Assembly (NCBI RefSeq): GCF_019635465.1
Contig: NZ_JAHBZK010000001.1
Span: 186,001 to 250,000 of the forward strand
DNA from: Hydrogenophaga sp.
GTDB taxonomy: Bacteria > Pseudomonadota > Gammaproteobacteria > Burkholderiales > Burkholderiaceae_C
DNA length: 64,000 nt
Direction: 5' to 3'
The number at the start of each line of letters is the position of its first letter. The stretch's first letter is position 1. Positions 1-64,000 of this stretch are shown piece by piece. Under the pieces are notes generated by a model. It saw nothing but the letters and a program-made list of their open reading frames with translations. It did no database searches and was not told where the DNA came from. The position numbers and the translations under genes are program-made.

Positions 1-356
1 CCCGGCGCATTGACTTGACGCTCCTCCCACGATCGCCCCAACACGATCGCAGCAGCTCCAGCCGACAAATAGGAGAAGCCAAGAACGGCATGGCCTCCAA
101 AAAATATCTTTCCAGTCATCCATTGTCCAATGGACCAAATTGCAAGCATCGTAAGAGCACTTGCAATTGGGTCCAGTCGATAGCTTTTTTCAGATCTGGG
201 CGCCGTCAACAGGAAAGAACAGCCGACCACCAACATCACCAACGAGGCCCACGCATCCTTGTGAAACGCGGACCAAGGTGGTGAGGCATTTGGGATCAAC
301 CAAGCGAGGGCCAAGGCTACGCTGGCAAGTGGAGTCCAAATGGGTAGATCACGCAT
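1..356 (-). CDS. Partial PglL/Wzy-type pilin glycosylation ligase (N-terminus only)
   Basis: An open minus-strand frame begins at the ATG at 356 and leaves the window at base 1 with no stop, giving about 118 residues. It starts MRDLPIWTPLASVALALAWL and continues with further hydrophobic stretches around residues 35-50, 65-80 and 85-105, which look like successive membrane helices. Composition, the early AWLIPN motif and the position directly downstream of pilA match the O-antigen-ligase/PglL membrane proteins that glycosylate type IV pilin in Burkholderiales. The diagnostic Wzy_C loop lies outside the window, so the assignment rests on the N-terminus and context. The pilA terminator lies between the two genes, so this gene is probably expressed by its own promoter or by read-through. 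Confidence 0.6.
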   Translation of the reverse strand, partial: MRDLPIWTPLASVALALAWLIPNASPPWSAFHKDAWASLVMLVVGCSFLLTAPRSEKSYRLDPIASALTMLAIWSIGQWMTGKIFFGGHAVLGFSYLSAGAAAIVLGRSWEERQVNAP

Positions 357-370
357 AGGTGGCAATGTAC

Positions 371-400
371 CGGAAACAGAAAGGGCCCCTGGTGGGGCCC
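371..400 (-). terminator. Rho-independent terminator of pilA
   Basis: A perfect 7-bp G+C stem (GGGCCCC at 383-389 against GGGGCCC at 394-400) with a 4-base loop is followed on the minus strand by a T-rich run (TTTCTGTTT). It begins about 20 bp after the pilA stop codon. Confidence 0.8.
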
Positions 401-422
401 TCCTGCTTAGACTGGTGCTGAA

Positions 423-866
423 TTACTTGCAGCTGGTCGGCAAGTATTTGCCATCCATGGGGTTGGTTGCACCGGGCGCGCACACCCAGACCACCTGCCC
501 ATTCCCTTGAATCGTGCCCGTCAGATCGATGGTCTTGTCAAGAATTTTCGGATCGCCTTGGCCCGTAGCGGTAATCACGCCAACCGAGGCGTTGGTGTTC
601 GCGTATGCGACGCTCTTAACATATTTGGAAACTTGGCTGTCGACCGCGACGCTCGCGTCAGCCGGCATTTCACCCAACGTCTGGGCAGCTTCACTGATGT
701 TCGTGCGAGCAGACGACGCAGCCAGCATAATTTCCGACACTTTTGCACGCACGGTGTAATCCTGATAAGCCGGCAGAGCCACAGCAGCCAGGATACCGAT
801 GATGGCCACCACGATCATCAATTCGATCAGGGTGAAACCTTTTTGCATTGCACGCTTCATTTGCAT
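423..866 (-). CDS. pilA: Type IV major pilin PilA
   Basis: Prepilin of 147 residues and the main structural subunit of type IV pili. After a short basic leader ([10 protein letters not shown]) comes the class III cleavage site G^F and the hydrophobic N-terminal helix [19 protein letters not shown], with the Glu at +5 needed for methylation and assembly. Two C-terminal cysteines (VCAPG and the terminal TSCK) can form the D-region disulfide loop. An AGGAG lies 6 bp before the ATG at 866. An in-frame ATG two codons later is possible but less well spaced. A sigma54-like promoter lies about 50 bp upstream and a strong terminator follows. The downstream neighbour looks like a pilin glycosyl-ligase, so the pilin may be O-glycosylated. 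Confidence 0.95.
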
Positions 867-917
867 GGAGAACTCCTCTGGAAAAACAGGGGGGGTTGGG
901 ATGGACGTGATCCTCAG

Positions 918-933
918 TGCAGACGGCGTGCCA
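918..933 (-). promoter_or_regulatory. Sigma54 (-24/-12) promoter of pilA
   Basis: Read on the minus strand the sequence is TGGCACGCCGTCTGCA, with the invariant GG and GC separated by exactly 10 bp and one mismatch to the TGGCAC-N5-TTGC consensus. The predicted start near 906 gives a leader of about 40 nt before the pilA ATG. RpoN/PilR control of pilA is well established in Pseudomonas and relatives. Confidence 0.75.
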
Positions 934-1058
934 ACCGGGCGAGGGCTGATGAGCGTGCGGTGAGCGGGGATGACCGGCTCAAGCGTGATGTTTCACCGGT
1001 GCTTGCGCCAATTCACGTCGACAGGATTTGTCACCTTGGGGCTGGGTGACAAGGTTTG

Positions 1059-1850
1059 TCACACCTCGAAGACCTGCCCAGCACTCAGCCAGCGGATGTC
1101 GTGACGCGGTTCGGTGTCGAAGCGGTGGATCTCTTCGATGATCAGCGCGGTCTCGGCCGGCTTGGTGTGGGTGATGTGGATCACCGGGTGCTTCTCGGGG
1201 GCGAGCTGGCGCAGTTCTTCGGCCAGCAGGGAGGGCGCCAGATGCAGGCTGCGCAGGGCTAGGTCGGTTTCGCGGTCGCTGAAGGCGGTTTCGATGACCA
1301 GGTGAGCGACCGGTATCTGATTGACCCGGTGCCAGAACGCAGGGTTGCGACCGGTGTCGCCGCTGAACACCCATCGCGCCCCTCCTTGGGCGTTGGAGGC
1401 CGCAAAGCCGACCGCCGGCACGGTGTGCACGGCCGGCAGAACCTCGATGCGCTTTGTGCCAATGGTCAGCGTGTCGCCAACGGCAAAGGGCACGAAACGC
1501 AGCAGGGGCGCAGCGGCGCTGGGGATGACCGAGAAATCCGGCCAGATCAGGTCGTTGAAGATGTGGGCACGCAGCGCATCGATGGTGCCGGGCAGGGCAT
1601 GCACCTGCAGCGGCCCGGCGCCAGAGGCCAGCCGGTGCGAGGCCACGGCGTCCAGCAGCAGGGGCAGGGCCGCCACATGGTCCAGGTGGGCATGGCTGAG
1701 CAACACGCGGTCAATGCGCAGCATTTCCTCCAGGCTGAGGTCACCCACGCCGGTGCCGGCGTCGATGAGCGTGTCATCGTCGAGCAGAAATGCGGTGGTG
1801 CGGCAGCCCTGGGCAATGGCGCCCGAGCAACCCAGTACGCGAACCCTCAT
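1059..1850 (-). CDS. MBL-fold class II cyclic-nucleotide phosphodiesterase-like protein
   Basis: A metallo-beta-lactamase-fold hydrolase of 263 residues when started at the ATG at 1850 (MRVRVLGCSG), where the family homology begins; a longer frame upstream is not needed. The metal-binding motif SHAHLDH is near residue 52-58, further ligand candidates follow (an SGDTG motif and a late THTKP motif), and the overall pattern resembles PDEase_II proteins that hydrolyse 3',5'-cyclic nucleotides. The substrate is not proven by sequence. It lies downstream of the FHA/PP2C/kinase cassette but is separated from it by a terminator, so it is probably a separate transcript. Confidence 0.75.
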   Translation of the reverse strand: MRVRVLGCSGAIAQGCRTTAFLLDDDTLIDAGTGVGDLSLEEMLRIDRVLLSHAHLDHVAALPLLLDAVASHRLASGAGPLQVHALPGTIDALRAHIFNDLIWPDFSVIPSAAAPLLRFVPFAVGDTLTIGTKRIEVLPAVHTVPAVGFAASNAQGGARWVFSGDTGRNPAFWHRVNQIPVAHLVIETAFSDRETDLALRSLHLAPSLLAEELRQLAPEKHPVIHITHTKPAETALIIEEIHRFDTEPRHDIRWLSAGQVFEV

Positions 1851-1915
1851 GCGCAACCTGTTCCGTGCAGAAATACGGGGGGAGAGGGTACCCGCGGCGC
1901 CAAAGGGACGGCGTG

Positions 1916-1946
1916 AAAAAAGTCGCGCCCTCAAGGGGCGCGACTT
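1916..1946 (-). terminator. Rho-independent terminator after the FHA gene
   Basis: A perfect 10-bp stem (AGTCGCGCCC at 1921-1930 against GGGCGCGACT at 1936-1945) with a 5-base loop is followed by a run of Ts on the minus strand. It ends the kinase-PP2C-FHA operon 36 bp after the FHA stop codon and separates it from the phosphodiesterase gene. Confidence 0.85.
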
Positions 1947-1981
1947 CGCCAGGGGGTAATAAAAGGCAACGCCGGGAGGGC

Positions 1982-2608
1982 TCAGCCTTGAACGAACTGC
2001 ATCTGCGTGCCGGCCAGCTCAAGCAAATCGCCATTGCGCAGGTCGCGCCCTTCGGTGGTGAGCGGCTCGCCGTTGACGGTGGGCTTGACCGTGCCTTCCA
2101 CCATGGCCACAACATAGCCATGCGGGCGGCGGGTGATGGCGGCCACGGCCACACCGGGCTTGCCGATGGTGGTGACCACCTTGGTCAGGGCCACCTCGCG
2201 GCCGGCGGCCGAGCCGCTGACCACCTTGATGGCGGCCGGTGCCAGGGGCATGGCGCCGGAGTCACCACCCGACACCACGGCGCCGGCGTTGATGACCATG
2301 GTCTTTTCGTGCGCATCGGCGCCGTCGTGCACGAACTTGATCTTGTATTTGCCGATCTCGATCGTGTCACCGCCCTGCAACTGCTGCTTCTTGATGGCCT
2401 TGCCGTTGACGTAGGTGCCGTTGGTGCTGTTGAGGTCTTCGAGGAAGACGTCCGAGCCGGACATCTGCAACACGGCGTGCTCGCCGCTGACGGCCAGGTT
2501 GTCGATGACCACGTCGTTGTACGGCCGGCGGCCCAAGGTCGTGCGGTCCTTGGTGAGCTGGACCTCCTTGATGACGACGCCGTCAATGGAAACGATCATT
2601 TTCGGCAT
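1982..2608 (-). CDS. Double-FHA-domain protein
   Basis: Cytoplasmic protein of 208 residues, started at MPKMIVSIDG (2608) because an AGAGGAG precedes it; the longer frame lacks similarity. FHA domain 1 (about residues 20-95) is canonical: TLGRRPYNDVVID, a conserved SGEHA, and LNSTNGTYVNG, the loops that bind phosphothreonine. FHA domain 2 (about residues 125-205) keeps the fold pattern (TIGKPG, VNGEPL) but lacks the Arg/Ser phosphopeptide pocket, so it may be structural only. Directly downstream of PP2C and the membrane kinase, it is the likely phospho-Thr reader of that cassette. Confidence 0.85.
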   Translation of the reverse strand: MPKMIVSIDGVVIKEVQLTKDRTTLGRRPYNDVVIDNLAVSGEHAVLQMSGSDVFLEDLNSTNGTYVNGKAIKKQQLQGGDTIEIGKYKIKFVHDGADAHEKTMVINAGAVVSGGDSGAMPLAPAAIKVVSGSAAGREVALTKVVTTIGKPGVAVAAITRRPHGYVVAMVEGTVKPTVNGEPLTTEGRDLRNGDLLELAGTQMQFVQG

Positions 2609-2663
2609 GGCCGACTCCTCTGGGTACCTGAATGCGCTTGTAGGGATGGGTATGCGGTGCGGA

Positions 2664-3449
2664 TTATTGTCCGAGCATGCGAGAGAGCAAGCCACGGCGT
2701 GCCGGTTTGGCACGGGCAAGCGCCAGTATCACCGAAATATTGTCACGGCCGCCCGCTTCGTTGGCTGCAAACACCAGTGCGGCGGCCTTCTCTTCGAGCG
2801 TGCCCGCTGTCACCAGCAGGGCGGCAATGCGCTCGTCACTGAGCATGTCGTTGAGGCCGTCGGAGCACATGAGGTAGACGTCACCTTCTTCGACACGGAA
2901 TTCGTTGACCTCGAGCAACACCGCGTCCTCGACCCCCAGTGCGCGGGTCACCAGGTTGCGGTGGGTGGCGTACTGGGCCTGCTCGGCCGAGATGAGGCCG
3001 GCGTCAAGCTGCTCCTGCAGCAACGAATGGTCGCGGGTCATCTGCACAAACTCTCCGCCACGCAATCTGTAACAACGGGAGTCACCCACGTGGCCGACCA
3101 CAATACGCCCGTCAAGAAACACGCCGAGCACCAGGGTCGTACCCATGCCGGCGTACTGCGGGTTGGCATTGGCCGCGTTGAAGATCGAGCGGTTGGCGTT
3201 GTCGACACACACCTCCATGGCGCGCTTGAGTTCGCGCGCGCTGGATTCATGGCCGCCTTCGGCGATCCAGCGGCCCAGCTCCGACTTGATGAAGGTAGCC
3301 GCCATGGCGCTGGCGACTTCGCCGGCGTTGTAGCCCCCCATGCCGTCGGCCAGCACGGCCACGCCGTTCTCCGCATCGAGCGCGACGGCGTCTTCATTGT
3401 TGTCCCGGACCAATCCTGGGTCGGTCTGGGCGTGGAACTCGAAATTCAT
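2664..3449 (-). CDS. PP2C-family protein serine/threonine phosphatase
   Basis: A 261-residue PPM-family phosphatase started at MNFEFHAQTD (3449). The metal-binding and catalytic motifs are all present: RDNNEDA near residue 15-21, LADGMGGYNAGE near 34-45, GHVGDSRCYRL in the middle, CSDGLNDML, and the late GGRDNISV. It needs Mn2+/Mg2+ and would reverse phosphorylation by the adjacent kinase. The kinase stop codon is only 10 bp upstream, consistent with coupled translation. It resembles PstP/PppA-type phosphatases paired with bacterial STPKs. Confidence 0.92.
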   Translation of the reverse strand: MNFEFHAQTDPGLVRDNNEDAVALDAENGVAVLADGMGGYNAGEVASAMAATFIKSELGRWIAEGGHESSARELKRAMEVCVDNANRSIFNAANANPQYAGMGTTLVLGVFLDGRIVVGHVGDSRCYRLRGGEFVQMTRDHSLLQEQLDAGLISAEQAQYATHRNLVTRALGVEDAVLLEVNEFRVEEGDVYLMCSDGLNDMLSDERIAALLVTAGTLEEKAAALVFAANEAGGRDNISVILALARAKPARRGLLSRMLGQ

Positions 3450-3459
3450 GGCGCTGGCG

Positions 3460-6078
3460 TTATACCGGGACGTTGGGAGAGGAACGGTCACCGGCGGATG
3501 ATCGATAGGGTTGGGTGGCGTCGAAGGCATGGTCATCGTCGGTCCAGTGAATGGATTGCAGCGCGGCCGCCACATCGGCACCGCTGGCAGGGCGGTCTTG
3601 CGGTTGTTTGGCCAGCAGGGAGCGCAAGAGTTGTGAGAGCGCGTCGGGTGCCGCCGGGCACAGAAGGCGGATGTCGGGCGGCGCGACGTTGGCGATCTGG
3701 TACATCAGCGCCGACAGAGACTCGCCCCTCAGCGGCAGCTCCCCCGTCAGCAACTGATAGAGCATGGCGCCCAGCGCGTACAGGTCGGCCCGTCCGTCAA
3801 CGCGTTGTCCGGCCAACTGCTCGGGCGCCATGAAACTGGGCGTGCCCAGCACGACCCCGGTCTTGGTCCGTGTGCTGTCGGTGATGCGCGCAATGCCGAA
3901 GTCGGTGACCTTGATGGCACCTGTGGCAGGGTCGAGCATCACATTCGCGGGCTTGATGTCGCGGTGCACCACGTTCTGGCGGTGCGCGTGATCCAGCGCC
4001 AGGGCCACTTGCTGCCCAATGCGCAGCACGGTGGCTGCGGGAAGCAGTTGCCCGGACCGGGTATGCCGTTGCAGGTCATGGCCTTGCAGGAATTCCATGG
4101 CGATGTAGGCCAGGTCATGCTCTTCACCCGCATCGAAGATGGTCACGATGTTGGGGTGCTGCAGCCTTCCCGCGGTTTCGGCTTCGCGGAAAAACCGCTG
4201 ACGAGCCTCTTCAAGCTCAAGGCCCTCGAACTCGGTGCTCAACGCCAGGGTCTTGATGGCCACCACCCGCCCGATCTTGGGGTCGCGCCCCTGGTAGACC
4301 ACACCCATGGCGCCCTTGCCCAGCTCTTTCTCGACCTGGTAGCGACCGAGCATGGGCTGCGCCAGGCCGGGTTGGTCCAGCACCAGGGTCCCACCAGGAT
4401 GTGACGCGCCGCCCGAGCCCAGCATCACGGTTTTGGCCAGTTCCTGAGCGCGCGTCTGGCGCGTGCGCAGCGACGGGTCGGTGCGGTCCAGCGCGGCCAT
4501 GTGGGCGTATACCGACTCGGCCTTGTTGAATTGCCGTTTGCGCTCGAAATCCAGGGCCAGTTGCCCGAGGTTGTCCATCAGGGCCTTGCTGTGCGGCACG
4601 CGCCGGAACCGATCGAAGGCCATGTCGAGCTGGCCCTGGCCCAGCAAGGCCAGGCCCATTTGGCGGTTGGTCTCGGCCGATTCCTGATCGCTCTGGCGCT
4701 TGCGCGCCTCCGTCACCAGGAACCGCCGGGTCGTCAGGGCCAGGTGACCCAGCAACAGCAGCGTGGCCGGCAACACCAGGGGCAACCAGAGCGCCGCACG
4801 GGACAGCACAAGGAATTCACCTCCCAGCAGCATCGCCAGGCCGGCGGCGGTCACGGTGGCACCGGCGGCGGCGCCAAGGCGTGGCAACCACCAGATCAGG
4901 TAGACAAGGATCAGCACCAGCAAAGCCAGCACCACCAACGCTCCCCAGGTCGGGTTGGCGATGAAGTGGCCATTGAGCACGCTGGCGGTGGTGTGGGCCA
5001 GGATCTCGGCCGGCGACAGCGCGGTGCCGACTGGGGTATTGAACAAGGTGCCCACGCCCGCAGCGGTGGCGCCGATGATCACGATGCGGTCGCGGATCAG
5101 CTCGGGCGACACGCGCTGCGCCAACACGTCCTGCACGGACACGGTGGGAAACGCCGACGGGCGTCCGGCAGCGGCATAGAACTGCGGCAGCACACGGCCG
5201 AGGTCATCGGTCGGAATGAAACCCGGACCAAGTGAAAGACCCTCGCCGGGCTGAAGCCGGATGTCGGCGGCCGACAAATTCAGGCTGTGTGCGGCGGCCA
5301 GCAAGGCCATCGAGGGCACGGCCACGCCGTCGAAGCGCACCAGCAGGGGCTCCTGACGCACTGCGCCATCGGGGTCCAGCCATTGGTTGAGGTGGCCCAC
5401 GGCCACTGCGGCATTGCCTAGCGCTGGCAGCGGCTGCTGGGTTCGCTGGGCCGGCACACCAAAACCGGCCAGGTCGGGCACCGCATTGCGTTGCGCAAAT
5501 GCCGGCAGGGGTGCATCGGCGCGGCCGCGCGGCTCGCCCAGCTCAAACACCGACGGCAGGACCACGCGACCCGAGGCCTTGACACTCGCCGCCAGGCGCG
5601 AGTCGCTGTCCAGCCGTTGCTCGGCAACCGCGAGGTCCCTGAGCAGAGAGGCCTGGGCCTGCGGCCCCAGGTCGCTCAGTGCGGCATCCGGGCCGGCAAT
5701 GCGTTCGCGCAGCGCCCGGATGGGTTCGAGCCCGCGCGAAGTCTGCGGTTCGAAAAAGAAAGCGGTGTGCGCAATCGTGCGAGCGCCCAGCGCGCTCAGT
5801 CGGTCGATCAGTTCGGCATGGACCTCGCGCGGCCAGGGCCAGCGCCCAATGGCATTGATGCTCGCATCGTCAATGGCCACCACCGTGATGTGGTCCCCGG
5901 GGCTGCGCCCGGACGCGGTGCTGCCGTGGTCATAGAACCGGCGTTCCAGCGCGTCGATCAGGTCGGTGCCGAAGTACAGCGCCCCCACCACCGCCAGCAC
6001 GCCGAATGCGGTGAGCGCGTCCGCGCGCCAACGGCGCGGACGGCGTCTGGGAGCATCGGCAACATCGGGGGAAGGCAC
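3460..6078 (-). CDS. Membrane CHASE2-sensor serine/threonine protein kinase
   Basis: A protein of 872 residues with an unusual layout for a bacterial STPK, sensor first and kinase last. One helix at about 22-42, an extracytoplasmic CHASE2 sensor at about 50-370, a cluster of helices at about 378-450, a soluble linker, and the kinase from about 578 to 850. The kinase shows a Gly-rich loop (GKGAMGVVY), VAIK, HRDIKPANV with the catalytic Asp at residue 707, DFG, and the APE motif as MAPEQ. It is the first gene of the kinase-PP2C-FHA operon. The signal it senses cannot be read from the sequence. Related CHASE2 kinases are often found with the same partners in Burkholderiales. Confidence 0.9.
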   Translation of the reverse strand: MPSPDVADAPRRRPRRWRADALTAFGVLAVVGALYFGTDLIDALERRFYDHGSTASGRSPGDHITVVAIDDASINAIGRWPWPREVHAELIDRLSALGARTIAHTAFFFEPQTSRGLEPIRALRERIAGPDAALSDLGPQAQASLLRDLAVAEQRLDSDSRLAASVKASGRVVLPSVFELGEPRGRADAPLPAFAQRNAVPDLAGFGVPAQRTQQPLPALGNAAVAVGHLNQWLDPDGAVRQEPLLVRFDGVAVPSMALLAAAHSLNLSAADIRLQPGEGLSLGPGFIPTDDLGRVLPQFYAAAGRPSAFPTVSVQDVLAQRVSPELIRDRIVIIGATAAGVGTLFNTPVGTALSPAEILAHTTASVLNGHFIANPTWGALVVLALLVLILVYLIWWLPRLGAAAGATVTAAGLAMLLGGEFLVLSRAALWLPLVLPATLLLLGHLALTTRRFLVTEARKRQSDQESAETNRQMGLALLGQGQLDMAFDRFRRVPHSKALMDNLGQLALDFERKRQFNKAESVYAHMAALDRTDPSLRTRQTRAQELAKTVMLGSGGASHPGGTLVLDQPGLAQPMLGRYQVEKELGKGAMGVVYQGRDPKIGRVVAIKTLALSTEFEGLELEEARQRFFREAETAGRLQHPNIVTIFDAGEEHDLAYIAMEFLQGHDLQRHTRSGQLLPAATVLRIGQQVALALDHAHRQNVVHRDIKPANVMLDPATGAIKVTDFGIARITDSTRTKTGVVLGTPSFMAPEQLAGQRVDGRADLYALGAMLYQLLTGELPLRGESLSALMYQIANVAPPDIRLLCPAAPDALSQLLRSLLAKQPQDRPASGADVAAALQSIHWTDDDHAFDATQPYRSSAGDRSSPNVPV

Positions 6079-6250
6079 GGCGCGGATCGTTCCAGGTTCG
6101 GCTCACCCGTGCAGCGCATGCGCCACCACACCCGTGAACCACAGACACGAACGGCCCGCAGGGGGCCGTCCACAAGGTGTAGCATTTTGTTTCAAACGGC
6201 TGTCTGGCGACAAGCCTTCCGGGTGACAAGTGTCACGGTGTCTCGTACAG

Positions 6251-6282
6251 GCGAAAAAAAAGGCAACGCACGCGTTGCCTTT
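6251..6282 (-). terminator. Rho-independent terminator of sucCD
   Basis: An 11-bp stem (AAAGGCAACGC at 6259-6269 against GCGTTGCCTTT at 6272-6282) with a very small loop is followed on the minus strand by a run of eight Ts. It lies 20 bp after the sucD stop codon. Confidence 0.85.
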
Positions 6283-6302
6283 CGCACATCCGAAGCGACC
6301 GC

Positions 6303-7196
6303 TCAGAGCAGCGATTTGAGCAGCTTGCCCATCTCGGACGGGTTGCGGGTGACCTTGAAGCCGCACTCTTCCATGATGGCCAGCTTGGCATCGGCCGTGT
6401 CGGCGCCACCGGAGATCAGCGCGCCGGCGTGGCCCATGCGCTTGCCGGGAGGGGCGGTGACACCGGCGATGAAGCCCACGACCGGCTTCTTCATGTTGGC
6501 CTTGCACCACATGGCGGCCTCGGCTTCGTCCGGGCCACCGATCTCGCCAATCATGATCACGGCGTCGGTGTCGGGGTCGTCGTTAAAGGCCTTCATGACG
6601 TCGATGTGCTTCAGGCCGTTGATGGGGTCGCCACCAATGCCCACCGCGCTCGACTGGCCCAGACCGATTTCGGTCAGTTGCGCCACGGCCTCGTAGGTCA
6701 GCGTGCCCGAACGGGACACCACGCCGATGCGGCCCTTGCGGTGGATGTGACCGGGCATGATGCCGATCTTGATCTCGTCGGGCGTGATCAGGCCGGGGCA
6801 GTTCGGGCCCAGCAGCAGGGTCTTCTTGCCACCGGCAGCTTCCTTGGCCTTCATCTTGTTGCGCACTTCAAGCATGTCACGCACGGGAATGCCTTCGGTG
6901 ATGCAGATCGCGAGATCCAGATCGGCCTCAACGGCTTCCCAGATCGCAGCGGCCGCGCCAGCAGGCGGCACGTAGATCACGGACACGGTTGCACCGGTCT
7001 GGGTCGCTGCCTCTTTGACCGAGGCGTAGATCGGGATGTTGAAGATCGACTCGCCGGCCTTCTTGGGGTTCACGCCCGCGACGAAGCAATTCTTGCCGTT
7101 GGCGTATTCTTGGCACTTTTCCGTGTGGAACTGACCGGTCTTGCCCGTGATGCCCTGGGTGATGACCTTGGTGTCCTTGTTGATGTAGATCGACAT
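6303..7196 (-). CDS. sucD: Succinate-CoA ligase, ADP-forming, alpha subunit
   Basis: A 297-residue TCA-cycle enzyme subunit that binds CoA and carries the phosphohistidine used to convert succinyl-CoA to succinate with ATP formation. Visible motifs are the Rossmann CoA-binding ITGKTGQFHT near residue 15-25, the ligase signature SRSGTLTYE in the middle, GGDPINGL, and the active-site His in MGHAGALISGG near residue 250. Length is normal for SucD. It lies 14 bp after sucC and is followed by a terminator, so the two form a compact operon. Confidence 0.97.
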   Translation of the reverse strand: MSIYINKDTKVITQGITGKTGQFHTEKCQEYANGKNCFVAGVNPKKAGESIFNIPIYASVKEAATQTGATVSVIYVPPAGAAAAIWEAVEADLDLAICITEGIPVRDMLEVRNKMKAKEAAGGKKTLLLGPNCPGLITPDEIKIGIMPGHIHRKGRIGVVSRSGTLTYEAVAQLTEIGLGQSSAVGIGGDPINGLKHIDVMKAFNDDPDTDAVIMIGEIGGPDEAEAAMWCKANMKKPVVGFIAGVTAPPGKRMGHAGALISGGADTADAKLAIMEECGFKVTRNPSEMGKLLKSLL

Positions 7197-7210
7197 GTTC
7201 TTCTCCAGGC

Positions 7211-8374
<1,164 letters not shown>

Positions 8375-8538
8375 GAGGTCTCTCTCAGGGATGGAACGGG
8401 TGTGCGGCGGGGCTGCCACCGCCGGGAGACGGGCTCTTGGACGAGCAACCAGGGACTGTATCATGGTGCAACGCACCAAAATGAGACGCGGCGCCACATT
8501 CGGCTGGCGTTCGTCGGTTCATCCCAGGAAAATCGCGC

Positions 8539-9465
8539 ATGGCCCATCAGATCTTCATCGACGGCGAGGCCGGTACCACCGGCCTTCAGATTCGCGAACG
8601 CCTGCTCCAGGAGCCCGGCGTTGACTTGCTCAGCATTGCGGCCGATCGCCGCAAAGACCCTGAAGCCAAGCGCGCGCTCATGGCCCAAGCCGATCTGGTC
8701 GTGCTGTGCCTGCACGACGACGCCGCACGCGAATCGGTCGCCATGGTCGACAACCTGCCCGGTCGCAAGCCGCGCATCGTCGATGCCTCCACCGCCCACC
8801 GCACGGCGCCGGGATGGGTCTATGGCTTTCCGGAGCTCACGGCCACGCAAACCGATGCCGTCAGGCAGGCCGACCGGGTGGCCAATCCGGGTTGTTATGC
8901 GACCGGCGCCATTGCCCTGATCCGCCCTTTGGTAGACGCGGGCCTGATCCCTGCCGACTTTCCCCTGAGCCTGCCGTCGATCAGCGGTTACTCGGGTGGT
9001 GGGCGCACCATGATCGAGGCCTACGAGGCCGGCACCGCGCCACTGTTTGAGGCCTACGCGCTGGGCCTGACGCACAAACACCTGCCCGAAATCATGGCCT
9101 GCACCGGCCTGCAGCGCCGCCCTGTCTTCGTCCCGGCGGTGGGCAATTTCCGCCAGGGCATGCTGGTGCAAATGCCGCTGCATCTGGACACACTGCCGGG
9201 TCAACCCAGGGCCAGCGATCTGCACGACGCACTCGTGCGGCACTACGCCGCCAGCGAGGCGGCCGGCGGTTTCGTGCGCGTATTGCCACCGACCCAGGAC
9301 GGCAAGCTCGACGCCACGGCCCTCAACGACACCAACCTGATCGAGCTGCGGGTGTTCGGCAACGAAACGCACCGCCATGCGGTGCTGATCGCGCGCCTGG
9401 ACAACCTCGGCAAAGGTGCCAGCGGCGCGGCGGTTCAGAACCTCAAGCTGATGCTGGGGTTCTAG
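8539..9465 (+). CDS. argC: N-acetyl-gamma-glutamyl-phosphate reductase (type 2)
   Basis: A 308-residue NADPH-dependent enzyme of arginine synthesis, reducing N-acetylglutamyl phosphate to the semialdehyde. The short length and the N-terminal [12 protein letters not shown] nucleotide-binding loop are typical of the type 2 ArgC subfamily. The catalytic Cys is residue 119 in NPGCYATG, followed by the [10 protein letters not shown] substrate loop and the THKHLPE segment. Its stop overlaps the recX stop by 4 bp in a convergent arrangement (shared CTAG), so the two genes end in each other with no room for a separate terminator. Confidence 0.95.
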
Positions 9466-9932
9466 TCCTCGGGCGGCTCAAACGCTGGCGCATCGTCGCC
9501 CGCAACCACCCGGCGGATGGCGTCACCGCCGAAGCCGCGCGAGGCCAGAAAGCGCATCTGCTTTGCGCGCTCACTGGCATCCGCCGGCGGCGCCCCGAAC
9601 TTCTTGCGCCAGACGTCGCGGGCGCGGTCCACCTCGCTGCCACGCAGCGCCGCCACCGCCTGCGCCACCGCGTCGGCGGGCAGGCCCTTGGCCTGCAGTT
9701 CCTGTCGCACCCGCGAGGCACCCAGGCGCGCGGCACGGCGGTGAATCACCGACTCGATGACGCGCTGTTCGTCGATGAAGCCCTTGGCCTGCAATTCGTC
9801 CAGCGCCTGCGCGAGTTCACCCGGCTGCTCTTCGTGCGCCGACAGCTTGCGTTGCAGTTCAGCGCGTGAATGCTCGCGCTGCGCCAGCAGGCGCAACGCG
9901 CGGCCTTTGAGCGAGGGCTTGTCAAAGGCCAC
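9462..9932 (-). CDS. recX: Regulatory protein RecX
   Basis: A small basic alpha-helical protein of 156 residues that modulates RecA filament activity. The three-helix repeats characteristic of the family are visible: [16 protein letters not shown] near residue 15-30, [15 protein letters not shown] near 44-58, and [14 protein letters not shown] near 71-84. It starts 5 bp after the recA stop, the usual recA-recX operon, and should share the SOS regulation of recA. The stop codon overlaps that of convergent argC. Confidence 0.93.
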
Positions 9933-9937
9933 CGCGT

Positions 9938-11032
<1,095 letters not shown>

Positions 11033-11084
11033 GTGATGGCTCCTGAGCGGTGAGTGGGTGTTGACTTCACCCGTTGTGAATCGG

Positions 11085-11118
11085 CTGTGATCGCATCCAG
11101 CACTGGATGCATGGCCAG
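11085..11118. promoter_or_regulatory. Tandem LexA-type boxes upstream of recA
   Basis: Two CTG-N10-CAG elements lie 18 bp apart: CTGTGATCGCATCCAG at 11085-11100 and CTGGATGCATGGCCAG at 11103-11118. The first matches CTGT-N8-ACAG at all but one outer base, the second at all but two. Their place 53-86 bp before the recA ATG fits SOS control, though neither is a perfect consensus. They also lie 67-100 bp upstream of the divergent MarR gene. Confidence 0.5.
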
Positions 11119-11184
11119 CAGTGTAGCGAGCGAATACATCGGCGCATCCTCATTATTTGGTCAGTTTGCCTTACCATTTGCGAC

Positions 11185-11658
11185 GTGAACAACCTGCCCG
11201 ATGACCGCTGGCGCGGCGGCCACCTGGGCCGCCTGCTCGGCGAAGCCCTGCGCCGATTCGACGCCCGGGTACTGCACCTCATGGCGCACGACGCCGAGGT
11301 GCCCCTGGCGCTGTCCAACCTGGCTGCCCGCGATCAGGTTGGCGCGGCCCACGTGCACATCACCCGGCACCTGTTGCTGCGCGGCTCGCGCCTGACCGAG
11401 CTGGCGCGAGCCGCCGGCATGAGCAAGCAGGCCATGGGCGACCTCGTGGCCCAGTGCGAGGCCTGGGGCCTGGTGCGGCGCGAAGCCGACCCGCTGGACG
11501 CGCGGGCACGCCGCATCGTGTTCACCGCTGACGGCCTGCTCTGGCTCGACGCCTTCCGCCGCGCGGTGGCGCGCACCGAGGCCGAGTTCGCGGCCCAGGT
11601 CGGCACCGAGGTCGCCACCGTGGTAGCGCTGGGGCTGGAGGCCTACGCGCAGGCTTGA
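11185..11658 (+). CDS. MarR-family transcriptional regulator
   Basis: About 157 residues from a GTG at 11185 (VNNLPDDRWR); an upstream extension would run through the recA promoter, so this start is preferred. The winged helix is recognisable: the recognition part LTELARAAGMSKQAMGDLV at about residues 72-90 and the wing VRREADPLDARARRIVFT at about 100-117. Flanking helices would form the dimer interface. It is divergent from recA and not clearly in an operon. Target and ligand are unknown. Confidence 0.8.
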   Translation: MNNLPDDRWRGGHLGRLLGEALRRFDARVLHLMAHDAEVPLALSNLAARDQVGAAHVHITRHLLLRGSRLTELARAAGMSKQAMGDLVAQCEAWGLVRREADPLDARARRIVFTADGLLWLDAFRRAVARTEAEFAAQVGTEVATVVALGLEAYAQA

Positions 11659-11722
11659 GCCGCATCAAGCGCGCACGCCGGCGCCAAACCTACAATGGCC
11701 CCGCACTTTGAGGAGACATGCC

Positions 11723-12391
11723 ATGCGCATCCTGATCGCCGAGGATGACCAGGTGCTGGCCGACGGTTTGCTGCGCAGCCTGCGCGCGGCCGGCGCAGCG
11801 GTGGACCACGTCGCCAGCGGCACCGAAGCGGACGCCGCCCTGCTCACCAACAACGAGTTCGATCTGCTCATCCTCGACCTCGGCCTGCCTCGCCTGCACG
11901 GGCTGGAGGTGCTCAAGCGGCTGCGCTCGCGCGGCTCGGCCATGCCGGTGCTCATCCTCACCGCGGCCGACAGCGTCGAAGAACGCGTCAAAGGCCTCGA
12001 TCTGGGCGCCGACGACTACATGGCCAAACCGTTTTCGCTGCAAGAGCTGGAAGCGCGCGTGCGCGCCCTCACCCGCCGCGGCATGGGCGGCAGCACCAAC
12101 ACCATCCGCCATGGACCGCTGGAGTACGACCAAGCCGGTCGCGTGGCCACCATCGACGGCAAGATGGTGGAGCTGTCAGCGCGTGAACTCGGTCTGCTCG
12201 AGGTGTTGCTGCAGCGCGCCGGTCGCCTGGTCAGCAAGGACCAGCTGGTGGAACGTCTGTGCGAATGGGGCGAAGAGGTGAGCAACAACGCCATCGAGGT
12301 CTACATCCACCGCCTGCGCAAGAAGATCGAAAAAGGCCCGATCCGCATTGCCACCGTGCGTGGTCTGGGCTATTGCCTTGAAAAGATTTGA
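11723..12391 (+). CDS. OmpR-family response regulator (TctD/QseB-like)
   Basis: A two-component response regulator of 222 residues. The start MRILIAEDDQ at 11723 is set by AGGAG at 11711-11715. The receiver domain (1-115) has the acidic pocket EDD at 7-9, phospho-acceptor Asp52 in LILDLGLP, and the conserved Lys in AKPFSLQEL. The OmpR-type winged-helix DNA-binding domain (about 125-220) shows ELSARELGLLEVLL and the NAIEVYIHRLRKKI recognition helix. The sensor kinase gene overlaps its 3' end, so the two form a cognate pair resembling TctDE or QseBC. Confidence 0.93.
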   Translation: MRILIAEDDQVLADGLLRSLRAAGAAVDHVASGTEADAALLTNNEFDLLILDLGLPRLHGLEVLKRLRSRGSAMPVLILTAADSVEERVKGLDLGADDYMAKPFSLQELEARVRALTRRGMGGSTNTIRHGPLEYDQAGRVATIDGKMVELSARELGLLEVLLQRAGRLVSKDQLVERLCEWGEEVSNNAIEVYIHRLRKKIEKGPIRIATVRGLGYCLEKI

Positions 12392-13928
12392 GCCACCAAG
12401 CGGCGGCCGCGGCGATACACCAATCGCCACCGCCACGCCAGCAGAGCCACCGGCTGCTGAGGACGCTGAGCGACGCACCAGCCCGTTCTCCTTCGGCCTG
12501 TTCCAGCGCGAGCAGCGCAGCCTCTTCGGCGAAATCCTGGACTGGATGCTCACGCCCTTGCTGCTGCTGTGGCCGCTGTCACTGGCGCTGACCTGGATCG
12601 TGGCGCAAGGCATCGCCAACAAGCCGTTCGATCGCGCACTCGAATTCAACCTGCAAGCGCTGTCGCAGCTGGTGGTGGTGCAAGACGGCGAACCCGTGTT
12701 CGCGCTGGACCGCCAGGGCCGCGACCTGCTGCGCGCCGACGACACCGACCTTGTCTACTACCAGGTGGTCAATGGGCGCGGCGAGCACATCAGCGGCGAG
12801 GTCGACTTGCCACCGCCTCCGCTGGACGTGGAGCCCGAAGCCAACCGGGTGCGGCTGCGCGATGACGTGATGCGCGGCGACGCGGTGCGGGTGGCCTACA
12901 CCTGGCTGGACCGCCCGGACCCGCTGCGCCCGGTGCTGATGCAGGTGGCCGAGACGACGGGACGGCGCTCCACACTGGCCAACGAGATCATCAAGGGCGT
13001 GATGGTGCCGCAGTTCGTGATCCTGCCGCTGGCGGTGTTGCTGGTTTGGCTGGCACTGGTGCGCGGCATCCGGCCGCTGTCCGACCTGGAGCAGCGCATC
13101 CGGGCGCGCCGCCCCGATGACCTGCGTCCGATCGAGGAGCTCGACATTCCGCAAGAGGTGGCGCCGCTGGTGTCCTCCATCAACGATCTGTTGGCGCGCC
13201 TGAAGGTGTCGCTGAGCACGCAGCGCCGCTTCCTTGCCGACGCGGCGCACCAGCTGAAGACGCCACTGGCCGGTCTGCGCATGCAGGCCGAGCTGGCGCA
13301 GCGTGAAGCCGACCCGGCAGGGCTGCGCGCATCGCTGCAGCAGATTGCGCGATCGGCGGTGCGCGCCAACCACACGGTCAGTCAGTTGCTGGCATTGGCC
13401 CGCGCCGAAACCACCGGCCGGGCCCTGCCCAGCGAACCCGTGGACCTGGCGCGCCTGGTGTCTGGCGTGGTGCGCGACAGCGTGCCACGCGCGCTGGAGC
13501 ATGGCGTGGACCTGGGCGTGGAAGGTGTCGAGCAGGTACCGCCCGAGATGCTGATCATGGGCAACCCCGTCCTGCTGCAGGAAATGGTGCGCAACCTGGT
13601 CGACAACGCCGTGGCCTACAGCGGCAGCGGCGGTGTGGTCACGGCCCGGGTGCTGATCGACCGCTTTGGCGGCGTGCAGGTGGTGCAGGTCGAGGACAAC
13701 GGCCCCGGCATTCCGCACGCCGAGCACAGCCTGGTATTGCAGCCGTTCTACCGCGCGCTGGGCACCGATGTGGATGGCTCTGGCCTGGGCCTGGCCATCG
13801 TGCAGGAGATCGCCCAACAGCACGGCGCCACCGTGCACATGGAAGATGCCCGGCCCGACAAGCAGCGCCCGGGCCTGCGTGTCTCGGTGCGCTTCGTGCC
13901 ACCGCCGCCGCCCGAGCCTGCCGAGTGA
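12378..13928 (+). CDS. Sensor histidine kinase (TctE/QseC-like)
   Basis: Membrane sensor kinase of about 516 residues. The start is uncertain: no ATG precedes the conserved region, and TTG at 12378, GTG at 12360 and TTG at 12348 are all in frame and overlap the response-regulator gene. A cytoplasmic Pro/Ala-rich leader is followed by a helix near residues 55-80, a periplasmic sensor of about 110 residues (2CSK_N-like), a second helix (FVILPLAVLLVWLALV), a HAMP-like linker, the H-box DAAHQLKTPLAGL, N-box NLVDNAVAY, G1 DNGPGIP and G2 GSGLGLAIV. The C-terminus ends in a Pro-rich tail. Confidence 0.9.
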   Translation: MKRFEPPSGGRGDTPIATATPAEPPAAEDAERRTSPFSFGLFQREQRSLFGEILDWMLTPLLLLWPLSLALTWIVAQGIANKPFDRALEFNLQALSQLVVVQDGEPVFALDRQGRDLLRADDTDLVYYQVVNGRGEHISGEVDLPPPPLDVEPEANRVRLRDDVMRGDAVRVAYTWLDRPDPLRPVLMQVAETTGRRSTLANEIIKGVMVPQFVILPLAVLLVWLALVRGIRPLSDLEQRIRARRPDDLRPIEELDIPQEVAPLVSSINDLLARLKVSLSTQRRFLADAAHQLKTPLAGLRMQAELAQREADPAGLRASLQQIARSAVRANHTVSQLLALARAETTGRALPSEPVDLARLVSGVVRDSVPRALEHGVDLGVEGVEQVPPEMLIMGNPVLLQEMVRNLVDNAVAYSGSGGVVTARVLIDRFGGVQVVQVEDNGPGIPHAEHSLVLQPFYRALGTDVDGSGLGLAIVQEIAQQHGATVHMEDARPDKQRPGLRVSVRFVPPPPPEPAE

Positions 13929-13949
13929 ATCGCCGAATGAATCGCCGAA
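13926..13949 (+). repeat. 12-bp perfect tandem duplication at the kinase stop codon
   Basis: TGAATCGCCGAA occurs twice head to tail, at 13926-13937 and 13938-13949. The first TGA is the stop codon of the histidine kinase and the copy repeats that stop in frame. Confidence 0.9.
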
Positions 13950-13959
13950 CGACGCGGCC

Positions 13960-14604
13960 TCAGCCTTTGTAAACGTTGAGTTCGAGGCGTTCGCGGGCAA
14001 TGACCTCGGCCACCGCCGGCAGCGCGGCGAATCGCTGCACCAGCGCCCAGGTCTTGGGCAGGGTTTGCGGATCAATGCCGGCAAAGCCACCCCAGCGCAG
14101 CAGCGTGAGGGCGTAGGCATCGAGCACGCCGGGTTTGTCGCCACCCAGCCAGGGCGACGCGTTCCCGGCCATGTCCTCGATCTCGCCGAGCAGGCCGCGG
14201 TAGGTCTGCACCGCGTGCGCCTTGACCGCCTGCTGCGTGGCTTCGTCGCCAGCGAACTTCTGCGGCATGAACACGTGCGTGAAGGTGGGGTGCACGGTGT
14301 TGTTCATCCAGACCAGCTTCTGCAGTGCGCGGGTGCGGGCCAGACCGCTGGCCGGCAGCAGGCCAGCGTCCGCAAACCTGGCGTCCAGATGCAGGCAGAT
14401 GGCCACGATCTGCGTGACCACCTCGTCCCCATCGACCAGCACCGGCACCTGACCGCGCGGGTTCAAGGCCAGGTACTCGGGCGCGCGCTGCTCGCCCTTG
14501 TGTAGCTTCACCAGCGAAGGCTCGAACTCGGCACCCGCCAGCGCGAGCGCCGCGTGGGGAACAAAGGAACACGCACCGGGCGCGTAGAACAGCTTGAGGC
14601 TCAT
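13960..14604 (-). CDS. Glutathione S-transferase
   Basis: A 214-residue cytosolic GST of the beta-like type. The N-terminal thioredoxin fold (1-80) begins MSLKLFYAPGACSFVPH, with the catalytic Cys/Ser region at 12-13, the cis-Pro motif GQVPVLV, and a degenerate VTQ in place of the usual ESxAI glutathione loop. The helical C-terminal domain (90-214) contains the N-capping motif VLDAYALTLLRW. It is convergent with the sensor kinase and followed by topB after 30 bp on the other side. The substrate is unknown. Confidence 0.9.
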   Translation of the reverse strand: MSLKLFYAPGACSFVPHAALALAGAEFEPSLVKLHKGEQRAPEYLALNPRGQVPVLVDGDEVVTQIVAICLHLDARFADAGLLPASGLARTRALQKLVWMNNTVHPTFTHVFMPQKFAGDEATQQAVKAHAVQTYRGLLGEIEDMAGNASPWLGGDKPGVLDAYALTLLRWGGFAGIDPQTLPKTWALVQRFAALPAVAEVIARERLELNVYKG

Positions 14605-14634
14605 GGAACAGTCTCCTGATGGTGAAGAGGGCGC

Positions 14635-17568
14635 TCAGCTCAGGTGGTTGCCCACCAGGCCGGCAATTTCAAACATGGTCACGGCGTCTTTGCCGAACAC
14701 CGGCCGCAGCTTGTCGTCCGCGTTGATGCGGCGCTTGTCGGCCACGTCCTGCAGGCCGTTCGCCTTGATGTAGTCCCACAACTTCTTGACCACCTCGGGG
14801 CGCGACACCGGTCCTTCGCCGATGACGGCCGCCAGTGCGGCGCTGGGTTGCTTGCCGGTGGCAGCCGTGGTCTTGCGCGGAGCCTTCTTGGCGGCGGGGG
14901 CTTTCTTGGCTGGCGCCTTCTTGGCAGCTGCCTTGGCCGCGACGGCCTTGCCCGCCGGTCTGGCCGCGGCGCCCTTGCGGGGTGGGTATTTGCTTTCGCG
15001 TTGCTCGAACTCGAAGTTCACCTTGCCGGCCTCGGCGTCCCAGGCCAGAAAGGCCTTGAACGGGCGGCGCGTGCGCATGGAGACGAATTTGTCGAGCAGA
15101 TCGGTTTTGCCAGTGGCCAACAGCTTGGTCATTTGCTCGCGCGCCACCGGCTGCTGCAGGATGATCTTGCCGCTCTTGAAGTCGCAGCTTGGTGTGGGTT
15201 GTGCGGCCGTGGGCACGGCGCGCTCGCACACGTAGTTGGCGCCATGCTCGTGCACGGCGCCGCCGCATTTGGGACATTGGCCCAGCGATTCGCTGCCGGC
15301 AAAGTCCACCAGCTCACCGGTCTCTTCGTCCTTGCGGTCGTCGCCGAAGTCGAACTCCAGCTTCCAGTTGCGGTCGTCTTCGCTGAACTTGAGCACCAGC
15401 TCGGCCACGAAGGGCCAGCCTGCCTTGGAACGGAAGCCTTCAAGCGGCCCGATGTGCTTGTCACGCAGAAAGGCGTCGGCCTCCACGGTCTCGAAGGTGC
15501 GACCGCCCGGCGACTTGGTGAACGAAAAGCCGCAGCCTTCACTGGCACCGTCGGCGCCGGTGCAGGCAAAGCGGCGGTAGTTCTCTTTCACCACGCCGCC
15601 GCAGTTCGGGCAGGGCGTGCCCAGGGTCGCGTAATCGCCGGGCACGGTGTCGCGGTCGTACTCCTTGGCCTTTTTGACCATGCGCTCGGTCATGGAAGCG
15701 ATCTCGGCCATGAAGGCGTCGCGCGACAGGCGGCCATGCTCCATCTGCGCGAGCTTGTACTCCCACTCGCCCGTGAGTTCGGGGCGCGAGAGCTCCTCGA
15801 CCTCCAGCCCGCGCAGCAGCGTCATGAGCTGGAAGGCCTTGGCGGTGGGAATGAGCTCACGCCCTTCGCGCAGCATGTACTTCTCGGCCAGCAGGCCTTC
15901 GATGATGGCCGCGCGCGTGGCCGGTGTGCCCAGGCCCTTTTCGTTCATGGCGGCACGCAGTTCGTCGTCTTCGATGAGCTTGCCCGCACCTTCCATGGCG
16001 GCCAGCAGCGTGGCTTCGCTGTAGCGCGCGGGCGGGCGGGTCTTGAGGCCTTTGTGCTCGACCGATTCGGTGCGCACCGTCTCGCCCTCGCGCACCGGCA
16101 CCAGGTTCTGGCCCTTGTCACCGGCCTGGGCGCCTTCCACGTCCTCGGCCGCTTCTTTGCCATACACCGCCATCCAGCCCGGGCGCACCAGCACCTTGCC
16201 TTCGGTCTTGAAGTGGTGATTGAGCACCGAGCTGATGCGCGTGGTGACCATGAATTCGGCGCTGGGGAAAAACACCGCGATGAAGCGGCGCACCACCAGG
16301 TCGTAGAGTTTTTGCTCGGCCTCGCTCAATCCGCTCGGCGCCTGCAGCGTGGGGATGATGGCGAAGTGGTCCGAGACCTTGCTGTTGTCAAAGATGCGCT
16401 TGCTGGGCTTGATGTAGCCGCCATCGATCGCCGTCTTCGCGTGCGGCGCCAGATGCGCCATGCCGCTGCTGGCCAGCATGGCGAAGGTTTCTTTCACCGT
16501 GCCGAGGTAGTCCTCGGGCAGGGCGCGCGAATCGGTACGCGGGTAGGTCAGCGCCTTGTGGCGCTCGTACAGGCTTTGCGCCAGCTGCAACGTGGTCTTG
16601 GCCGAGTAACCGAAGCGCCCGTTGGCCTCGCGCTGCAGGCTGGTGAGGTCGTACAGCAGACCGCAGGCCTGGGTCGTGGGCTTGCTTTCCTCTTTGACGC
16701 TGGCGGCCTTGCCACGCACCGCATCGACGATGGCCTGTGCCTGTTTGATATCCCAGAGCCGGTCGGCGCGCGCGTCGGGGTCGGCATCGTCGCCGGTGGG
16801 CTTCTTGAACTCGGGGTCAAACCATTTGCCCGGGTACTCGCCGGCCTCGGCCAGGAAGCTGGCGTGGATCTCCCAGTAATCGCGCGGCCTGTGGGCGCGG
16901 ATCTTCTCTTCGCGCTCGACCACGATGGACAAGGTGGGCGTCTGCACCCGACCGACCGTGGTGAGGAAGAAGCCGCCGTCGCGCGAGTTGAACGCGGTCA
17001 TGGCCCGCGTGCCGTTGATGCCGACCAGCCAGTCGGCCTCCGAACGGCTGCGCGCCGCATCGGCCAGGCCGCGCATCTGTGCGTCGCTGCGCAACTGGTC
17101 GAAGCCATCGCGGATGGCCGCGGGCGTCATCGACTGCAGCCACAAGCGGTGCACCGGCTTGCCCAGGCCCTGGTAGTGGCCACCTTTGAGGCCGCCGGCG
17201 TATTGCTCGATCAGGCGAAAGATCAGCTCACCTTCGCGACCCGCGTCGCAGGCGTTCACGAGTTCGCTCACGTCCTTGCGCTTGGCCAGCTTGACCACCG
17301 CGTTCAGGCGCGACTTGGTTTTATCGATCGGCTTGAGCTCGAAGTACGGCGGCAGCACGGGCAGGTGGGCAAAGCTCCACTTGCCGCGCTTGACGTCGAA
17401 CTGTTCCGGCGCTGCGATCTCGACCAGGTGGCCCACGGCGGACGTGACCACATAACGATCGTTCTCGAAGTGATCGTCGTGTTTGTCGAACTTGCCCGCC
17501 ACCGGCGTGAGGGCCCGAACGATGTCTTGCGCCACAGACGGCTTCTCGGCAATGACCAGGGTTTTCAT
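14635..17568 (-). CDS. topB: DNA topoisomerase III with C-terminal SWIB domain
   Basis: A type IA topoisomerase of 977 residues, started at MKTLVIAEKPSVAQ (17568), the conserved beginning of the Toprim domain; the longer frame covers low-complexity DNA. Toprim residues (EKPS, NACDAGREGELI), the GRVQTPTL motif and active-site Tyr342 in LTYPRTDS are present. Two Cys4-type zinc ribbons (CPNCGG and CPKCGG) follow the core. The end is unusual: a Lys/Ala/Pro-rich linker of about 50 residues like a histone H1 tail, then a SWIB/MDM2-like domain over the last 65 residues. SWIB fusions to topoisomerases are known from Chlamydia and Betaproteobacteria. It is divergent from a SET-domain gene across a Z-DNA-prone gap. 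Confidence 0.95.
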   Translation of the reverse strand: MKTLVIAEKPSVAQDIVRALTPVAGKFDKHDDHFENDRYVVTSAVGHLVEIAAPEQFDVKRGKWSFAHLPVLPPYFELKPIDKTKSRLNAVVKLAKRKDVSELVNACDAGREGELIFRLIEQYAGGLKGGHYQGLGKPVHRLWLQSMTPAAIRDGFDQLRSDAQMRGLADAARSRSEADWLVGINGTRAMTAFNSRDGGFFLTTVGRVQTPTLSIVVEREEKIRAHRPRDYWEIHASFLAEAGEYPGKWFDPEFKKPTGDDADPDARADRLWDIKQAQAIVDAVRGKAASVKEESKPTTQACGLLYDLTSLQREANGRFGYSAKTTLQLAQSLYERHKALTYPRTDSRALPEDYLGTVKETFAMLASSGMAHLAPHAKTAIDGGYIKPSKRIFDNSKVSDHFAIIPTLQAPSGLSEAEQKLYDLVVRRFIAVFFPSAEFMVTTRISSVLNHHFKTEGKVLVRPGWMAVYGKEAAEDVEGAQAGDKGQNLVPVREGETVRTESVEHKGLKTRPPARYSEATLLAAMEGAGKLIEDDELRAAMNEKGLGTPATRAAIIEGLLAEKYMLREGRELIPTAKAFQLMTLLRGLEVEELSRPELTGEWEYKLAQMEHGRLSRDAFMAEIASMTERMVKKAKEYDRDTVPGDYATLGTPCPNCGGVVKENYRRFACTGADGASEGCGFSFTKSPGGRTFETVEADAFLRDKHIGPLEGFRSKAGWPFVAELVLKFSEDDRNWKLEFDFGDDRKDEETGELVDFAGSESLGQCPKCGGAVHEHGANYVCERAVPTAAQPTPSCDFKSGKIILQQPVAREQMTKLLATGKTDLLDKFVSMRTRRPFKAFLAWDAEAGKVNFEFEQRESKYPPRKGAAARPAGKAVAAKAAAKKAPAKKAPAAKKAPRKTTAATGKQPSAALAAVIGEGPVSRPEVVKKLWDYIKANGLQDVADKRRINADDKLRPVFGKDAVTMFEIAGLVGNHLS

Positions 17569-17584
17569 CTCTACAATCCGCTCC

Positions 17585-17618
17585 CACGCGCGTGCGCGCA
17601 CGACATGCGTGCGCGCGC
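17585..17618. repeat. Alternating purine-pyrimidine (Z-DNA-prone) tract
   Basis: Thirty-four bases alternate strictly between pyrimidine and purine with one phase break at 17602/17603, mostly as CG and CA/TG steps. It includes the perfect 12-bp palindrome CGTGCGCGCACG at 17591-17602. A shorter copy, GTGCGCGCAC, recurs at 17625-17634. The tract fills the gap between topB and the SET gene and would respond to negative supercoiling. Confidence 0.85.
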
Positions 17619-17677
17619 TCATCTGTGCGCGCACCCGCGCGCACCTGCATGAAACAACCTTACCAAAGAAACCCGAC

Positions 17678-18205
17678 GTGACGAAAACACCCCGCAAGGC
17701 CACCACCCGCCTGCCCGCCAAGGCCACTGCCAGCCCCGCGCGGCGCATTCAGGTTCGCCGCTCCGGGGTGCACGGCAAAGGGGTTTACGCCGTCGTCGAC
17801 CTTGCCCCGGGCGAGACCCTCATCGAATACACCGGCGAGATCATTGACTGGCCCGAGGCGTTGCGCCGCCACCCGCACGACCCGAGCGACCCCAACCACA
17901 CCTTCTACTTCCACATCGATGAAGACCACGTCATCGATGCCAAGTACGGCGGCAATTCGGCGCGCTGGATCAACCACAGCTGCGCGCCCAATTGCGAGGC
18001 CGACATCGAGGACGGCCGGGTCTTCATCCGTTCGCGGCGTGCCATCAAGGCCGGTGAAGAACTCTTCTACGACTACGGCCTGGTCATTGACGAGCCGTTG
18101 ACGCCCAAGCTCAAGGCCGAGTACCCCTGCTGGTGCGGCGCGCCCCGCTGCCGCGGCACGCTGCTGGCGCCCAAGCGCGGCGGTCGCGCCACCAAGCTGG
18201 GCTGA
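17678..18205 (+). CDS. SET-domain protein-lysine methyltransferase
   Basis: About 175 residues from a GTG at 17678 (VTKTPRKATTR). A short basic N-terminus leads into a complete SET domain (about residues 25-150): SGVHGKGVYA for S-adenosylmethionine binding, NHSCAPNCEADI forming the pseudoknot, and ELFYDYG with the catalytic Tyr. A post-SET motif CWCGAPRCRG supplies cysteines for zinc. The reaction is lysine N-methylation of a protein whose identity is unknown. birA starts 3 bases after its stop, so they are co-transcribed, and topB-SWIB is divergent. Confidence 0.9.
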   Translation: MTKTPRKATTRLPAKATASPARRIQVRRSGVHGKGVYAVVDLAPGETLIEYTGEIIDWPEALRRHPHDPSDPNHTFYFHIDEDHVIDAKYGGNSARWINHSCAPNCEADIEDGRVFIRSRRAIKAGEELFYDYGLVIDEPLTPKLKAEYPCWCGAPRCRGTLLAPKRGGRATKLG

Positions 18206-18207
18206 CC

Positions 18208-19005
18208 ATGCAGACGGCCTCCCTGGGCGGCAGCGCCGAGGCCATCTGGCAGGCGGTTGTGCCCGCGCTGCCCGGGTTCACGGTCGAGATCGTTCCCGAG
18301 ATCGATTCCACCAATACCGAGCTGATGCGGCGTGCCCGCCTCGGGCCGCTCGATCCGGTGTTGCTGGTGGCCGAACAACAAACCGCCGGACGCGGTCGGC
18401 TGGGTCGCGGCTGGTACAGCCAGGCCGGGCAATCGCTGACCTTTTCGCTCGGGCTGACGCTGGCGCCCTTTAACTGGTCGGGATTGTCGCTGGCGGTGGG
18501 CGTGAGTCTGGCCGAGCAACTGCATGCCGACGTGCGCCTGAAGTGGCCCAACGACCTGTGGCTGCAGGGGCGCAAGCTGGGTGGCATCCTGGTCGAAACG
18601 GCCGGGCAGGCCGACACCGCCAACGCGCCGCGCTCGGTGGTGATTGGCGTGGGCATCAACGTGGCGCGCCCGGCCGAAACCGCCACGCAGGCCGCACAGG
18701 CCACGCTTCCCGGGGTGCCTCCCGCCGGCATGGCCGAGGTGGACATGGGCGTGACGGCGGCCGAGCTGCTGGCCCGGGTGGTGCCCGCCCTGGTCACCGA
18801 TGTGCAGCTGTTTGCGCAGAACGGCTTTGCGGCGTTTGCCCAGCGATTTGCGCAGCGCGATGCCTTGCGCGAACGCGCCGTCACGCTCAGCGACGGCCGC
18901 ACCGGCACCGCCTGCGGCGTGGCCGATGACGGCGCGCTGCGGGTACTGGTCGATGGGCAGGTGCAGCGCGTGGACAGCAACGAAGTGAGCGTGCGGCCAT
19001 GTTGA
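18208..19005 (+). CDS. birA: Biotin-[acetyl-CoA-carboxylase] ligase
   Basis: A 265-residue enzyme that activates biotin as biotinyl-AMP and attaches it to carboxyl-carrier proteins. The start MQTASLGG at 18208 follows the SET stop by two bases. The catalytic domain carries IDSTNTELMRR, the biotinyl-AMP loop GRGRLGRGW, KWPNDLWL, and the KLGGILVE strand, then a small C-terminal SH3-like domain. The N-terminal DNA-binding domain of E. coli BirA is absent, so it should act only as a ligase. The SPOR gene overlaps its end by 7 bp. Confidence 0.95.
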   Translation: MQTASLGGSAEAIWQAVVPALPGFTVEIVPEIDSTNTELMRRARLGPLDPVLLVAEQQTAGRGRLGRGWYSQAGQSLTFSLGLTLAPFNWSGLSLAVGVSLAEQLHADVRLKWPNDLWLQGRKLGGILVETAGQADTANAPRSVVIGVGINVARPAETATQAAQATLPGVPPAGMAEVDMGVTAAELLARVVPALVTDVQLFAQNGFAAFAQRFAQRDALRERAVTLSDGRTGTACGVADDGALRVLVDGQVQRVDSNEVSVRPC

Positions 19006-19841
19006 GGTGGCTGATTGCGGCGCTGGTGGCCGCCAACCTGGTGTATTTCGCCGGCACGCGGGGCTATCTGGTGTCGCTGGGCTGGCCCGATCCGGCGGCA
19101 CAGCACGAACCGCGGCGTTTGGCGCAACAGATCCAGCCGGAACGCCTGCGCCTGCTGAACGGCCCGCGCGGCAGCGAACCCGAACCTGATGGGGAGCCCA
19201 CATCCCAGACCAAATCCACACCACCCGCCACCGGCGCGGCGGCAGCGACGTCAGCCGGCACGCCGTCTCCTGCACCATCTGAGTTGACCGTGGGCGCCAG
19301 CCCGGTCCCGACCAACTCGCCCCCCGCGGCGCCCGAGCCTGCGACGACAGCCGCGCCAGTGGTCACCGCGCCCGCGCCCCCGGCCCCCACGACCTGCTGG
19401 CAGGCCAGCGGCTTCGGTTCCGATCAGGCCGAGTTGCTGCGCGCCGAGCTGCGGCTGCTGGGCCTGCCCGACGGCGGCTGGCAACTGAGCGAGGCGCGCA
19501 GTCCAGGTCGGTGGATCGTCTACATGGGCCGCTACGACAACAACGATCAGGCGGCGCGCAAGAAGGCCGAGTTGCGAGAGCTCGGCATCGACTTTCGCGA
19601 CGTGAACACCCAGGGCCTGGCCCCCGGCTTGGCGCTGGGCACGTTCTCGAGCGAAGAGGCGGCCGACGAAGGCTTGCAGCAGGTCACCCGGCGCGGCGTG
19701 CGCACCGCGCGCGTGGTGCAGGAGCGCGCCGAGAGTGTGAGCTTCAATCTGCGCTTGCCGGCCATCACCGAGGCGCAGCGCCTACGCATCGAGTCGCTGG
19801 GGCCAGCGATGGCTGGTCGCAGCCTGCAGCGCTGCAGTTGA
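18999..19841 (+). CDS. SPOR-domain membrane protein
   Basis: A 280-residue single-pass membrane protein. An N-terminal helix (about 3-22, LRWLIAALVAANLVYFAG) anchors it, then a long Pro/Ala/Thr-rich spacer (about 60-130) and a C-terminal SPOR-like domain (about 135-220) with the pattern CWQASGFGS, RWIVYMGRYDN, and LALGTFSSEEAAD. SPOR domains bind denuded septal peptidoglycan, which suggests a periplasmic cell-envelope role. It overlaps birA by 7 bp and is the last gene of the SET-birA-SPOR operon, ending 24 bp from a convergent protease gene. Confidence 0.85.
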   Translation: MLRWLIAALVAANLVYFAGTRGYLVSLGWPDPAAQHEPRRLAQQIQPERLRLLNGPRGSEPEPDGEPTSQTKSTPPATGAAAATSAGTPSPAPSELTVGASPVPTNSPPAAPEPATTAAPVVTAPAPPAPTTCWQASGFGSDQAELLRAELRLLGLPDGGWQLSEARSPGRWIVYMGRYDNNDQAARKKAELRELGIDFRDVNTQGLAPGLALGTFSSEEAADEGLQQVTRRGVRTARVVQERAESVSFNLRLPAITEAQRLRIESLGPAMAGRSLQRCS

Positions 19842-19865
19842 ACTGGCGCTGCGCTGGCCGGGCTT

Positions 19866-21776
19866 TCAGGCTTTCGCAGTTCGGCGCTGGCGCCAGATGA
19901 GGCCGATGAGCCACAGCCAGAGGCCCGCCCCCCACCAGCGACCCATGGATCCACCGCCTCCGCCCGCTGGCAGGGAGGCAACGGCGGCCACGGTGTCGCT
20001 GCCTTCGTCGCCCAGGTTGTCCTGGACCTTAAGGCGGAACACCCAGGTGCCCGCCTGATAAGGCAATTGCACCGAGGTCATGGCCTGGGTGCTGTCCGGG
20101 ATGGTGACGGTCGTCGGCCCGGAGACCAGGGTCCACTGGTAGCTGGTGATGCTGCGCCCGCTGATGGCGACGCTGGAGCGGCCGTCCAGCGTCACGGTAG
20201 CGCCTGCGTTGACGTTGCCGATGGCCGCGATGATGGCCGCCGGCCCGAAGGCCAGTTGCAACGAGGCGTTGGCATCGAGCAGGCCAGCACCGCAGGTGCT
20301 GGTGGTGCAGTTGCACACGCCGGTGTTGGTGGTGCTGCAGGTGGGGCCCACGTAGCTGGTGTGGGCACGTGCGCCCGTCTTCATCCGTTCGATGAGGTCG
20401 CCGGGCTGCAGGCTGCTGTTGATGGTCAGCATGAGCGCAGCGACGCCCGAGGCCAGCGGCGCCGAGAAGCTGGTGCCCATCTTGTAGCCATAGACGTCGG
20501 CGCCCGGTCCGGTGGTGCCCGCGTTGTCGGTGGACAGCAGCAGGGTGGTGGAGGTGCTGCCCGAGCCGCCGGGCGCGGACAGGGCAACGTTGCTGCCGAA
20601 GCTGGAGTAGTCGGCCTTGGCCCCGTCACGGCGCACCGCAGCCACGGCCATGACCCCGTTGCAATCGGCCGGGCGGCGCAGCGGCGCGCTGTTGTTGCCC
20701 GCTGCCACCACCAGCAAGGCGCCAGCGTTGCGCACGTCGTCGGCCATGCTCTGGTAGGCCGCCGTGCAACTGGTGCTGCCCCCGAAGCTGAGGTTGATCA
20801 CCTTGGCCGGGTTGGGGTTGTTCGGCACACCCGATACGGGCAAACCCGCTGCCCAGCGCACGCCATCCAGCAGGTCGGACACCAGTGCCCCGCATTTGCC
20901 AGCCACGCGCACGGGCACGACCTTGGCACCCCAGTGCAGGCCCGAAACGCCGGTGCTGTTGTCACTGAGGGCAGCGATCTGGCCCGCAATGAAGGTGCCG
21001 TGCCAGGAGCTGTCGTCCACATCGCAGCCGGAGAACAAGGGGTTGGCCAGGTCGCCGGCGCTGACCCAGTCACCCGGATCGCTGGGGTCGGCGTCCCGGC
21101 CGTTGCCGTCGTTGGCCACGGAGAGTTCGCTGATGAAGTCGTAGCCGCCGATCAAGCGCCCCGCGAGGTCCGGATGCGAAAACCGCACCCCGGTGTCGAC
21201 CACGGCCACCACGGTGTTGGTGGCGGCCCCGGTAGTGATGTCCCACGCTGACGGCATGTTCAGGGCCGATGGCTGAAAGTCGGGCACGGTGGTGGGGGCC
21301 TTCAGGTGCCACTGGTCGGCATAGGCCGGGTCGTTGGGCACGAGCTGATTGCGCTCCAGCACGTTGGGCTCCACCCAGGCCACATCGGGGTGCAGTCGCA
21401 GTCGCCGCATGGCGTCACGCAGTTCACGCCCTTTCAATGGCCGCTGCAAGCGAATGAGCGCGGCCCGTCCGGCCTCTCCCACGCTGTCGACCGGCAGGTC
21501 GGCGGCCTTGGCCACCTCTGCGGTGTGTTCGCGCGAGCGTTTGACCGCTCGGTGCCAGGCCGCCTGCTCACGCAGGCGCCGATCACCCCAGGGTCCACGG
21601 TCGGTGGCTTCTCGGTTGAGGTCGTCGACATTGTCGTGATAGCCGACGATCAGGCCCAGAACCGCTTGTTCGCCGGTGGCGTGAGCGGCCCCGGCCAGCC
21701 AAAGCAGTGACACGCACAGGCCGAGGCGGGCCAGGTGGGCAATGTGGGAAATGCAGCGCATGCCGGTTTGTAGCAT
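19866..21776 (-). CDS. Secreted S8 (subtilisin-like) serine protease with GlyGly-CTERM-like tail
   Basis: A 636-residue exported protease; an internal ATG at 21761 is an alternative start. The signal peptide ends near residue 33 (AGAAHA). A prodomain runs to about 150. The catalytic domain holds the triad Asp194 (VVDTGVRFSHPDL), His259 (SSWHGTFIAG) and Ser436 (GTSFSAP), with oxyanion Asn361. A beta-rich PKD-like segment follows (about 515-600). The C-terminus has a run of five Gly, a hydrophobic helix and the basic end WRQRRTAKA, the architecture of GlyGly-CTERM signals processed by rhombosortase and linked to type II secretion. Several Cys pairs suggest disulfides. Confidence 0.92.
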   Translation of the reverse strand: MLQTGMRCISHIAHLARLGLCVSLLWLAGAAHATGEQAVLGLIVGYHDNVDDLNREATDRGPWGDRRLREQAAWHRAVKRSREHTAEVAKAADLPVDSVGEAGRAALIRLQRPLKGRELRDAMRRLRLHPDVAWVEPNVLERNQLVPNDPAYADQWHLKAPTTVPDFQPSALNMPSAWDITTGAATNTVVAVVDTGVRFSHPDLAGRLIGGYDFISELSVANDGNGRDADPSDPGDWVSAGDLANPLFSGCDVDDSSWHGTFIAGQIAALSDNSTGVSGLHWGAKVVPVRVAGKCGALVSDLLDGVRWAAGLPVSGVPNNPNPAKVINLSFGGSTSCTAAYQSMADDVRNAGALLVVAAGNNSAPLRRPADCNGVMAVAAVRRDGAKADYSSFGSNVALSAPGGSGSTSTTLLLSTDNAGTTGPGADVYGYKMGTSFSAPLASGVAALMLTINSSLQPGDLIERMKTGARAHTSYVGPTCSTTNTGVCNCTTSTCGAGLLDANASLQLAFGPAAIIAAIGNVNAGATVTLDGRSSVAISGRSITSYQWTLVSGPTTVTIPDSTQAMTSVQLPYQAGTWVFRLKVQDNLGDEGSDTVAAVASLPAGGGGGSMGRWWGAGLWLWLIGLIWRQRRTAKA

Positions 21777-21885
21777 CCGCCGAGGTTCGCAAATGCGTGA
21801 TCAGATAGGGACCCACCGGCCAATCCTTGGACGGTGATCCAGTCGGCGATCGGTTCGCCCGTGGTTCCCGGCGGTTGCGCCGGCG

Positions 21886-22794
21886 TCAGGCGGACGAGGC
21901 TTGTTGCCCTGCCTGTGCATCGAACCACTTCAACGCCTCGTTCCACAAGGGTGTGGCACGCGCGCGGAAGTAACCCATGTGGCCTATCGGGCCCAGGCCA
22001 TTGCGGCGGCTGTCCAGTGTGACCACCTTGACCGGGGCCTGCCGGTAGCCCGCCATGAATGCATCGCGCGATGCGGGCGGCGCCCAGGCGTCGTCCAGTG
22101 CATTCACTGCCACGATGGGAAAGCGCACTTCATCAAACCGCGCAGTCACGTCGCGCATGGACGGGTCGTCGAAAAAGTAGTTGGGAAAGCGGCACCAGTG
22201 GCGCCACTGGCGATACACGTCGATCGGCAGGTCTTCGCCCATGCCGAGCTTGCTCCAGGGCAGATAACCTGCCACCCGCGTCATCACCGGGCCCAGCACG
22301 TTCCACATGAACTGCACCCGCAGCCGCTCCAGCGGCGGCATCCACCCATGCCAGCCCGCGCCGGTGGCGAAGGTGTAGGCCGCATCCACCAGTTCGGGCC
22401 TCGGGAGCAGGCCGAGGGCGTGTCCACCGTAGGAATGGCCCACGAGCCACAGCGGCGTACCCGGCGTGCGCATGGCGTCGACCGCGGCCGCCAGATCCTG
22501 GCGGCCCCAGTCGAGGTAGTTCATGCGAAATCCCCTGAGCGAGGCCGGGGCCGACTCGCCAATGCCCCGGTAATCCAGCGTGAGCACGTCCACGCCCTGG
22601 GCGGCCACGTGCTGCGCAAATCGCTTGTAGAACCCCTGCGGCACGGCGGTGGCGCCGCCCACGACGAGGTGGGCACGTGCCTGGCCCGGTGCGCGATAGC
22701 GGTAGGCCGCGAGGGGATAGCCATCGGCAGCGCGCAGATCGACGCGCTCCGCTGCGATGTCGGTCGCCTGTGGGCGGGTATTGGCAGGCGTCAT
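21886..22794 (-). CDS. Alpha/beta hydrolase
   Basis: A 302-residue serine hydrolase with the alpha/beta fold. The nucleophile elbow is GHSYGG near residue 119, an earlier YRGIGES marks the strand-4 region, ALDDAWAPP provides the likely acid residue, and GPIGHMGYF the catalytic His. It resembles the YdbA/UCP037442 group of predicted esterases, whose substrates are unknown. It overlaps the upstream TetR gene by 4 bp (ATGA), so the regulator and hydrolase are translated from one message governed by the palindrome at 23400-23417. Confidence 0.88.
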   Translation of the reverse strand: MTPANTRPQATDIAAERVDLRAADGYPLAAYRYRAPGQARAHLVVGGATAVPQGFYKRFAQHVAAQGVDVLTLDYRGIGESAPASLRGFRMNYLDWGRQDLAAAVDAMRTPGTPLWLVGHSYGGHALGLLPRPELVDAAYTFATGAGWHGWMPPLERLRVQFMWNVLGPVMTRVAGYLPWSKLGMGEDLPIDVYRQWRHWCRFPNYFFDDPSMRDVTARFDEVRFPIVAVNALDDAWAPPASRDAFMAGYRQAPVKVVTLDSRRNGLGPIGHMGYFRARATPLWNEALKWFDAQAGQQASSA

Positions 22795-23387
22795 GGCGTT
22801 CTCCGGTTCAGGTCGAGCAGGTCGAGCAAGGCCTGTGTGGCCTGGGTGATGGGTTCGGGGCTCTGGGCGACCCGCGCTTGCAGCAAGCCGCCCTCGTAGG
22901 TCGAGACGATCAGGGCCGCCATCCGGCTGGCCTGCGCTGCTTCCATCCCGCCGTTGGCGAGGGCGATGGCGATGCGCGTGCGCATGCGGGCGAAGGCACG
23001 GGCCAACGCATCACGCAACGCGGCGTCGTCGGGCGTGGTTTCCAGACCCACCGCGGCGAGCGGGCAGCCCACTTCGAAGCCGGAGCGGATCAGGTGGTCG
23101 GTGGCCTTGGCCATCCATTGGCGGGTGGCCTGAATCGGGTCGGGCACCGCTTGCATCAGCGCGTCCAGGCCCGCCACCATGCGGTCCACCACGTCGTCGA
23201 TCGCCGCGATGGCCAGTTCGGTCTTGCCGCCTGGGAAGTGGTGATAGAGCACGCCCTTGGGTGCGCCGGCCGCCTGCAACAGCTCGGTCAGGCCGATACC
23301 GTGCAGGCCGCGCCGGCGCAGGGCGTCGGTCATGGCAGCGATCAGGCGTTCGCGCGCGCGGGGCTCGATGGGCGGGGGTGCGGGCAT
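22791..23387 (-). CDS. TetR-family regulator of the adjacent hydrolase
   Basis: About 198 residues from the ATG at 23387 (MPAPPPIEPR). The ATG at 23396 is also in frame but lies only 3 bp from the operator. The N-terminal HTH (about 8-55) shows LIAAMTDALRRRG, LTELLQAAGAPKGVLYHHFPGG, the classic TetR recognition helix. The ligand domain contains a Cys in GCPLAAVG, as in the NemR/LmrA-like branch where a Cys senses electrophiles. It is the first gene of a two-gene unit with the hydrolase and should repress itself through the perfect palindrome upstream. Confidence 0.9.
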   Translation of the reverse strand: MPAPPPIEPRARERLIAAMTDALRRRGLHGIGLTELLQAAGAPKGVLYHHFPGGKTELAIAAIDDVVDRMVAGLDALMQAVPDPIQATRQWMAKATDHLIRSGFEVGCPLAAVGLETTPDDAALRDALARAFARMRTRIAIALANGGMEAAQASRMAALIVSTYEGGLLQARVAQSPEPITQATQALLDLLDLNRRTP

Positions 23388-23399
23388 GGCGGCCATTCT

Positions 23400-23417
23400 C
23401 TAGACCGATCGGTCTAG
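23400..23417. promoter_or_regulatory. TetR operator (perfect palindrome)
   Basis: CTAGACCGATCGGTCTAG is an 18-bp perfect palindrome just upstream of the TetR-hydrolase operon. It contains the TAGACC-N4-GGTCTA pattern known from NemR-type TetR regulators, so autoregulation by the adjacent repressor is likely. Confidence 0.85.
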
Positions 23418-23474
23418 CGTCAACCGTTCAGCCATCCAGGCTGTCGTGCGCGTGACCTCACGGTATTCGTCGGC

Positions 23475-23501
23475 TACACTAACAATCCATCTGGACGGAT
23501 T
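23475..23501 (+). promoter_or_regulatory. Promoter -10 and TetR operator for the SMR pump operon
   Basis: A -10-like TACACT (23475-23480) is followed by the imperfect 18-bp palindrome AATCCATCTGGACGGATT (23484-23501), directly before the ATG at 23508. The placement over the transcription start suits repression by the second TetR protein. Confidence 0.55.
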
Positions 23502-23507
23502 TGAACC

Positions 23508-24056
23508 ATGGCCCTGAGTCGACCCAAACAGCCCGACGTGCTGCGCGCCCGCATCCTGGAAGCGGCGCAAGGCGTGCTGCTCGACGAAGGCCTGGCCGCC
23601 GTCACCCACGACCGCGTGCTGGCCCGCACCGGCATTTCCAAGGGCGGGCTGCAGCACCACTTCCGCACCAAGCAGCTGCTGCTGGATGCGCTGTTCGAGC
23701 AACTGTTCAGCGGCTTCGTGCTGCAGTACGAACAGGCACTGGCCGACGAGCCCCCGGGGCCGGCGCGCCGCATTCGCGCCTATGTGCGCGCCTCGCGCAG
23801 CAACGCGCTGGACGTGGCCCGCACCGGGCGCGCCACCGTGCTGCTGGCGCTGGGTGACGAGCAGTACCAGGCGCGCTGGTCGCGCTTCCTGAGCGAAGCC
23901 TGCTCGGCCGACACGCTGGACCCGGGCACGCTGCTGGCCTGCCGGCTGGCGGCCGACGGCCTCTGGTACAGCCTGGTGTTCGGACCGACCCCCGGTGCCG
24001 CGGAAGTGGACGCTGCCCTGCAGCGCATCCTGCAACTCACCGAGACACCGTCATGA
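23508..24056 (+). CDS. TetR-family regulator of the SMR pump
   Basis: A 182-residue repressor. The HTH region (about 12-58) reads ILEAAQGVLLDEGLAAVTHDRVLARTG followed by the recognition helix ISKGGLQHHFRTK. The remaining helices form a ligand domain related to the TetR_C group found with QacR-like regulators. The stop overlaps the start of the efflux gene by 4 bp (ATGA), which ties its function to that pump. It probably responds to lipophilic cations or other pump substrates, but the ligand cannot be read from the sequence. Confidence 0.9.
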   Translation: MALSRPKQPDVLRARILEAAQGVLLDEGLAAVTHDRVLARTGISKGGLQHHFRTKQLLLDALFEQLFSGFVLQYEQALADEPPGPARRIRAYVRASRSNALDVARTGRATVLLALGDEQYQARWSRFLSEACSADTLDPGTLLACRLAADGLWYSLVFGPTPGAAEVDAALQRILQLTETPS

Positions 24057-24397
24057 ACGCCACCGCTTCCACCTACCTCTTCCTCGGCATCGCCATCGTG
24101 GCCGAGGTGATCGCCACCACCGCCCTCAAGACCGCCGATGGCTTCAGCCGCCTGGTGCCCAGCGTGGTCGTGATTCTGGGCTACGGCATCGCCTTCACCT
24201 GCCTGTCGCTCACCCTCAAGAGCCTGCCCACCGGCATCGCCTATGCCATCTGGTCGGGCATCGGCATCGTGCTCGTGTCGGCGCTCGGCTGGATCGTGCA
24301 CCGTCAGTCGCTGGACCTGCCGGCGCTCATCGGGCTGGGCCTGATCATTGCGGGCGTGCTGGTGGTGAACCTGTTCTCGAACAGCGCCGCGCACTGA
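24053..24397 (+). CDS. Small multidrug resistance (SMR) efflux protein
   Basis: A 114-residue protein with four transmembrane helices, the full length of EmrE/QacE transporters. The essential membrane-embedded Glu lies in helix 1 (IAIVAEVIATTALK, Glu at residue 18), and the helix 2-3 signature SLTLKSLPTGIAYAIWSGIG is intact. SMR dimers exchange protons for hydrophobic cations. Members of this group can also export guanidinium, and the subtype is not certain. It is translationally coupled to its TetR regulator and ends at a terminator shared with gap. Confidence 0.93.
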   Translation: MNATASTYLFLGIAIVAEVIATTALKTADGFSRLVPSVVVILGYGIAFTCLSLTLKSLPTGIAYAIWSGIGIVLVSALGWIVHRQSLDLPALIGLGLIIAGVLVVNLFSNSAAH

Positions 24398-24414
24398 TCG
24401 CCAGTTGCCAAAAC

Positions 24415-24438
24415 AAAAGGCGCCCGCGGGCGCCTTTT
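24415..24438. terminator. Bidirectional Rho-independent terminator
   Basis: A 24-bp perfect palindrome with arms AAAAGGCGCC and GGCGCCTTTT around a CGCG centre. The A/T ends supply a T-run on both strands, so it can stop both the SMR operon and the convergent cbb-gap operon. It lies about 20 bp from each stop codon. Confidence 0.9.
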
Positions 24439-24457
24439 GCGTTGAAGAGCGGCAGAT

Positions 24458-28191
<3,734 letters not shown>

Positions 28192-28195
<4 letters not shown>

Positions 28196-29076
28196 GCCAG
28201 CCCCAGCGCGCGCTTCTTGCGCTCCATCATTCGCCAGATGAAGGGCGTGAAGATGAGCTGCATGGCCAGCTCCATCTTGCCGCCCGGCACCACGATGGTG
28301 TTGGCGCGGCTCATCCACGAGTTGTTGATCATGTTGAGCAGGTAGGGAAAGTCGATGCCCTTGGGCTGGGCGAAACGGATGACGACCATGCTTTCGTCGG
28401 CGGTGGGCACGTCGCGCGCGATGAAGGGGTCGCTGGTGTCCACCACCGGCACACGCTGGAAGTTCACGTGCGTGTGCTGGAACTGCGGGCAGATGTAGTG
28501 CACGTAGTCGGGCATGCGACGCAGGATGGTGTCGGTCACCGCTTCGGCGGTGTAGCCCCGCATGTGCTTGTCGCGCCAGAGCTTCTGGATCCACTCCAGG
28601 TTGATCACCGGCACCACGCCAATGAGCAGGTCGGGGAACTGCGCCACGTTGACCTCGGGCGTGACCACCGCGCCGTGCAGCCCTTCGTAGAACAGCATGT
28701 CGGTGCCATCGGGCAAGGGCTCCCAGGCCGTGAAGGTGCCGGGCGGCTGCTGGTAGGGCGCGGCTTCCTGGTCGTTGTGCAGGTACTTGCGGTGGCGCCC
28801 GGTGCCGCTGGCGGCGTAGGTGCGAAACAGGTTCTCGATCTCACCGAACAGGTTGGAGTCGGGGCCGAAGTGGCTGAAGTGCTGGTTGCCCGCGGCCTCG
28901 GCTTCGGCCATGCGCTGCTTCATGGCCTGGCGGTCGAATTTGTGGAAGCTGTCGCCTTCCACGACGGCGGCACGCACGCCCTCGCGGCGAAAGATGTTCT
29001 CGAAGGTGCGCGTGACGGTGGAGGTGCCGGCACCGCTGGAGCCGGTGATGGCGATGATGGGGTGGCGTTCGGACAT
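28192..29076 (-). CDS. cbbP: Phosphoribulokinase
   Basis: A 294-residue proteobacterial-type PRK (about 290 residues usual) that makes ribulose-1,5-bisphosphate from ribulose-5-phosphate and ATP. The P-loop GSSGAGTST is at 12-20, catalytic Asp in EGDSFHKF near 42, Walker B-like YEGLHGAV, and a conserved RDKHMRGYT segment. The octameric bacterial form is activated by NADH. No Shine-Dalgarno sequence is visible; the leader is made of GCACAAC-type heptamers (see repeat at 29081-29108). It overlaps cbbT by 4 bp. Confidence 0.96.
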
Positions 29077-29080
29077 GGTT

Positions 29081-29108
29081 GTTGTGCGTTGTGCGTTCTG
29101 CGTTGTGC
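29081..29108 (-). repeat. Heptamer tandem repeat in the cbbF-cbbP leader
   Basis: Four 7-bp units (plus-strand GTTGTGC, GTTGTGC, GTTCTGC, GTTGTGC) occupy most of the 40-bp gap between cbbF and cbbP. On the coding strand they read as GCACAAC units and lie where the cbbP ribosome-binding site would be. Confidence 0.9.
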
Positions 29109-29116
29109 GTGCGAGC

Positions 29117-30202
29117 TCACGCGGCGTCGCGGAACAGGCTGCGGCTGGCGAACAGGGGGTTGTCGTCTTTCACCATGGCGGGCTCCCGGTGGTAGCGCTC
29201 GATGCGCTCGACCTCGTGCTTTGATCCGAACACCAGGCCGATGCGCTGGTGCAGGCCATCGGGTTGCACCGCCAGCACGGGCTCGCGCCCGGTGCTGGCG
29301 CGTCCGCCGGCTTGCTCCATCACCATGCCGATGGGGTTGGCTTCGTAGAGCAGACGCAGGCGCCCGGGTTTGCTTGCGTCCTTGGTGTCGCGCGGGTACA
29401 GGAACACGCCGCCGCGCATCAGGATGCGGTGTGCCTCGGCCACCATGCTGGCGATCCAGCGCATGTTGAAGTCCTTGCCGCGCGGGCCCGTGCGCCCGGC
29501 CAGGCATTCGTCCACATAGCGCTTGACGGGTGGCTCCCAGAAGCGCGCGTTGGAGGCATTGATCGCGAACTCCTGCGTGTCGTCGGGGATGCGGATCGAC
29601 GGGTGCGTGAGCTTGAATTCGCCCAGGTTGGGGTCCAGCGTGAAGCCGTGAACCCCTGTGCCCACAGTGAGCACCAGCATGGTGGTGGGTCCGTAGAGCG
29701 CATAGCCGGCCGCGACCTGCTGGGTGCCGGGTTGCAGAAAGTCGGCGGTGGTGAGTTCGCGGCCCGAGGCCACTGCGTCGGCCGGCGCGCGCAACACGCT
29801 GAAGATGCTGCCGACCGAGACGTTGACGTCGATGTTGCTGGAGCCATCGAGCGGGTCGAACACCAGCAGGTACTTGCCGCGCGGGTACTCGGCGGGAATG
29901 GCACAGGGCTCGTCCATTTCTTCGGACGCCATGGCCGCCAGATGGCCGCCCCACTCGTTGGCGCGCACGAACATGTGGTTGGCGATCACGTCGAGCTTTT
30001 GCTGCGCCTCGCCCTGCACGTTGGTGCTGCCTTGCGCGCCAAGCACGTCGCCCAGCGCGCCGAACGCCACGCTGCGCGCGATGGCCTTGCAGGCCATGGC
30101 CACGTCAAGGATCAGGGCGTTGAAGTCACCGCTGGCCTCGGGAAAGCGGCGGCGCTCTTCGATCAGGAACTGCGTGAGGGTGGTGCGGCGTGACAGGGGC
30201 AT
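29117..30202 (-). CDS. cbbF: Class I fructose-1,6-bisphosphatase
   Basis: A 361-residue FBPase acting on fructose-1,6-bisphosphate (and in some autotrophs sedoheptulose-1,7-bisphosphate) in the Calvin cycle. Metal-binding motifs are ASEEMDEP near residue 92-99 and [11 protein letters not shown] at 115-125. The sugar-phosphate-binding segment [10 protein letters not shown] and the KLRLLYE-like sequence [11 protein letters not shown] match class I. It lies between cbbX and cbbP in the operon with 27 bp upstream. A chromosomal glycolytic copy elsewhere is likely but not visible here. Confidence 0.95.
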
Positions 30203-30229
30203 GGTCTCCTCGCTCGGTGCGTGTGTGGC

Positions 30230-31183
30230 TTACGGTGTGGTGGGTTCGGCGAAGACGCGGCTGGCACGGATGTCCTCGGCCCCGAGAGTGCACAGGTCAT
30301 CGGGGGTCAGCACCCGGTCGCGGTCTGCGAACAATCGGCTGGCCTGGCGCAGCCGGGCACGGTCGAGCGCGTTGCGCACGCTGCGCGCGTTGGCGAAATG
30401 GGGCTGCGCCATGCGCCGGCTCAGGTAGGCTCCGAACACCTCGCGCGCGCCGGGCGCAAAGCGGTAGTGCATTGCATCGAGCATGCGGTCGGCAATCTGC
30501 TGGAGCTCGCTCTGGTCGTAGTCGGGAAAGTCCAGGTGGTGCGCGATGCGCGAGCTCATGCCCGGGTTGCTCTGGAAGAAGGTGTTCATGCGGTCGGCAT
30601 AGCCGGCCAGGATCACCACCAGGTCGTCGCGCTGGTTCTCCATCACCTGCAGCAGAATCTCGATCGCCTCCTGCCCGTAGTCGCGCTCGTTCTCGGGCCG
30701 GTACAGGTAGTAGGCCTCGTCGATGAACAGCACGCCGCCCATGGCCTTCTTGAGCACTTCCTTGGTCTTGGGCGCGGTGTGACCGATGTACTGACCCACC
30801 AAGTCGTCACGGGTCACGGCCACGAGGTGCCCATGCCGCACGTAGCCCAGCCGGTGGAGGATCTGCGCCATGCGCATGGCCACCGTGGTCTTGCCGGTGC
30901 CGGGGTTGCCGGTGAAGCACATGTGCAGCGAGGGCGTCTGCGCCTGCAGCCCATGCAGCAGACGCAGCCGATCGATCACCAGCAGCGCGGCGATGTCACG
31001 GATGCGCTGCTTGACGGGCGCCAGCCCCACCAGGTCGTGGTCGAGTTCGGCGAGCACCGCCTCGACCTGGCTTTGCGCCAGCACCTCGCCCACGGTGCGT
31101 GGCGGGGCCTCGGTCGGTGATCCGGCCTCGGCCGCATCGTCGACCTGGCGGGTGCCCGGGATGGCGTACAGCGGCGCGCTCAT
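30230..31183 (-). CDS. cbbX: Red-type RuBisCO activase CbbX (AAA+)
   Basis: A 317-residue AAA+ ATPase that removes inhibitory sugar phosphates from red-type RuBisCO by pulling on the large-subunit C-terminus. Walker A GNPGTGKT is at 92-99, Walker [11 protein letters not shown] near 153-162, the pore loop YIGHTAPKT near 134, and the arginine-finger and sensor region toward [13 protein letters not shown]. In Rhodobacter it is activated by ribulose bisphosphate. It starts 8 bp after cbbS, which fits the form IC assignment of the RuBisCO. Confidence 0.96.
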
Positions 31184-31191
31184 CGACGACC

Positions 31192-31626
31192 TCAGTAGCG
31201 TTGCGCTTCGGGTTTGTCGGTCGCGTAGCTGTGGACCGTGTAGCGGATCTGCCGCCCATCGACCTCCTGGCGCACCAGACCAAAGCCGGGTTCGTTGGCC
31301 GGGCGGTTGACGATGAAGCTCATGGCGATGCTTTCGATGCCGCGCGTGCTGTCGAACGCCATGAGGCGGATGTAGTGCTGCGGGAAGGTCTTGCGGCAGT
31401 TGGCCAGTTCAAGCATCACGCCGGCCGGGTCGCGCAGGTCGAACATGGGCATGCCGAACATTTCCCAGTAGGTGTTGCGCGGGTGCGGGTCGTCGGTGTA
31501 CTCCACGCTCCAGGCATAGCCCTTGTCCAGACCGTAGGCGATCTGGGCGCGGATCTCGTCGTCGCTGAGCTCGGGCAGGAAGCTGAACTGGCCTTGCGTC
31601 ACGCGGCCGGTGGGGTTGGTCATCAT
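31192..31626 (-). CDS. cbbS: RuBisCO small subunit, form IC
   Basis: A 144-residue subunit of the L8S8 carboxylase. It begins [19 protein letters not shown]; an AGGAG 9 bp before the first of two adjacent ATGs makes 31626 the likely start, 31623 being equally possible. The conserved [16 protein letters not shown] segment is present, and the C-terminal extension ([13 protein letters not shown] onward, about 45 residues) is the hairpin found only in red-type small subunits, where it lines the central pore. It lies 25 bp after cbbL. Confidence 0.96.
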
Positions 31627-31651
31627 GGTCGGTGTCTCCTGGTGAATGAAC

Positions 31652-33217
<1,566 letters not shown>

Positions 33218-33233
33218 TCAGAATTTCTTGGTC

Positions 33234-33254
33234 TTCAGTTAAGGCAAAGCTGAA
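33234..33254. promoter_or_regulatory. CbbR-type binding site (LysR T-N11-A)
   Basis: TTCAG-N11-CTGAA is a perfect 5-bp-arm inverted repeat matching the LysR-family T-N11-A rule. It ends 2 bp before the cbbR start and lies about 95 bp upstream of cbbL. A second TTCAG at 33191-33195 and a -10-like TTATAT (minus strand, 33210-33205) for cbbL lie in the same gap. Confidence 0.65.
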
Positions 33255-33256
33255 CA

Positions 33257-34195
33257 ATGAACCTGAGCTTCCGCCAGCTGCGGGTGTTTCTGGAGGTCGC
33301 CCAGCGGGGCGGCGTGACCGCGGCCGCGCAGGCGCTGCACCTCACGCCGCCGGCGGTGTCCATGCAGATCAAGGAGCTGGAAAACCAGGTCGGGCTGCAG
33401 CTGTTCGACCGCCAGGGCCGCACCCTCACGCTGTCCACGGCGGGCGAGTACTTCGTGGTGCACGCCAAGCGCATGCTGGGTGCGCTGCGCGACACCGAGA
33501 ACGGCATGGCGCGCTTCAAGAAGCTCGAGCACGGCCTGCTCACCGTGGGCATGGTCAGCACGGCCAAGTACTTCGTGCCGCGGCTGCTGGGCGAATTCCG
33601 CCGCGACCACCCCGGCATCGACGTGCGCCTGCGCGTGGCCAACAACCGCGAGGCGCTGGTCACGCAGATGGAGGCCGGCGAGGTGGACCTGTCCATCATG
33701 GGTCGCCCACCCGCCGAACTGGCCACCCGCAGCGAGGCCTTTGCACCGCACCCGCTGGTGTTCGTCTGCCCGCCCGAGCACCCCTTGCTGCGCATCGGCC
33801 ACCCGCCGCTGGCTGCGCTGGCGCCCTTCCCCTTCATCGTGCGTGAGCACGGTTCGGGCACGCGCAACGCCATGGAGCGCTTCTTTGCCGACCACGGTTT
33901 CGAGCCGCGCATCACCATGGAGATGAGCAGCAACGAGGCGATCAAGCAGGCGGTGATGGCCGACATGGGCATCAGCTTTCTGTCGCTGCACACGTTGGGG
34001 CTGGAGCTGCGCCAGGGCCTGCTGCACCGCGTGGACGTGGAGGGCACGCCGGTGATGCGCACCTGGCACGTGGTGCACCTGCAGAGCAAGGTGCTGTCGC
34101 CCGCGGCCGAGGCCTTTCGCTACTTCACCATCGAGCGCGGTACCGCCATGCTGGCCGAGCACGACGCCCCCTTGCTCAGCCTGGGCACGCTCTAG
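33257..34195 (+). CDS. cbbR: LysR-type regulator of the RuBisCO operon
   Basis: A 312-residue LysR activator. The HTH (about 4-62) reads FRQLRVFLEVAQRGGVTAAA followed by LHLTPPAVSMQIKELEN. The effector domain (about 90-300) has the two-lobed periplasmic-binding fold that in CbbR senses phosphoenolpyruvate, RuBP or NADPH depending on species. Its divergent orientation from cbbL over a T-N11-A site is the standard arrangement for CbbR. Assignment rests on family and context together. Confidence 0.94.
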   Translation: MNLSFRQLRVFLEVAQRGGVTAAAQALHLTPPAVSMQIKELENQVGLQLFDRQGRTLTLSTAGEYFVVHAKRMLGALRDTENGMARFKKLEHGLLTVGMVSTAKYFVPRLLGEFRRDHPGIDVRLRVANNREALVTQMEAGEVDLSIMGRPPAELATRSEAFAPHPLVFVCPPEHPLLRIGHPPLAALAPFPFIVREHGSGTRNAMERFFADHGFEPRITMEMSSNEAIKQAVMADMGISFLSLHTLGLELRQGLLHRVDVEGTPVMRTWHVVHLQSKVLSPAAEAFRYFTIERGTAMLAEHDAPLLSLGTL

Positions 34196-34206
34196 AGTCT
34201 CGCGCC

Positions 34207-34935
34207 ATGCTCATGCCCATCACGCTCTACCGCGAGGCGCCCACCCACCCGCAGGCGCAGGCCTGCCAGGCCTGCGCGGTGCGCCGCGACGCCCTGTTCG
34301 GCGCGCTTGACGAACAGGGCCTGCACCAGTTGCACACCCACATCGAGGCGCCCAGTTTCGCAGCCGACGCACCGATTTTTGGTGAGGGCCGGCGCGGCGC
34401 CAGCATGCTGACCATCCGTGCGGGTGTGGTGCGCTTCGAGCGCGTGACCGCGCAGGGCGAGCGCCGCATCGTGCGCCTGGCCGGGCGCGGCGACCTGATC
34501 GGTCAGGAGGCGTTGCTGGGCCAGCCCTACGCCGAAGACGCCGTGGCCGCCACCGAGGTCGAGGTGTGCCGGTTGCCGGTGGGCCTGGTGGACGAACTGG
34601 GGCAGACCCAGCGCGGCGTCACCCAGGAGCTGATGCGCCGCTGGCAACGCGCGCTCGCCGAGGCACAGACCTGGTCCATGGACATCACCACGGGGTCGGC
34701 ACCGCGCCGCCTGTTGCACCTGCTGCTGCGCCTGCAGGCCCTGGCCGGGCACGACGGCCTGGCCTGGCTGCCGCGGCGCGAAGAGATGGCCGACATGGCC
34801 GACCTGCGGACCGAGACCGTGAGCCGCTGGATCAGCCGCTGGCGCCGCGAGGGCTGGGTCGAGCCACTGCCGCCGCGCCACGCCCGCCTGCATTCCGACG
34901 GCCTGCGCCAGGCGCTGGACGCACTGGACGACTAA
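34207..34935 (+). CDS. Crp/Fnr-family regulator with incomplete FNR cysteine set
   Basis: A 242-residue regulator with an effector-binding beta-roll (about 35-135) and a C-terminal HTH_Crp (about 165-235; RREEMADMADLRTETVSRW). No clear Shine-Dalgarno sequence; ATG at 34213 is an alternative start. Cysteines at 20, 23 and 121 line up with E. coli FNR Cys20, Cys23 and Cys122, but the position of Cys29 is Ala, so a standard [4Fe-4S] cluster would lack one ligand. It may instead sense NO, heme, another cluster type or nothing. It lies between cbbR and a PhnD-like gene. Confidence 0.88.
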   Translation: MLMPITLYREAPTHPQAQACQACAVRRDALFGALDEQGLHQLHTHIEAPSFAADAPIFGEGRRGASMLTIRAGVVRFERVTAQGERRIVRLAGRGDLIGQEALLGQPYAEDAVAATEVEVCRLPVGLVDELGQTQRGVTQELMRRWQRALAEAQTWSMDITTGSAPRRLLHLLLRLQALAGHDGLAWLPRREEMADMADLRTETVSRWISRWRREGWVEPLPPRHARLHSDGLRQALDALDD

Positions 34936-34968
34936 CCCCCCCGAGCGACCGGTCGTCGGTGGGTCACC

Positions 34969-34994
34969 CCATATATCGCCACATGTAAATATGG
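34969..34994. promoter_or_regulatory. Inverted repeat before the PhnD-like gene, candidate operator
   Basis: CCATAT-N14-ATATGG forms an inverted repeat in the A/T-rich gap between the Crp/Fnr gene and the PhnD-like gene, about 45 bp before the latter's start. It does not match the FNR (TTGAT-N4-ATCAA) or CRP consensus. Confidence 0.35.
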
Positions 34995-35039
34995 TGATTG
35001 CATTATTTGCTGTCACCCGGCCTTGCACGCCGACCCACC

Positions 35040-35861
35040 ATGAAACTTGCGACCCGCCTGTGCGCCTGGGCGCTCGGCCTCACGCTGAGCGCCGCCACCC
35101 TGGCCGCCGACACCGACTACACCCTGGCCATCAGCGAAGGCACCTCCGGTGGCATCGACCACGCCCGGGTGCTGGCCAAGTACGGCACCTTCGCCGACGC
35201 GCTGGGCAAGGCACTCAAGGGCAAGGTGCGCATCGTGTTTGCGCGCGAGTTCGCCTTGCTGGAGGAAGGCCTGGCGCAGCAGCGCTTCGACCTGGCGCTG
35301 GCCCGCCCCAGCGACTACCCGGCGCGCGCCCTGCGCGACCACGGCTACCGCTTTGTGGCCAGTGCCGCGCCCGAGGGGCAATGCCTCATCGTCGTGCGCA
35401 AGGACTCACCGCTGCAGAACGTGGCCGAGGCCAAAGGCAAGCGCTGGGTGCTGCCCGAGCAGGCCTCGTACATGTCCAAGTTCTGCCGGGCCGAGCTGCG
35501 CGACCGCGGCATCCTGATCGACAAGGAAAAGGTGCAGTACGTGCGCGAACAGGGCGCGGTGAAGTTCTTCCTTGAGCAGAACCTGGTGGACGTGGGCGGT
35601 GTGGCCTCGTATTCGGGCGTGGCGCGCGGCCTGGAGAAGTCCAACCTGCGGGTGCTGCACCGCTCGGTAACGCAGCCCTACTTTCCGCTCGTGGCGGGGC
35701 CGCGCCTGAGCGACGAACAACTCAAGGCGATCCAGGCCGAACTCATCGCCATGCCGCAGAGCGCGGCCGGGCGCGACGTGCTGGAGCAGATCGGCGTGCA
35801 GGGCTTCGACACCAGCACCGGCCCGCGCCTGGCGAACCTGCTGGACTGGCTCACCCGCTGA
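35040..35861 (+). CDS. PhnD-like periplasmic substrate-binding protein (orphan)
   Basis: A 273-residue exported protein; the start at 35040 gives a typical signal peptide (MKLATRLCAWALGLTLSAA, cleavage after LAA near residue 23). The mature part has the PhnD/PtxB/PhnD-like pattern: LAISEGTSGGID, ARPSDYPARAL with a binding-loop Ser-Asp-Tyr, and a later VGGVASYSG. Such proteins bind phosphate, phosphite or phosphonate, but PhnD-like solo proteins also act as sensors. No ABC ATPase or permease is adjacent, so its partner is missing. Neighbours are a Crp/Fnr regulator and convergent cbbY. Confidence 0.8.
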   Translation: MKLATRLCAWALGLTLSAATLAADTDYTLAISEGTSGGIDHARVLAKYGTFADALGKALKGKVRIVFAREFALLEEGLAQQRFDLALARPSDYPARALRDHGYRFVASAAPEGQCLIVVRKDSPLQNVAEAKGKRWVLPEQASYMSKFCRAELRDRGILIDKEKVQYVREQGAVKFFLEQNLVDVGGVASYSGVARGLEKSNLRVLHRSVTQPYFPLVAGPRLSDEQLKAIQAELIAMPQSAAGRDVLEQIGVQGFDTSTGPRLANLLDWLTR

Positions 35862-35877
35862 GACGCCCGCCGGGCAA

Positions 35878-36600
35878 TCACGCAGCGCGCGCCTGCGGTG
35901 CACACCAGGCTTGCAGCGTGCCGATGTCGAGCTCGGCCAGGCTGGGCAGCACCCGCAGGGCGCCGTCAAAGCGCTGGTACGCGGTGAACGCCGTGGGCGT
36001 GACGATGGTGCGCAGACCCGCTCCGCGCGCGGCCAGCAAGCCGTTGCGCGAATCCTCGAAAGCCACACAGACCGAGGCCGGCAACCCCATCTCTCCCAGC
36101 ACCTGCCGGTAGACCATCGGGTCGGGCTTTTTCACCGGCGCCGAGGAGGCATCGCCAATGGCTGCGAAGTGCGTGCGCCAATCGGGCCCGATGGTGTGGC
36201 GCAGCAAGGCCGCGATGTTCACCGGCGAGGTGGTGGTGGCGATCGAGACGGCCAGGTTGGCTTGCCGAGCCTGCTCGATGAGCCGCAGCACGCCCGGGCG
36301 CAACTGCACCCGCCCCTGGTTGACGGCGTCTTCGTACCAGGCCGTCTTGAGCTCGTGCAGGCGGTCGATGGTCTGCTGCAGGGCCACCGCGTCGAGCGCG
36401 GTGACATCGGGGTGGCGCAGTTGCCAGTAGTGGCGCATGCGCTCCTTGCCACCCGAGACCTGCAACAACTCGGTGTACAGCGCCTCGTCCCAGTGCCAGT
36501 CGAGGCCCTCCTCGGCAAAGGCATGGTTGAAGGCCTCAAGGTGGATCCGTTCGGTATCGGCCAGGGTGCCATCGACGTCAAAAATCAGGGCTTGCAGCAT
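35878..36600 (-). CDS. cbbY: CbbY-type HAD phosphatase (xylulose-1,5-bisphosphate phosphatase)
   Basis: A 240-residue HAD hydrolase started at MLQALIFDVDGTL (36600). Motif I is FDVDGTLADTERIHLEAF, motif II IATTTSPVN, and motifs III/IV KKPDPMVY and AFEDSRNGL. The cap-domain sequence SGGKERMRHYW and the LRPGVLRLI segment closely follow Rhodobacter CbbY, which destroys xylulose-1,5-bisphosphate, a RuBisCO inhibitor made by misfire. It is separated from the cbb operon by three genes, and its own promoter must lie in the 188-bp gap shared with the creatininase operon. Confidence 0.85.
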   Translation of the reverse strand: MLQALIFDVDGTLADTERIHLEAFNHAFAEEGLDWHWDEALYTELLQVSGGKERMRHYWQLRHPDVTALDAVALQQTIDRLHELKTAWYEDAVNQGRVQLRPGVLRLIEQARQANLAVSIATTTSPVNIAALLRHTIGPDWRTHFAAIGDASSAPVKKPDPMVYRQVLGEMGLPASVCVAFEDSRNGLLAARGAGLRTIVTPTAFTAYQRFDGALRVLPSLAELDIGTLQAWCAPQARAA

Positions 36601-36724
36601 GGCGCTCTCCAGTGGGCAGGCGGGCACTGTAGGCGCGCCTGCGCGACAGGAGAATTCACGATTGCTGACACCATCGTTCAGCCATGCCTGAACCATGCTT
36701 GCGGCTGCCGCCGCAGCGGCAACA

Positions 36725-36740
36725 TGGCATGCAATTTGCG
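36725..36740 (+). promoter_or_regulatory. Sigma54 promoter of the creatininase operon
   Basis: TGGCATGCAATTTGCG has GG and GC exactly 10 bp apart and fits TGGCAYG-N4-TTGCR. The match continues as AACC and is nearly the same as the promoter at 43443-43458. It lies 49 bp before the ATG at 36789. Confidence 0.85.
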
Positions 36741-36788
36741 AACCTTCGCACTCAAACGCGGAGACACCCGGAACCCCTCGGAGCCCCC

Positions 36789-37628
36789 ATGTCAATGAAC
36801 CCCTCGCGCCGCTGGGCCGACTGGACGGCGCGCGATTTCGCCGACCTGCAGGCCAGCGGTCGCGCCGCGCAGGCGATCGCGGTGTTGCCGATCGCCGCGA
36901 TCGAGCAGCACGGCCCGCACCTGCCAGTGAGCGTGGACACCACCCTGGTCGACGGGGTCATCGACGCTTGCCTGCCGCACCTGAAACCCGATGCCACGGT
37001 GCTCTTCCTGCCCACGCAAGCCGTCGGCAAGAGCAACGAACACGCACGCTATGCGGGCACCCTCACCTTGTCGGCCGACACCTTGCACGCCATCTGGATG
37101 GAGCTGGGTGCCTGCGTCGCGCGCGCTGGCATCGGCAAGCTGGTGCTGCTCAACAGCCACGGCGGTCAGGTGGCACTGATGGAGACCGTGGCACGCGATC
37201 TGCGCGTGGCGCACAGCTTCGTGGTGGTGTCGACCAACTGGTTCACGCTGCCCATGGCACCGGCCGTGCGCGCCCTGTTCACCGACGAGGAGCACCGCTT
37301 CGGCATCCACGCCGGTGACGTCGAGACCTCGATGATGCTGGCCCTGGCGCCGCACACCGTGCACATGGATGCAGCGCGCGAATTCCCCAACGCCATGGCC
37401 GAGCGCGCGCGCGACTATCCCTTGCTGGGCAGCGGTGCTGGCAAGGTGGCCTGGCAGGCGCAAGACCTCAACACCTGGGGCGCCGCCGGTGACGCCACGG
37501 GTGCCAGCGCCGCCAAGGGGCAGGCCGTGATCGACGATGCGGCACGCCAGCTGGCGGCCCTGCTGCACGAGGTGGACCGACTACCGCCCCACACCGTGAC
37601 CGAACAGACCGTGTGGCGATCCGCATGA
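36789..37628 (+). CDS. Creatininase-family amidohydrolase
   Basis: A 279-residue metal-dependent hydrolase of the creatininase/MftE family. GGAG at 36780-36783 sets the start at 36789 rather than the in-frame ATG at 36795. Metal-binding motifs are present: AIEQHGPHLPVSVDT near residue 35-50, NSHGGQVALM near 118-127, and GIHAGDVETSMML near 176-188. Members open cyclic amides such as creatinine or act on formamides, and the substrate cannot be chosen from sequence. It is the first gene of a sigma54-type operon and overlaps the amidohydrolase by 4 bp (ATGA). Confidence 0.88.
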   Translation: MSMNPSRRWADWTARDFADLQASGRAAQAIAVLPIAAIEQHGPHLPVSVDTTLVDGVIDACLPHLKPDATVLFLPTQAVGKSNEHARYAGTLTLSADTLHAIWMELGACVARAGIGKLVLLNSHGGQVALMETVARDLRVAHSFVVVSTNWFTLPMAPAVRALFTDEEHRFGIHAGDVETSMMLALAPHTVHMDAAREFPNAMAERARDYPLLGSGAGKVAWQAQDLNTWGAAGDATGASAAKGQAVIDDAARQLAALLHEVDRLPPHTVTEQTVWRSA

Positions 37629-38824
37629 ACACCGAACTCCATGCCGTGCGCATCCCCGCCGCCTTGCGTGGCTTCGGCGGCAAGGCCGGTGCAGACGCCG
37701 TCTTCAACCTGCAATGGCACGGTGAGCACATCACCGCCATCACGCCCTGCCCCGCCGGTACGCCTGCGCAAGGCCTGCTGTTGTCGCCGCTGGTGGACCT
37801 GCACCTGCACCTGGACAAGACCTACACCGTGCAGGACACCGGTGCTGCCAACGGCGACCTGTTTCGCGCCATCGACATGATCGCGGCGCACCGCGCCGGC
37901 TGGACGCGCGAATCGCTGCGCCCACGCATGCAGCGCGCCCTGCAGGAAGCCTGGGACCACGGCGTGCGCGCGGTGCGCACCCACATCGACTGGATGACCC
38001 CAGACCGACCGCCTGCGGTGGACGTGATCGCCGAACTGCGACAGGCCTGGCGCGAGCGGCTGCAGATCCAGTGGGTGTCGCTCACCGCGGTCGATCAGTT
38101 CGACGACACCGAATGGGCGCACTGGCTGGCGCGCGCGGTGAAGGCCGGCGGTGGCGTGCTGGGCTGCTTCATCTACCGCCATCCCGGGTTGCCGCGCCGG
38201 CTGCGCACGGTGTTCGACCTGGCCGAGGCCTACGACCTGGAGCTGGACTTTCACGTCGACGAAGGCCTGCACGTCGACGCTACCGGCCTGCGCAGCATCG
38301 CCGAGATGACGCTGCAGCGGCGCTGGCAGGGACGCGTCACCTGCGGCCACGCCTGCTCGCTGTCGGTGCAGACCGCCGACGACGCACAACAAACGCTGGC
38401 CCTGGTGGCCCAGGCCGGCATCACGCTGACCGCCCTGCCCACCACCAACCTCTACCTGCAAGGCAGCTGGAGCGAGACGCCGGTGCCGCGCGGCATCACC
38501 CGCCTCAGTGAAGCCCGCACGGCCGGCGTGCGCACCTGCCTGGCCAGCGACAACGTGGCCGACCCCTTCTTCCCCTATGGCTGCTACGACCCGCTGGAGG
38601 CCTGGGCACTGGGCGTGCAGGCGGCCCACCTGGCACCGGCCGAAGACTGGCTCGACAGCGTGACCGTGGCGCCCGCACAGACCATGGGTCTGGCCTGGGA
38701 CGGCCGCTTCAACAAAGGCTGCCCGGCCGACTTCATCGTGCTCGACGCGCACGACGGCCTGCAGGCCATGGCCCCTGCCGGCCGCCGACGCCGCATCTGT
38801 CGCCAGGGGCAATGGATCACCTGA
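37625..38824 (+). CDS. Cytosine-deaminase-like amidohydrolase
   Basis: A 399-residue TIM-barrel amidohydrolase. Metal ligands are visible as LHLHLDKTY near residue 58-66, FHVDEG near 209-214, GHACSLS near 242-248, and ASDNVADPF near 300-308, the pattern of the CodA/N-isopropylammelide branch, which deaminates or hydrolyses pyrimidine and triazine rings. True CodA substrates need further residues that I cannot confirm. It starts inside the creatininase stop, so both are made together and probably act in sequence on a nitrogen heterocycle. Confidence 0.85.
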   Translation: MNTELHAVRIPAALRGFGGKAGADAVFNLQWHGEHITAITPCPAGTPAQGLLLSPLVDLHLHLDKTYTVQDTGAANGDLFRAIDMIAAHRAGWTRESLRPRMQRALQEAWDHGVRAVRTHIDWMTPDRPPAVDVIAELRQAWRERLQIQWVSLTAVDQFDDTEWAHWLARAVKAGGGVLGCFIYRHPGLPRRLRTVFDLAEAYDLELDFHVDEGLHVDATGLRSIAEMTLQRRWQGRVTCGHACSLSVQTADDAQQTLALVAQAGITLTALPTTNLYLQGSWSETPVPRGITRLSEARTAGVRTCLASDNVADPFFPYGCYDPLEAWALGVQAAHLAPAEDWLDSVTVAPAQTMGLAWDGRFNKGCPADFIVLDAHDGLQAMAPAGRRRRICRQGQWIT

Positions 38825-38831
38825 GCACTGC

Positions 38832-40298
38832 ATGACCACCTCACCACCGAACACACCTCCGGCTGCATCACAGACCACGCCGCTGCACCGCGTCATGGTC
38901 GCGCTCGATGGCATCGCCATGAGCACCGACCCTACGCAGCTCGAGCTCAAGAGCCAGGACTATCACTGGTACAGCCCCATCCTGAAGGCGCAGCTCCAGG
39001 ACTGCCGTGGCGAACTCATCGTGCGGCCGGTGACCGAGGACGAGGTGATCCGCGTGGTGACGGCGTGCGCGCGCGAACGGGTCAAGCTGGTCGTTCGCGG
39101 AGGCGGTACCGGCAACTACGGGCAATGCGTGCCGCTCGAAGGCGGCGTGATTCTGGACATCACCGGGCTGGACCAGGTGCTCGAGATCGGCGACGGCTGG
39201 GTGCGCGTGCAGGCGGGCTGCAACATCATGGCGCTGGAGCGCGCGGTGCGCGCCAGCACCGTGGTGCCCGGCGGGCAGGAATTGCTCATGTACCCGAGCA
39301 CGCGCGACACCGCCACCATCGGCGGCTTCATTGGCGGCGGCTATGGCGGCGCCGGCAGCGTGCGCAACGGCATCCTGAAAGACCCCGGCAATGTCTCGCG
39401 GGTGCGCATCGTGACGATCGAGGAGACACCGCGCGTGATCGAGCTCGACGACGCCGACATCCAGAAAGTGCACCACGCCTTCGGCACCAACGGCGTCATG
39501 ACCGAGTTGACCCTGGCGCTCAAGCCGGCGGTGGACTGGGTGCACCACATCGCGCTGTTCCCCACCTACCGCCGCGCACTGGAGTTTGGCGTCGCGGCCA
39601 CCGAGGCCTGCGCGCGCGCCAACCCCATTCGCGGCTCCGACGCGCCGCCCGTTCCACCTGGACCGGCGATCGACGCGTTCGAGATCACCGCGGTGGACCA
39701 GCGTTTCGCGCCCTTCTATGCCGACGCCTTCGGCGATCGCTTCCCGGCCGGACAGGACGCCGTGTTCGCCATGGTCAACCCGCGCGATCTTCCCGCCTGG
39801 CGAGCGCTGGTGCACCGCTTTGGCGGCACCGAGACTATGGCCATGACCGAGGACGAGCTCACGCGCGAGGGCCTGGTGCCGGCCTTCGAATGTGCCTGGA
39901 ACCACACCACGCTGATGGCGCTGCGCCACGACAAGAGCTGGACCAACCTGCAGACGGTCTACGGCTGGCCGCTGGACATCGACCTGGTGGAGCGGCAGAT
40001 GCAGCGCTACGGCGACGAGCTGGTGATGCACCACGAGTTCGGCCGCGATCAACACGGCTTCGTGGTGTTTGCCTTACCGCTGGTGGCGTACTTCGACCGC
40101 GAGCGGCTGTACGAAATCATTCGCGAGCACGAGGCCGATGGCTGCCTGGTGTTCGACAACCACGTGGTCACCATCGAGGGCGGCGGCATGAAGACCATCG
40201 ACACCGCGCAGATCGACTTCAAGAAGCTGGCCGACCCGCACGGGCTGATGAACCCGGGCAAAGCCGAAGGGTGGTTGCCCGAGTACGCCAGACCCTGA
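38832..40298 (+). CDS. FAD-linked oxidase (FAD_binding_4 family)
   Basis: A 488-residue flavoprotein of the VAO/PCMH fold. The N-terminal FAD-binding domain (about 60-240) contains RPVTEDEVIRVV, VVRGGGTGNYGQ (the diphosphate-binding loop), VPGGQELLMYPSTRDTATIG and GGFIGGGYGG. The C-terminal substrate domain ends in DPHGLMNPGK, as in glycolate/D-lactate oxidase subunits. The His or Cys that would anchor FAD covalently is not evident. It lies 7 bp after the amidohydrolase and probably oxidises the ring-opened or related product; the electron acceptor is unknown. Confidence 0.85.
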   Translation: MTTSPPNTPPAASQTTPLHRVMVALDGIAMSTDPTQLELKSQDYHWYSPILKAQLQDCRGELIVRPVTEDEVIRVVTACARERVKLVVRGGGTGNYGQCVPLEGGVILDITGLDQVLEIGDGWVRVQAGCNIMALERAVRASTVVPGGQELLMYPSTRDTATIGGFIGGGYGGAGSVRNGILKDPGNVSRVRIVTIEETPRVIELDDADIQKVHHAFGTNGVMTELTLALKPAVDWVHHIALFPTYRRALEFGVAATEACARANPIRGSDAPPVPPGPAIDAFEITAVDQRFAPFYADAFGDRFPAGQDAVFAMVNPRDLPAWRALVHRFGGTETMAMTEDELTREGLVPAFECAWNHTTLMALRHDKSWTNLQTVYGWPLDIDLVERQMQRYGDELVMHHEFGRDQHGFVVFALPLVAYFDRERLYEIIREHEADGCLVFDNHVVTIEGGGMKTIDTAQIDFKKLADPHGLMNPGKAEGWLPEYARP

Positions 40299-40311
40299 CG
40301 GCGCCACACCC

Positions 40312-40902
40312 ATGCAGACCCTGATCGTTCACGCCCACCCCAACCCCGAGAGCTTCAGCGCCGCGCTGTTTCGCCTGGCCAAGGACACGCTGCAGGCCCA
40401 GGGCCACGTCCTCGACACCATCGACCTCTACGCCGAAGGCTTCGATCCCGTGCTGTCTCGTGACGAGCGCGCGGCCTACCTCGAGGCGCCCGACTGGCTG
40501 CTGCAGCGCTTTGAAGGCCACATCGGGCTGATACGCCGCGCCGAACATATCGTGCTGGTCTACCCCACCTGGTGGTGGGGACCACCCGCCATGCTCAAGG
40601 GTTGGCTGGAGCGCGTGTGGCTGCCCAAAGTGACCTTTGAACCTGCGCGACGCAAGGGCGAACGGCTGAGCCCGAACATGCGCCATGTGCGCCGCTTCAC
40701 CGTCATCACCCACGGCGGCTCGCCCTGGTGGTGGCTCAAGTTCATGGGCGACCCGCACCGGCGCATCATGATGCGCGGCATGGCCATGCTGTTTCACCCG
40801 CGCTGCCAAAAGACCTGGCTGCAGTTGCACGACATGAACAACGTGACGACCCGCGACCGCGAGGCATTCATGGCACGGGTGACGCAGGCGCTGACGCGCT
40901 GA
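40312..40902 (+). CDS. Flavodoxin-fold NAD(P)H oxidoreductase (NQO/MdaB-like)
   Basis: A 196-residue FMN/FAD quinone-reductase-like protein. The N-terminal flavin loop is LIVHAHPNPESFSAAL (residues 4-19), and the conserved VYPTWWWGPPAMLKGW (about 83-98) and THGGSPWWW segments bind the flavin ring. Members reduce quinones or flavins with two electrons from NAD(P)H. It lies 13 bp after the FAD oxidase and closes the creatininase operon; it could supply reducing power or re-oxidise a product of that pathway. Confidence 0.88.
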   Translation: MQTLIVHAHPNPESFSAALFRLAKDTLQAQGHVLDTIDLYAEGFDPVLSRDERAAYLEAPDWLLQRFEGHIGLIRRAEHIVLVYPTWWWGPPAMLKGWLERVWLPKVTFEPARRKGERLSPNMRHVRRFTVITHGGSPWWWLKFMGDPHRRIMMRGMAMLFHPRCQKTWLQLHDMNNVTTRDREAFMARVTQALTR

Positions 40903-40925
40903 GCCAGCGCCCGGACACTCTCGAC

Positions 40926-42803
40926 TCAGTACGTGTAGAACCGCCCCTTGGTCGTTCCCGTGCTGATCGGGGCGCTGGGCGCGTCGGCACCGACCACGGT
41001 GTATGTGTAGCCAATGGCATCCGAGTAGGCAATTGACCGCCCAAAGTTCTCGTTGGCGATGGGTGAGGGCGACTTCAACCGGGCCCACAGATCCCAGCCC
41101 GACGAAGACCGCCAGAACTGGTAAACCGCGCCCGCACCACCCACAGAACCACCGGCCTCGGCCGCAACCTGGTCCTTGCGTTGCACACCGGCGAATGCAC
41201 TGTTGTTTTCAGGGGCACCCACCCAGAGCTTGTCGTCCAGCGCGAGAAGGGTCTTGCCAAAGCGTTCCCGCGACGTGGGTTGTGTGGCATTCAGCATCGC
41301 CGAATACTGCCATCCCGATCCGCCGTAGGCCCACACATGCACCCGTCCCGCGCTCGTTGCGAGACCAATATCCGCCTCAGGTTCGCCAATGGCGAGCGTT
41401 TGGCCAGTGCGCGATAGGGACACCACCGATCCGAATGAGGAGGTCAGCGGCTTTGCGTTCGGTGAGGTGGAGGCCGCAACCACATTGCTGACCCATTGCC
41501 CCCCGAGATGGAAGACATTGACTGAGCCGCCATACGGCGCCTCAGGGAGCCGCGACGCACCCGGCGCTCCCACTGCCAGCCGATCTCCGAAGTAAGAGCC
41601 GCCCAATGCGTAGCCAAAGTAGGCACTCTCCGTTGGCCTGTCACTCTTGATGTAGCTGGCCCACTCAAAGGCGCCTGTGGCGGAATTGCGCACCAGGGTA
41701 TAGACGGCGCCGTAGTCTGCGTCCGCGGCGGCATCCCCGCCCACCGTGGCCAGGGCATCGGCCCTGAAGACACCTTGAGCCGGGCTGTCTTCAAAGGGTG
41801 CACCCACTGCAATCCCGGGCTCTCGCGTCGAAGGCGAACTCGGCGGGGTGTCGACGACAACCGCCAAAGACGTACCGAATTCGTCTCCCTGCCCCGCATT
41901 GGGCGCCGTAAACGTGGCCTTCCAAGTCCAGAGGTCGTTGTTGCCAAGCACATAGAGGGCCACCGCCCCGGCGTTCATTTTCTGGTCGGCGGTATTGACA
42001 CCGATGTCGAACCCCGGAACGCCAACGAACATGCCGGTGCCCCCCGTACCGAGCGATGCGAGGCGCAGGCTGCGTCCGAAATCGTCGCCATATCGCGCAC
42101 CGGGCAGCGTCAAGGTTTGCACCAGGCGCCAGCTGGATTCGCCCTTGGTTCGCGCCAGCGTCACCACAGCGCCCGCACCACCATTGGCCTCGGGAATCCC
42201 AATCGTCAATTTGGCCTCGCCCCTGAAGACGTAGGTTTCCATCGCCGACCCCACAGTGGATCGACCCGGCACGCCAGGGATCTCACCAACGACGACGGCA
42301 CTCTTCAATCCTTCGGCAGCGGCCCCCACCCCCAACAGTTCACACGTGGACAAGGACACGGTCGCATCGGCCGAGGCGCAGCCGTATACGTCGTACGTGC
42401 TGTGGACGGCGTTGGCCAGGTCGAGCTCCGTGCCAATGTCGAAGCGATCCCCTTGAATGCCGGTTTGAACGGGCCCGGGTTGGGGTGCGCCCGGCCCAGT
42501 GGGGCCATCCGGATCGACCGTGGTTCGGTAAAAGGTCACGCCGTCGACGGGTCCCCATTGCAATTGAGCGCCGCGACTGGGTGTCCCAACGAGCGCGGCG
42601 GAGAAGGTGGGTGCTGGTGCTGGTGCTGGTGCGGGCGCTGGTGCGGGCGCTGGCGCTGGTGCGGGCGCTGGTGCGGGCGCTGGAGCAGGTGCCGGCGCCG
42701 TGGACACCCGGGTCGTGTGGCTGCCACTGTCGTCCGAGCCGCCACCGCCGCACGCACTCAGCAGTGCCGCGCAAGTGAACAACAACCCGATGCTCCGATC
42801 CAT
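40926..42803 (-). CDS. FG-GAP-like repeat lipoprotein with Ala-Pro spacer
   Basis: A 625-residue outer-surface lipoprotein. The start at 42803 (MDRSIGLLFTC) is preferred over the ATG 6 bp upstream because GGAG is correctly spaced only for it. The lipobox is LLSAC followed by a Gly run, so Cys is lipidated. A (Ala-Pro) stretch of about 15 units forms a stalk. The rest has about seven repeats with the motif VGxPxxD or IGEPEADI (for example VGVPGFDIG, VGAPFEDS, VGAPGASR, VGAPENNS), as in FG-GAP/integrin-type beta-propellers. It is convergent with the reductase gene and its role is unknown. Confidence 0.82.
   Translation of the reverse strand: MDRSIGLLFTCAALLSACGGGGSDDSGSHTTRVSTAPAPAPAPAPAPAPAPAPAPAPAPAPAPAPTFSAALVGTPSRGAQLQWGPVDGVTFYRTTVDPDGPTGPGAPQPGPVQTGIQGDRFDIGTELDLANAVHSTYDVYGCASADATVSLSTCELLGVGAAAEGLKSAVVVGEIPGVPGRSTVGSAMETYVFRGEAKLTIGIPEANGGAGAVVTLARTKGESSWRLVQTLTLPGARYGDDFGRSLRLASLGTGGTGMFVGVPGFDIGVNTADQKMNAGAVALYVLGNNDLWTWKATFTAPNAGQGDEFGTSLAVVVDTPPSSPSTREPGIAVGAPFEDSPAQGVFRADALATVGGDAAADADYGAVYTLVRNSATGAFEWASYIKSDRPTESAYFGYALGGSYFGDRLAVGAPGASRLPEAPYGGSVNVFHLGGQWVSNVVAASTSPNAKPLTSSFGSVVSLSRTGQTLAIGEPEADIGLATSAGRVHVWAYGGSGWQYSAMLNATQPTSRERFGKTLLALDDKLWVGAPENNSAFAGVQRKDQVAAEAGGSVGGAGAVYQFWRSSSGWDLWARLKSPSPIANENFGRSIAYSDAIGYTYTVVGADAPSAPISTGTTKGRFYTY
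42611..42700 (-). repeat. Hexamer repeat encoding the Ala-Pro stalk
   Basis: Fifteen 6-bp units of the type GTGCTG, GTGCGG or GCGCTG (plus strand) encode Ala-Pro dipeptides. The units are similar enough to change number by slippage while keeping frame. Confidence 0.9.
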
Positions 42804-42954
42804 GCCCATATCTCCAAAGCCGACGCACATCGCGCCCAACGGAACAGTAAGCAGGCGCTGCAGCACCCACATCCCGCCATGGCCCTAGGCTGTCGGCTGG
42901 ACGGCTGAGGGACACTGGCTATGCTTCGCTTTCCAATTCGTCACGAGAGCACGC

Positions 42955-43419
42955 ATGCGCACTTCCACCGCAGCCCCCATGGCCCGCTACGCGGCGGCCC
43001 GTCGCGTGGGCGACCACCTGTACCTGAGTGGCATCGTGGCGGTGGACGCCGCCTCCGGCGGGGTGTTGCAGCGCTACGACGCCTTGCCATCCGCCGCGCG
43101 CGAGGCACTGCGTACCAAGGGTTACGACACCGGGCAGCTGTCGGTCGATGTGTTCGAGAGTCCGATCGTGGTGCAGAGCTGGGTGGTGCTCGAGCGCATC
43201 CGGCAGCTGGTCGAGGACCATGGCGGCGATCTCGCCAACGTCTGCCGGCTGGTGCAGTACTTCACCGACCTGCGCGATTACCCGGCCTACAACCGCGTGC
43301 GGGACCTCTTCTTTGCGGAGCCGGTGGTCAGCACGGTGGTGCAGGTCAGCGGCATGCTGCCGGGCGAAGGCGTGCGACTGGAGGTGGAAGCCACCGTCTG
43401 GCTGCCGCCCACCAGGTAG
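42955..43419 (+). CDS. RidA/YjgF/YER057c/UK114-family protein
   Basis: A 154-residue protein with the RidA/chorismate-mutase-like fold. Family features include LYLSGIVAVDAASG near residue 22-35, an Arg in ALRTKGYDTG, the VCRLVQYFTDLRDYPAYNRV segment and VVQVSGMLPGEGVRLEVEATV at the end. RidA proteins hydrolyse reactive enamine/imine intermediates, and relatives such as RutC act in pyrimidine breakdown. The Arg105-equivalent catalytic residue is not clearly present, so it may be a RidA-like subfamily. It lies 35 bp before the transporter's sigma54 promoter. Confidence 0.85.
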   Translation: MRTSTAAPMARYAAARRVGDHLYLSGIVAVDAASGGVLQRYDALPSAAREALRTKGYDTGQLSVDVFESPIVVQSWVVLERIRQLVEDHGGDLANVCRLVQYFTDLRDYPAYNRVRDLFFAEPVVSTVVQVSGMLPGEGVRLEVEATVWLPPTR

Positions 43420-43442
43420 GGCAACGCCACGCGCCCGCACAT

Positions 43443-43458
43443 TGGCATGGAGTTTGCG
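43443..43458 (+). promoter_or_regulatory. Sigma54 promoter of the ABC transporter operon
   Basis: TGGCATGGAGTTTGCG matches TGGCAYG-N4-TTGCR with the GG-N10-GC spacing and is followed by AACC. Core and flank are the same as at 36725-36740 except the four spacer bases. Predicted transcription start near 43470; the SBP start is at 43502. Confidence 0.85.
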
Positions 43459-43501
43459 AACCGATTCCCGGCTGACCCCCTACCCCCCCGAAGGAGATGA
43501 C

Positions 43502-44482
43502 ATGGCTTCGATCCGGACCCGCAGTGCATTGACCCTGGCCGCGCTCGCCTTGTGCAGCGGGGCCTTCGCCCAGGAAAAGTTCACCTACGTCACCAACTGG
43601 TACGCCCAGGCCGAGCACGGCGGCTTCTACCAGGCGATGGCCGACGGCAGCTACAAGGCCGCCGGGCTGGACGTGACCATCCGCATGGGCGGGCCGCAGG
43701 TCAACATCATGCAGATCATGGCCGCCGGCCAGGCCGAGTGCGTGATGGGCTACGACGTGCAGACCATGAGCGTGCGGGCGCAAGGCATCAACGCCGTGAC
43801 GGTGGCCGCCTCCTTCCAGAAGGACCCGCAGGTGCTGGTGGCGCACCCCGACGTGAAGAAGATCGAGGACATCAAGACCAAGACCATCCTGGTCTCCAGT
43901 GCCGGCACCACCACCTACTGGCCCTGGCTGCGCAGCAAGTACGGCCTCAGCGACAGCCAGATGAAGCCCTACACCTTCAACATCCAGCCCTTCATCGCCG
44001 ACAAGAACATGGTGCAGCAGGGCTACCTGTCGTCCGAGCCCTTCGCGATCGAGAAGGAAGGCGGCTTCAAGCCCAGCGTCTTCCTGTTGTCCGACCACGG
44101 GTGGCCCCCCTACTCGACCACCATCGTCTGCATGGAAAAAACGGTCAAGGAGCGCCCGCAGGCGCTGGCCAAGTTCGTCAAGGCCTCGATGGAGGGCTGG
44201 AAGAAATATCTCACGGGTGATCCCTCGGCCGCCAACGCGCTGATCAAGAAGGACAACCCGAACATGACGGACGACAAGATTGCGCATGGCATTGCGCAAC
44301 TCAAGGCCACCGGCATGGTGTTTGGCGGCGACGCAGCCACCATGGGCGTGGGCATCATCACCGACGCCCGCATGAAGGCCACCTTCGACATGCTGGTGGC
44401 CAACAAGCTGATCGACCCCAAGGTGGACTACAAGGCCACCTACACCGACCAGTTCGTCAAGGACTTGAAGATCCTGCCCTGA
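43502..44482 (+). CDS. ABC transporter substrate-binding protein (NMT1/ThiY-like)
   Basis: A 326-residue exported binding protein with AAGGAG 5 bp before the ATG at 43502. The signal peptide ends near residue 23 (ALCSGAFA). The mature protein follows the NMT1/ThiY/SsuA class: FTYVTNWYAQAEHGGFYQAM at the first lobe, VNIMQIMAAGQAECVMGYD, and VQQGYLSSEPFAIEKEGG at the hinge. ThiY binds a pyrimidine, SsuA sulfonates; the ligand here is open, though aromatic residues (Trp, Tyr) line the expected pocket. First gene of a three-gene transporter operon. Confidence 0.9.
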   Translation: MASIRTRSALTLAALALCSGAFAQEKFTYVTNWYAQAEHGGFYQAMADGSYKAAGLDVTIRMGGPQVNIMQIMAAGQAECVMGYDVQTMSVRAQGINAVTVAASFQKDPQVLVAHPDVKKIEDIKTKTILVSSAGTTTYWPWLRSKYGLSDSQMKPYTFNIQPFIADKNMVQQGYLSSEPFAIEKEGGFKPSVFLLSDHGWPPYSTTIVCMEKTVKERPQALAKFVKASMEGWKKYLTGDPSAANALIKKDNPNMTDDKIAHGIAQLKATGMVFGGDAATMGVGIITDARMKATFDMLVANKLIDPKVDYKATYTDQFVKDLKILP

Positions 44483-44499
44483 GTGACGGGCGACGCGGC

Positions 44500-45288
44500 A
44501 TGAGCGAACTCCCCCCTGCGATCGAAGTCCTGTCGGCCGAGCAGACCTACCCCAACGGCACGCGCGCCTTGCTGCCGGTGGATCTGCAGGTCGCGCAGGG
44601 CGAGTTCGTCACGCTGCTGGGGCCTTCGGGCTGCGGCAAGAGCACGCTGCTCAAGATGGTCGCGGGCATGCTGGACCCCACCGAGGGTCGCATCCTGCTC
44701 TGGCGCAAGCCGGTGCGCGATTTCGAGGCCGGCGGACGGCGCCTGTCGTTCGTGTTCCAGGAGGCCACGCTGATGCCCTGGGCCAATGTGCAGACCAACG
44801 TGCGACTGCCGCTGGATCTGGCCGGGCAGGCCCGAGGCGCCAGCGACGCGCGCGTGAACGATGCGCTGGCCCTGGTGGGACTGGAATCGTTTGCCACCCA
44901 CCGGCCACGCGAGCTCTCCGGCGGCATGCAGATGCGGGTGTCGATCGCGCGCGGCCTGGTGACGCAGCCGCACCTGTTGTTGATGGACGAACCCTTCGGC
45001 GCGCTCGATGAAATCACGCGCAACCGCCTGGACGACGACCTGCTGCGCCTGTGGCAGCAGCAACAGCTCACCGTCGTCTTCGTCACCCACTCGATCGCCG
45101 AGGCGGTGTACCTGTCGCAGCGCGTGGTGGTGATGGCGGCGCGCCCCGGCCGGGTGATCGAGCAGGTCGCCATTGACGAGCCCTACCCGCGCGGCCCCGA
45201 CTTCCGGGTCAGCCAGCGCTTTGCCGAGCACGCACGGCGCCTGCAGGACAGCTTGCTGCGCGCCAGCGGCGAAGCCAGCTATTCCTGA
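44500..45288 (+). CDS. ABC transporter ATP-binding protein (SsuB/TauB-like)
   Basis: A 262-residue ATPase for the importer. Walker A GPSGCGKST is near residue 41-49, the Q-loop is VFQEATLMPW, the signature LSGGMQMRVSIAR, Walker B LLLMDEPFGALDE, and the H-loop FVTHSIAEA. It belongs to the nitrate/sulfonate/pyrimidine-type importer subfamily that pairs with NMT1-like binding proteins. It lies 17 bp after the SBP gene and 8 bp before the permease. Confidence 0.94.
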   Translation: MSELPPAIEVLSAEQTYPNGTRALLPVDLQVAQGEFVTLLGPSGCGKSTLLKMVAGMLDPTEGRILLWRKPVRDFEAGGRRLSFVFQEATLMPWANVQTNVRLPLDLAGQARGASDARVNDALALVGLESFATHRPRELSGGMQMRVSIARGLVTQPHLLLMDEPFGALDEITRNRLDDDLLRLWQQQQLTVVFVTHSIAEAVYLSQRVVVMAARPGRVIEQVAIDEPYPRGPDFRVSQRFAEHARRLQDSLLRASGEASYS

Positions 45289-45296
45289 GGCAAACC

Positions 45297-46160
45297 ATGG
45301 AAGTGTCTGCCCTGCCCGCCGCCGTGGTCGACCCACCAGCAGACGCCGCACCGACTGCTGCCACGCGCCCGTGGGTGCAACGGCGCGAGCTGATGCGCTA
45401 TCTGGCCCCGGTGCTGGTGGCCTTGCTGCTGCTGGTCATCTGGCAGACCTGGGTCGTGGTGGCCGAGATCCCCCCCTTCTTGGTGCCCTCGCCATGGTTG
45501 ATCGCGCAGACCCTGGTCAAGGACTGGGGCCTGCTGGTGGGCGCCCTGGGCGTCACGCTGTGGATCACCCTGCTGGCCTTTGTCGCCTCGGCCGTGCTGG
45601 GCACGCTGATCGCGTTCGTGTTCGTGCAGAGCCGCTGGATCGAGACCGCCTTCTTTCCCTACGCGGTGCTGTTGCAGGTAACCCCCATCGTGGCCATTGC
45701 CCCGCTGATCATCATCTGGGTCAAGGACACCACGCTGTCGCTGGTGATCTGCGCCACCATCGTCGCGCTGTTTCCGGTGATCTCGAACACCACGCTGGGC
45801 CTTCGCAGCGTCAACCCGGGCCTGGCGGCCTTCTTCAAGCTGCACCATGCGTCGCGCTGGGCGGTGTTATGGCGCCTGCGCATACCCAGCGCGCTGCCCT
45901 ACTTCTTCGGTGGCCTGCGCATCTCGGCCGGGCTGGCGCTGATCGGTGCGGTGGTGGCCGAGTTCGTGGCCGGCACCGGTGGCACGGGCACTGGGCTGGC
46001 CTACCAGATCCTGCAGTCGGGCTATCAGCTCAACATCCCGCGCATGTTCGCGGCGCTGGTGCTGATCTCGGTCACGGGCGTGGCCCTCTATCTGCTGCTG
46101 GCCGCGGTCAATCGCTGGGCCCTGGCCGGCTGGCACGACAGCGAGGTCGGGCCGCACTGA
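45297..46160 (+). CDS. ABC transporter permease (SsuC/TauC-like)
   Basis: A 287-residue inner-membrane subunit with about six helices (near 37-58, 80-108, 117-140, 142-165, 205-235 and 250-272). The EAA-loop contact site for the ATPase is around LRIPSALPYFFGGLRISAGLALIG, in which the canonical EAA-G is degenerate but the Gly and Pro are retained. The N-terminal 30 residues are Pro/Ala-rich and cytoplasmic. It completes the transporter operon; the next gene is convergent. Confidence 0.92.
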   Translation: MEVSALPAAVVDPPADAAPTAATRPWVQRRELMRYLAPVLVALLLLVIWQTWVVVAEIPPFLVPSPWLIAQTLVKDWGLLVGALGVTLWITLLAFVASAVLGTLIAFVFVQSRWIETAFFPYAVLLQVTPIVAIAPLIIIWVKDTTLSLVICATIVALFPVISNTTLGLRSVNPGLAAFFKLHHASRWAVLWRLRIPSALPYFFGGLRISAGLALIGAVVAEFVAGTGGTGTGLAYQILQSGYQLNIPRMFAALVLISVTGVALYLLLAAVNRWALAGWHDSEVGPH

Positions 46161-46190
46161 GCCAGGCGCGCGCCTCGACGGTGGCGCCGC

Positions 46191-46901
46191 TCACAACAAG
46201 GCCTGCACCGGGTCGTCGCCCACCACCGGCGCGGCCTGCGCGAGCGCCAGCCACACATGGTGAGGCAGTGCGGGCACGGCGCGCCGGGGCGCGTCGCGCG
46301 CCACCTGCCAGCCTTCTGCGGTGTCGAGCATGACACCGCATTCAGCGGGCACATCGTCCGCGCCACCAATGGCCCGACCGCGCGCATCGCGGCCCAGCAC
46401 GTACCAGAGTGCGCCCGACATGGCCAGGTAAGCGGCCCGCTTGGCCTCCTGGCGCAGGTCGGCCAGCAGGTCGGCGCGGCTGACCTTGATCTCGTGCACC
46501 ACAGGCTCGAGCCAGTCGGGGCGCGAGCTGCGGCGGATGGAGAACACGTCCGGGTTGGCGAGCACCCAGTGGTTGGCGCCATCGGCTTGCACCAGCGGCG
46601 CCCGCAAGGACAAGCCACACCAGGCCAGGCGCCCCTGCTGCAGCTGGGCCTGGGCCACGCGCGCGACCAGCGCCTCGTGCGCGTCGCGCCGCGTCCGGTG
46701 GGACCGCTGCGCGCGCGCCAGCACGGCAATGCCGGCATCGGTAACCCGCAGTTGCTCGCGGCCCTCGGCGTCGAACACGCGCTCGAGCAATGCCGCTGCC
46801 AGCAGGTCGACTTCGATCGGGTCGTGGCACGGCCAGCCCGACGAACGCAAGGTGTCGCGCAATCGCTGGTGGTGGCGTCGGGTCAGCGGTAGCTCGTCCA
46901 T
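46191..46901 (-). CDS. Uncharacterised PD-(D/E)XK-like protein (MmcB-like)
   Basis: A 236-residue protein I cannot assign to a named family with certainty. The central part has the nuclease-like pattern Asp118 in NPDVFSIRR, then Glu137-Ile-Lys139 in HEIKVSRADLLADL, which resembles MmcB-type DNA-repair proteins. An N-terminal helical part (about 1-80) is arginine-rich (RRHHQRLR, RSHRTRRD) and may bind DNA. It is divergent from the XPD-like helicase with only 9 bp between the annotated starts, so the promoters must lie inside the genes or the true starts are further in. Nuclease activity is inferred. Confidence 0.6.
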   Translation of the reverse strand: MDELPLTRRHHQRLRDTLRSSGWPCHDPIEVDLLAAALLERVFDAEGREQLRVTDAGIAVLARAQRSHRTRRDAHEALVARVAQAQLQQGRLAWCGLSLRAPLVQADGANHWVLANPDVFSIRRSSRPDWLEPVVHEIKVSRADLLADLRQEAKRAAYLAMSGALWYVLGRDARGRAIGGADDVPAECGVMLDTAEGWQVARDAPRRAVPALPHHVWLALAQAAPVVGDDPVQALL

Positions 46902-46910
46902 GGGGCCCGT

Positions 46911-49220
46911 ATGATGCCCCGCGCTGTGAGTTCCGAAGCCGCTTCCGTCGACGCCGATGCCCTGCCCCGCGTGGGTGTTCGCACCCTGTGCGCATTTGCC
47001 GCGCGCCGCGGCGACCTGGACCACCGCTTCACGCCCGCGCCCAGTGCGCAGGCCGGCATCGAGGGCCACGGTGCCGTCACCGCCCGTCGTCCCTCGGGCT
47101 ATCAGCGCGAGCGCAGCCTGGGCGCCGCCTGCGGCGGCCTGTGGCTGCAGGGCCGCGCCGACGGTGTCGATGTGGACGCCCGGCGCGTGGAAGAGATCAA
47201 GACCCACCGCGGCGACCCCGCGCTCATTCCCGACAACCAGCGCTCGCTGCACTGGGCGCAGGCCAAGGTCTACGGCTGGTTGCTGTGCGAAGCCGAGCAG
47301 TGGTCGCAGATCGACGTGGCGCTGGTGTATTTCGATATCGACAGCGGTCGCGAAACGGTGCTGTCCGAAACCCACAGCCGCGAGGCGCTGGCGGCCCACG
47401 CGCTGGCGCTGAGTGGCCGCTACCTGGACTGGGCCCTGCAGGAGCGTGCCCACAGGCGCGCTCGCAATGCGGCGCTGCAGGCGCTGCCCTTTCCGTTTGA
47501 CCACTATCGCCAAGGCCAGCGCGAGCTCACCGAGGCGGTGTTTCGCTCGCAGCGGGCGGGTCGCCACCTGTTGGCGCAAGCGCCCACCGGCATCGGCAAG
47601 ACGGCCGCCACCCTGTTCGGCGCCTTGCGCGCGATGCCGGTGGTCAACAGCGACCAACTGCTGGTGCTCACCCCCAAGGGCACCACCCGCACGATCGCGC
47701 TCGACGGCCTCAAGCGCCTGAACGCGCAACCGCTACGGGTGCTGGAGCGCCTGTCGCGCGACAAAAGCTGCGAGCACCCCGACCTCGCCTGCCATGGCGA
47801 GTCCTGTCCGCTGGCACGCGGCTTCTACGACCGGCTCGCCGATGCGCGCGCCGCCGCGGTACGGATCGGCTGGCTCGACCAGCACGCCGTGCGCGTTGTG
47901 GCACGCGAACACGCCATCTGCCCCTATTACCTGACGCAGGAGCTGCAGCGCTGGGCCGACGTGGTGGTGGGCGATGTGAACCACTGGTTCGACCTCAGTG
48001 CCCAGGCCTGGGCGATGGCGCGCAGCGAAGGGTGGCGGGTGCAACTGCTGCTGGACGAAGCGCACAACCTGGCCGAGCGCGCGCGCCAGATGCACAGCGC
48101 CGAGCTCGACCCCCTGCGATTTGCGGCCTGGCGGGCGCAAGCCCCGCGCAGCCTGGCCGGCAGCATGAATGCCGTGCACCGCGCATGGGGAACGCTGGCC
48201 AGCGACTGGGCTGGCGGCACCACCATCGACGACGAACTGCCCGGCGCGTTCGTGCACACGCTGCGCCAGCACCTGAGCCGCCTCACCGACTTCATGGCGC
48301 AACACCCGCAGGCCGCAGCGCCCCTGCAACCATGGTTGTTCGAGGCCCTGCAGTTCCTTCGCGTCGCCGACCAGTTCGGCGATCACAGCGTATTCGAGCG
48401 CAGTGCCGGCACCGCCCCACGCCGCGGTCGGCCACGGCCACGTCTGGCCTTGCGCTGCCTGTTGCCCGCCGAGCTGCTGCGCCCGCGCTGGGAGGCCGCG
48501 CACGCGGCCACGCTGTTCTCGGCCACGCTCACACCCATGGACCACACCCAGCGCCTGCTGGGTTTGGGCGAAGCGACCGCCCAGCTGGACGTGGCCTCCC
48601 CATTCGAACCATCGCAACTACAGGTGTTCATCGCCAAGGGCCTGTCCACGCGCTGGGCCGACCGCGCGCGCACCCTGCCCGACCTGGTGGCGGCCCTGCA
48701 AGCACACGTGCGTGGCACACCCGGCAACCACCTCGCGTTCTTCAGCAGCTTCGACTACCTGGACCAGGCCATGAACGCCTTCGTGGCCGCAGCGCCCGAC
48801 GTCACCGTCTGGGCGCAATCGCGCAGCATGAGCGAGTCCGCACGCGAGGCCTTTCTGGCCCGGTTCGAAAGCGGTGGCACGGGCCTGGGCTTCGCGGTAT
48901 TGGGCGGTGTGTTCGCTGAAGGCATCGACCTGCCGGGTGATCGCCTGGTGGGCGTCAGCGTGGCCACGCTGGGCCTGCCACCGCCCGAGCCGCTGAGCGA
49001 GGCCTTGCGCGAAAAGCTGCAGCGCGCGGGTGGCAACGGCTGGAACGATACCTACCTGTACCCCGGCCTGCACAAGGTGGTGCAGGCGGCAGGACGCCTC
49101 ATCCGCACCCCGCAGGACCGTGGCAGCGTGCTGCTGCTGGATGCGCGCTTTGACGAGCCGGGCGTGCGGGCGCTGTTGCCCGCGTGGTGGCCCGCTGCCC
49201 GCTCAGCCGTCGATCTCTGA
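46911..49220 (+). CDS. XPD/DinG-type helicase with N-terminal PD-(D/E)XK-like domain
   Basis: A 769-residue superfamily 2 helicase, possibly starting later (a GTG at 46926). The N-terminal part (about 20-150) holds Asp84 (GRADGVDVD) and Glu95-Ile-Lys97 (VEEIKTHRG), the Cas4/PD-(D/E)XK pattern. The helicase core starts with Walker A APTGIGKT (Lys at residue 230). Cysteines in CEHPDLACHGESC and AICPYY could bind the Fe-S cluster of XPD/DinG. Then DEAH near 382 (LLLDEAHNL), SATLTP, and the late QAAGRLIR. It fits a DNA-repair helicase-nuclease; the 3' end overlaps the convergent CNNM gene by 18 bp. Confidence 0.85.
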   Translation: MMPRAVSSEAASVDADALPRVGVRTLCAFAARRGDLDHRFTPAPSAQAGIEGHGAVTARRPSGYQRERSLGAACGGLWLQGRADGVDVDARRVEEIKTHRGDPALIPDNQRSLHWAQAKVYGWLLCEAEQWSQIDVALVYFDIDSGRETVLSETHSREALAAHALALSGRYLDWALQERAHRRARNAALQALPFPFDHYRQGQRELTEAVFRSQRAGRHLLAQAPTGIGKTAATLFGALRAMPVVNSDQLLVLTPKGTTRTIALDGLKRLNAQPLRVLERLSRDKSCEHPDLACHGESCPLARGFYDRLADARAAAVRIGWLDQHAVRVVAREHAICPYYLTQELQRWADVVVGDVNHWFDLSAQAWAMARSEGWRVQLLLDEAHNLAERARQMHSAELDPLRFAAWRAQAPRSLAGSMNAVHRAWGTLASDWAGGTTIDDELPGAFVHTLRQHLSRLTDFMAQHPQAAAPLQPWLFEALQFLRVADQFGDHSVFERSAGTAPRRGRPRPRLALRCLLPAELLRPRWEAAHAATLFSATLTPMDHTQRLLGLGEATAQLDVASPFEPSQLQVFIAKGLSTRWADRARTLPDLVAALQAHVRGTPGNHLAFFSSFDYLDQAMNAFVAAAPDVTVWAQSRSMSESAREAFLARFESGGTGLGFAVLGGVFAEGIDLPGDRLVGVSVATLGLPPPEPLSEALREKLQRAGGNGWNDTYLYPGLHKVVQAAGRLIRTPQDRGSVLLLDARFDEPGVRALLPAWWPAARSAVDL

Positions 49221-50522
49221 CGCCTGGTCGGCCTCTTCCTCGGGTGGCAGGGCGGTGATGAGCACGCGGTCGATGCGCCGACCATCGAGCTCGATCACCT
49301 CGAAGCGCCAGCCGCCGACATCCACGCACTCACCGTTCTGCAGCAACGAGCCCGAGGCCGCCTGCATGAGGCCCGCCACGGTGGCGTAGCGGCCCTTGTC
49401 TTCGTCGGGCAGGGAGTCGATCTCCAGGCGCGACTTCAGCTCGGCAACCGGCATGGCGCCGTCAATCTCCCAGGCACCGTCGTCGCGCTGGCGTGCCCAG
49501 GCATCGACCGGCAGTTCGGGCGACAACTCGCCAGTGATGGCCTCGAGCATGTCGCGCGGCGTGAGCAGGCCCTGCACCACGCCGTACTCGTCGACCACGA
49601 ACACCATGCGCGTGGCGCGTTCGCGGAACTGGTCGAGCAGCTCCATGCCGCTGAGGGTTTCGGGCACAAACACGGCCGGCGACACATGCGTGCCCACCGG
49701 CTGCGCGTCGCCCTCGGCCTGCAGCGCGAGCAAGCGCGGCACGCTGATGACACCCACCACGTCCTCCAGACCGCCACGGCACACCGGGTACCAGGAATGG
49801 GCGCTCTCGCGGGCCTTGACCAAGGCATCGCCCACCCCGGCGCGGGCGTCCAGCCATTCGATCTCGGAGGCCTGCACCATGATCGAGTTGAGCTGGCGGT
49901 CGTCGAGGCCGAACACATTGCGCACCATGCGGTGCTCCTGCGCCTCGATGATGCCGGCGTCCACGCCCTCGGCCAGGCTGGCGTTGATTTCTTCTTCGGT
50001 GACCTGCTGACCGCCGGCGTTGTCCACGCGCAGCAGCTTGAGCACCCATTGGGTGGTATGCGTGAGCAACCAGACAAAAGGCTTGGCGCCGGTCGCCACG
50101 GCGGCCATGGGCCGCGACACCCAGCGCGCCACCGGCTCCGGGTACAGCTGGCCGATGCGCTTGGGCACCAGCTCGCCAAAGACGATGGTGATGAAGGTGA
50201 TGACCGTGACCACAATGGCCGTGGCCAGCACGCCGGCGACCGTGGCCTCCAGCCCCACCGATTGCAATCGAGCGGCGAGGTCGTCGCTGAAGGCGGCCTC
50301 GCCAACGATACCGTTGAGCATGCCGATGGAAGTGATGCCCACCTGCACCGAGGACAGGAACTGCGTCGGGTTGTCGAGCAGCTGCAGGGCGGTGACGGCG
50401 CCCTTGTCACCGTCGTCGGCCATGGCGTTGAGACGGGCCTTGCGGCTGGAGGCCAGCGCCAGCTCCGACATGGCAAAGGCGCCATTGAGCAGCGTGAGGA
50501 AGGCGATGAGGACGATATCCAT
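49203..50522 (-). CDS. CNNM/CorC-type hemolysin-family membrane protein
   Basis: A 439-residue membrane protein started at MDIVLIAFLTLLNG (50522). The CNNM (DUF21) domain (about 1-190) has three to four helices. It is followed by two CBS domains (about 205-330; ISVPRLLAL, VVDEYGVVQGLLTPRDMLEAITG) and a CorC_HlyC domain at the end (about 345-425; WEIDGAMPVAELKSRL). Members of this group are implicated in Mg2+ or Co2+ efflux; a hemolysin role is a legacy name. The stop lies inside the helicase gene on the other strand. Confidence 0.9.
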   Translation of the reverse strand: MDIVLIAFLTLLNGAFAMSELALASSRKARLNAMADDGDKGAVTALQLLDNPTQFLSSVQVGITSIGMLNGIVGEAAFSDDLAARLQSVGLEATVAGVLATAIVVTVITFITIVFGELVPKRIGQLYPEPVARWVSRPMAAVATGAKPFVWLLTHTTQWVLKLLRVDNAGGQQVTEEEINASLAEGVDAGIIEAQEHRMVRNVFGLDDRQLNSIMVQASEIEWLDARAGVGDALVKARESAHSWYPVCRGGLEDVVGVISVPRLLALQAEGDAQPVGTHVSPAVFVPETLSGMELLDQFRERATRMVFVVDEYGVVQGLLTPRDMLEAITGELSPELPVDAWARQRDDGAWEIDGAMPVAELKSRLEIDSLPDEDKGRYATVAGLMQAASGSLLQNGECVDVGGWRFEVIELDGRRIDRVLITALPPEEEADQASEIDG

Positions 50523-50612
50523 AATCAGGCCCGACCCTGGCGCAAGATGTGGCCCGGGCTGCGCCCTGAGACGGCGCACGTGGGGAATCGATTTCTCTGT
50601 GGAATCAAAGGC

Positions 50613-51449
50613 ATGTCACTGTATCTGATCGGCGATGTCCAGGGCTGCGATGAGGCACTCGGTCGCTTGCTCGACGAGGTGGGTTTTTCACCCAGCCGCG
50701 ACCGCCTCATCGTGGTGGGCGACCTCGTCAACCGCGGACCGGCTTCGCTGGCGGCCATGCGTCGGCTCATTGCGCTGGAGGGCAGCGCGCAGTGCCTGCT
50801 GGGCAACCACGACCTGCACCTGCTGGCCGTTTCGCACCGCGTGCGCAAGCCGCACCGCAACGACACGCTCGACGACATCCTGCAGGCCGACGACCGCGAC
50901 GCCCTGCTCGACTGGCTGCGGGCGCGGCCACTGGCCCTGATGGAACACGGCTGGTTGCTGGTGCACGCCGGCGTGCTGCCCGACTGGAGCGACACCGAAG
51001 CCCTGACCCTGGCCCACGAGGTTGAGACCGTGCTGCAAAGCCCGCAGTGGGCGGATTTTCTGCACGAGATGTACGGCAACCAGCCGACGCGCTGGCGCGA
51101 AACACTCACGGGCAGCGATCGCCTGCGGGTGATCGTCAACGCCTTCACACGGCTGCGCTTTTGCAGCGCCAGGGGCGAGATGGAGTTCGCCACCAAGAGC
51201 GCCGCCGCCACGCCACCGGCGGGCTTCATGCCCTGGTACGAAGTGCCAGGCCGGCGTACCGCGCAGGTGCCGGTGGCCTTCGGGCACTGGTCCACACTGG
51301 GACGCCTGCGCACCGACACCTTGCTGGCACTGGACACCGGATGTGTCTGGGGAGGCTGCCTCACCGCCGCCCGCCTGGACGCAGGCCAGCGCGCCTACGA
51401 ATGCATCGATGTCCATTGCGCCGCGGCCCAGACGCCAGGGCTGGACTGA
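50613..51449 (+). CDS. apaH: Symmetrical bis(5'-nucleosyl)-tetraphosphatase
   Basis: A 278-residue metallophosphoesterase that splits Ap4A to two ADP and also de-caps NpN-RNA in E. coli. The start MSLYLIGDVQGCDEAL at 50613 sets the first metal-binding motif at the N-terminus. GDLVNRGP and GNHDLHLL follow, with later His in VHAGVLPDW and GHWSTLGR. The length equals that of E. coli ApaH (280). The downstream rhlE gene is convergent with a 12-bp gap and no obvious terminator. Confidence 0.95.
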   Translation: MSLYLIGDVQGCDEALGRLLDEVGFSPSRDRLIVVGDLVNRGPASLAAMRRLIALEGSAQCLLGNHDLHLLAVSHRVRKPHRNDTLDDILQADDRDALLDWLRARPLALMEHGWLLVHAGVLPDWSDTEALTLAHEVETVLQSPQWADFLHEMYGNQPTRWRETLTGSDRLRVIVNAFTRLRFCSARGEMEFATKSAAATPPAGFMPWYEVPGRRTAQVPVAFGHWSTLGRLRTDTLLALDTGCVWGGCLTAARLDAGQRAYECIDVHCAAAQTPGLD

Positions 51450-51461
51450 ACAGCGCAGTGC

Positions 51462-52889
<1,428 letters not shown>

Positions 52890-53006
52890 ATCGGGTCGTG
52901 TGACCCACCCCGAAAAATGCCCGGGCAGACCACCTGTGAAGCCGGGTATTGTCGCATCCAGCCCGATTCGGGCGCATCCGGCGCCCAAAGCCGAGCGAGA
53001 TGGTGG

Positions 53007-53894
53007 CTAAAGCCGGGCCGCCTTGAAGGTGTCACAGGCCCGCACGTCGCCCGTCTCGAGGCCGGTGCGAAACCACCGCTGGCGCTGGTCGCTGGTGCCG
53101 TGGGTGAAGCTGTCGGGCACCACCTGCCCCTGGCTTTGGCGCTGCAGCGTGTCGTCGCCGATGGCCGCGGCTGCGTTCAGGGCTTCGTCGATGTCGCCCG
53201 GCTCCAGAATCTGGCGCGTCTGCTGGTTGCGGTGGGCCCAGATGCCGGCGAAGCAGTCGGCCTGCAGCTCCAGGCGCACCGACAGCGCGTTGTATTCGCG
53301 CTGGCCCATGCGCCCGCGGGCCTTCTCCATCTGGTCGGTGATGCCGAGCAGGTTCTGCACGTGGTGGCCGACCTCGTGGGCGATGACGTAGGCCTGGGCG
53401 AAGTCGCCTGGCGCGCCCAGCTGGCGGCGCAGCGTGTCGTAGAAGCTCAGGTCGATGTAGACCTGCCGGTCGGCCGGGCAATAGAACGGCCCCATGGCGG
53501 CCTGTCCCGTACCGCAAGCGGTGGGCGTGGCGCCACGGAACAGCACCAGCCGCGGCTTCTGGTACTGCGAGCCGGATTCCCGAAAGATTTGGTCCCAGGC
53601 GTCTTCGGTGCCACCCAGCACCGAGGCCACGAAGCGGCCCATGTCGTCGCTGGGTGCGCCGCTCTGGCCCTGGGGTGCCTCCACCTGCGTGGGCGCCTGC
53701 AGGCCACCGCCGTCGAGCGCGCCCAGGATGGTCAGCGGGTTGATGCCGAACACCCAGCCCGCAATGAGCGCGATGGCGATGGTGCCCAGTCCGATGCCAC
53801 GGCCACCGCCCAGGCGTGGCGCTCGGCCCATGCCGCCGGGGCTGTTGCGTCGGTCTTCAATCTGATCGGAGGCTCGGTTGTTTTCCCATTTCAT
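53007..53894 (-). CDS. Neutral zinc metallopeptidase (YpfJ family)
   Basis: A 295-residue membrane-anchored predicted peptidase. A cytoplasmic tail (MKWENNRASDQIEDRR, about 1-30) precedes one helix (about 35-55), then the catalytic domain with HEVGHHVQNLLGI (zinc motif HExxH, near residue 171) and the third-ligand region ELQADCFAGIWAH downstream. The pattern QADCFAG is diagnostic of the zinc_peptidase/YpfJ family. Targets are not known. It is followed by dcd after 41 bp on the same strand but upstream in transcription; the two may be co-transcribed. Confidence 0.9.
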   Translation of the reverse strand: MKWENNRASDQIEDRRNSPGGMGRAPRLGGGRGIGLGTIAIALIAGWVFGINPLTILGALDGGGLQAPTQVEAPQGQSGAPSDDMGRFVASVLGGTEDAWDQIFRESGSQYQKPRLVLFRGATPTACGTGQAAMGPFYCPADRQVYIDLSFYDTLRRQLGAPGDFAQAYVIAHEVGHHVQNLLGITDQMEKARGRMGQREYNALSVRLELQADCFAGIWAHRNQQTRQILEPGDIDEALNAAAAIGDDTLQRQSQGQVVPDSFTHGTSDQRQRWFRTGLETGDVRACDTFKAARL

Positions 53895-53935
53895 GGTGTG
53901 TCTCCTGCCCCGTCCGGTGTGGCCTGGTGTGGCCG

Positions 53936-54502
53936 TCAGGCCTTGGGCAGGGTGACCCCGACCTGCCCCTGGTACTTGCCGCCACGGTCCTTGTAGGACA
54001 CGTCGCAGACCTCGTCGCTTTCAAAGAACAGCACCTGCGCGCAGCCCTCGCCCGCGTAGATCTTGGCCGGCAGCGGCGTGGTGTTGCTGAACTCCAGCGT
54101 CACATAGCCTTCCCATTCGGGCTCGAAGGGCGTGACGTTGACGATGATTCCGCAGCGGGCATAGGTGCTCTTGCCCAGGCAGATGGTCAGCACGTTGCGC
54201 GGGATGCGGAAGTACTCGACCGTGCGCGCCAGCGCGAAGCTGTTGGGCGGGATGATGCAGTGGTCACCGTGGAAGTCGACGAAGCTCTTTTCGTCGAAGG
54301 CCTTGGGATCGACCACGGTGCTGTGGATGTTGGTGAACACCTTGAATTCGGGCGCGCAGCGGATGTCGTAGCCATAGCTGCTGGTGCCGTAGCTGATCAC
54401 ACGCTTGCCATCGACCTGGCGCACCTGGCCGGGCTCGAAGGGTTCGATCAGGCCGTGTTGCTCGGCCATGCGGCGGATCCACTTGTCGCTCTTGATGCTC
54501 AT
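53936..54502 (-). CDS. dcd: dCTP deaminase
   Basis: A 188-residue enzyme that deaminates dCTP to dUTP in the dTMP pathway; the E. coli form has 193. Conserved features are [13 protein letters not shown] near residue 37-49, the [13 protein letters not shown] segment, and [24 protein letters not shown] containing the Ser-Arg pair and catalytic Glu. A Pro-Lys-Ala C-terminus completes the trimer fold. It precedes the metallopeptidase in transcription and is divergent from hemP, with 133 bp between their starts. Confidence 0.96.
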
Positions 54503-54597
54503 GGCGCGCGATTGTAGGCAGGGCGTTCGCGCAAATCCGGGCGTTGGTCAGTGCATCGGTGAGCCGCGCATGGGGTGGGCGGATTTTTCGCTCATCA

Positions 54598-54628
54598 GAT
54601 ACGAATTGTTCGCATTTGTGTTTATACT
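54598..54628 (+). promoter_or_regulatory. Fur-type box and -10 of the heme-uptake operon
   Basis: GATACGAATTGTTCGCATT (54598-54616) is a near-palindromic A/T-rich element (TACGAA-N3-TTCGCA core) of the type found before hemP in Comamonadaceae. It precedes the -10-like TATACT (54623-54628). Iron-bound Fur would block the promoter. The GTG start at 54636 lies 7 bp after the -10. Confidence 0.65.
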
Positions 54629-54635
54629 GCGGGCC

Positions 54636-54815
54636 GTGAACGCTGCACCACCCCCTCCACCACCCAACGCCCCCGCGGTGACCGCCGCGGCCACCCCGCC
54701 GCGCGTGCCCTTTGCCGAACTCAGCAGCGGGCGGCGCGAGGTCTACATCGAGCACGCAGGCCAGGTCTACCGACTCAGCCTGACGGCGCAGAACAAGCTG
54801 ATCCTGACCAAGTAA
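54636..54815 (+). CDS. hemP: Hemin uptake protein HemP
   Basis: A 59-residue protein from a GTG at 54636 (VNAAPPPPPPNAP). The C-terminal half is the HemP signature: LSSGRREVYIEHAGQVYRL then LILTK at the end. HemP is required for heme receptor expression in some Burkholderia, where it appears to act on the hmuR promoter, so a regulatory function is likely. No Shine-Dalgarno sequence is visible and the -10 is so close that the mRNA may begin at the GTG. First gene of the heme operon. Confidence 0.85.
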   Translation: MNAAPPPPPPNAPAVTAAATPPRVPFAELSSGRREVYIEHAGQVYRLSLTAQNKLILTK

Positions 54816-54923
54816 GGACGCCGCCCGCCGCGCCAGACCCTCTCCGCCCCCAGCCAGCCAGTTCACCGCCGCGTGCGGTGCCACGAGCCAGCCTGTGTTG
54901 TTCAACCCACACCAGGTGATCTC

Positions 54924-57167
54924 GTGACCGCCCGACCTACTTTCGCTTTCGCTTTCGCATTTCCGCTCCGCCCTGTGGCCCTGGCCTGCAGCCTGCTGGC
55001 CACCACCACCTGGGCCCAGACGCCCCCAAGCGCCGACACCCGCCAGGTGGCGGCGGCCACCACATTGCAGCCGGTGGTGATCTCCGGCTCTCGCAGCGAG
55101 CGCGCCCTCGACGAAGTGCCCGCCCGCATCGACGTGATCGAAGGCGACGCGCTCGATCCCACCCGTGCCCAGGACATCCGCGAGCTGGTTCGGGAACTGC
55201 CCAACGTGGAAGTCAAACGCGCGCCGCAGCGCTTTGGCGCCGTGCAGGGCAGCACCGGCCGCGACGGCAACGCCGGCTTCAACATCCGCGGCCTGCAAGG
55301 CAACCGAGTGCTGCTCACGATGGATGGCATCCGCATGCCGCGCGAGCTCAGCAACGGCGTGCTCGGTGCCGCGGCCTTCGGGCGCGATTACTACGACCTC
55401 GGCCTGATCTCGCGTGTGGAGATCCTGCGCGGTTCGGCCTCGGCCCTGTATGGCTCGGACGGCCTGGCCGGCATGGTCTCGATGTACACGACCAACCCAT
55501 CCGACCTGCTCAAGCCGGGCCAGACCTTCGGCGGCCGCGTGGGCGTGCACGCCGACAGCGAAGACCACAGCATGGGCGCCGGCGTCACGCTGGCCGGCAT
55601 CGCCAGCGACCGCTGGCAGTGGCTGGGCAGCCTGCAGACCGGGCGCGCCAGGGCGCTGGACAACCAGGGCACGGTCGACGCGCCGAACAGCACGCGCACC
55701 ACGCCCAACCCGCAAAAAGACCGCGACGTCTCGGCCCTGGCCAAGGCCATCTTCACGCCCGGCGGCGGCCAGACCCACACCTTCACCCTCGAGCACGTGG
55801 ACAAGTCGTCCGAGGTCGAGGCGTTGAGCGCGCGCACCACCACCGCCACCGGCACGCTCGACCTCGACGGCACCACCGACATGCAGCGCACCCGCGCCAG
55901 CTGGGACGGCCGCTTTGCGCTCGGCAGCGGCTGGGCCGATTCGCTGCGCGCCACACTCGGCCTGCAGCGCTCCGAATCGCGCGAGGTGACGCACGAGCTG
56001 CGCACCACCGCACCCACCGAACGCGTGCGCGACGTCACCTACAAAGAGACCTTGTGGCAAGGCGTGCTGCAGGCCGAGCGCACGCGCGCCATCGGCAAGG
56101 ACTGGGCCAACACGCTGATCTACGGCGTCGACGTGTCGGTCGCCGACCTGAACAACCTGCTCACGGGCCTGGGCGCGCCTTCGGGCGAGACCTACCCGCT
56201 CAAGCGCTTTCCCGACACCCGCGAGACCACCGCCGCCCTGTTCGTGCAGAGCGAGTTCGTGAGCGATCGCTGGAGCATCGTGCCGGCCCTGCGCTACGAC
56301 CGCTTCTCGCTCGACGCCAAGGCCGACAGCCTGTACCCGCAAACGCCGGCCAACCTGTCCGACAGCGCGCTCTCGCCCAAGCTCGGCCTGATCTTCCGCG
56401 CACAGCCGCAGTGGCAACTGTTCGCCAACGCGGCCGCCGGCTTCAAGGCGCCCAGTCCGCTGCAGGTCAACAACAACTTCCAGAACATCACCGGGCCGTT
56501 CTTCTACTACGAGACCATCCCCAACCCTAACCTCAAGCCCGAGACCAGCCGCTCGCTGGAGCTGGGTGCGCGCGGCGAGCACAGTGGCTTCAAGTGGCTG
56601 GCCACCGCCTTCACCGGCCGCTACAAGAACTTCATCGAAGACAACGTGCAGATCGGTGGCTCGGGCACCGCGGCCAGTCCGCTGCAGTACCAGTCGATCA
56701 ACCGCAACCGCGTCACGCTCAGCGGCTTCGAGCTCGAAGGCCAATGGGCGCTCTCGCCAGCGACCACGCTCAAGCTTGCCTACGGCCAGACCCGCGGCCG
56801 CGACACCGTGCTCGACCAGCCAATCAACTCGGTCAACCCGGCGAAGCTGGTGGCCGGCATCGAACACCGCGTGGCCGACTGGACGCTGGGCGCCACCGTC
56901 ACGCACAGCGCCGCCAAGGACCGCGACGACATCGACTTCAGCAACACCGCGCAGCAGTACGCCACGCCCTCGTGGACCACGCTGGACCTGCGCGCGAGCT
57001 GGCGCATCACGCCGGCCACCCGCCTGAGCGCGGCCATCCACAACGTCACCGACCGCAAGTACTGGGTGTGGGGCAACGTGCAAGGCGTGGCCAGCAACCT
57101 CACCACGTTGGACGCGTTTACCGCGCCCGGGCGCAGCTTCTCGGTGGCGCTGGTCACCGACTTCTGA
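54924..57167 (+). CDS. hmuR: TonB-dependent heme/hemoglobin receptor
   Basis: A 747-residue outer-membrane receptor; GTG at 54924 follows AGGTGA at proper distance and gives a signal peptide (VTARPTFAFAFAFPLRP, cleavage near WAQ). The TonB box-like VVISGSR is near residue 50-56, the plug domain runs to about 190, then a 22-strand barrel ends in aromatic LVTDF. The heme-receptor FRAP and NPNL motifs occur as FKAPSPLQV and NPNLKPE. No His lies between them, where HemR-type receptors carry a heme-binding His; Tyr-Tyr is found instead. Confidence 0.92.
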   Translation: MTARPTFAFAFAFPLRPVALACSLLATTTWAQTPPSADTRQVAAATTLQPVVISGSRSERALDEVPARIDVIEGDALDPTRAQDIRELVRELPNVEVKRAPQRFGAVQGSTGRDGNAGFNIRGLQGNRVLLTMDGIRMPRELSNGVLGAAAFGRDYYDLGLISRVEILRGSASALYGSDGLAGMVSMYTTNPSDLLKPGQTFGGRVGVHADSEDHSMGAGVTLAGIASDRWQWLGSLQTGRARALDNQGTVDAPNSTRTTPNPQKDRDVSALAKAIFTPGGGQTHTFTLEHVDKSSEVEALSARTTTATGTLDLDGTTDMQRTRASWDGRFALGSGWADSLRATLGLQRSESREVTHELRTTAPTERVRDVTYKETLWQGVLQAERTRAIGKDWANTLIYGVDVSVADLNNLLTGLGAPSGETYPLKRFPDTRETTAALFVQSEFVSDRWSIVPALRYDRFSLDAKADSLYPQTPANLSDSALSPKLGLIFRAQPQWQLFANAAAGFKAPSPLQVNNNFQNITGPFFYYETIPNPNLKPETSRSLELGARGEHSGFKWLATAFTGRYKNFIEDNVQIGGSGTAASPLQYQSINRNRVTLSGFELEGQWALSPATTLKLAYGQTRGRDTVLDQPINSVNPAKLVAGIEHRVADWTLGATVTHSAAKDRDDIDFSNTAQQYATPSWTTLDLRASWRITPATRLSAAIHNVTDRKYWVWGNVQGVASNLTTLDAFTAPGRSFSVALVTDF

Positions 57168-57192
57168 ACCGTTTGAACTGGAGAGCCACCCC

Positions 57193-58269
57193 ATGAGCCC
57201 CGAACAGATCCGCCACGACTACGAAGCCGCCCGCGCGCGCGGTCTGCGCGCTCGCGACGCAGCCGCCGCCATCGGCCAGAGCGAAGGCGCCGCGCTGGCG
57301 GCCTACATCGGCGCCGACAACGACGCCCTCGTTCGCGCCACGCCGCTCAAACGCGAATGGCTGGCGCTGCTCAAGTCTCTCGAACCCTGCGGGCCCTTGC
57401 TGGCCCTCACGCGCAACGAGCACGTGGTGCACGAGAAGACCGGCGTCTACCGCCAGCTCTCGGGCGAAGGGCCCATCGGCCTGGCGCTGGGCGAGGACAT
57501 CGACCTGCGTCTGTTCTTTCACCAGTGGCACGCGGGCCTGGTCATCACCGAGCGGGCACAGAACGCCAGCGCCGAGGCCCTGCCCAGCCTGCAGTTCTTC
57601 GACAAACACGGCACCGCCGTGCACAAGATCTTCGTGCGCGAGGCCACGGACCGCGCCGCGTGGGCACAGGTGCTGCGCGACTGGAGCGACGAGAGGGTGA
57701 CCGTCGCCTTCGAACCCGCCGCACCCGCGGCCATCAAGGCCCCCGTGTCGGTCGACGCCGCGGCCTTCGGCGACGCCTGGTCGGCCATGACCGACACCCA
57801 CCAGTTCTTCCCGCTGCTGCGCCAGTTCGGCGTCGAGCGCCGCCAGAGCTTTCGCCTGGTCGAGGGCCGCTACACGCGCCGGGTCGATCGCACCGCGCTG
57901 CGCGAGACGCTGATGGAGGCCGCCTTCGACGGCACGCCCATCATGGTGTTCGTCGGCAGCCCGGGCTGCATCCAGATCCACACCGGTGCGGTCAAGCGGG
58001 TGGAGCCGATGGAAGTGCAGGGCAAGACCTGGCTCAACGTGCTCGACCCCGGCTTCAACCTGCACCTGCGCGAGGACAGGGTCGACGAGGTCTGGGTGGT
58101 CGAAAAGCCCACCAGCGACGGCGTGGTGACCTCGCTCGAAGCCTTCGATGAACAGGGCGAACTCATGGCCATGTTCTTTGGCGCGCGCAAGCCCGGCCAG
58201 CCCGAGCTGGTCGCTTGGCGCGACATCCTGGCGCACCTGCCCACGGTCGACGCCGGTGCCACCGCCTGA
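57193..58269 (+). CDS. hmuS: Hemin-degrading/heme-trafficking protein HmuS
   Basis: A 358-residue cytoplasmic protein of the HemS/ChuS/PhuS family, which receives imported heme and passes it on or degrades it. The duplicated architecture is visible: repeat 1 about 20-180 (LTRNEHVVHEKTG and LFFHQWHAGLV) and repeat 2 about 190-345 (GSPGCIQIHTG and LNVLDPGFNLHL). The His in one of these motifs binds heme. It follows hmuR by 25 bp and precedes hmuT by 10. Confidence 0.92.
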   Translation: MSPEQIRHDYEAARARGLRARDAAAAIGQSEGAALAAYIGADNDALVRATPLKREWLALLKSLEPCGPLLALTRNEHVVHEKTGVYRQLSGEGPIGLALGEDIDLRLFFHQWHAGLVITERAQNASAEALPSLQFFDKHGTAVHKIFVREATDRAAWAQVLRDWSDERVTVAFEPAAPAAIKAPVSVDAAAFGDAWSAMTDTHQFFPLLRQFGVERRQSFRLVEGRYTRRVDRTALRETLMEAAFDGTPIMVFVGSPGCIQIHTGAVKRVEPMEVQGKTWLNVLDPGFNLHLREDRVDEVWVVEKPTSDGVVTSLEAFDEQGELMAMFFGARKPGQPELVAWRDILAHLPTVDAGATA

Positions 58270-58279
58270 AGGATTGGTC

Positions 58280-59152
58280 ATGCTCAGTCGCCTCTCCGTC
58301 TCGCGCCGCGCACTGCTGGGCGCCGCCGCCGCCAGCGCCTGGCCCATCGCACGCGCGCAGACACCAGCGCCACGCCTGGTCACCGTCGGCGGCGGCATCA
58401 CCGAAGTGGTCTACGCGCTCGGTGCGCAGGCCCAGCTCGTGGGCACCGACACCACCAGCCTGTACCCGCCCGCCGCGCTGTCCACACCCAAGGTCGGCTA
58501 CATGCGACAGCTGTCGGCCGAAGGCCTGCTCAGCCTGCGGCCCGACGCCGTGGTCGCCGCGGGCGACGCCGGTCCGCCGGTGGTACTCGATCAGCTGCGC
58601 TCGGCCGGCGTGGCGGTATCGCTGATCCCGGCCAGCCACGACTGGGCCGAGGTACAGCACAAGCTGCGCGCCGTGGGCCAGGCCACCGGTCGCGTCGATG
58701 CGGCGCGCGCCTTGATGGCGCGGCTCGATGCGCAATGGGACGCCACCCAGGCCCGCGTGCGCGCGTTCAGCGGCAAGCCGCCGCGCGTGCTGTTCGTGCT
58801 GGCGCACAGCGGCAGTCCCACGGTGTCGGGTGAAGCCACCGCCGCCCACGCCATGATCAGCCTGGCCGGCGCGCACAACGCGCTCTCGGGCTTCAAGGGT
58901 TACCGGCCGATGACGGCCGAAGCCATGGCCGCCGCCGCGCCCGACGTGATCCTCACCAGCAGCCAGAGCATCGAGGCCATGGGCGGCACCGCCGTGTTCT
59001 GGCAACGCCCCGAACTCGCGCTCACCCCGGCCTGGCAGGCACGCGCCAGCGGCCGGTCGCTGGTCACCATCGACGCACTGGCACTGCTGGGCTTTGGCCC
59101 GCGACTGCCGGCGGTGGTGGGTGAGTTGCACGACAGGCTGGTGCGCGCATGA
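58280..59152 (+). CDS. hmuT: Heme ABC transporter substrate-binding protein
   Basis: A 290-residue periplasmic heme-binding protein. The N-terminus MLSRLSVSRRALLGAAAA has twin Arg before a hydrophobic stretch, so export by Tat is possible. Lobe 1 contains GGGITEVVYALGA and the likely heme-ligand Tyr62 in DTTSLYPPAAL, the position of the axial Tyr in ShuT/PhuT. Lobe 2 carries VLAHSGSPTVSG. The start at 58280 is 10 bp after hmuS; the VOC gene begins within its stop (4-bp overlap). Confidence 0.92.
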   Translation: MLSRLSVSRRALLGAAAASAWPIARAQTPAPRLVTVGGGITEVVYALGAQAQLVGTDTTSLYPPAALSTPKVGYMRQLSAEGLLSLRPDAVVAAGDAGPPVVLDQLRSAGVAVSLIPASHDWAEVQHKLRAVGQATGRVDAARALMARLDAQWDATQARVRAFSGKPPRVLFVLAHSGSPTVSGEATAAHAMISLAGAHNALSGFKGYRPMTAEAMAAAAPDVILTSSQSIEAMGGTAVFWQRPELALTPAWQARASGRSLVTIDALALLGFGPRLPAVVGELHDRLVRA

Positions 59153-59568
59153 CGCCCATGCCCGTGCTCACCACACCCGACCTGCGGCGCGCCATCGCCT
59201 TCTACCGCGAGCGTGTTGGCCTGCACTGTCGCCAGCACATCGACGGTGTGGTGGCCTGGCTCGGCGCCGACGGCGTGCCCGACGCGCGCTTCGCGCTCTG
59301 CCTGATGGCCAGCGCAGCGCCACCGGCCCGCTTCGAGCGCTCCACGCCCTGGGACCGCCACTTTCGCGCCAGCGCGCACCGCATTGCCGTGCACAACCTC
59401 TGGGGCCTGGTCGAAGGTCTGCGGGGCCTGAGCCTGCCGCGCTGGCAGACCTGGGGCGCGTGGACCAGCCTGCTGCACGACGCCGATGGCCACACCCTGC
59501 ACTTGTGCGAGCGGCAGCCGGCATCGCACCGGCCCGCGCAGCCATCGGCCCATCGGCGCGCCGCATGA
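59149..59568 (+). CDS. VOC-fold (glyoxalase/bleomycin-resistance-like) protein
   Basis: A 139-residue protein with the VOC pattern: PVLTTPDLRRAIAFYRERVG at the beginning, an ARFALCLM strand, and SLLHDADGHTLHLCER at the end, which supplies the metal or ligand-binding His and Glu. It overlaps hmuT by 4 bp and hmuU by 4 bp, so it is translated as part of the heme transporter. No known Hmu transporter needs a VOC subunit. The function is open; a link to heme or a tetrapyrrole product is inferred only from position. Confidence 0.75.
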   Translation: MTPMPVLTTPDLRRAIAFYRERVGLHCRQHIDGVVAWLGADGVPDARFALCLMASAAPPARFERSTPWDRHFRASAHRIAVHNLWGLVEGLRGLSLPRWQTWGAWTSLLHDADGHTLHLCERQPASHRPAQPSAHRRAA

Positions 59569-60644
59569 ACACGCTGGTGCAACCGTGGATCGGTCGCATC
59601 GCGCGGCCCGCACAGCGCGGCCCCTGGGTACTGGCCGCACTCGGCTTCGCACTGCTGTTGAGCCTGCTGTGGGCCAGCGGCCAGGGTGCGTACGGCCTGC
59701 CGCTGCGCGACTTGCCTGCGGTGCTTGCCAGCGCCTTCAACGCCAGCACCGACCCACGCAGCGGCGCCGAACTGGTGTTCTTCAACATCCGCCTGCCGCG
59801 CCTGGTGCTGGGCGTGGCCGCCGGTGCCGGCCTGGGCCTGGCCGGCGCACTGATGCAGGGCCTGTTTCGCAACCCGCTGGCCGACCCCGGCCTGATCGGC
59901 GTGAGCAGCGGCGCGGCGCTGGCCGCGGGCGCCACCATCGTGCTCGGCGCCACCTGGTTCCCGGATCTGCCGCGCGCGCTGGGCAGCTGGCCATTGGTGG
60001 CCATGGCGTTTGCGGGCGGCCTGGGCGTGTCGGCGCTGATCTATGCGCTGTCCATCAGCGAGGGCGGCACCCGGGTGGGTCTGATGCTGCTGGCCGGCAT
60101 CGCCGTCAACGCCCTGGCCGGCGCCGGGCTGGGGCTGCTGAACTTTCTGGCCACCGACGAGCAACTGCGCAACCTGCAGTTCTGGCTGCTGGGCAGCCTG
60201 GGCGGCGCGCGCTGGAGCGCGGTGCTGCTGGTGAGCGGCCTCACCGTGGCGGCCCTGCTCATCGGCCTGCGCCAGGCGCGCGCGCTCAATGCACTGGCGC
60301 TGGGTGAAGCACAAGCCGTCATGCTGGGTGTGCCGGTGGAACGGCTCAAGCGCCTGTGCGTGGGGGTGACCGCGCTCGCCGTCGGCGCCATCACCGCCAC
60401 CACCGGCATCATCGGTTTCATCGGGCTGGTGGCGCCCCACATCGTGCGCCTGCTGGCCGGCCCCGATCACCGTTGGGTGCTGCCCGGCTCGGCCCTGCTG
60501 GGCGCAGCGCTGGTGCTGCTGGCCGACGCCTTTGCGCGCACGGTGCTGGCGCCGGCCGAACTGCCCCTGGGCGTGATCACCGCCCTGGTCGGCGTGCCCT
60601 TCTTCCTGGCGCTGCTGCGCGGCGCGCACGCGAGGTCGCTGTGA
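59565..60644 (+). CDS. hmuU: Heme ABC transporter permease
   Basis: A 359-residue FecCD/BtuC-type permease with about ten transmembrane helices. The start MNTLVQPWIGR at 59565 lies in the VOC stop. The conserved LPRLVLGVAAGAGLGLAGAL segment, RNPLADPGLIGVSSGAAL, and the coupling-loop region TGIIGFIGLVAPHIVRL match HmuU/BhuU. It exports heme from HmuT to the cytoplasmic side. The GTG of hmuV overlaps its stop by 4 bp (GTGA). Confidence 0.93.
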   Translation: MNTLVQPWIGRIARPAQRGPWVLAALGFALLLSLLWASGQGAYGLPLRDLPAVLASAFNASTDPRSGAELVFFNIRLPRLVLGVAAGAGLGLAGALMQGLFRNPLADPGLIGVSSGAALAAGATIVLGATWFPDLPRALGSWPLVAMAFAGGLGVSALIYALSISEGGTRVGLMLLAGIAVNALAGAGLGLLNFLATDEQLRNLQFWLLGSLGGARWSAVLLVSGLTVAALLIGLRQARALNALALGEAQAVMLGVPVERLKRLCVGVTALAVGAITATTGIIGFIGLVAPHIVRLLAGPDHRWVLPGSALLGAALVLLADAFARTVLAPAELPLGVITALVGVPFFLALLRGAHARSL

Positions 60645-61477
60645 ACGCGCGCCTGCCCGACACCGCGTTGAACGTGCAAGGTCTGAGCGCGCAGGGTCTG
60701 TGCGCCCAAGGTCTGCGCGTGCGCCACGGACGGCGCGCCGTACTCGATGGTGTGGACTTCGCACTCAACGCCGGTGAGCTGGGCGTCATCCTCGGACCCA
60801 ATGGCGCCGGCAAGTCCACCCTGCTGGGCGTGCTGGGCGGCCTGCGCGCGCCCGACGACGGCGCGGTGTGGCTGCATGGCCGCGCACTCACGCCCGCCAC
60901 CGCCGCCGGCTTTGCGCGCCACCGCGCCTACCTGCCACAAGACCTGGTGCCCGCCTTCGATTTCAGCGTGCAGGAGGTGGTCGAACTCGGCCGCTACCCG
61001 CACCGCCACGCACCCGAGTCCGACGAAGCAGCCATCGTGCGCGAGGCCTTGCAACAACTCTCGGTGCTGCACCTGCTGCCCCGGCGCATTCGCCAGCTCA
61101 GCGGCGGCGAACGCGCGCGTGTGCAGATCGCGCGCTGCCTGGCGCAGGTCTGGCGCGCCGGCCCCGACAGGCTGTCGCGCTGGTTGCTGCTGGACGAACC
61201 CACCGCCGCGCTCGACCTGCAACACCAGCACGCCACCCTGTCGGCGCTGCGCGACTGGGCCCACACGCAGGGCGTGGGCGTGCTGCTGGTGCTGCACGAC
61301 CTCAACCTCGCGCTGCGCTACGCCGACCGCTGCTGGGTACTCGACGAAGGCCGCGTGCGCGCCAGCGGCACACCGGCCGAGGTGCTCACCAGCGAACGGG
61401 TGGAGGCGGTGTGGCGGGTGCACACGCACCGCGTGGCCGGTCCCGGTGGCGTACCGCAGTTGCTGATGGCGGCCTGA
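60641..61477 (+). CDS. hmuV: Heme ABC transporter ATP-binding protein
   Basis: A 278-residue ATPase from a GTG at 60641 overlapping the hmuU stop. Walker A GPNGAGKST, Q-loop YLPQDLVPAF, signature LSGGERARVQIARCLAQ, Walker B WLLLDEPTAALD and the H-loop VLHDLNLALRY are present, and an insertion RAGPDRLSRW before Walker B is a common feature of HmuV. The N-terminus contains a 15-bp tandem repeat giving VQGLS-AQGLC-AQGLR. It is the last gene of the heme operon and ends 9 bp from a convergent gene. Confidence 0.93.
   Translation: MNARLPDTALNVQGLSAQGLCAQGLRVRHGRRAVLDGVDFALNAGELGVILGPNGAGKSTLLGVLGGLRAPDDGAVWLHGRALTPATAAGFARHRAYLPQDLVPAFDFSVQEVVELGRYPHRHAPESDEAAIVREALQQLSVLHLLPRRIRQLSGGERARVQIARCLAQVWRAGPDRLSRWLLLDEPTAALDLQHQHATLSALRDWAHTQGVGVLLVLHDLNLALRYADRCWVLDEGRVRASGTPAEVLTSERVEAVWRVHTHRVAGPGGVPQLLMAA
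60674..60718 (+). repeat. Three-copy 15-bp in-frame repeat in hmuV
   Basis: Three 15-bp units encode VQGLS, AQGLC and AQGLR (60674-60688, 60689-60703, 60704-60718). The copies differ at several bases. They precede the first conserved strand of the ATPase domain, so they probably do not disturb the fold. Confidence 0.8.
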
Positions 61478-61486
61478 GCGACTGGC

Positions 61487-62047
61487 TCAGCGCTGCGCCA
61501 GGTAGCGGCTTTGCACGAAGCCGAACGGCCAGCTGCGGGTGTCGGCGTGCTGCCAGAACTGGTCCTTCGGCAGAGCGGAGAACAGTGGGCGCCCTTCGCC
61601 GATCAACACCGGCACGCGCGTGACGACAAATTCGTCCACCAAGCCCGCCGCAACGAACGCCTGGATCGTCTCGCCACCATCCAGATAGACGCGCTGGTGT
61701 CCCCTGGCCGCGAGTTGTGCGGCGACCTCTCGGGGATCGCCCGCCATCAGTGACACCGACGGCGGCAGCCCTTCCGGCAAGACCCGCAGGCTGCGGCTGA
61801 GCACCACCACCGGCTTGTCGCCATACGGCCAGTCGGCAAAGCCGCGCACGGTGTCGAAGGTTTTGCGGCCCATCAGCAGCGCGTCGACCGACCCCATGAA
61901 CGCTGCGTAGCCGCAGTCTTCGCCCGCCGGCACCGAGGCGTTGGCCGCCTCGAGCCAGTCGATGCGCCCATCGGCGCGTGCGATGAACCCGTCCAGGCTG
62001 GTGGCAATGAAGACCGCGAAGGCGGGACGCCCCGCTGCCCCGCTCAC
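61487..62047 (-). CDS. Dihydrofolate-reductase-fold protein (RibD_C/YyaP-like)
   Basis: A 186-residue NADPH-dependent reductase-fold protein from a GTG at 62047; no ATG occurs nearer to the conserved start (FAVFIATSLDGFIARADG). MGRKTFDTV and the GGETIQAFVAAGLVDEF segment define the RibD_C/DHFR-like family related to YyaP and dihydrofolate reductase-like proteins. True folate reduction is doubtful. Its GTG overlaps the stop of the upstream 138-residue gene by 4 bp (GTGA), so the two are coupled. Confidence 0.82.
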   Translation of the reverse strand: MSGAAGRPAFAVFIATSLDGFIARADGRIDWLEAANASVPAGEDCGYAAFMGSVDALLMGRKTFDTVRGFADWPYGDKPVVVLSRSLRVLPEGLPPSVSLMAGDPREVAAQLAARGHQRVYLDGGETIQAFVAAGLVDEFVVTRVPVLIGEGRPLFSALPKDQFWQHADTRSWPFGFVQSRYLAQR

Positions 62048-62460
62048 CGCCCACCCGCTGCGGGCGCAGCCAATCGCTTGCTCAAACGGGCGGCCCGCTG
62101 ACCGCCCCGCGCGCGCACGGCGCGCACCTGCGCAACCAGCGCCTCGTCCTGCGCGGCGTACTCGGTCTGCTTGATGGCTTCGATCTCGGCGCGGATGCGC
62201 TTGATCTCCTGCAGGGTCGCGTCGTCGCGACCGGACGCAGGCAGCGTGCGCTCGGCCAGGTCCACCAACAGGTCGGTGAGCAGCCCGAGCTGGCGCCCGT
62301 AGGACGCCACGTCCATGGCCTTGGCCTCGATGCGGCCATTGCCGGCCTCGGGCTTGATGCCCTTGAAGAACGCATTGAACACCGGCTCGATGTCCTGCGC
62401 CACGTCGCCACTGAGGGGCAGCCGCCACTGCGGCGCCCAGATCCACAACCAAGGAAACAT
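62044..62460 (-). CDS. Uncharacterised 138-residue protein
   Basis: I do not recognise this family. The protein starts MFPWLWIWAPQWRLPLSG (62460), continues with IEPVFNAFFKGIKPEAGNG and a helical part ASYGRQLGLLTDLLVDLAER, then a predicted coiled coil (about 80-115; LQEIKRIRAEIEAIKQTEY) and a basic Arg/Ala-rich tail. The aromatic N-terminus may associate with membrane. It is upstream of, and coupled to, the DHFR-like gene. The strict conservation suggested by its compact motifs points to a real gene rather than a spurious frame. Confidence 0.6.
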   Translation of the reverse strand: MFPWLWIWAPQWRLPLSGDVAQDIEPVFNAFFKGIKPEAGNGRIEAKAMDVASYGRQLGLLTDLLVDLAERTLPASGRDDATLQEIKRIRAEIEAIKQTEYAAQDEALVAQVRAVRARGGQRAARLSKRLAAPAAGGR

Positions 62461-62572
62461 GCCCAACCCCCTGTTGATCGACAAACCAGGGCGCATTGTG
62501 TGACCGTCCTGGTGCCAGGCTGCTGACCAGGCGACCACCGATGGGGGGTGAATAACCCCTACATCCTCCTGG

Positions 62573-62595
62573 AATTTCAGAAATTACTGAAAATT
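62573..62595. promoter_or_regulatory. Candidate operator before the GbsR-type regulator
   Basis: TTTCAG-N6-CTGAAA (62575-62592) is a perfect 6-bp-arm inverted repeat in an A/T-rich stretch, with flanking AAT and ATT. It lies 32 bp before the regulator's start at 62627, so autoregulation and control of cydA are plausible. Confidence 0.55.
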
Positions 62596-62626
62596 CAGGC
62601 CGTCGCGACACCATCCTCTCCACGCC

Positions 62627-63211
62627 ATGACCTTGCAGGACGAACTTCCGCCCCTCAACCGCGAGTTCATCGCCCACTTCGGCGAAATGGGCAGCCGCTG
62701 GGGCATCAACCGCACCGTGGGGCAGATCTATGCCCTGCTCTACCTGTCGCCCGAGCCGCTGTGCGCCGACCAGATCGCCGAGGCCCTGGCCTTCTCGCGT
62801 TCCAACGTGAGCATGGGTCTGAAGGAGCTGCAAGCCTGGCGCCTGGTGCGGCTGCGCCATTTCAGCGGCGACCGGCGCGAGTTCTTCGAAGCCCCGCAGG
62901 ACGTGTGGGAGATCTTTCGCGTGCTGGCCGAGGAGCGGCGCCGCCGCGAGATCGAACCCACGCTGAGCATGTTGCGCACCGCGCTGCTGCAGTCCCCCGG
63001 CACCGACGCCGAACGCCACGCGCAGCAACGCATGAAGGAAATGCACGACCTCATCGACCGGCTCATGACCTGGTTCGACGACGTGCAAAAGCTCGCCCCC
63101 GAGACGGCCTTGCAACTCATGGGAATGGGTGCGAAGGTCACGCGTGTGCTCGAACTCAAGGACCGGCTCACCGGCAAGTCGCCCGCCGCGCGCGCCGACA
63201 AGGCCGCCTGA
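62627..63211 (+). CDS. GbsR/MarR-family regulator upstream of cytochrome bd
   Basis: A 194-residue winged-helix regulator. The N-terminal region FIAHFGEMGSRWGINRTVGQIYA is the GbsR-type start, the recognition region is ADQIAEALAFSRSNVSMGLKELQ (split around residue 50-70), and the wing includes FSGDRREFFEA. The C-terminal half is helical. It precedes cydA by 32 bp on the same strand, a frequent pair in Burkholderiales, so it probably regulates the cyanide-insensitive oxidase. The signal is unknown. Confidence 0.85.
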   Translation: MTLQDELPPLNREFIAHFGEMGSRWGINRTVGQIYALLYLSPEPLCADQIAEALAFSRSNVSMGLKELQAWRLVRLRHFSGDRREFFEAPQDVWEIFRVLAEERRRREIEPTLSMLRTALLQSPGTDAERHAQQRMKEMHDLIDRLMTWFDDVQKLAPETALQLMGMGAKVTRVLELKDRLTGKSPAARADKAA

Positions 63212-63243
63212 ACGTCACTGGCTTTCCCATCAGGACATTTCCC

Positions 63244-64000
63244 ATGGACCTCGACACCCTGTTGCTCTCGCGCTTGCAGTTCGCCGCCAACGTGAGCTTT
63301 CACATCCTGTTCCCCACCATCACCATCGCGCTGTGCTGGTTCCTGCTGTTCTTTCGCATCCGCTATGTGAAGACGCGCGACCCGGCCTGGGAAGAGGCCT
63401 ATTACTTCTGGACCAAGGTGTTCGCACTGACCTTCGCGCTGGGGGTGGTGTCGGGCATCGTGATGAGCTTTCAGTTCGGGACCAACTGGCCCGGCTTCAT
63501 GGAGAAGACCGGCAACATCTCGGGCCCGCTGCTGGGCTACGAAGTGCTCACTGCGTTCTTTCTGGAGGCGAGCTTCCTCGGCATCATGCTGTTCGGGCGC
63601 GGGCGGGTGAGCGAGCGCGTGCACCTGATTGCCACCTCGCTGGTGGCGCTGGGCACCACCCTGTCGGCGTTCTGGATCCTGAGTCTCAACTCCTGGATGC
63701 AGACGCCCGCCGGCTTCGAGATCGTCAACGGCGAGTTCATGCCGGTGGACTGGCTGGCCATCGTCTTCAACCCCTCGTTCCCGTACCGGCTGGCGCACAA
63801 GCTGCTGGCCTCGACGCTCACGGCCTCGTTCCTGATCGCGGGCCTGAGCGCCTGGCAACTCCTCAAGGGCACGGCCACCGCCGGCACCCACCGCGCCATG
63901 CGCGCCGCCGTGTTCGCCGCGGTGATCGCCGCGCCGGTGCAGATCTTCGTGGGCGACCTGCACGGCCTGAACACCTTGCACCACCAGCCCGCCAAGATCG
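63244..64000 (+). CDS. cydA: Cytochrome bd-type ubiquinol oxidase subunit I (partial)
   Basis: The first 252 residues of a quinol oxidase, cut by the window end; AGGA lies 8 bp before the ATG. MDLDTLLLSRLQFAANVSFH contains the heme b595-type axial His at residue 20 (E. coli His19). GYEVLTAFFLEASFLG and NSWMQTPAGFEI (the conserved quinol-site region) are intact, and DLHGLNTLHHQPAKI is the start of the Q-loop-flanking helix. CydA and CioA cannot be told apart from the N-terminus. The partner cydB should follow beyond the window. Confidence 0.95.
   Translation, partial: MDLDTLLLSRLQFAANVSFHILFPTITIALCWFLLFFRIRYVKTRDPAWEEAYYFWTKVFALTFALGVVSGIVMSFQFGTNWPGFMEKTGNISGPLLGYEVLTAFFLEASFLGIMLFGRGRVSERVHLIATSLVALGTTLSAFWILSLNSWMQTPAGFEIVNGEFMPVDWLAIVFNPSFPYRLAHKLLASTLTASFLIAGLSAWQLLKGTATAGTHRAMRAAVFAAVIAAPVQIFVGDLHGLNTLHHQPAKI

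Follow-up and report, generated by a model that had tools for sequence, protein, structure and literature searches.

Two predicted sigma54 promoters in one conserved gene cluster of Hydrogenophaga, probably for uptake and breakdown of nitrogen compounds

Described systems and the layout of the cluster

The NtrC/RpoN nitrogen-scavenging operons of Proteobacteria resemble the gene cluster presented here in gene classes and promoter type, and differ from it in that here two promoters would serve one cluster and the link to NtrC is one that we infer. Another likeness is found in the cyanuric-acid genes AtzR/atzDEF of Pseudomonas sp. ADP, where a nitrogen-heterocycle pathway has an NtrC-activated sigma54 promoter without upstream binding sites. 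This would fit the lack of a clear dyad at the sites described below, although the enzymes are other ones and no LysR regulator is tied to the promoters of our cluster. In the excerpts of PMC12316311, sigma54 promoters are predicted for genes of nitrate-type ABC transporters (COG0600, COG1116, COG0715), nirB (COG1251) and cytosine/guanine deaminases (COG0402), and creatininase gives 0 matches under 'creatinin' and COG1402. In the excerpts of PMC7373994, some NMT1-type genes are tied to a xanthine riboswitch, and NMT1-type transporters include those of Hydrogenophaga. Our cluster shares the NMT1-type transporters with these genes but has no riboswitch match: the xanthine (NMT1) riboswitch is rejected, since a scan of the window, which is the whole stretch of 64,000 nucleotides of Hydrogenophaga sp. 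DNA analysed here, gives no match to an Rfam family at or above the gathering score. The excerpts of PMC5491218, PMC5748707 and PMC12746152 serve as background only, and a literature search in open-licence PMC recognised no paper describing this cluster.

The genes and the two promoter elements are listed below, with positions in the window.

36725..36739, + strand: sigma54 -24/-12 element P1, TGGCATGCAATTTGC, then GAACC; L014 shares 14 of 15 bases, and L015 and L016 have strong sites
36789..37628, + strand: creatininase-family hydrolase (CRN); PF02633, E 1.4e-65; does not reach the NCBIfam cut-offs of true creatininase or of MftE
37625..38824, + strand: cytosine-deaminase-like amidohydrolase (AMH); PF07969, PF01979; best PDB match cytosine deaminase 4r7w, E 1.1e-36
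38832..40298, + strand: FAD-binding (VAO-type) oxidoreductase (FAD); PF01565; PDB 6v42, E 3.9e-105
40312..40902, + strand: flavodoxin-like NAD(P)H oxidoreductase (FLV); PF02525
40926..42872, - strand: lipoprotein-like gene with an APAPAP run and an FG-GAP match, between FLV and RID; outside the conserved cluster
42955..43419, + strand: RidA-family protein (RID); PF01042
43443..43457, + strand: sigma54 -24/-12 element P2, TGGCATGGAGTTTGC, then GAACC; site in nine of nine orthologous loci with an intact 5' end
43502..44482, + strand: NMT1/THI5-like substrate-binding protein (SBP); PF09084, E 2.7e-26
44500..45288, + strand: ABC transporter ATPase (ATP); PF00005
45297..46160, + strand: ABC transporter permease (PRM); PF00528

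CRN falls within its Pfam superfamily and reaches 92.8 bits against the creatininase equivalog TIGR04448 (cut-off 235), while AMH reaches 320.6 bits against the cytosine deaminase equivalog NF005759 (cut-off 403). Since both lie below these NCBIfam cut-offs, superfamily names alone are safe. As a clue to the substrate, the PDB sequence searches give answers at superfamily level only; the formylaminopyrimidine-binding protein 3ix1 is among the weak matches of SBP, and the close PDB relative of FAD, 6v42, is titled only 'FAD/FMN-containing dehydrogenase', with no naming paper found in open-licence PMC. The substrate may be a pyrimidine-like or other cyclic amide or amidine nitrogen compound.

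According to the original prediction, the hydrolase and transporter genes form distant, separate operons, a view that the relatives do not bear out. In four of them (L014, L015, L016 and L069) the genes run CRN-AMH-FAD-FLV-RID-SBP-ATP in that order and without the lipoprotein gene, PRM coming next in three, as the L016 contig stops inside ATP. FLV and RID are adjacent, again with no lipoprotein gene between them, in L014, L015, L016, L017, L024 and L069. The lipoprotein itself is matched in one of 150 genomes of the family at 1e-20, namely its own, and is thus most simply taken as a late insertion. It is because this gene sits between FLV and RID here that the locus seems split in two, so the two-operon appearance arises locally, from the insertion of a single gene; the insertion also cuts RID off from both sigma54 sites, barring read-through of P1 transcripts. 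On the whole, the genes from CRN to PRM are one conserved cluster, probably for the uptake and breakdown of a nitrogen compound.

The two sites and their conservation in relatives

Two sigma54-type sites are present as predicted, both on the + strand: P1, TGGCATGcaatTTGCGAACC, at 36725 and P2, TGGCATGgagtTTGCGAACC, at 43443, both written as TGGCATG-N4-TTGCGAACC, with the full elements TGGCATGCAATTTGCGAACC (36725) and TGGCATGGAGTTTGCGAACC (43443). P1 starts 64 nt ahead of the CRN ATG at 36789; P2 starts 59 nt ahead of the SBP ATG at 43502 and 24 nt past the end of the RidA-family gene at 43419. Both have the correct GG-N10-GC spacing and a core agreeing with the consensus TGGCAC/T-N5-TTGC, and they are the only zero-mismatch occurrences of TGGCATGN4TTGC within the window.

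The repeat by itself means little. It had been argued that a 16-base match of this kind is unlikely by chance, which is wrong as stated: with the simple repeat of the lipoprotein gene excluded, the + strand of the window holds 14 repeated words of the 7-N4-9 shape (two of them overlapping each other), the P1/P2 pair being one of the 14, and shuffling in 200-nt blocks (n=10) yields 2-8 same-strand pairs per shuffle. As spaced repeats of the same shape are common in the window, the match is rejected as evidence in itself. Allowing up to two mismatches, TGGCATGN4TTGC is seen 25 times in the window against 33.6 expected, showing no enrichment. In the draft genome (3.9 Mb, 29 contigs, 88% complete), TGGCAYGN4TTGC is enriched, with 11 occurrences against 4 for the reversed control, and the looser GGYAYRN4TTGC is found 75 times against 37 for the control, so that a good share of the strong sites should be real.

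The evidence comes from the comparison of relatives, for which we used a hand-written sigma54 score (maximum 15.7). In L014, a Hydrogenophaga MAG and the closest relative found, the -24/-12 elements are kept, with 14 of 15 bases at each site, and the ungapped 30-nt flanks keep 9, 10, 13 and 13 of 30. All nine SBP orthologues with at least 72% identity and an intact 5' end (the window, L014, L015, L016, L069, L070, L071, L072 and L073) have a P2-type site ahead of the gene, with scores of 14.2-15.7 of 15.7; among random stretches of the same locus, 0 to 4.6% of draws reach such scores, depending on the locus. Of the 25 CRN loci, 4 have a P1-type site of at least 14.9, namely the window, L014, L015 and L016, and the other 21 score at most 13.6, that is, no strong site. 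Conservation of the element thus holds for P2, while that of P1 is confined to the closest relatives.

These counts are defined as follows. The CRN count takes 25 of 26 loci (the window plus 25 found), L020 being omitted because its CRN is too near the contig end; the CRN of G001 (L101), examined apart from this count, has a weak site only, TGGCGCGGTTCATGC. From the SBP count we omitted L074, whose collapsed contig lacks the beginning of SBP and a portion of FLV, and which nonetheless has a site, TGGCACATAGATTGC; L073 was retained, as its 5' end is intact and its frameshift lies farther into the gene. Different views of the same locus were counted once (L016/L041, L069/L040, L070/L043, L071/L042 and L072/L044).

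Farther out, L017, L079 and L080 have SBP sites scoring 14.1-15.2, one of the three SBP copies in L080 being without a site. The genes are rearranged in L079 and L080, and there a strong site stands before FLV, the first catabolic gene, plus another before SBP. Sites before FLV are also seen in L070 and L071 and are doubtful, merely 27-28 nt from the gene match. No strong site precedes CRN or SBP in the cluster versions of Paraburkholderia, Caballeronia, Herbaspirillum, Variovorax YR216 and Alphaproteobacteria, nor SBP in L075-L078, whose SBP orthologues (62-69%) stand without the catabolic genes. In a wider set of 30 SBP orthologues, 8 score at least 14.2, including all 6 of the nearest and 2 of the 24 others; 12 of these 24 farther ones have a shuffle p of at most 0.055, so weaker sites may be wider spread. 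With strong sites limited to the relatives named above, sigma54 control would be a trait of one Comamonadaceae locus group and not of the cluster generally.

As judged from the sequence comparison, it is conservation, and not the repeat inside the window, that raises the pair above chance. P1 and P2 are supported as good candidate sigma54 sites by sequence, spacing and conservation, both lying ahead of one functional gene set. In this G+C-rich DNA, a repeated motif alone was no evidence, and the comparison of relatives was.

The activator and the alternative readings

The genome has one copy of rpoN (PF04552, E 1.1e-64) and seven strong domains of enhancer-binding proteins (EBPs), none of them on the contig of the window. 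The gene ntrC is present, L003 scoring 677 against the TIGR01818 cut-off of 558.6. Neither the window nor the 37 related loci contain an EBP motif by a test that recovered six of seven known EBPs (it missed L001, which reads GAFTDA); a linked dedicated EBP is rejected on this ground, and the result points to a global activator. Before glnA, a sigma54 site, TGGCATGGAACCTGC, is accompanied by a textbook NtrC dyad, GCACTGAAAAGGTGC, 107 nt upstream, and before nirB the site TGGCATGCAACTTGCGAAC is nearly identical to those of the window, with a one-mismatch NtrC dyad at -66. The nitrogen signal originally suggested fits with the presence of rpoN and ntrC and with the same type of site before glnA and nirB.

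We scored NtrC-like dyads by a hand-written consensus of the GCAC-N7-GTGC type. Over the 21 cluster sites taken together they are enriched: the mean is 9.52, against 8.45 for shuffles and 8.62 for random stretches, and none of 300 shuffles or 400 random sets attains it. At P1 the score is at background (p 0.64 and 0.78), and the dyad at -101, which has one mismatch, has counterparts in 21% of random 220-nt stretches. The best that P2 offers is a partial dyad within RID (p 0.03 and 0.055), which is not kept in L014. A shared enhancer at both promoters, which had also been proposed, is rejected: the two 200-nt upstream regions contain no common element beyond chance, since an equally high score is reached by 175 of 500 pairs of randomly drawn 200-nt stretches. 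At the atzR promoter NtrC can act in the absence of upstream sites; the missing clear dyad at P1 and P2 is therefore not fatal to NtrC control. We infer NtrC, rather than reading it from a found binding site, to be the likeliest activator.

The reading that we favour, and hold to be probable, is one nitrogen-acquisition cluster read from two sigma54 promoters, with NtrC as the most likely activator under nitrogen limitation. P1 would serve the catabolic genes and P2 the transporter genes; upon nitrogen limitation a phosphorylated EBP, most likely NtrC, would remodel the RpoN-RNA polymerase at both. Uptake and breakdown would then rise together, and P2 could also drive the transporter separately. 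In this genome, the entry of the lipoprotein gene would have made P2 the sole nearby promoter of the sigma54 kind for the transporter. The use of RpoN, NtrC as activator, the nitrogen signal, the coordination of uptake with breakdown and the partial independence of the transporter via P2 are all predictions from sequence. Such control is of an ordinary kind, to which the cluster can be assigned with good support. What is gained is a likely control, nitrogen status via RpoN, for an uncharacterised and recurrent catabolic and transport cluster, and with it a direct route to the substrate by screening nitrogen sources.

A bolder version is put forward tentatively. The creatininase-like ring hydrolase, the cytosine-deaminase-like enzyme, the FAD- and FMN-type oxidoreductases, RidA and the thiamine-pyrimidine-like ABC transporter might together make up an undescribed nitrogen-heterocycle pathway widespread in Comamonadaceae, in which both sigma54 promoters survive rearrangement and uptake can be raised apart from breakdown, NtrC acting at P2 either from inside the ridA coding sequence or with no upstream site dedicated to it.

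Other readings accept less of this. Sigma54 may act at both promoters together with an EBP different from NtrC, drawn from the six remaining strong candidates of the genome and answering a carbon, redox or substrate signal. The seven strong EBP domains of the genome and the want of a convincing NtrC dyad at P1 or P2 speak for this, as do other sigma54 sites of the genome, found upstream of carbon-type transporters, of a DctP binding protein and of a TctA permease; we nevertheless think it unlikely, because neither the window nor any of the 37 related loci has an EBP gene close to the cluster, and the sites most similar to P1 and P2 precede nirB, glnA and an amidase cluster. That P1 and P2 are chance matches or relics, the genes being read from other promoters, would agree with the absence of statistical support from the window alone and with the absence of P1 from most CRN loci, but the 15-nt elements were kept while their flanks diverged, and the occurrence of P2 in 9 of 9 loci, at scores that random stretches of the same locus rarely reach, makes such an account very improbable.

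A third alternative concerns the unity of the two halves. They could be independent nitrogen-regulated units for different substrates that are merely neighbours, as the lipoprotein gene parting them here would suggest, and as is also suggested by L045-L049, where SBP orthologues (62-69%) have no CRN, AMH, FAD or FLV match in the flanks examined, and by the wider flanks of L075-L078, which likewise lack matches to these four. To this we assign a low probability, given that all genes stand in the same order in four relatives and that farther relatives have an NMT1-type SBP alongside CRN, FAD, RID or AMH in different arrangements.

The AACC flank

The AACC flank had been counted as part of the conserved element. 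It is not kept in L014, which reads TTGCGTTC and TTGCACAA at the orthologous places, and so drops out of that element. Within this genome, TTGCGAAC recurs at two further good sigma54 sites, one upstream of nirB and one upstream of a cluster that contains an amidase gene. GGN8TTGCGAAC occurs at ten places in the genome against 5 for the control, and a good -24 element is found in four of the ten: P1, P2, the nirB site (TGGCATGCAACTTGCGAAC) and that of the amidase-containing cluster (TGGCACACGACTTGCGAAC). By hand arithmetic at 67% G+C, GAAC is expected after about 0.23 of the 75 looser sites. The GAAC likeness, resting on four sites, is worth noting as a possible genome-level trait among nitrogen-type promoters.

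Sigma54 sites and enhancer-binding protein genes elsewhere in the genome

On contig C12 of the source Hydrogenophaga genome, one locus (L086, 228000-232000) has two strong predicted sigma54 sites in divergent orientation, at 1821 (-) and 1880 (+) with about 60 nt between them, and the pair is flanked by a Peripla_BP_6 binding-protein gene and by an amidase-containing cluster. This is likely a second locus for a nitrogen compound. On the same contig (L085, 211500-215000), a predicted site with a perfect score, TGGCACGCTGATTGCA, is located at 1394 (+) and precedes another NMT1-type binding protein. On contig C3 (L005 and L082, 99290-105000), a TctA permease gene has an upstream predicted sigma54 site and a gene for a PAS-domain enhancer-binding protein lies nearby, probably representing a carboxylate uptake system under local regulation. 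The GlrR-like enhancer-binding protein on contig C4 (L001, 82177-85677) carries GAFTDA rather than GAFTGA as its sigma54-contact motif.

The related locus on G261:C7

Both FLV (flavodoxin-like oxidoreductase) and SBP (NMT1/THI5-like binding protein) are internally shortened at this locus (L074), which is probably a collapse in assembly; its sigma54 site was left out of the site counts.

Other genes in the window

40926-42872 (-), lipoprotein-like protein that contains an extended Ala-Pro run and matches FG-GAP weakly
29117-33187 (-), candidate Calvin-cycle gene set, adjoining a LysR-type gene

Among the 150 family genomes searched, the lipoprotein-like gene is present in the source genome only. 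The candidate Calvin-cycle set, judged by eye, would comprise fructose bisphosphatase, a CbbX-like ATPase and RuBisCO subunits.
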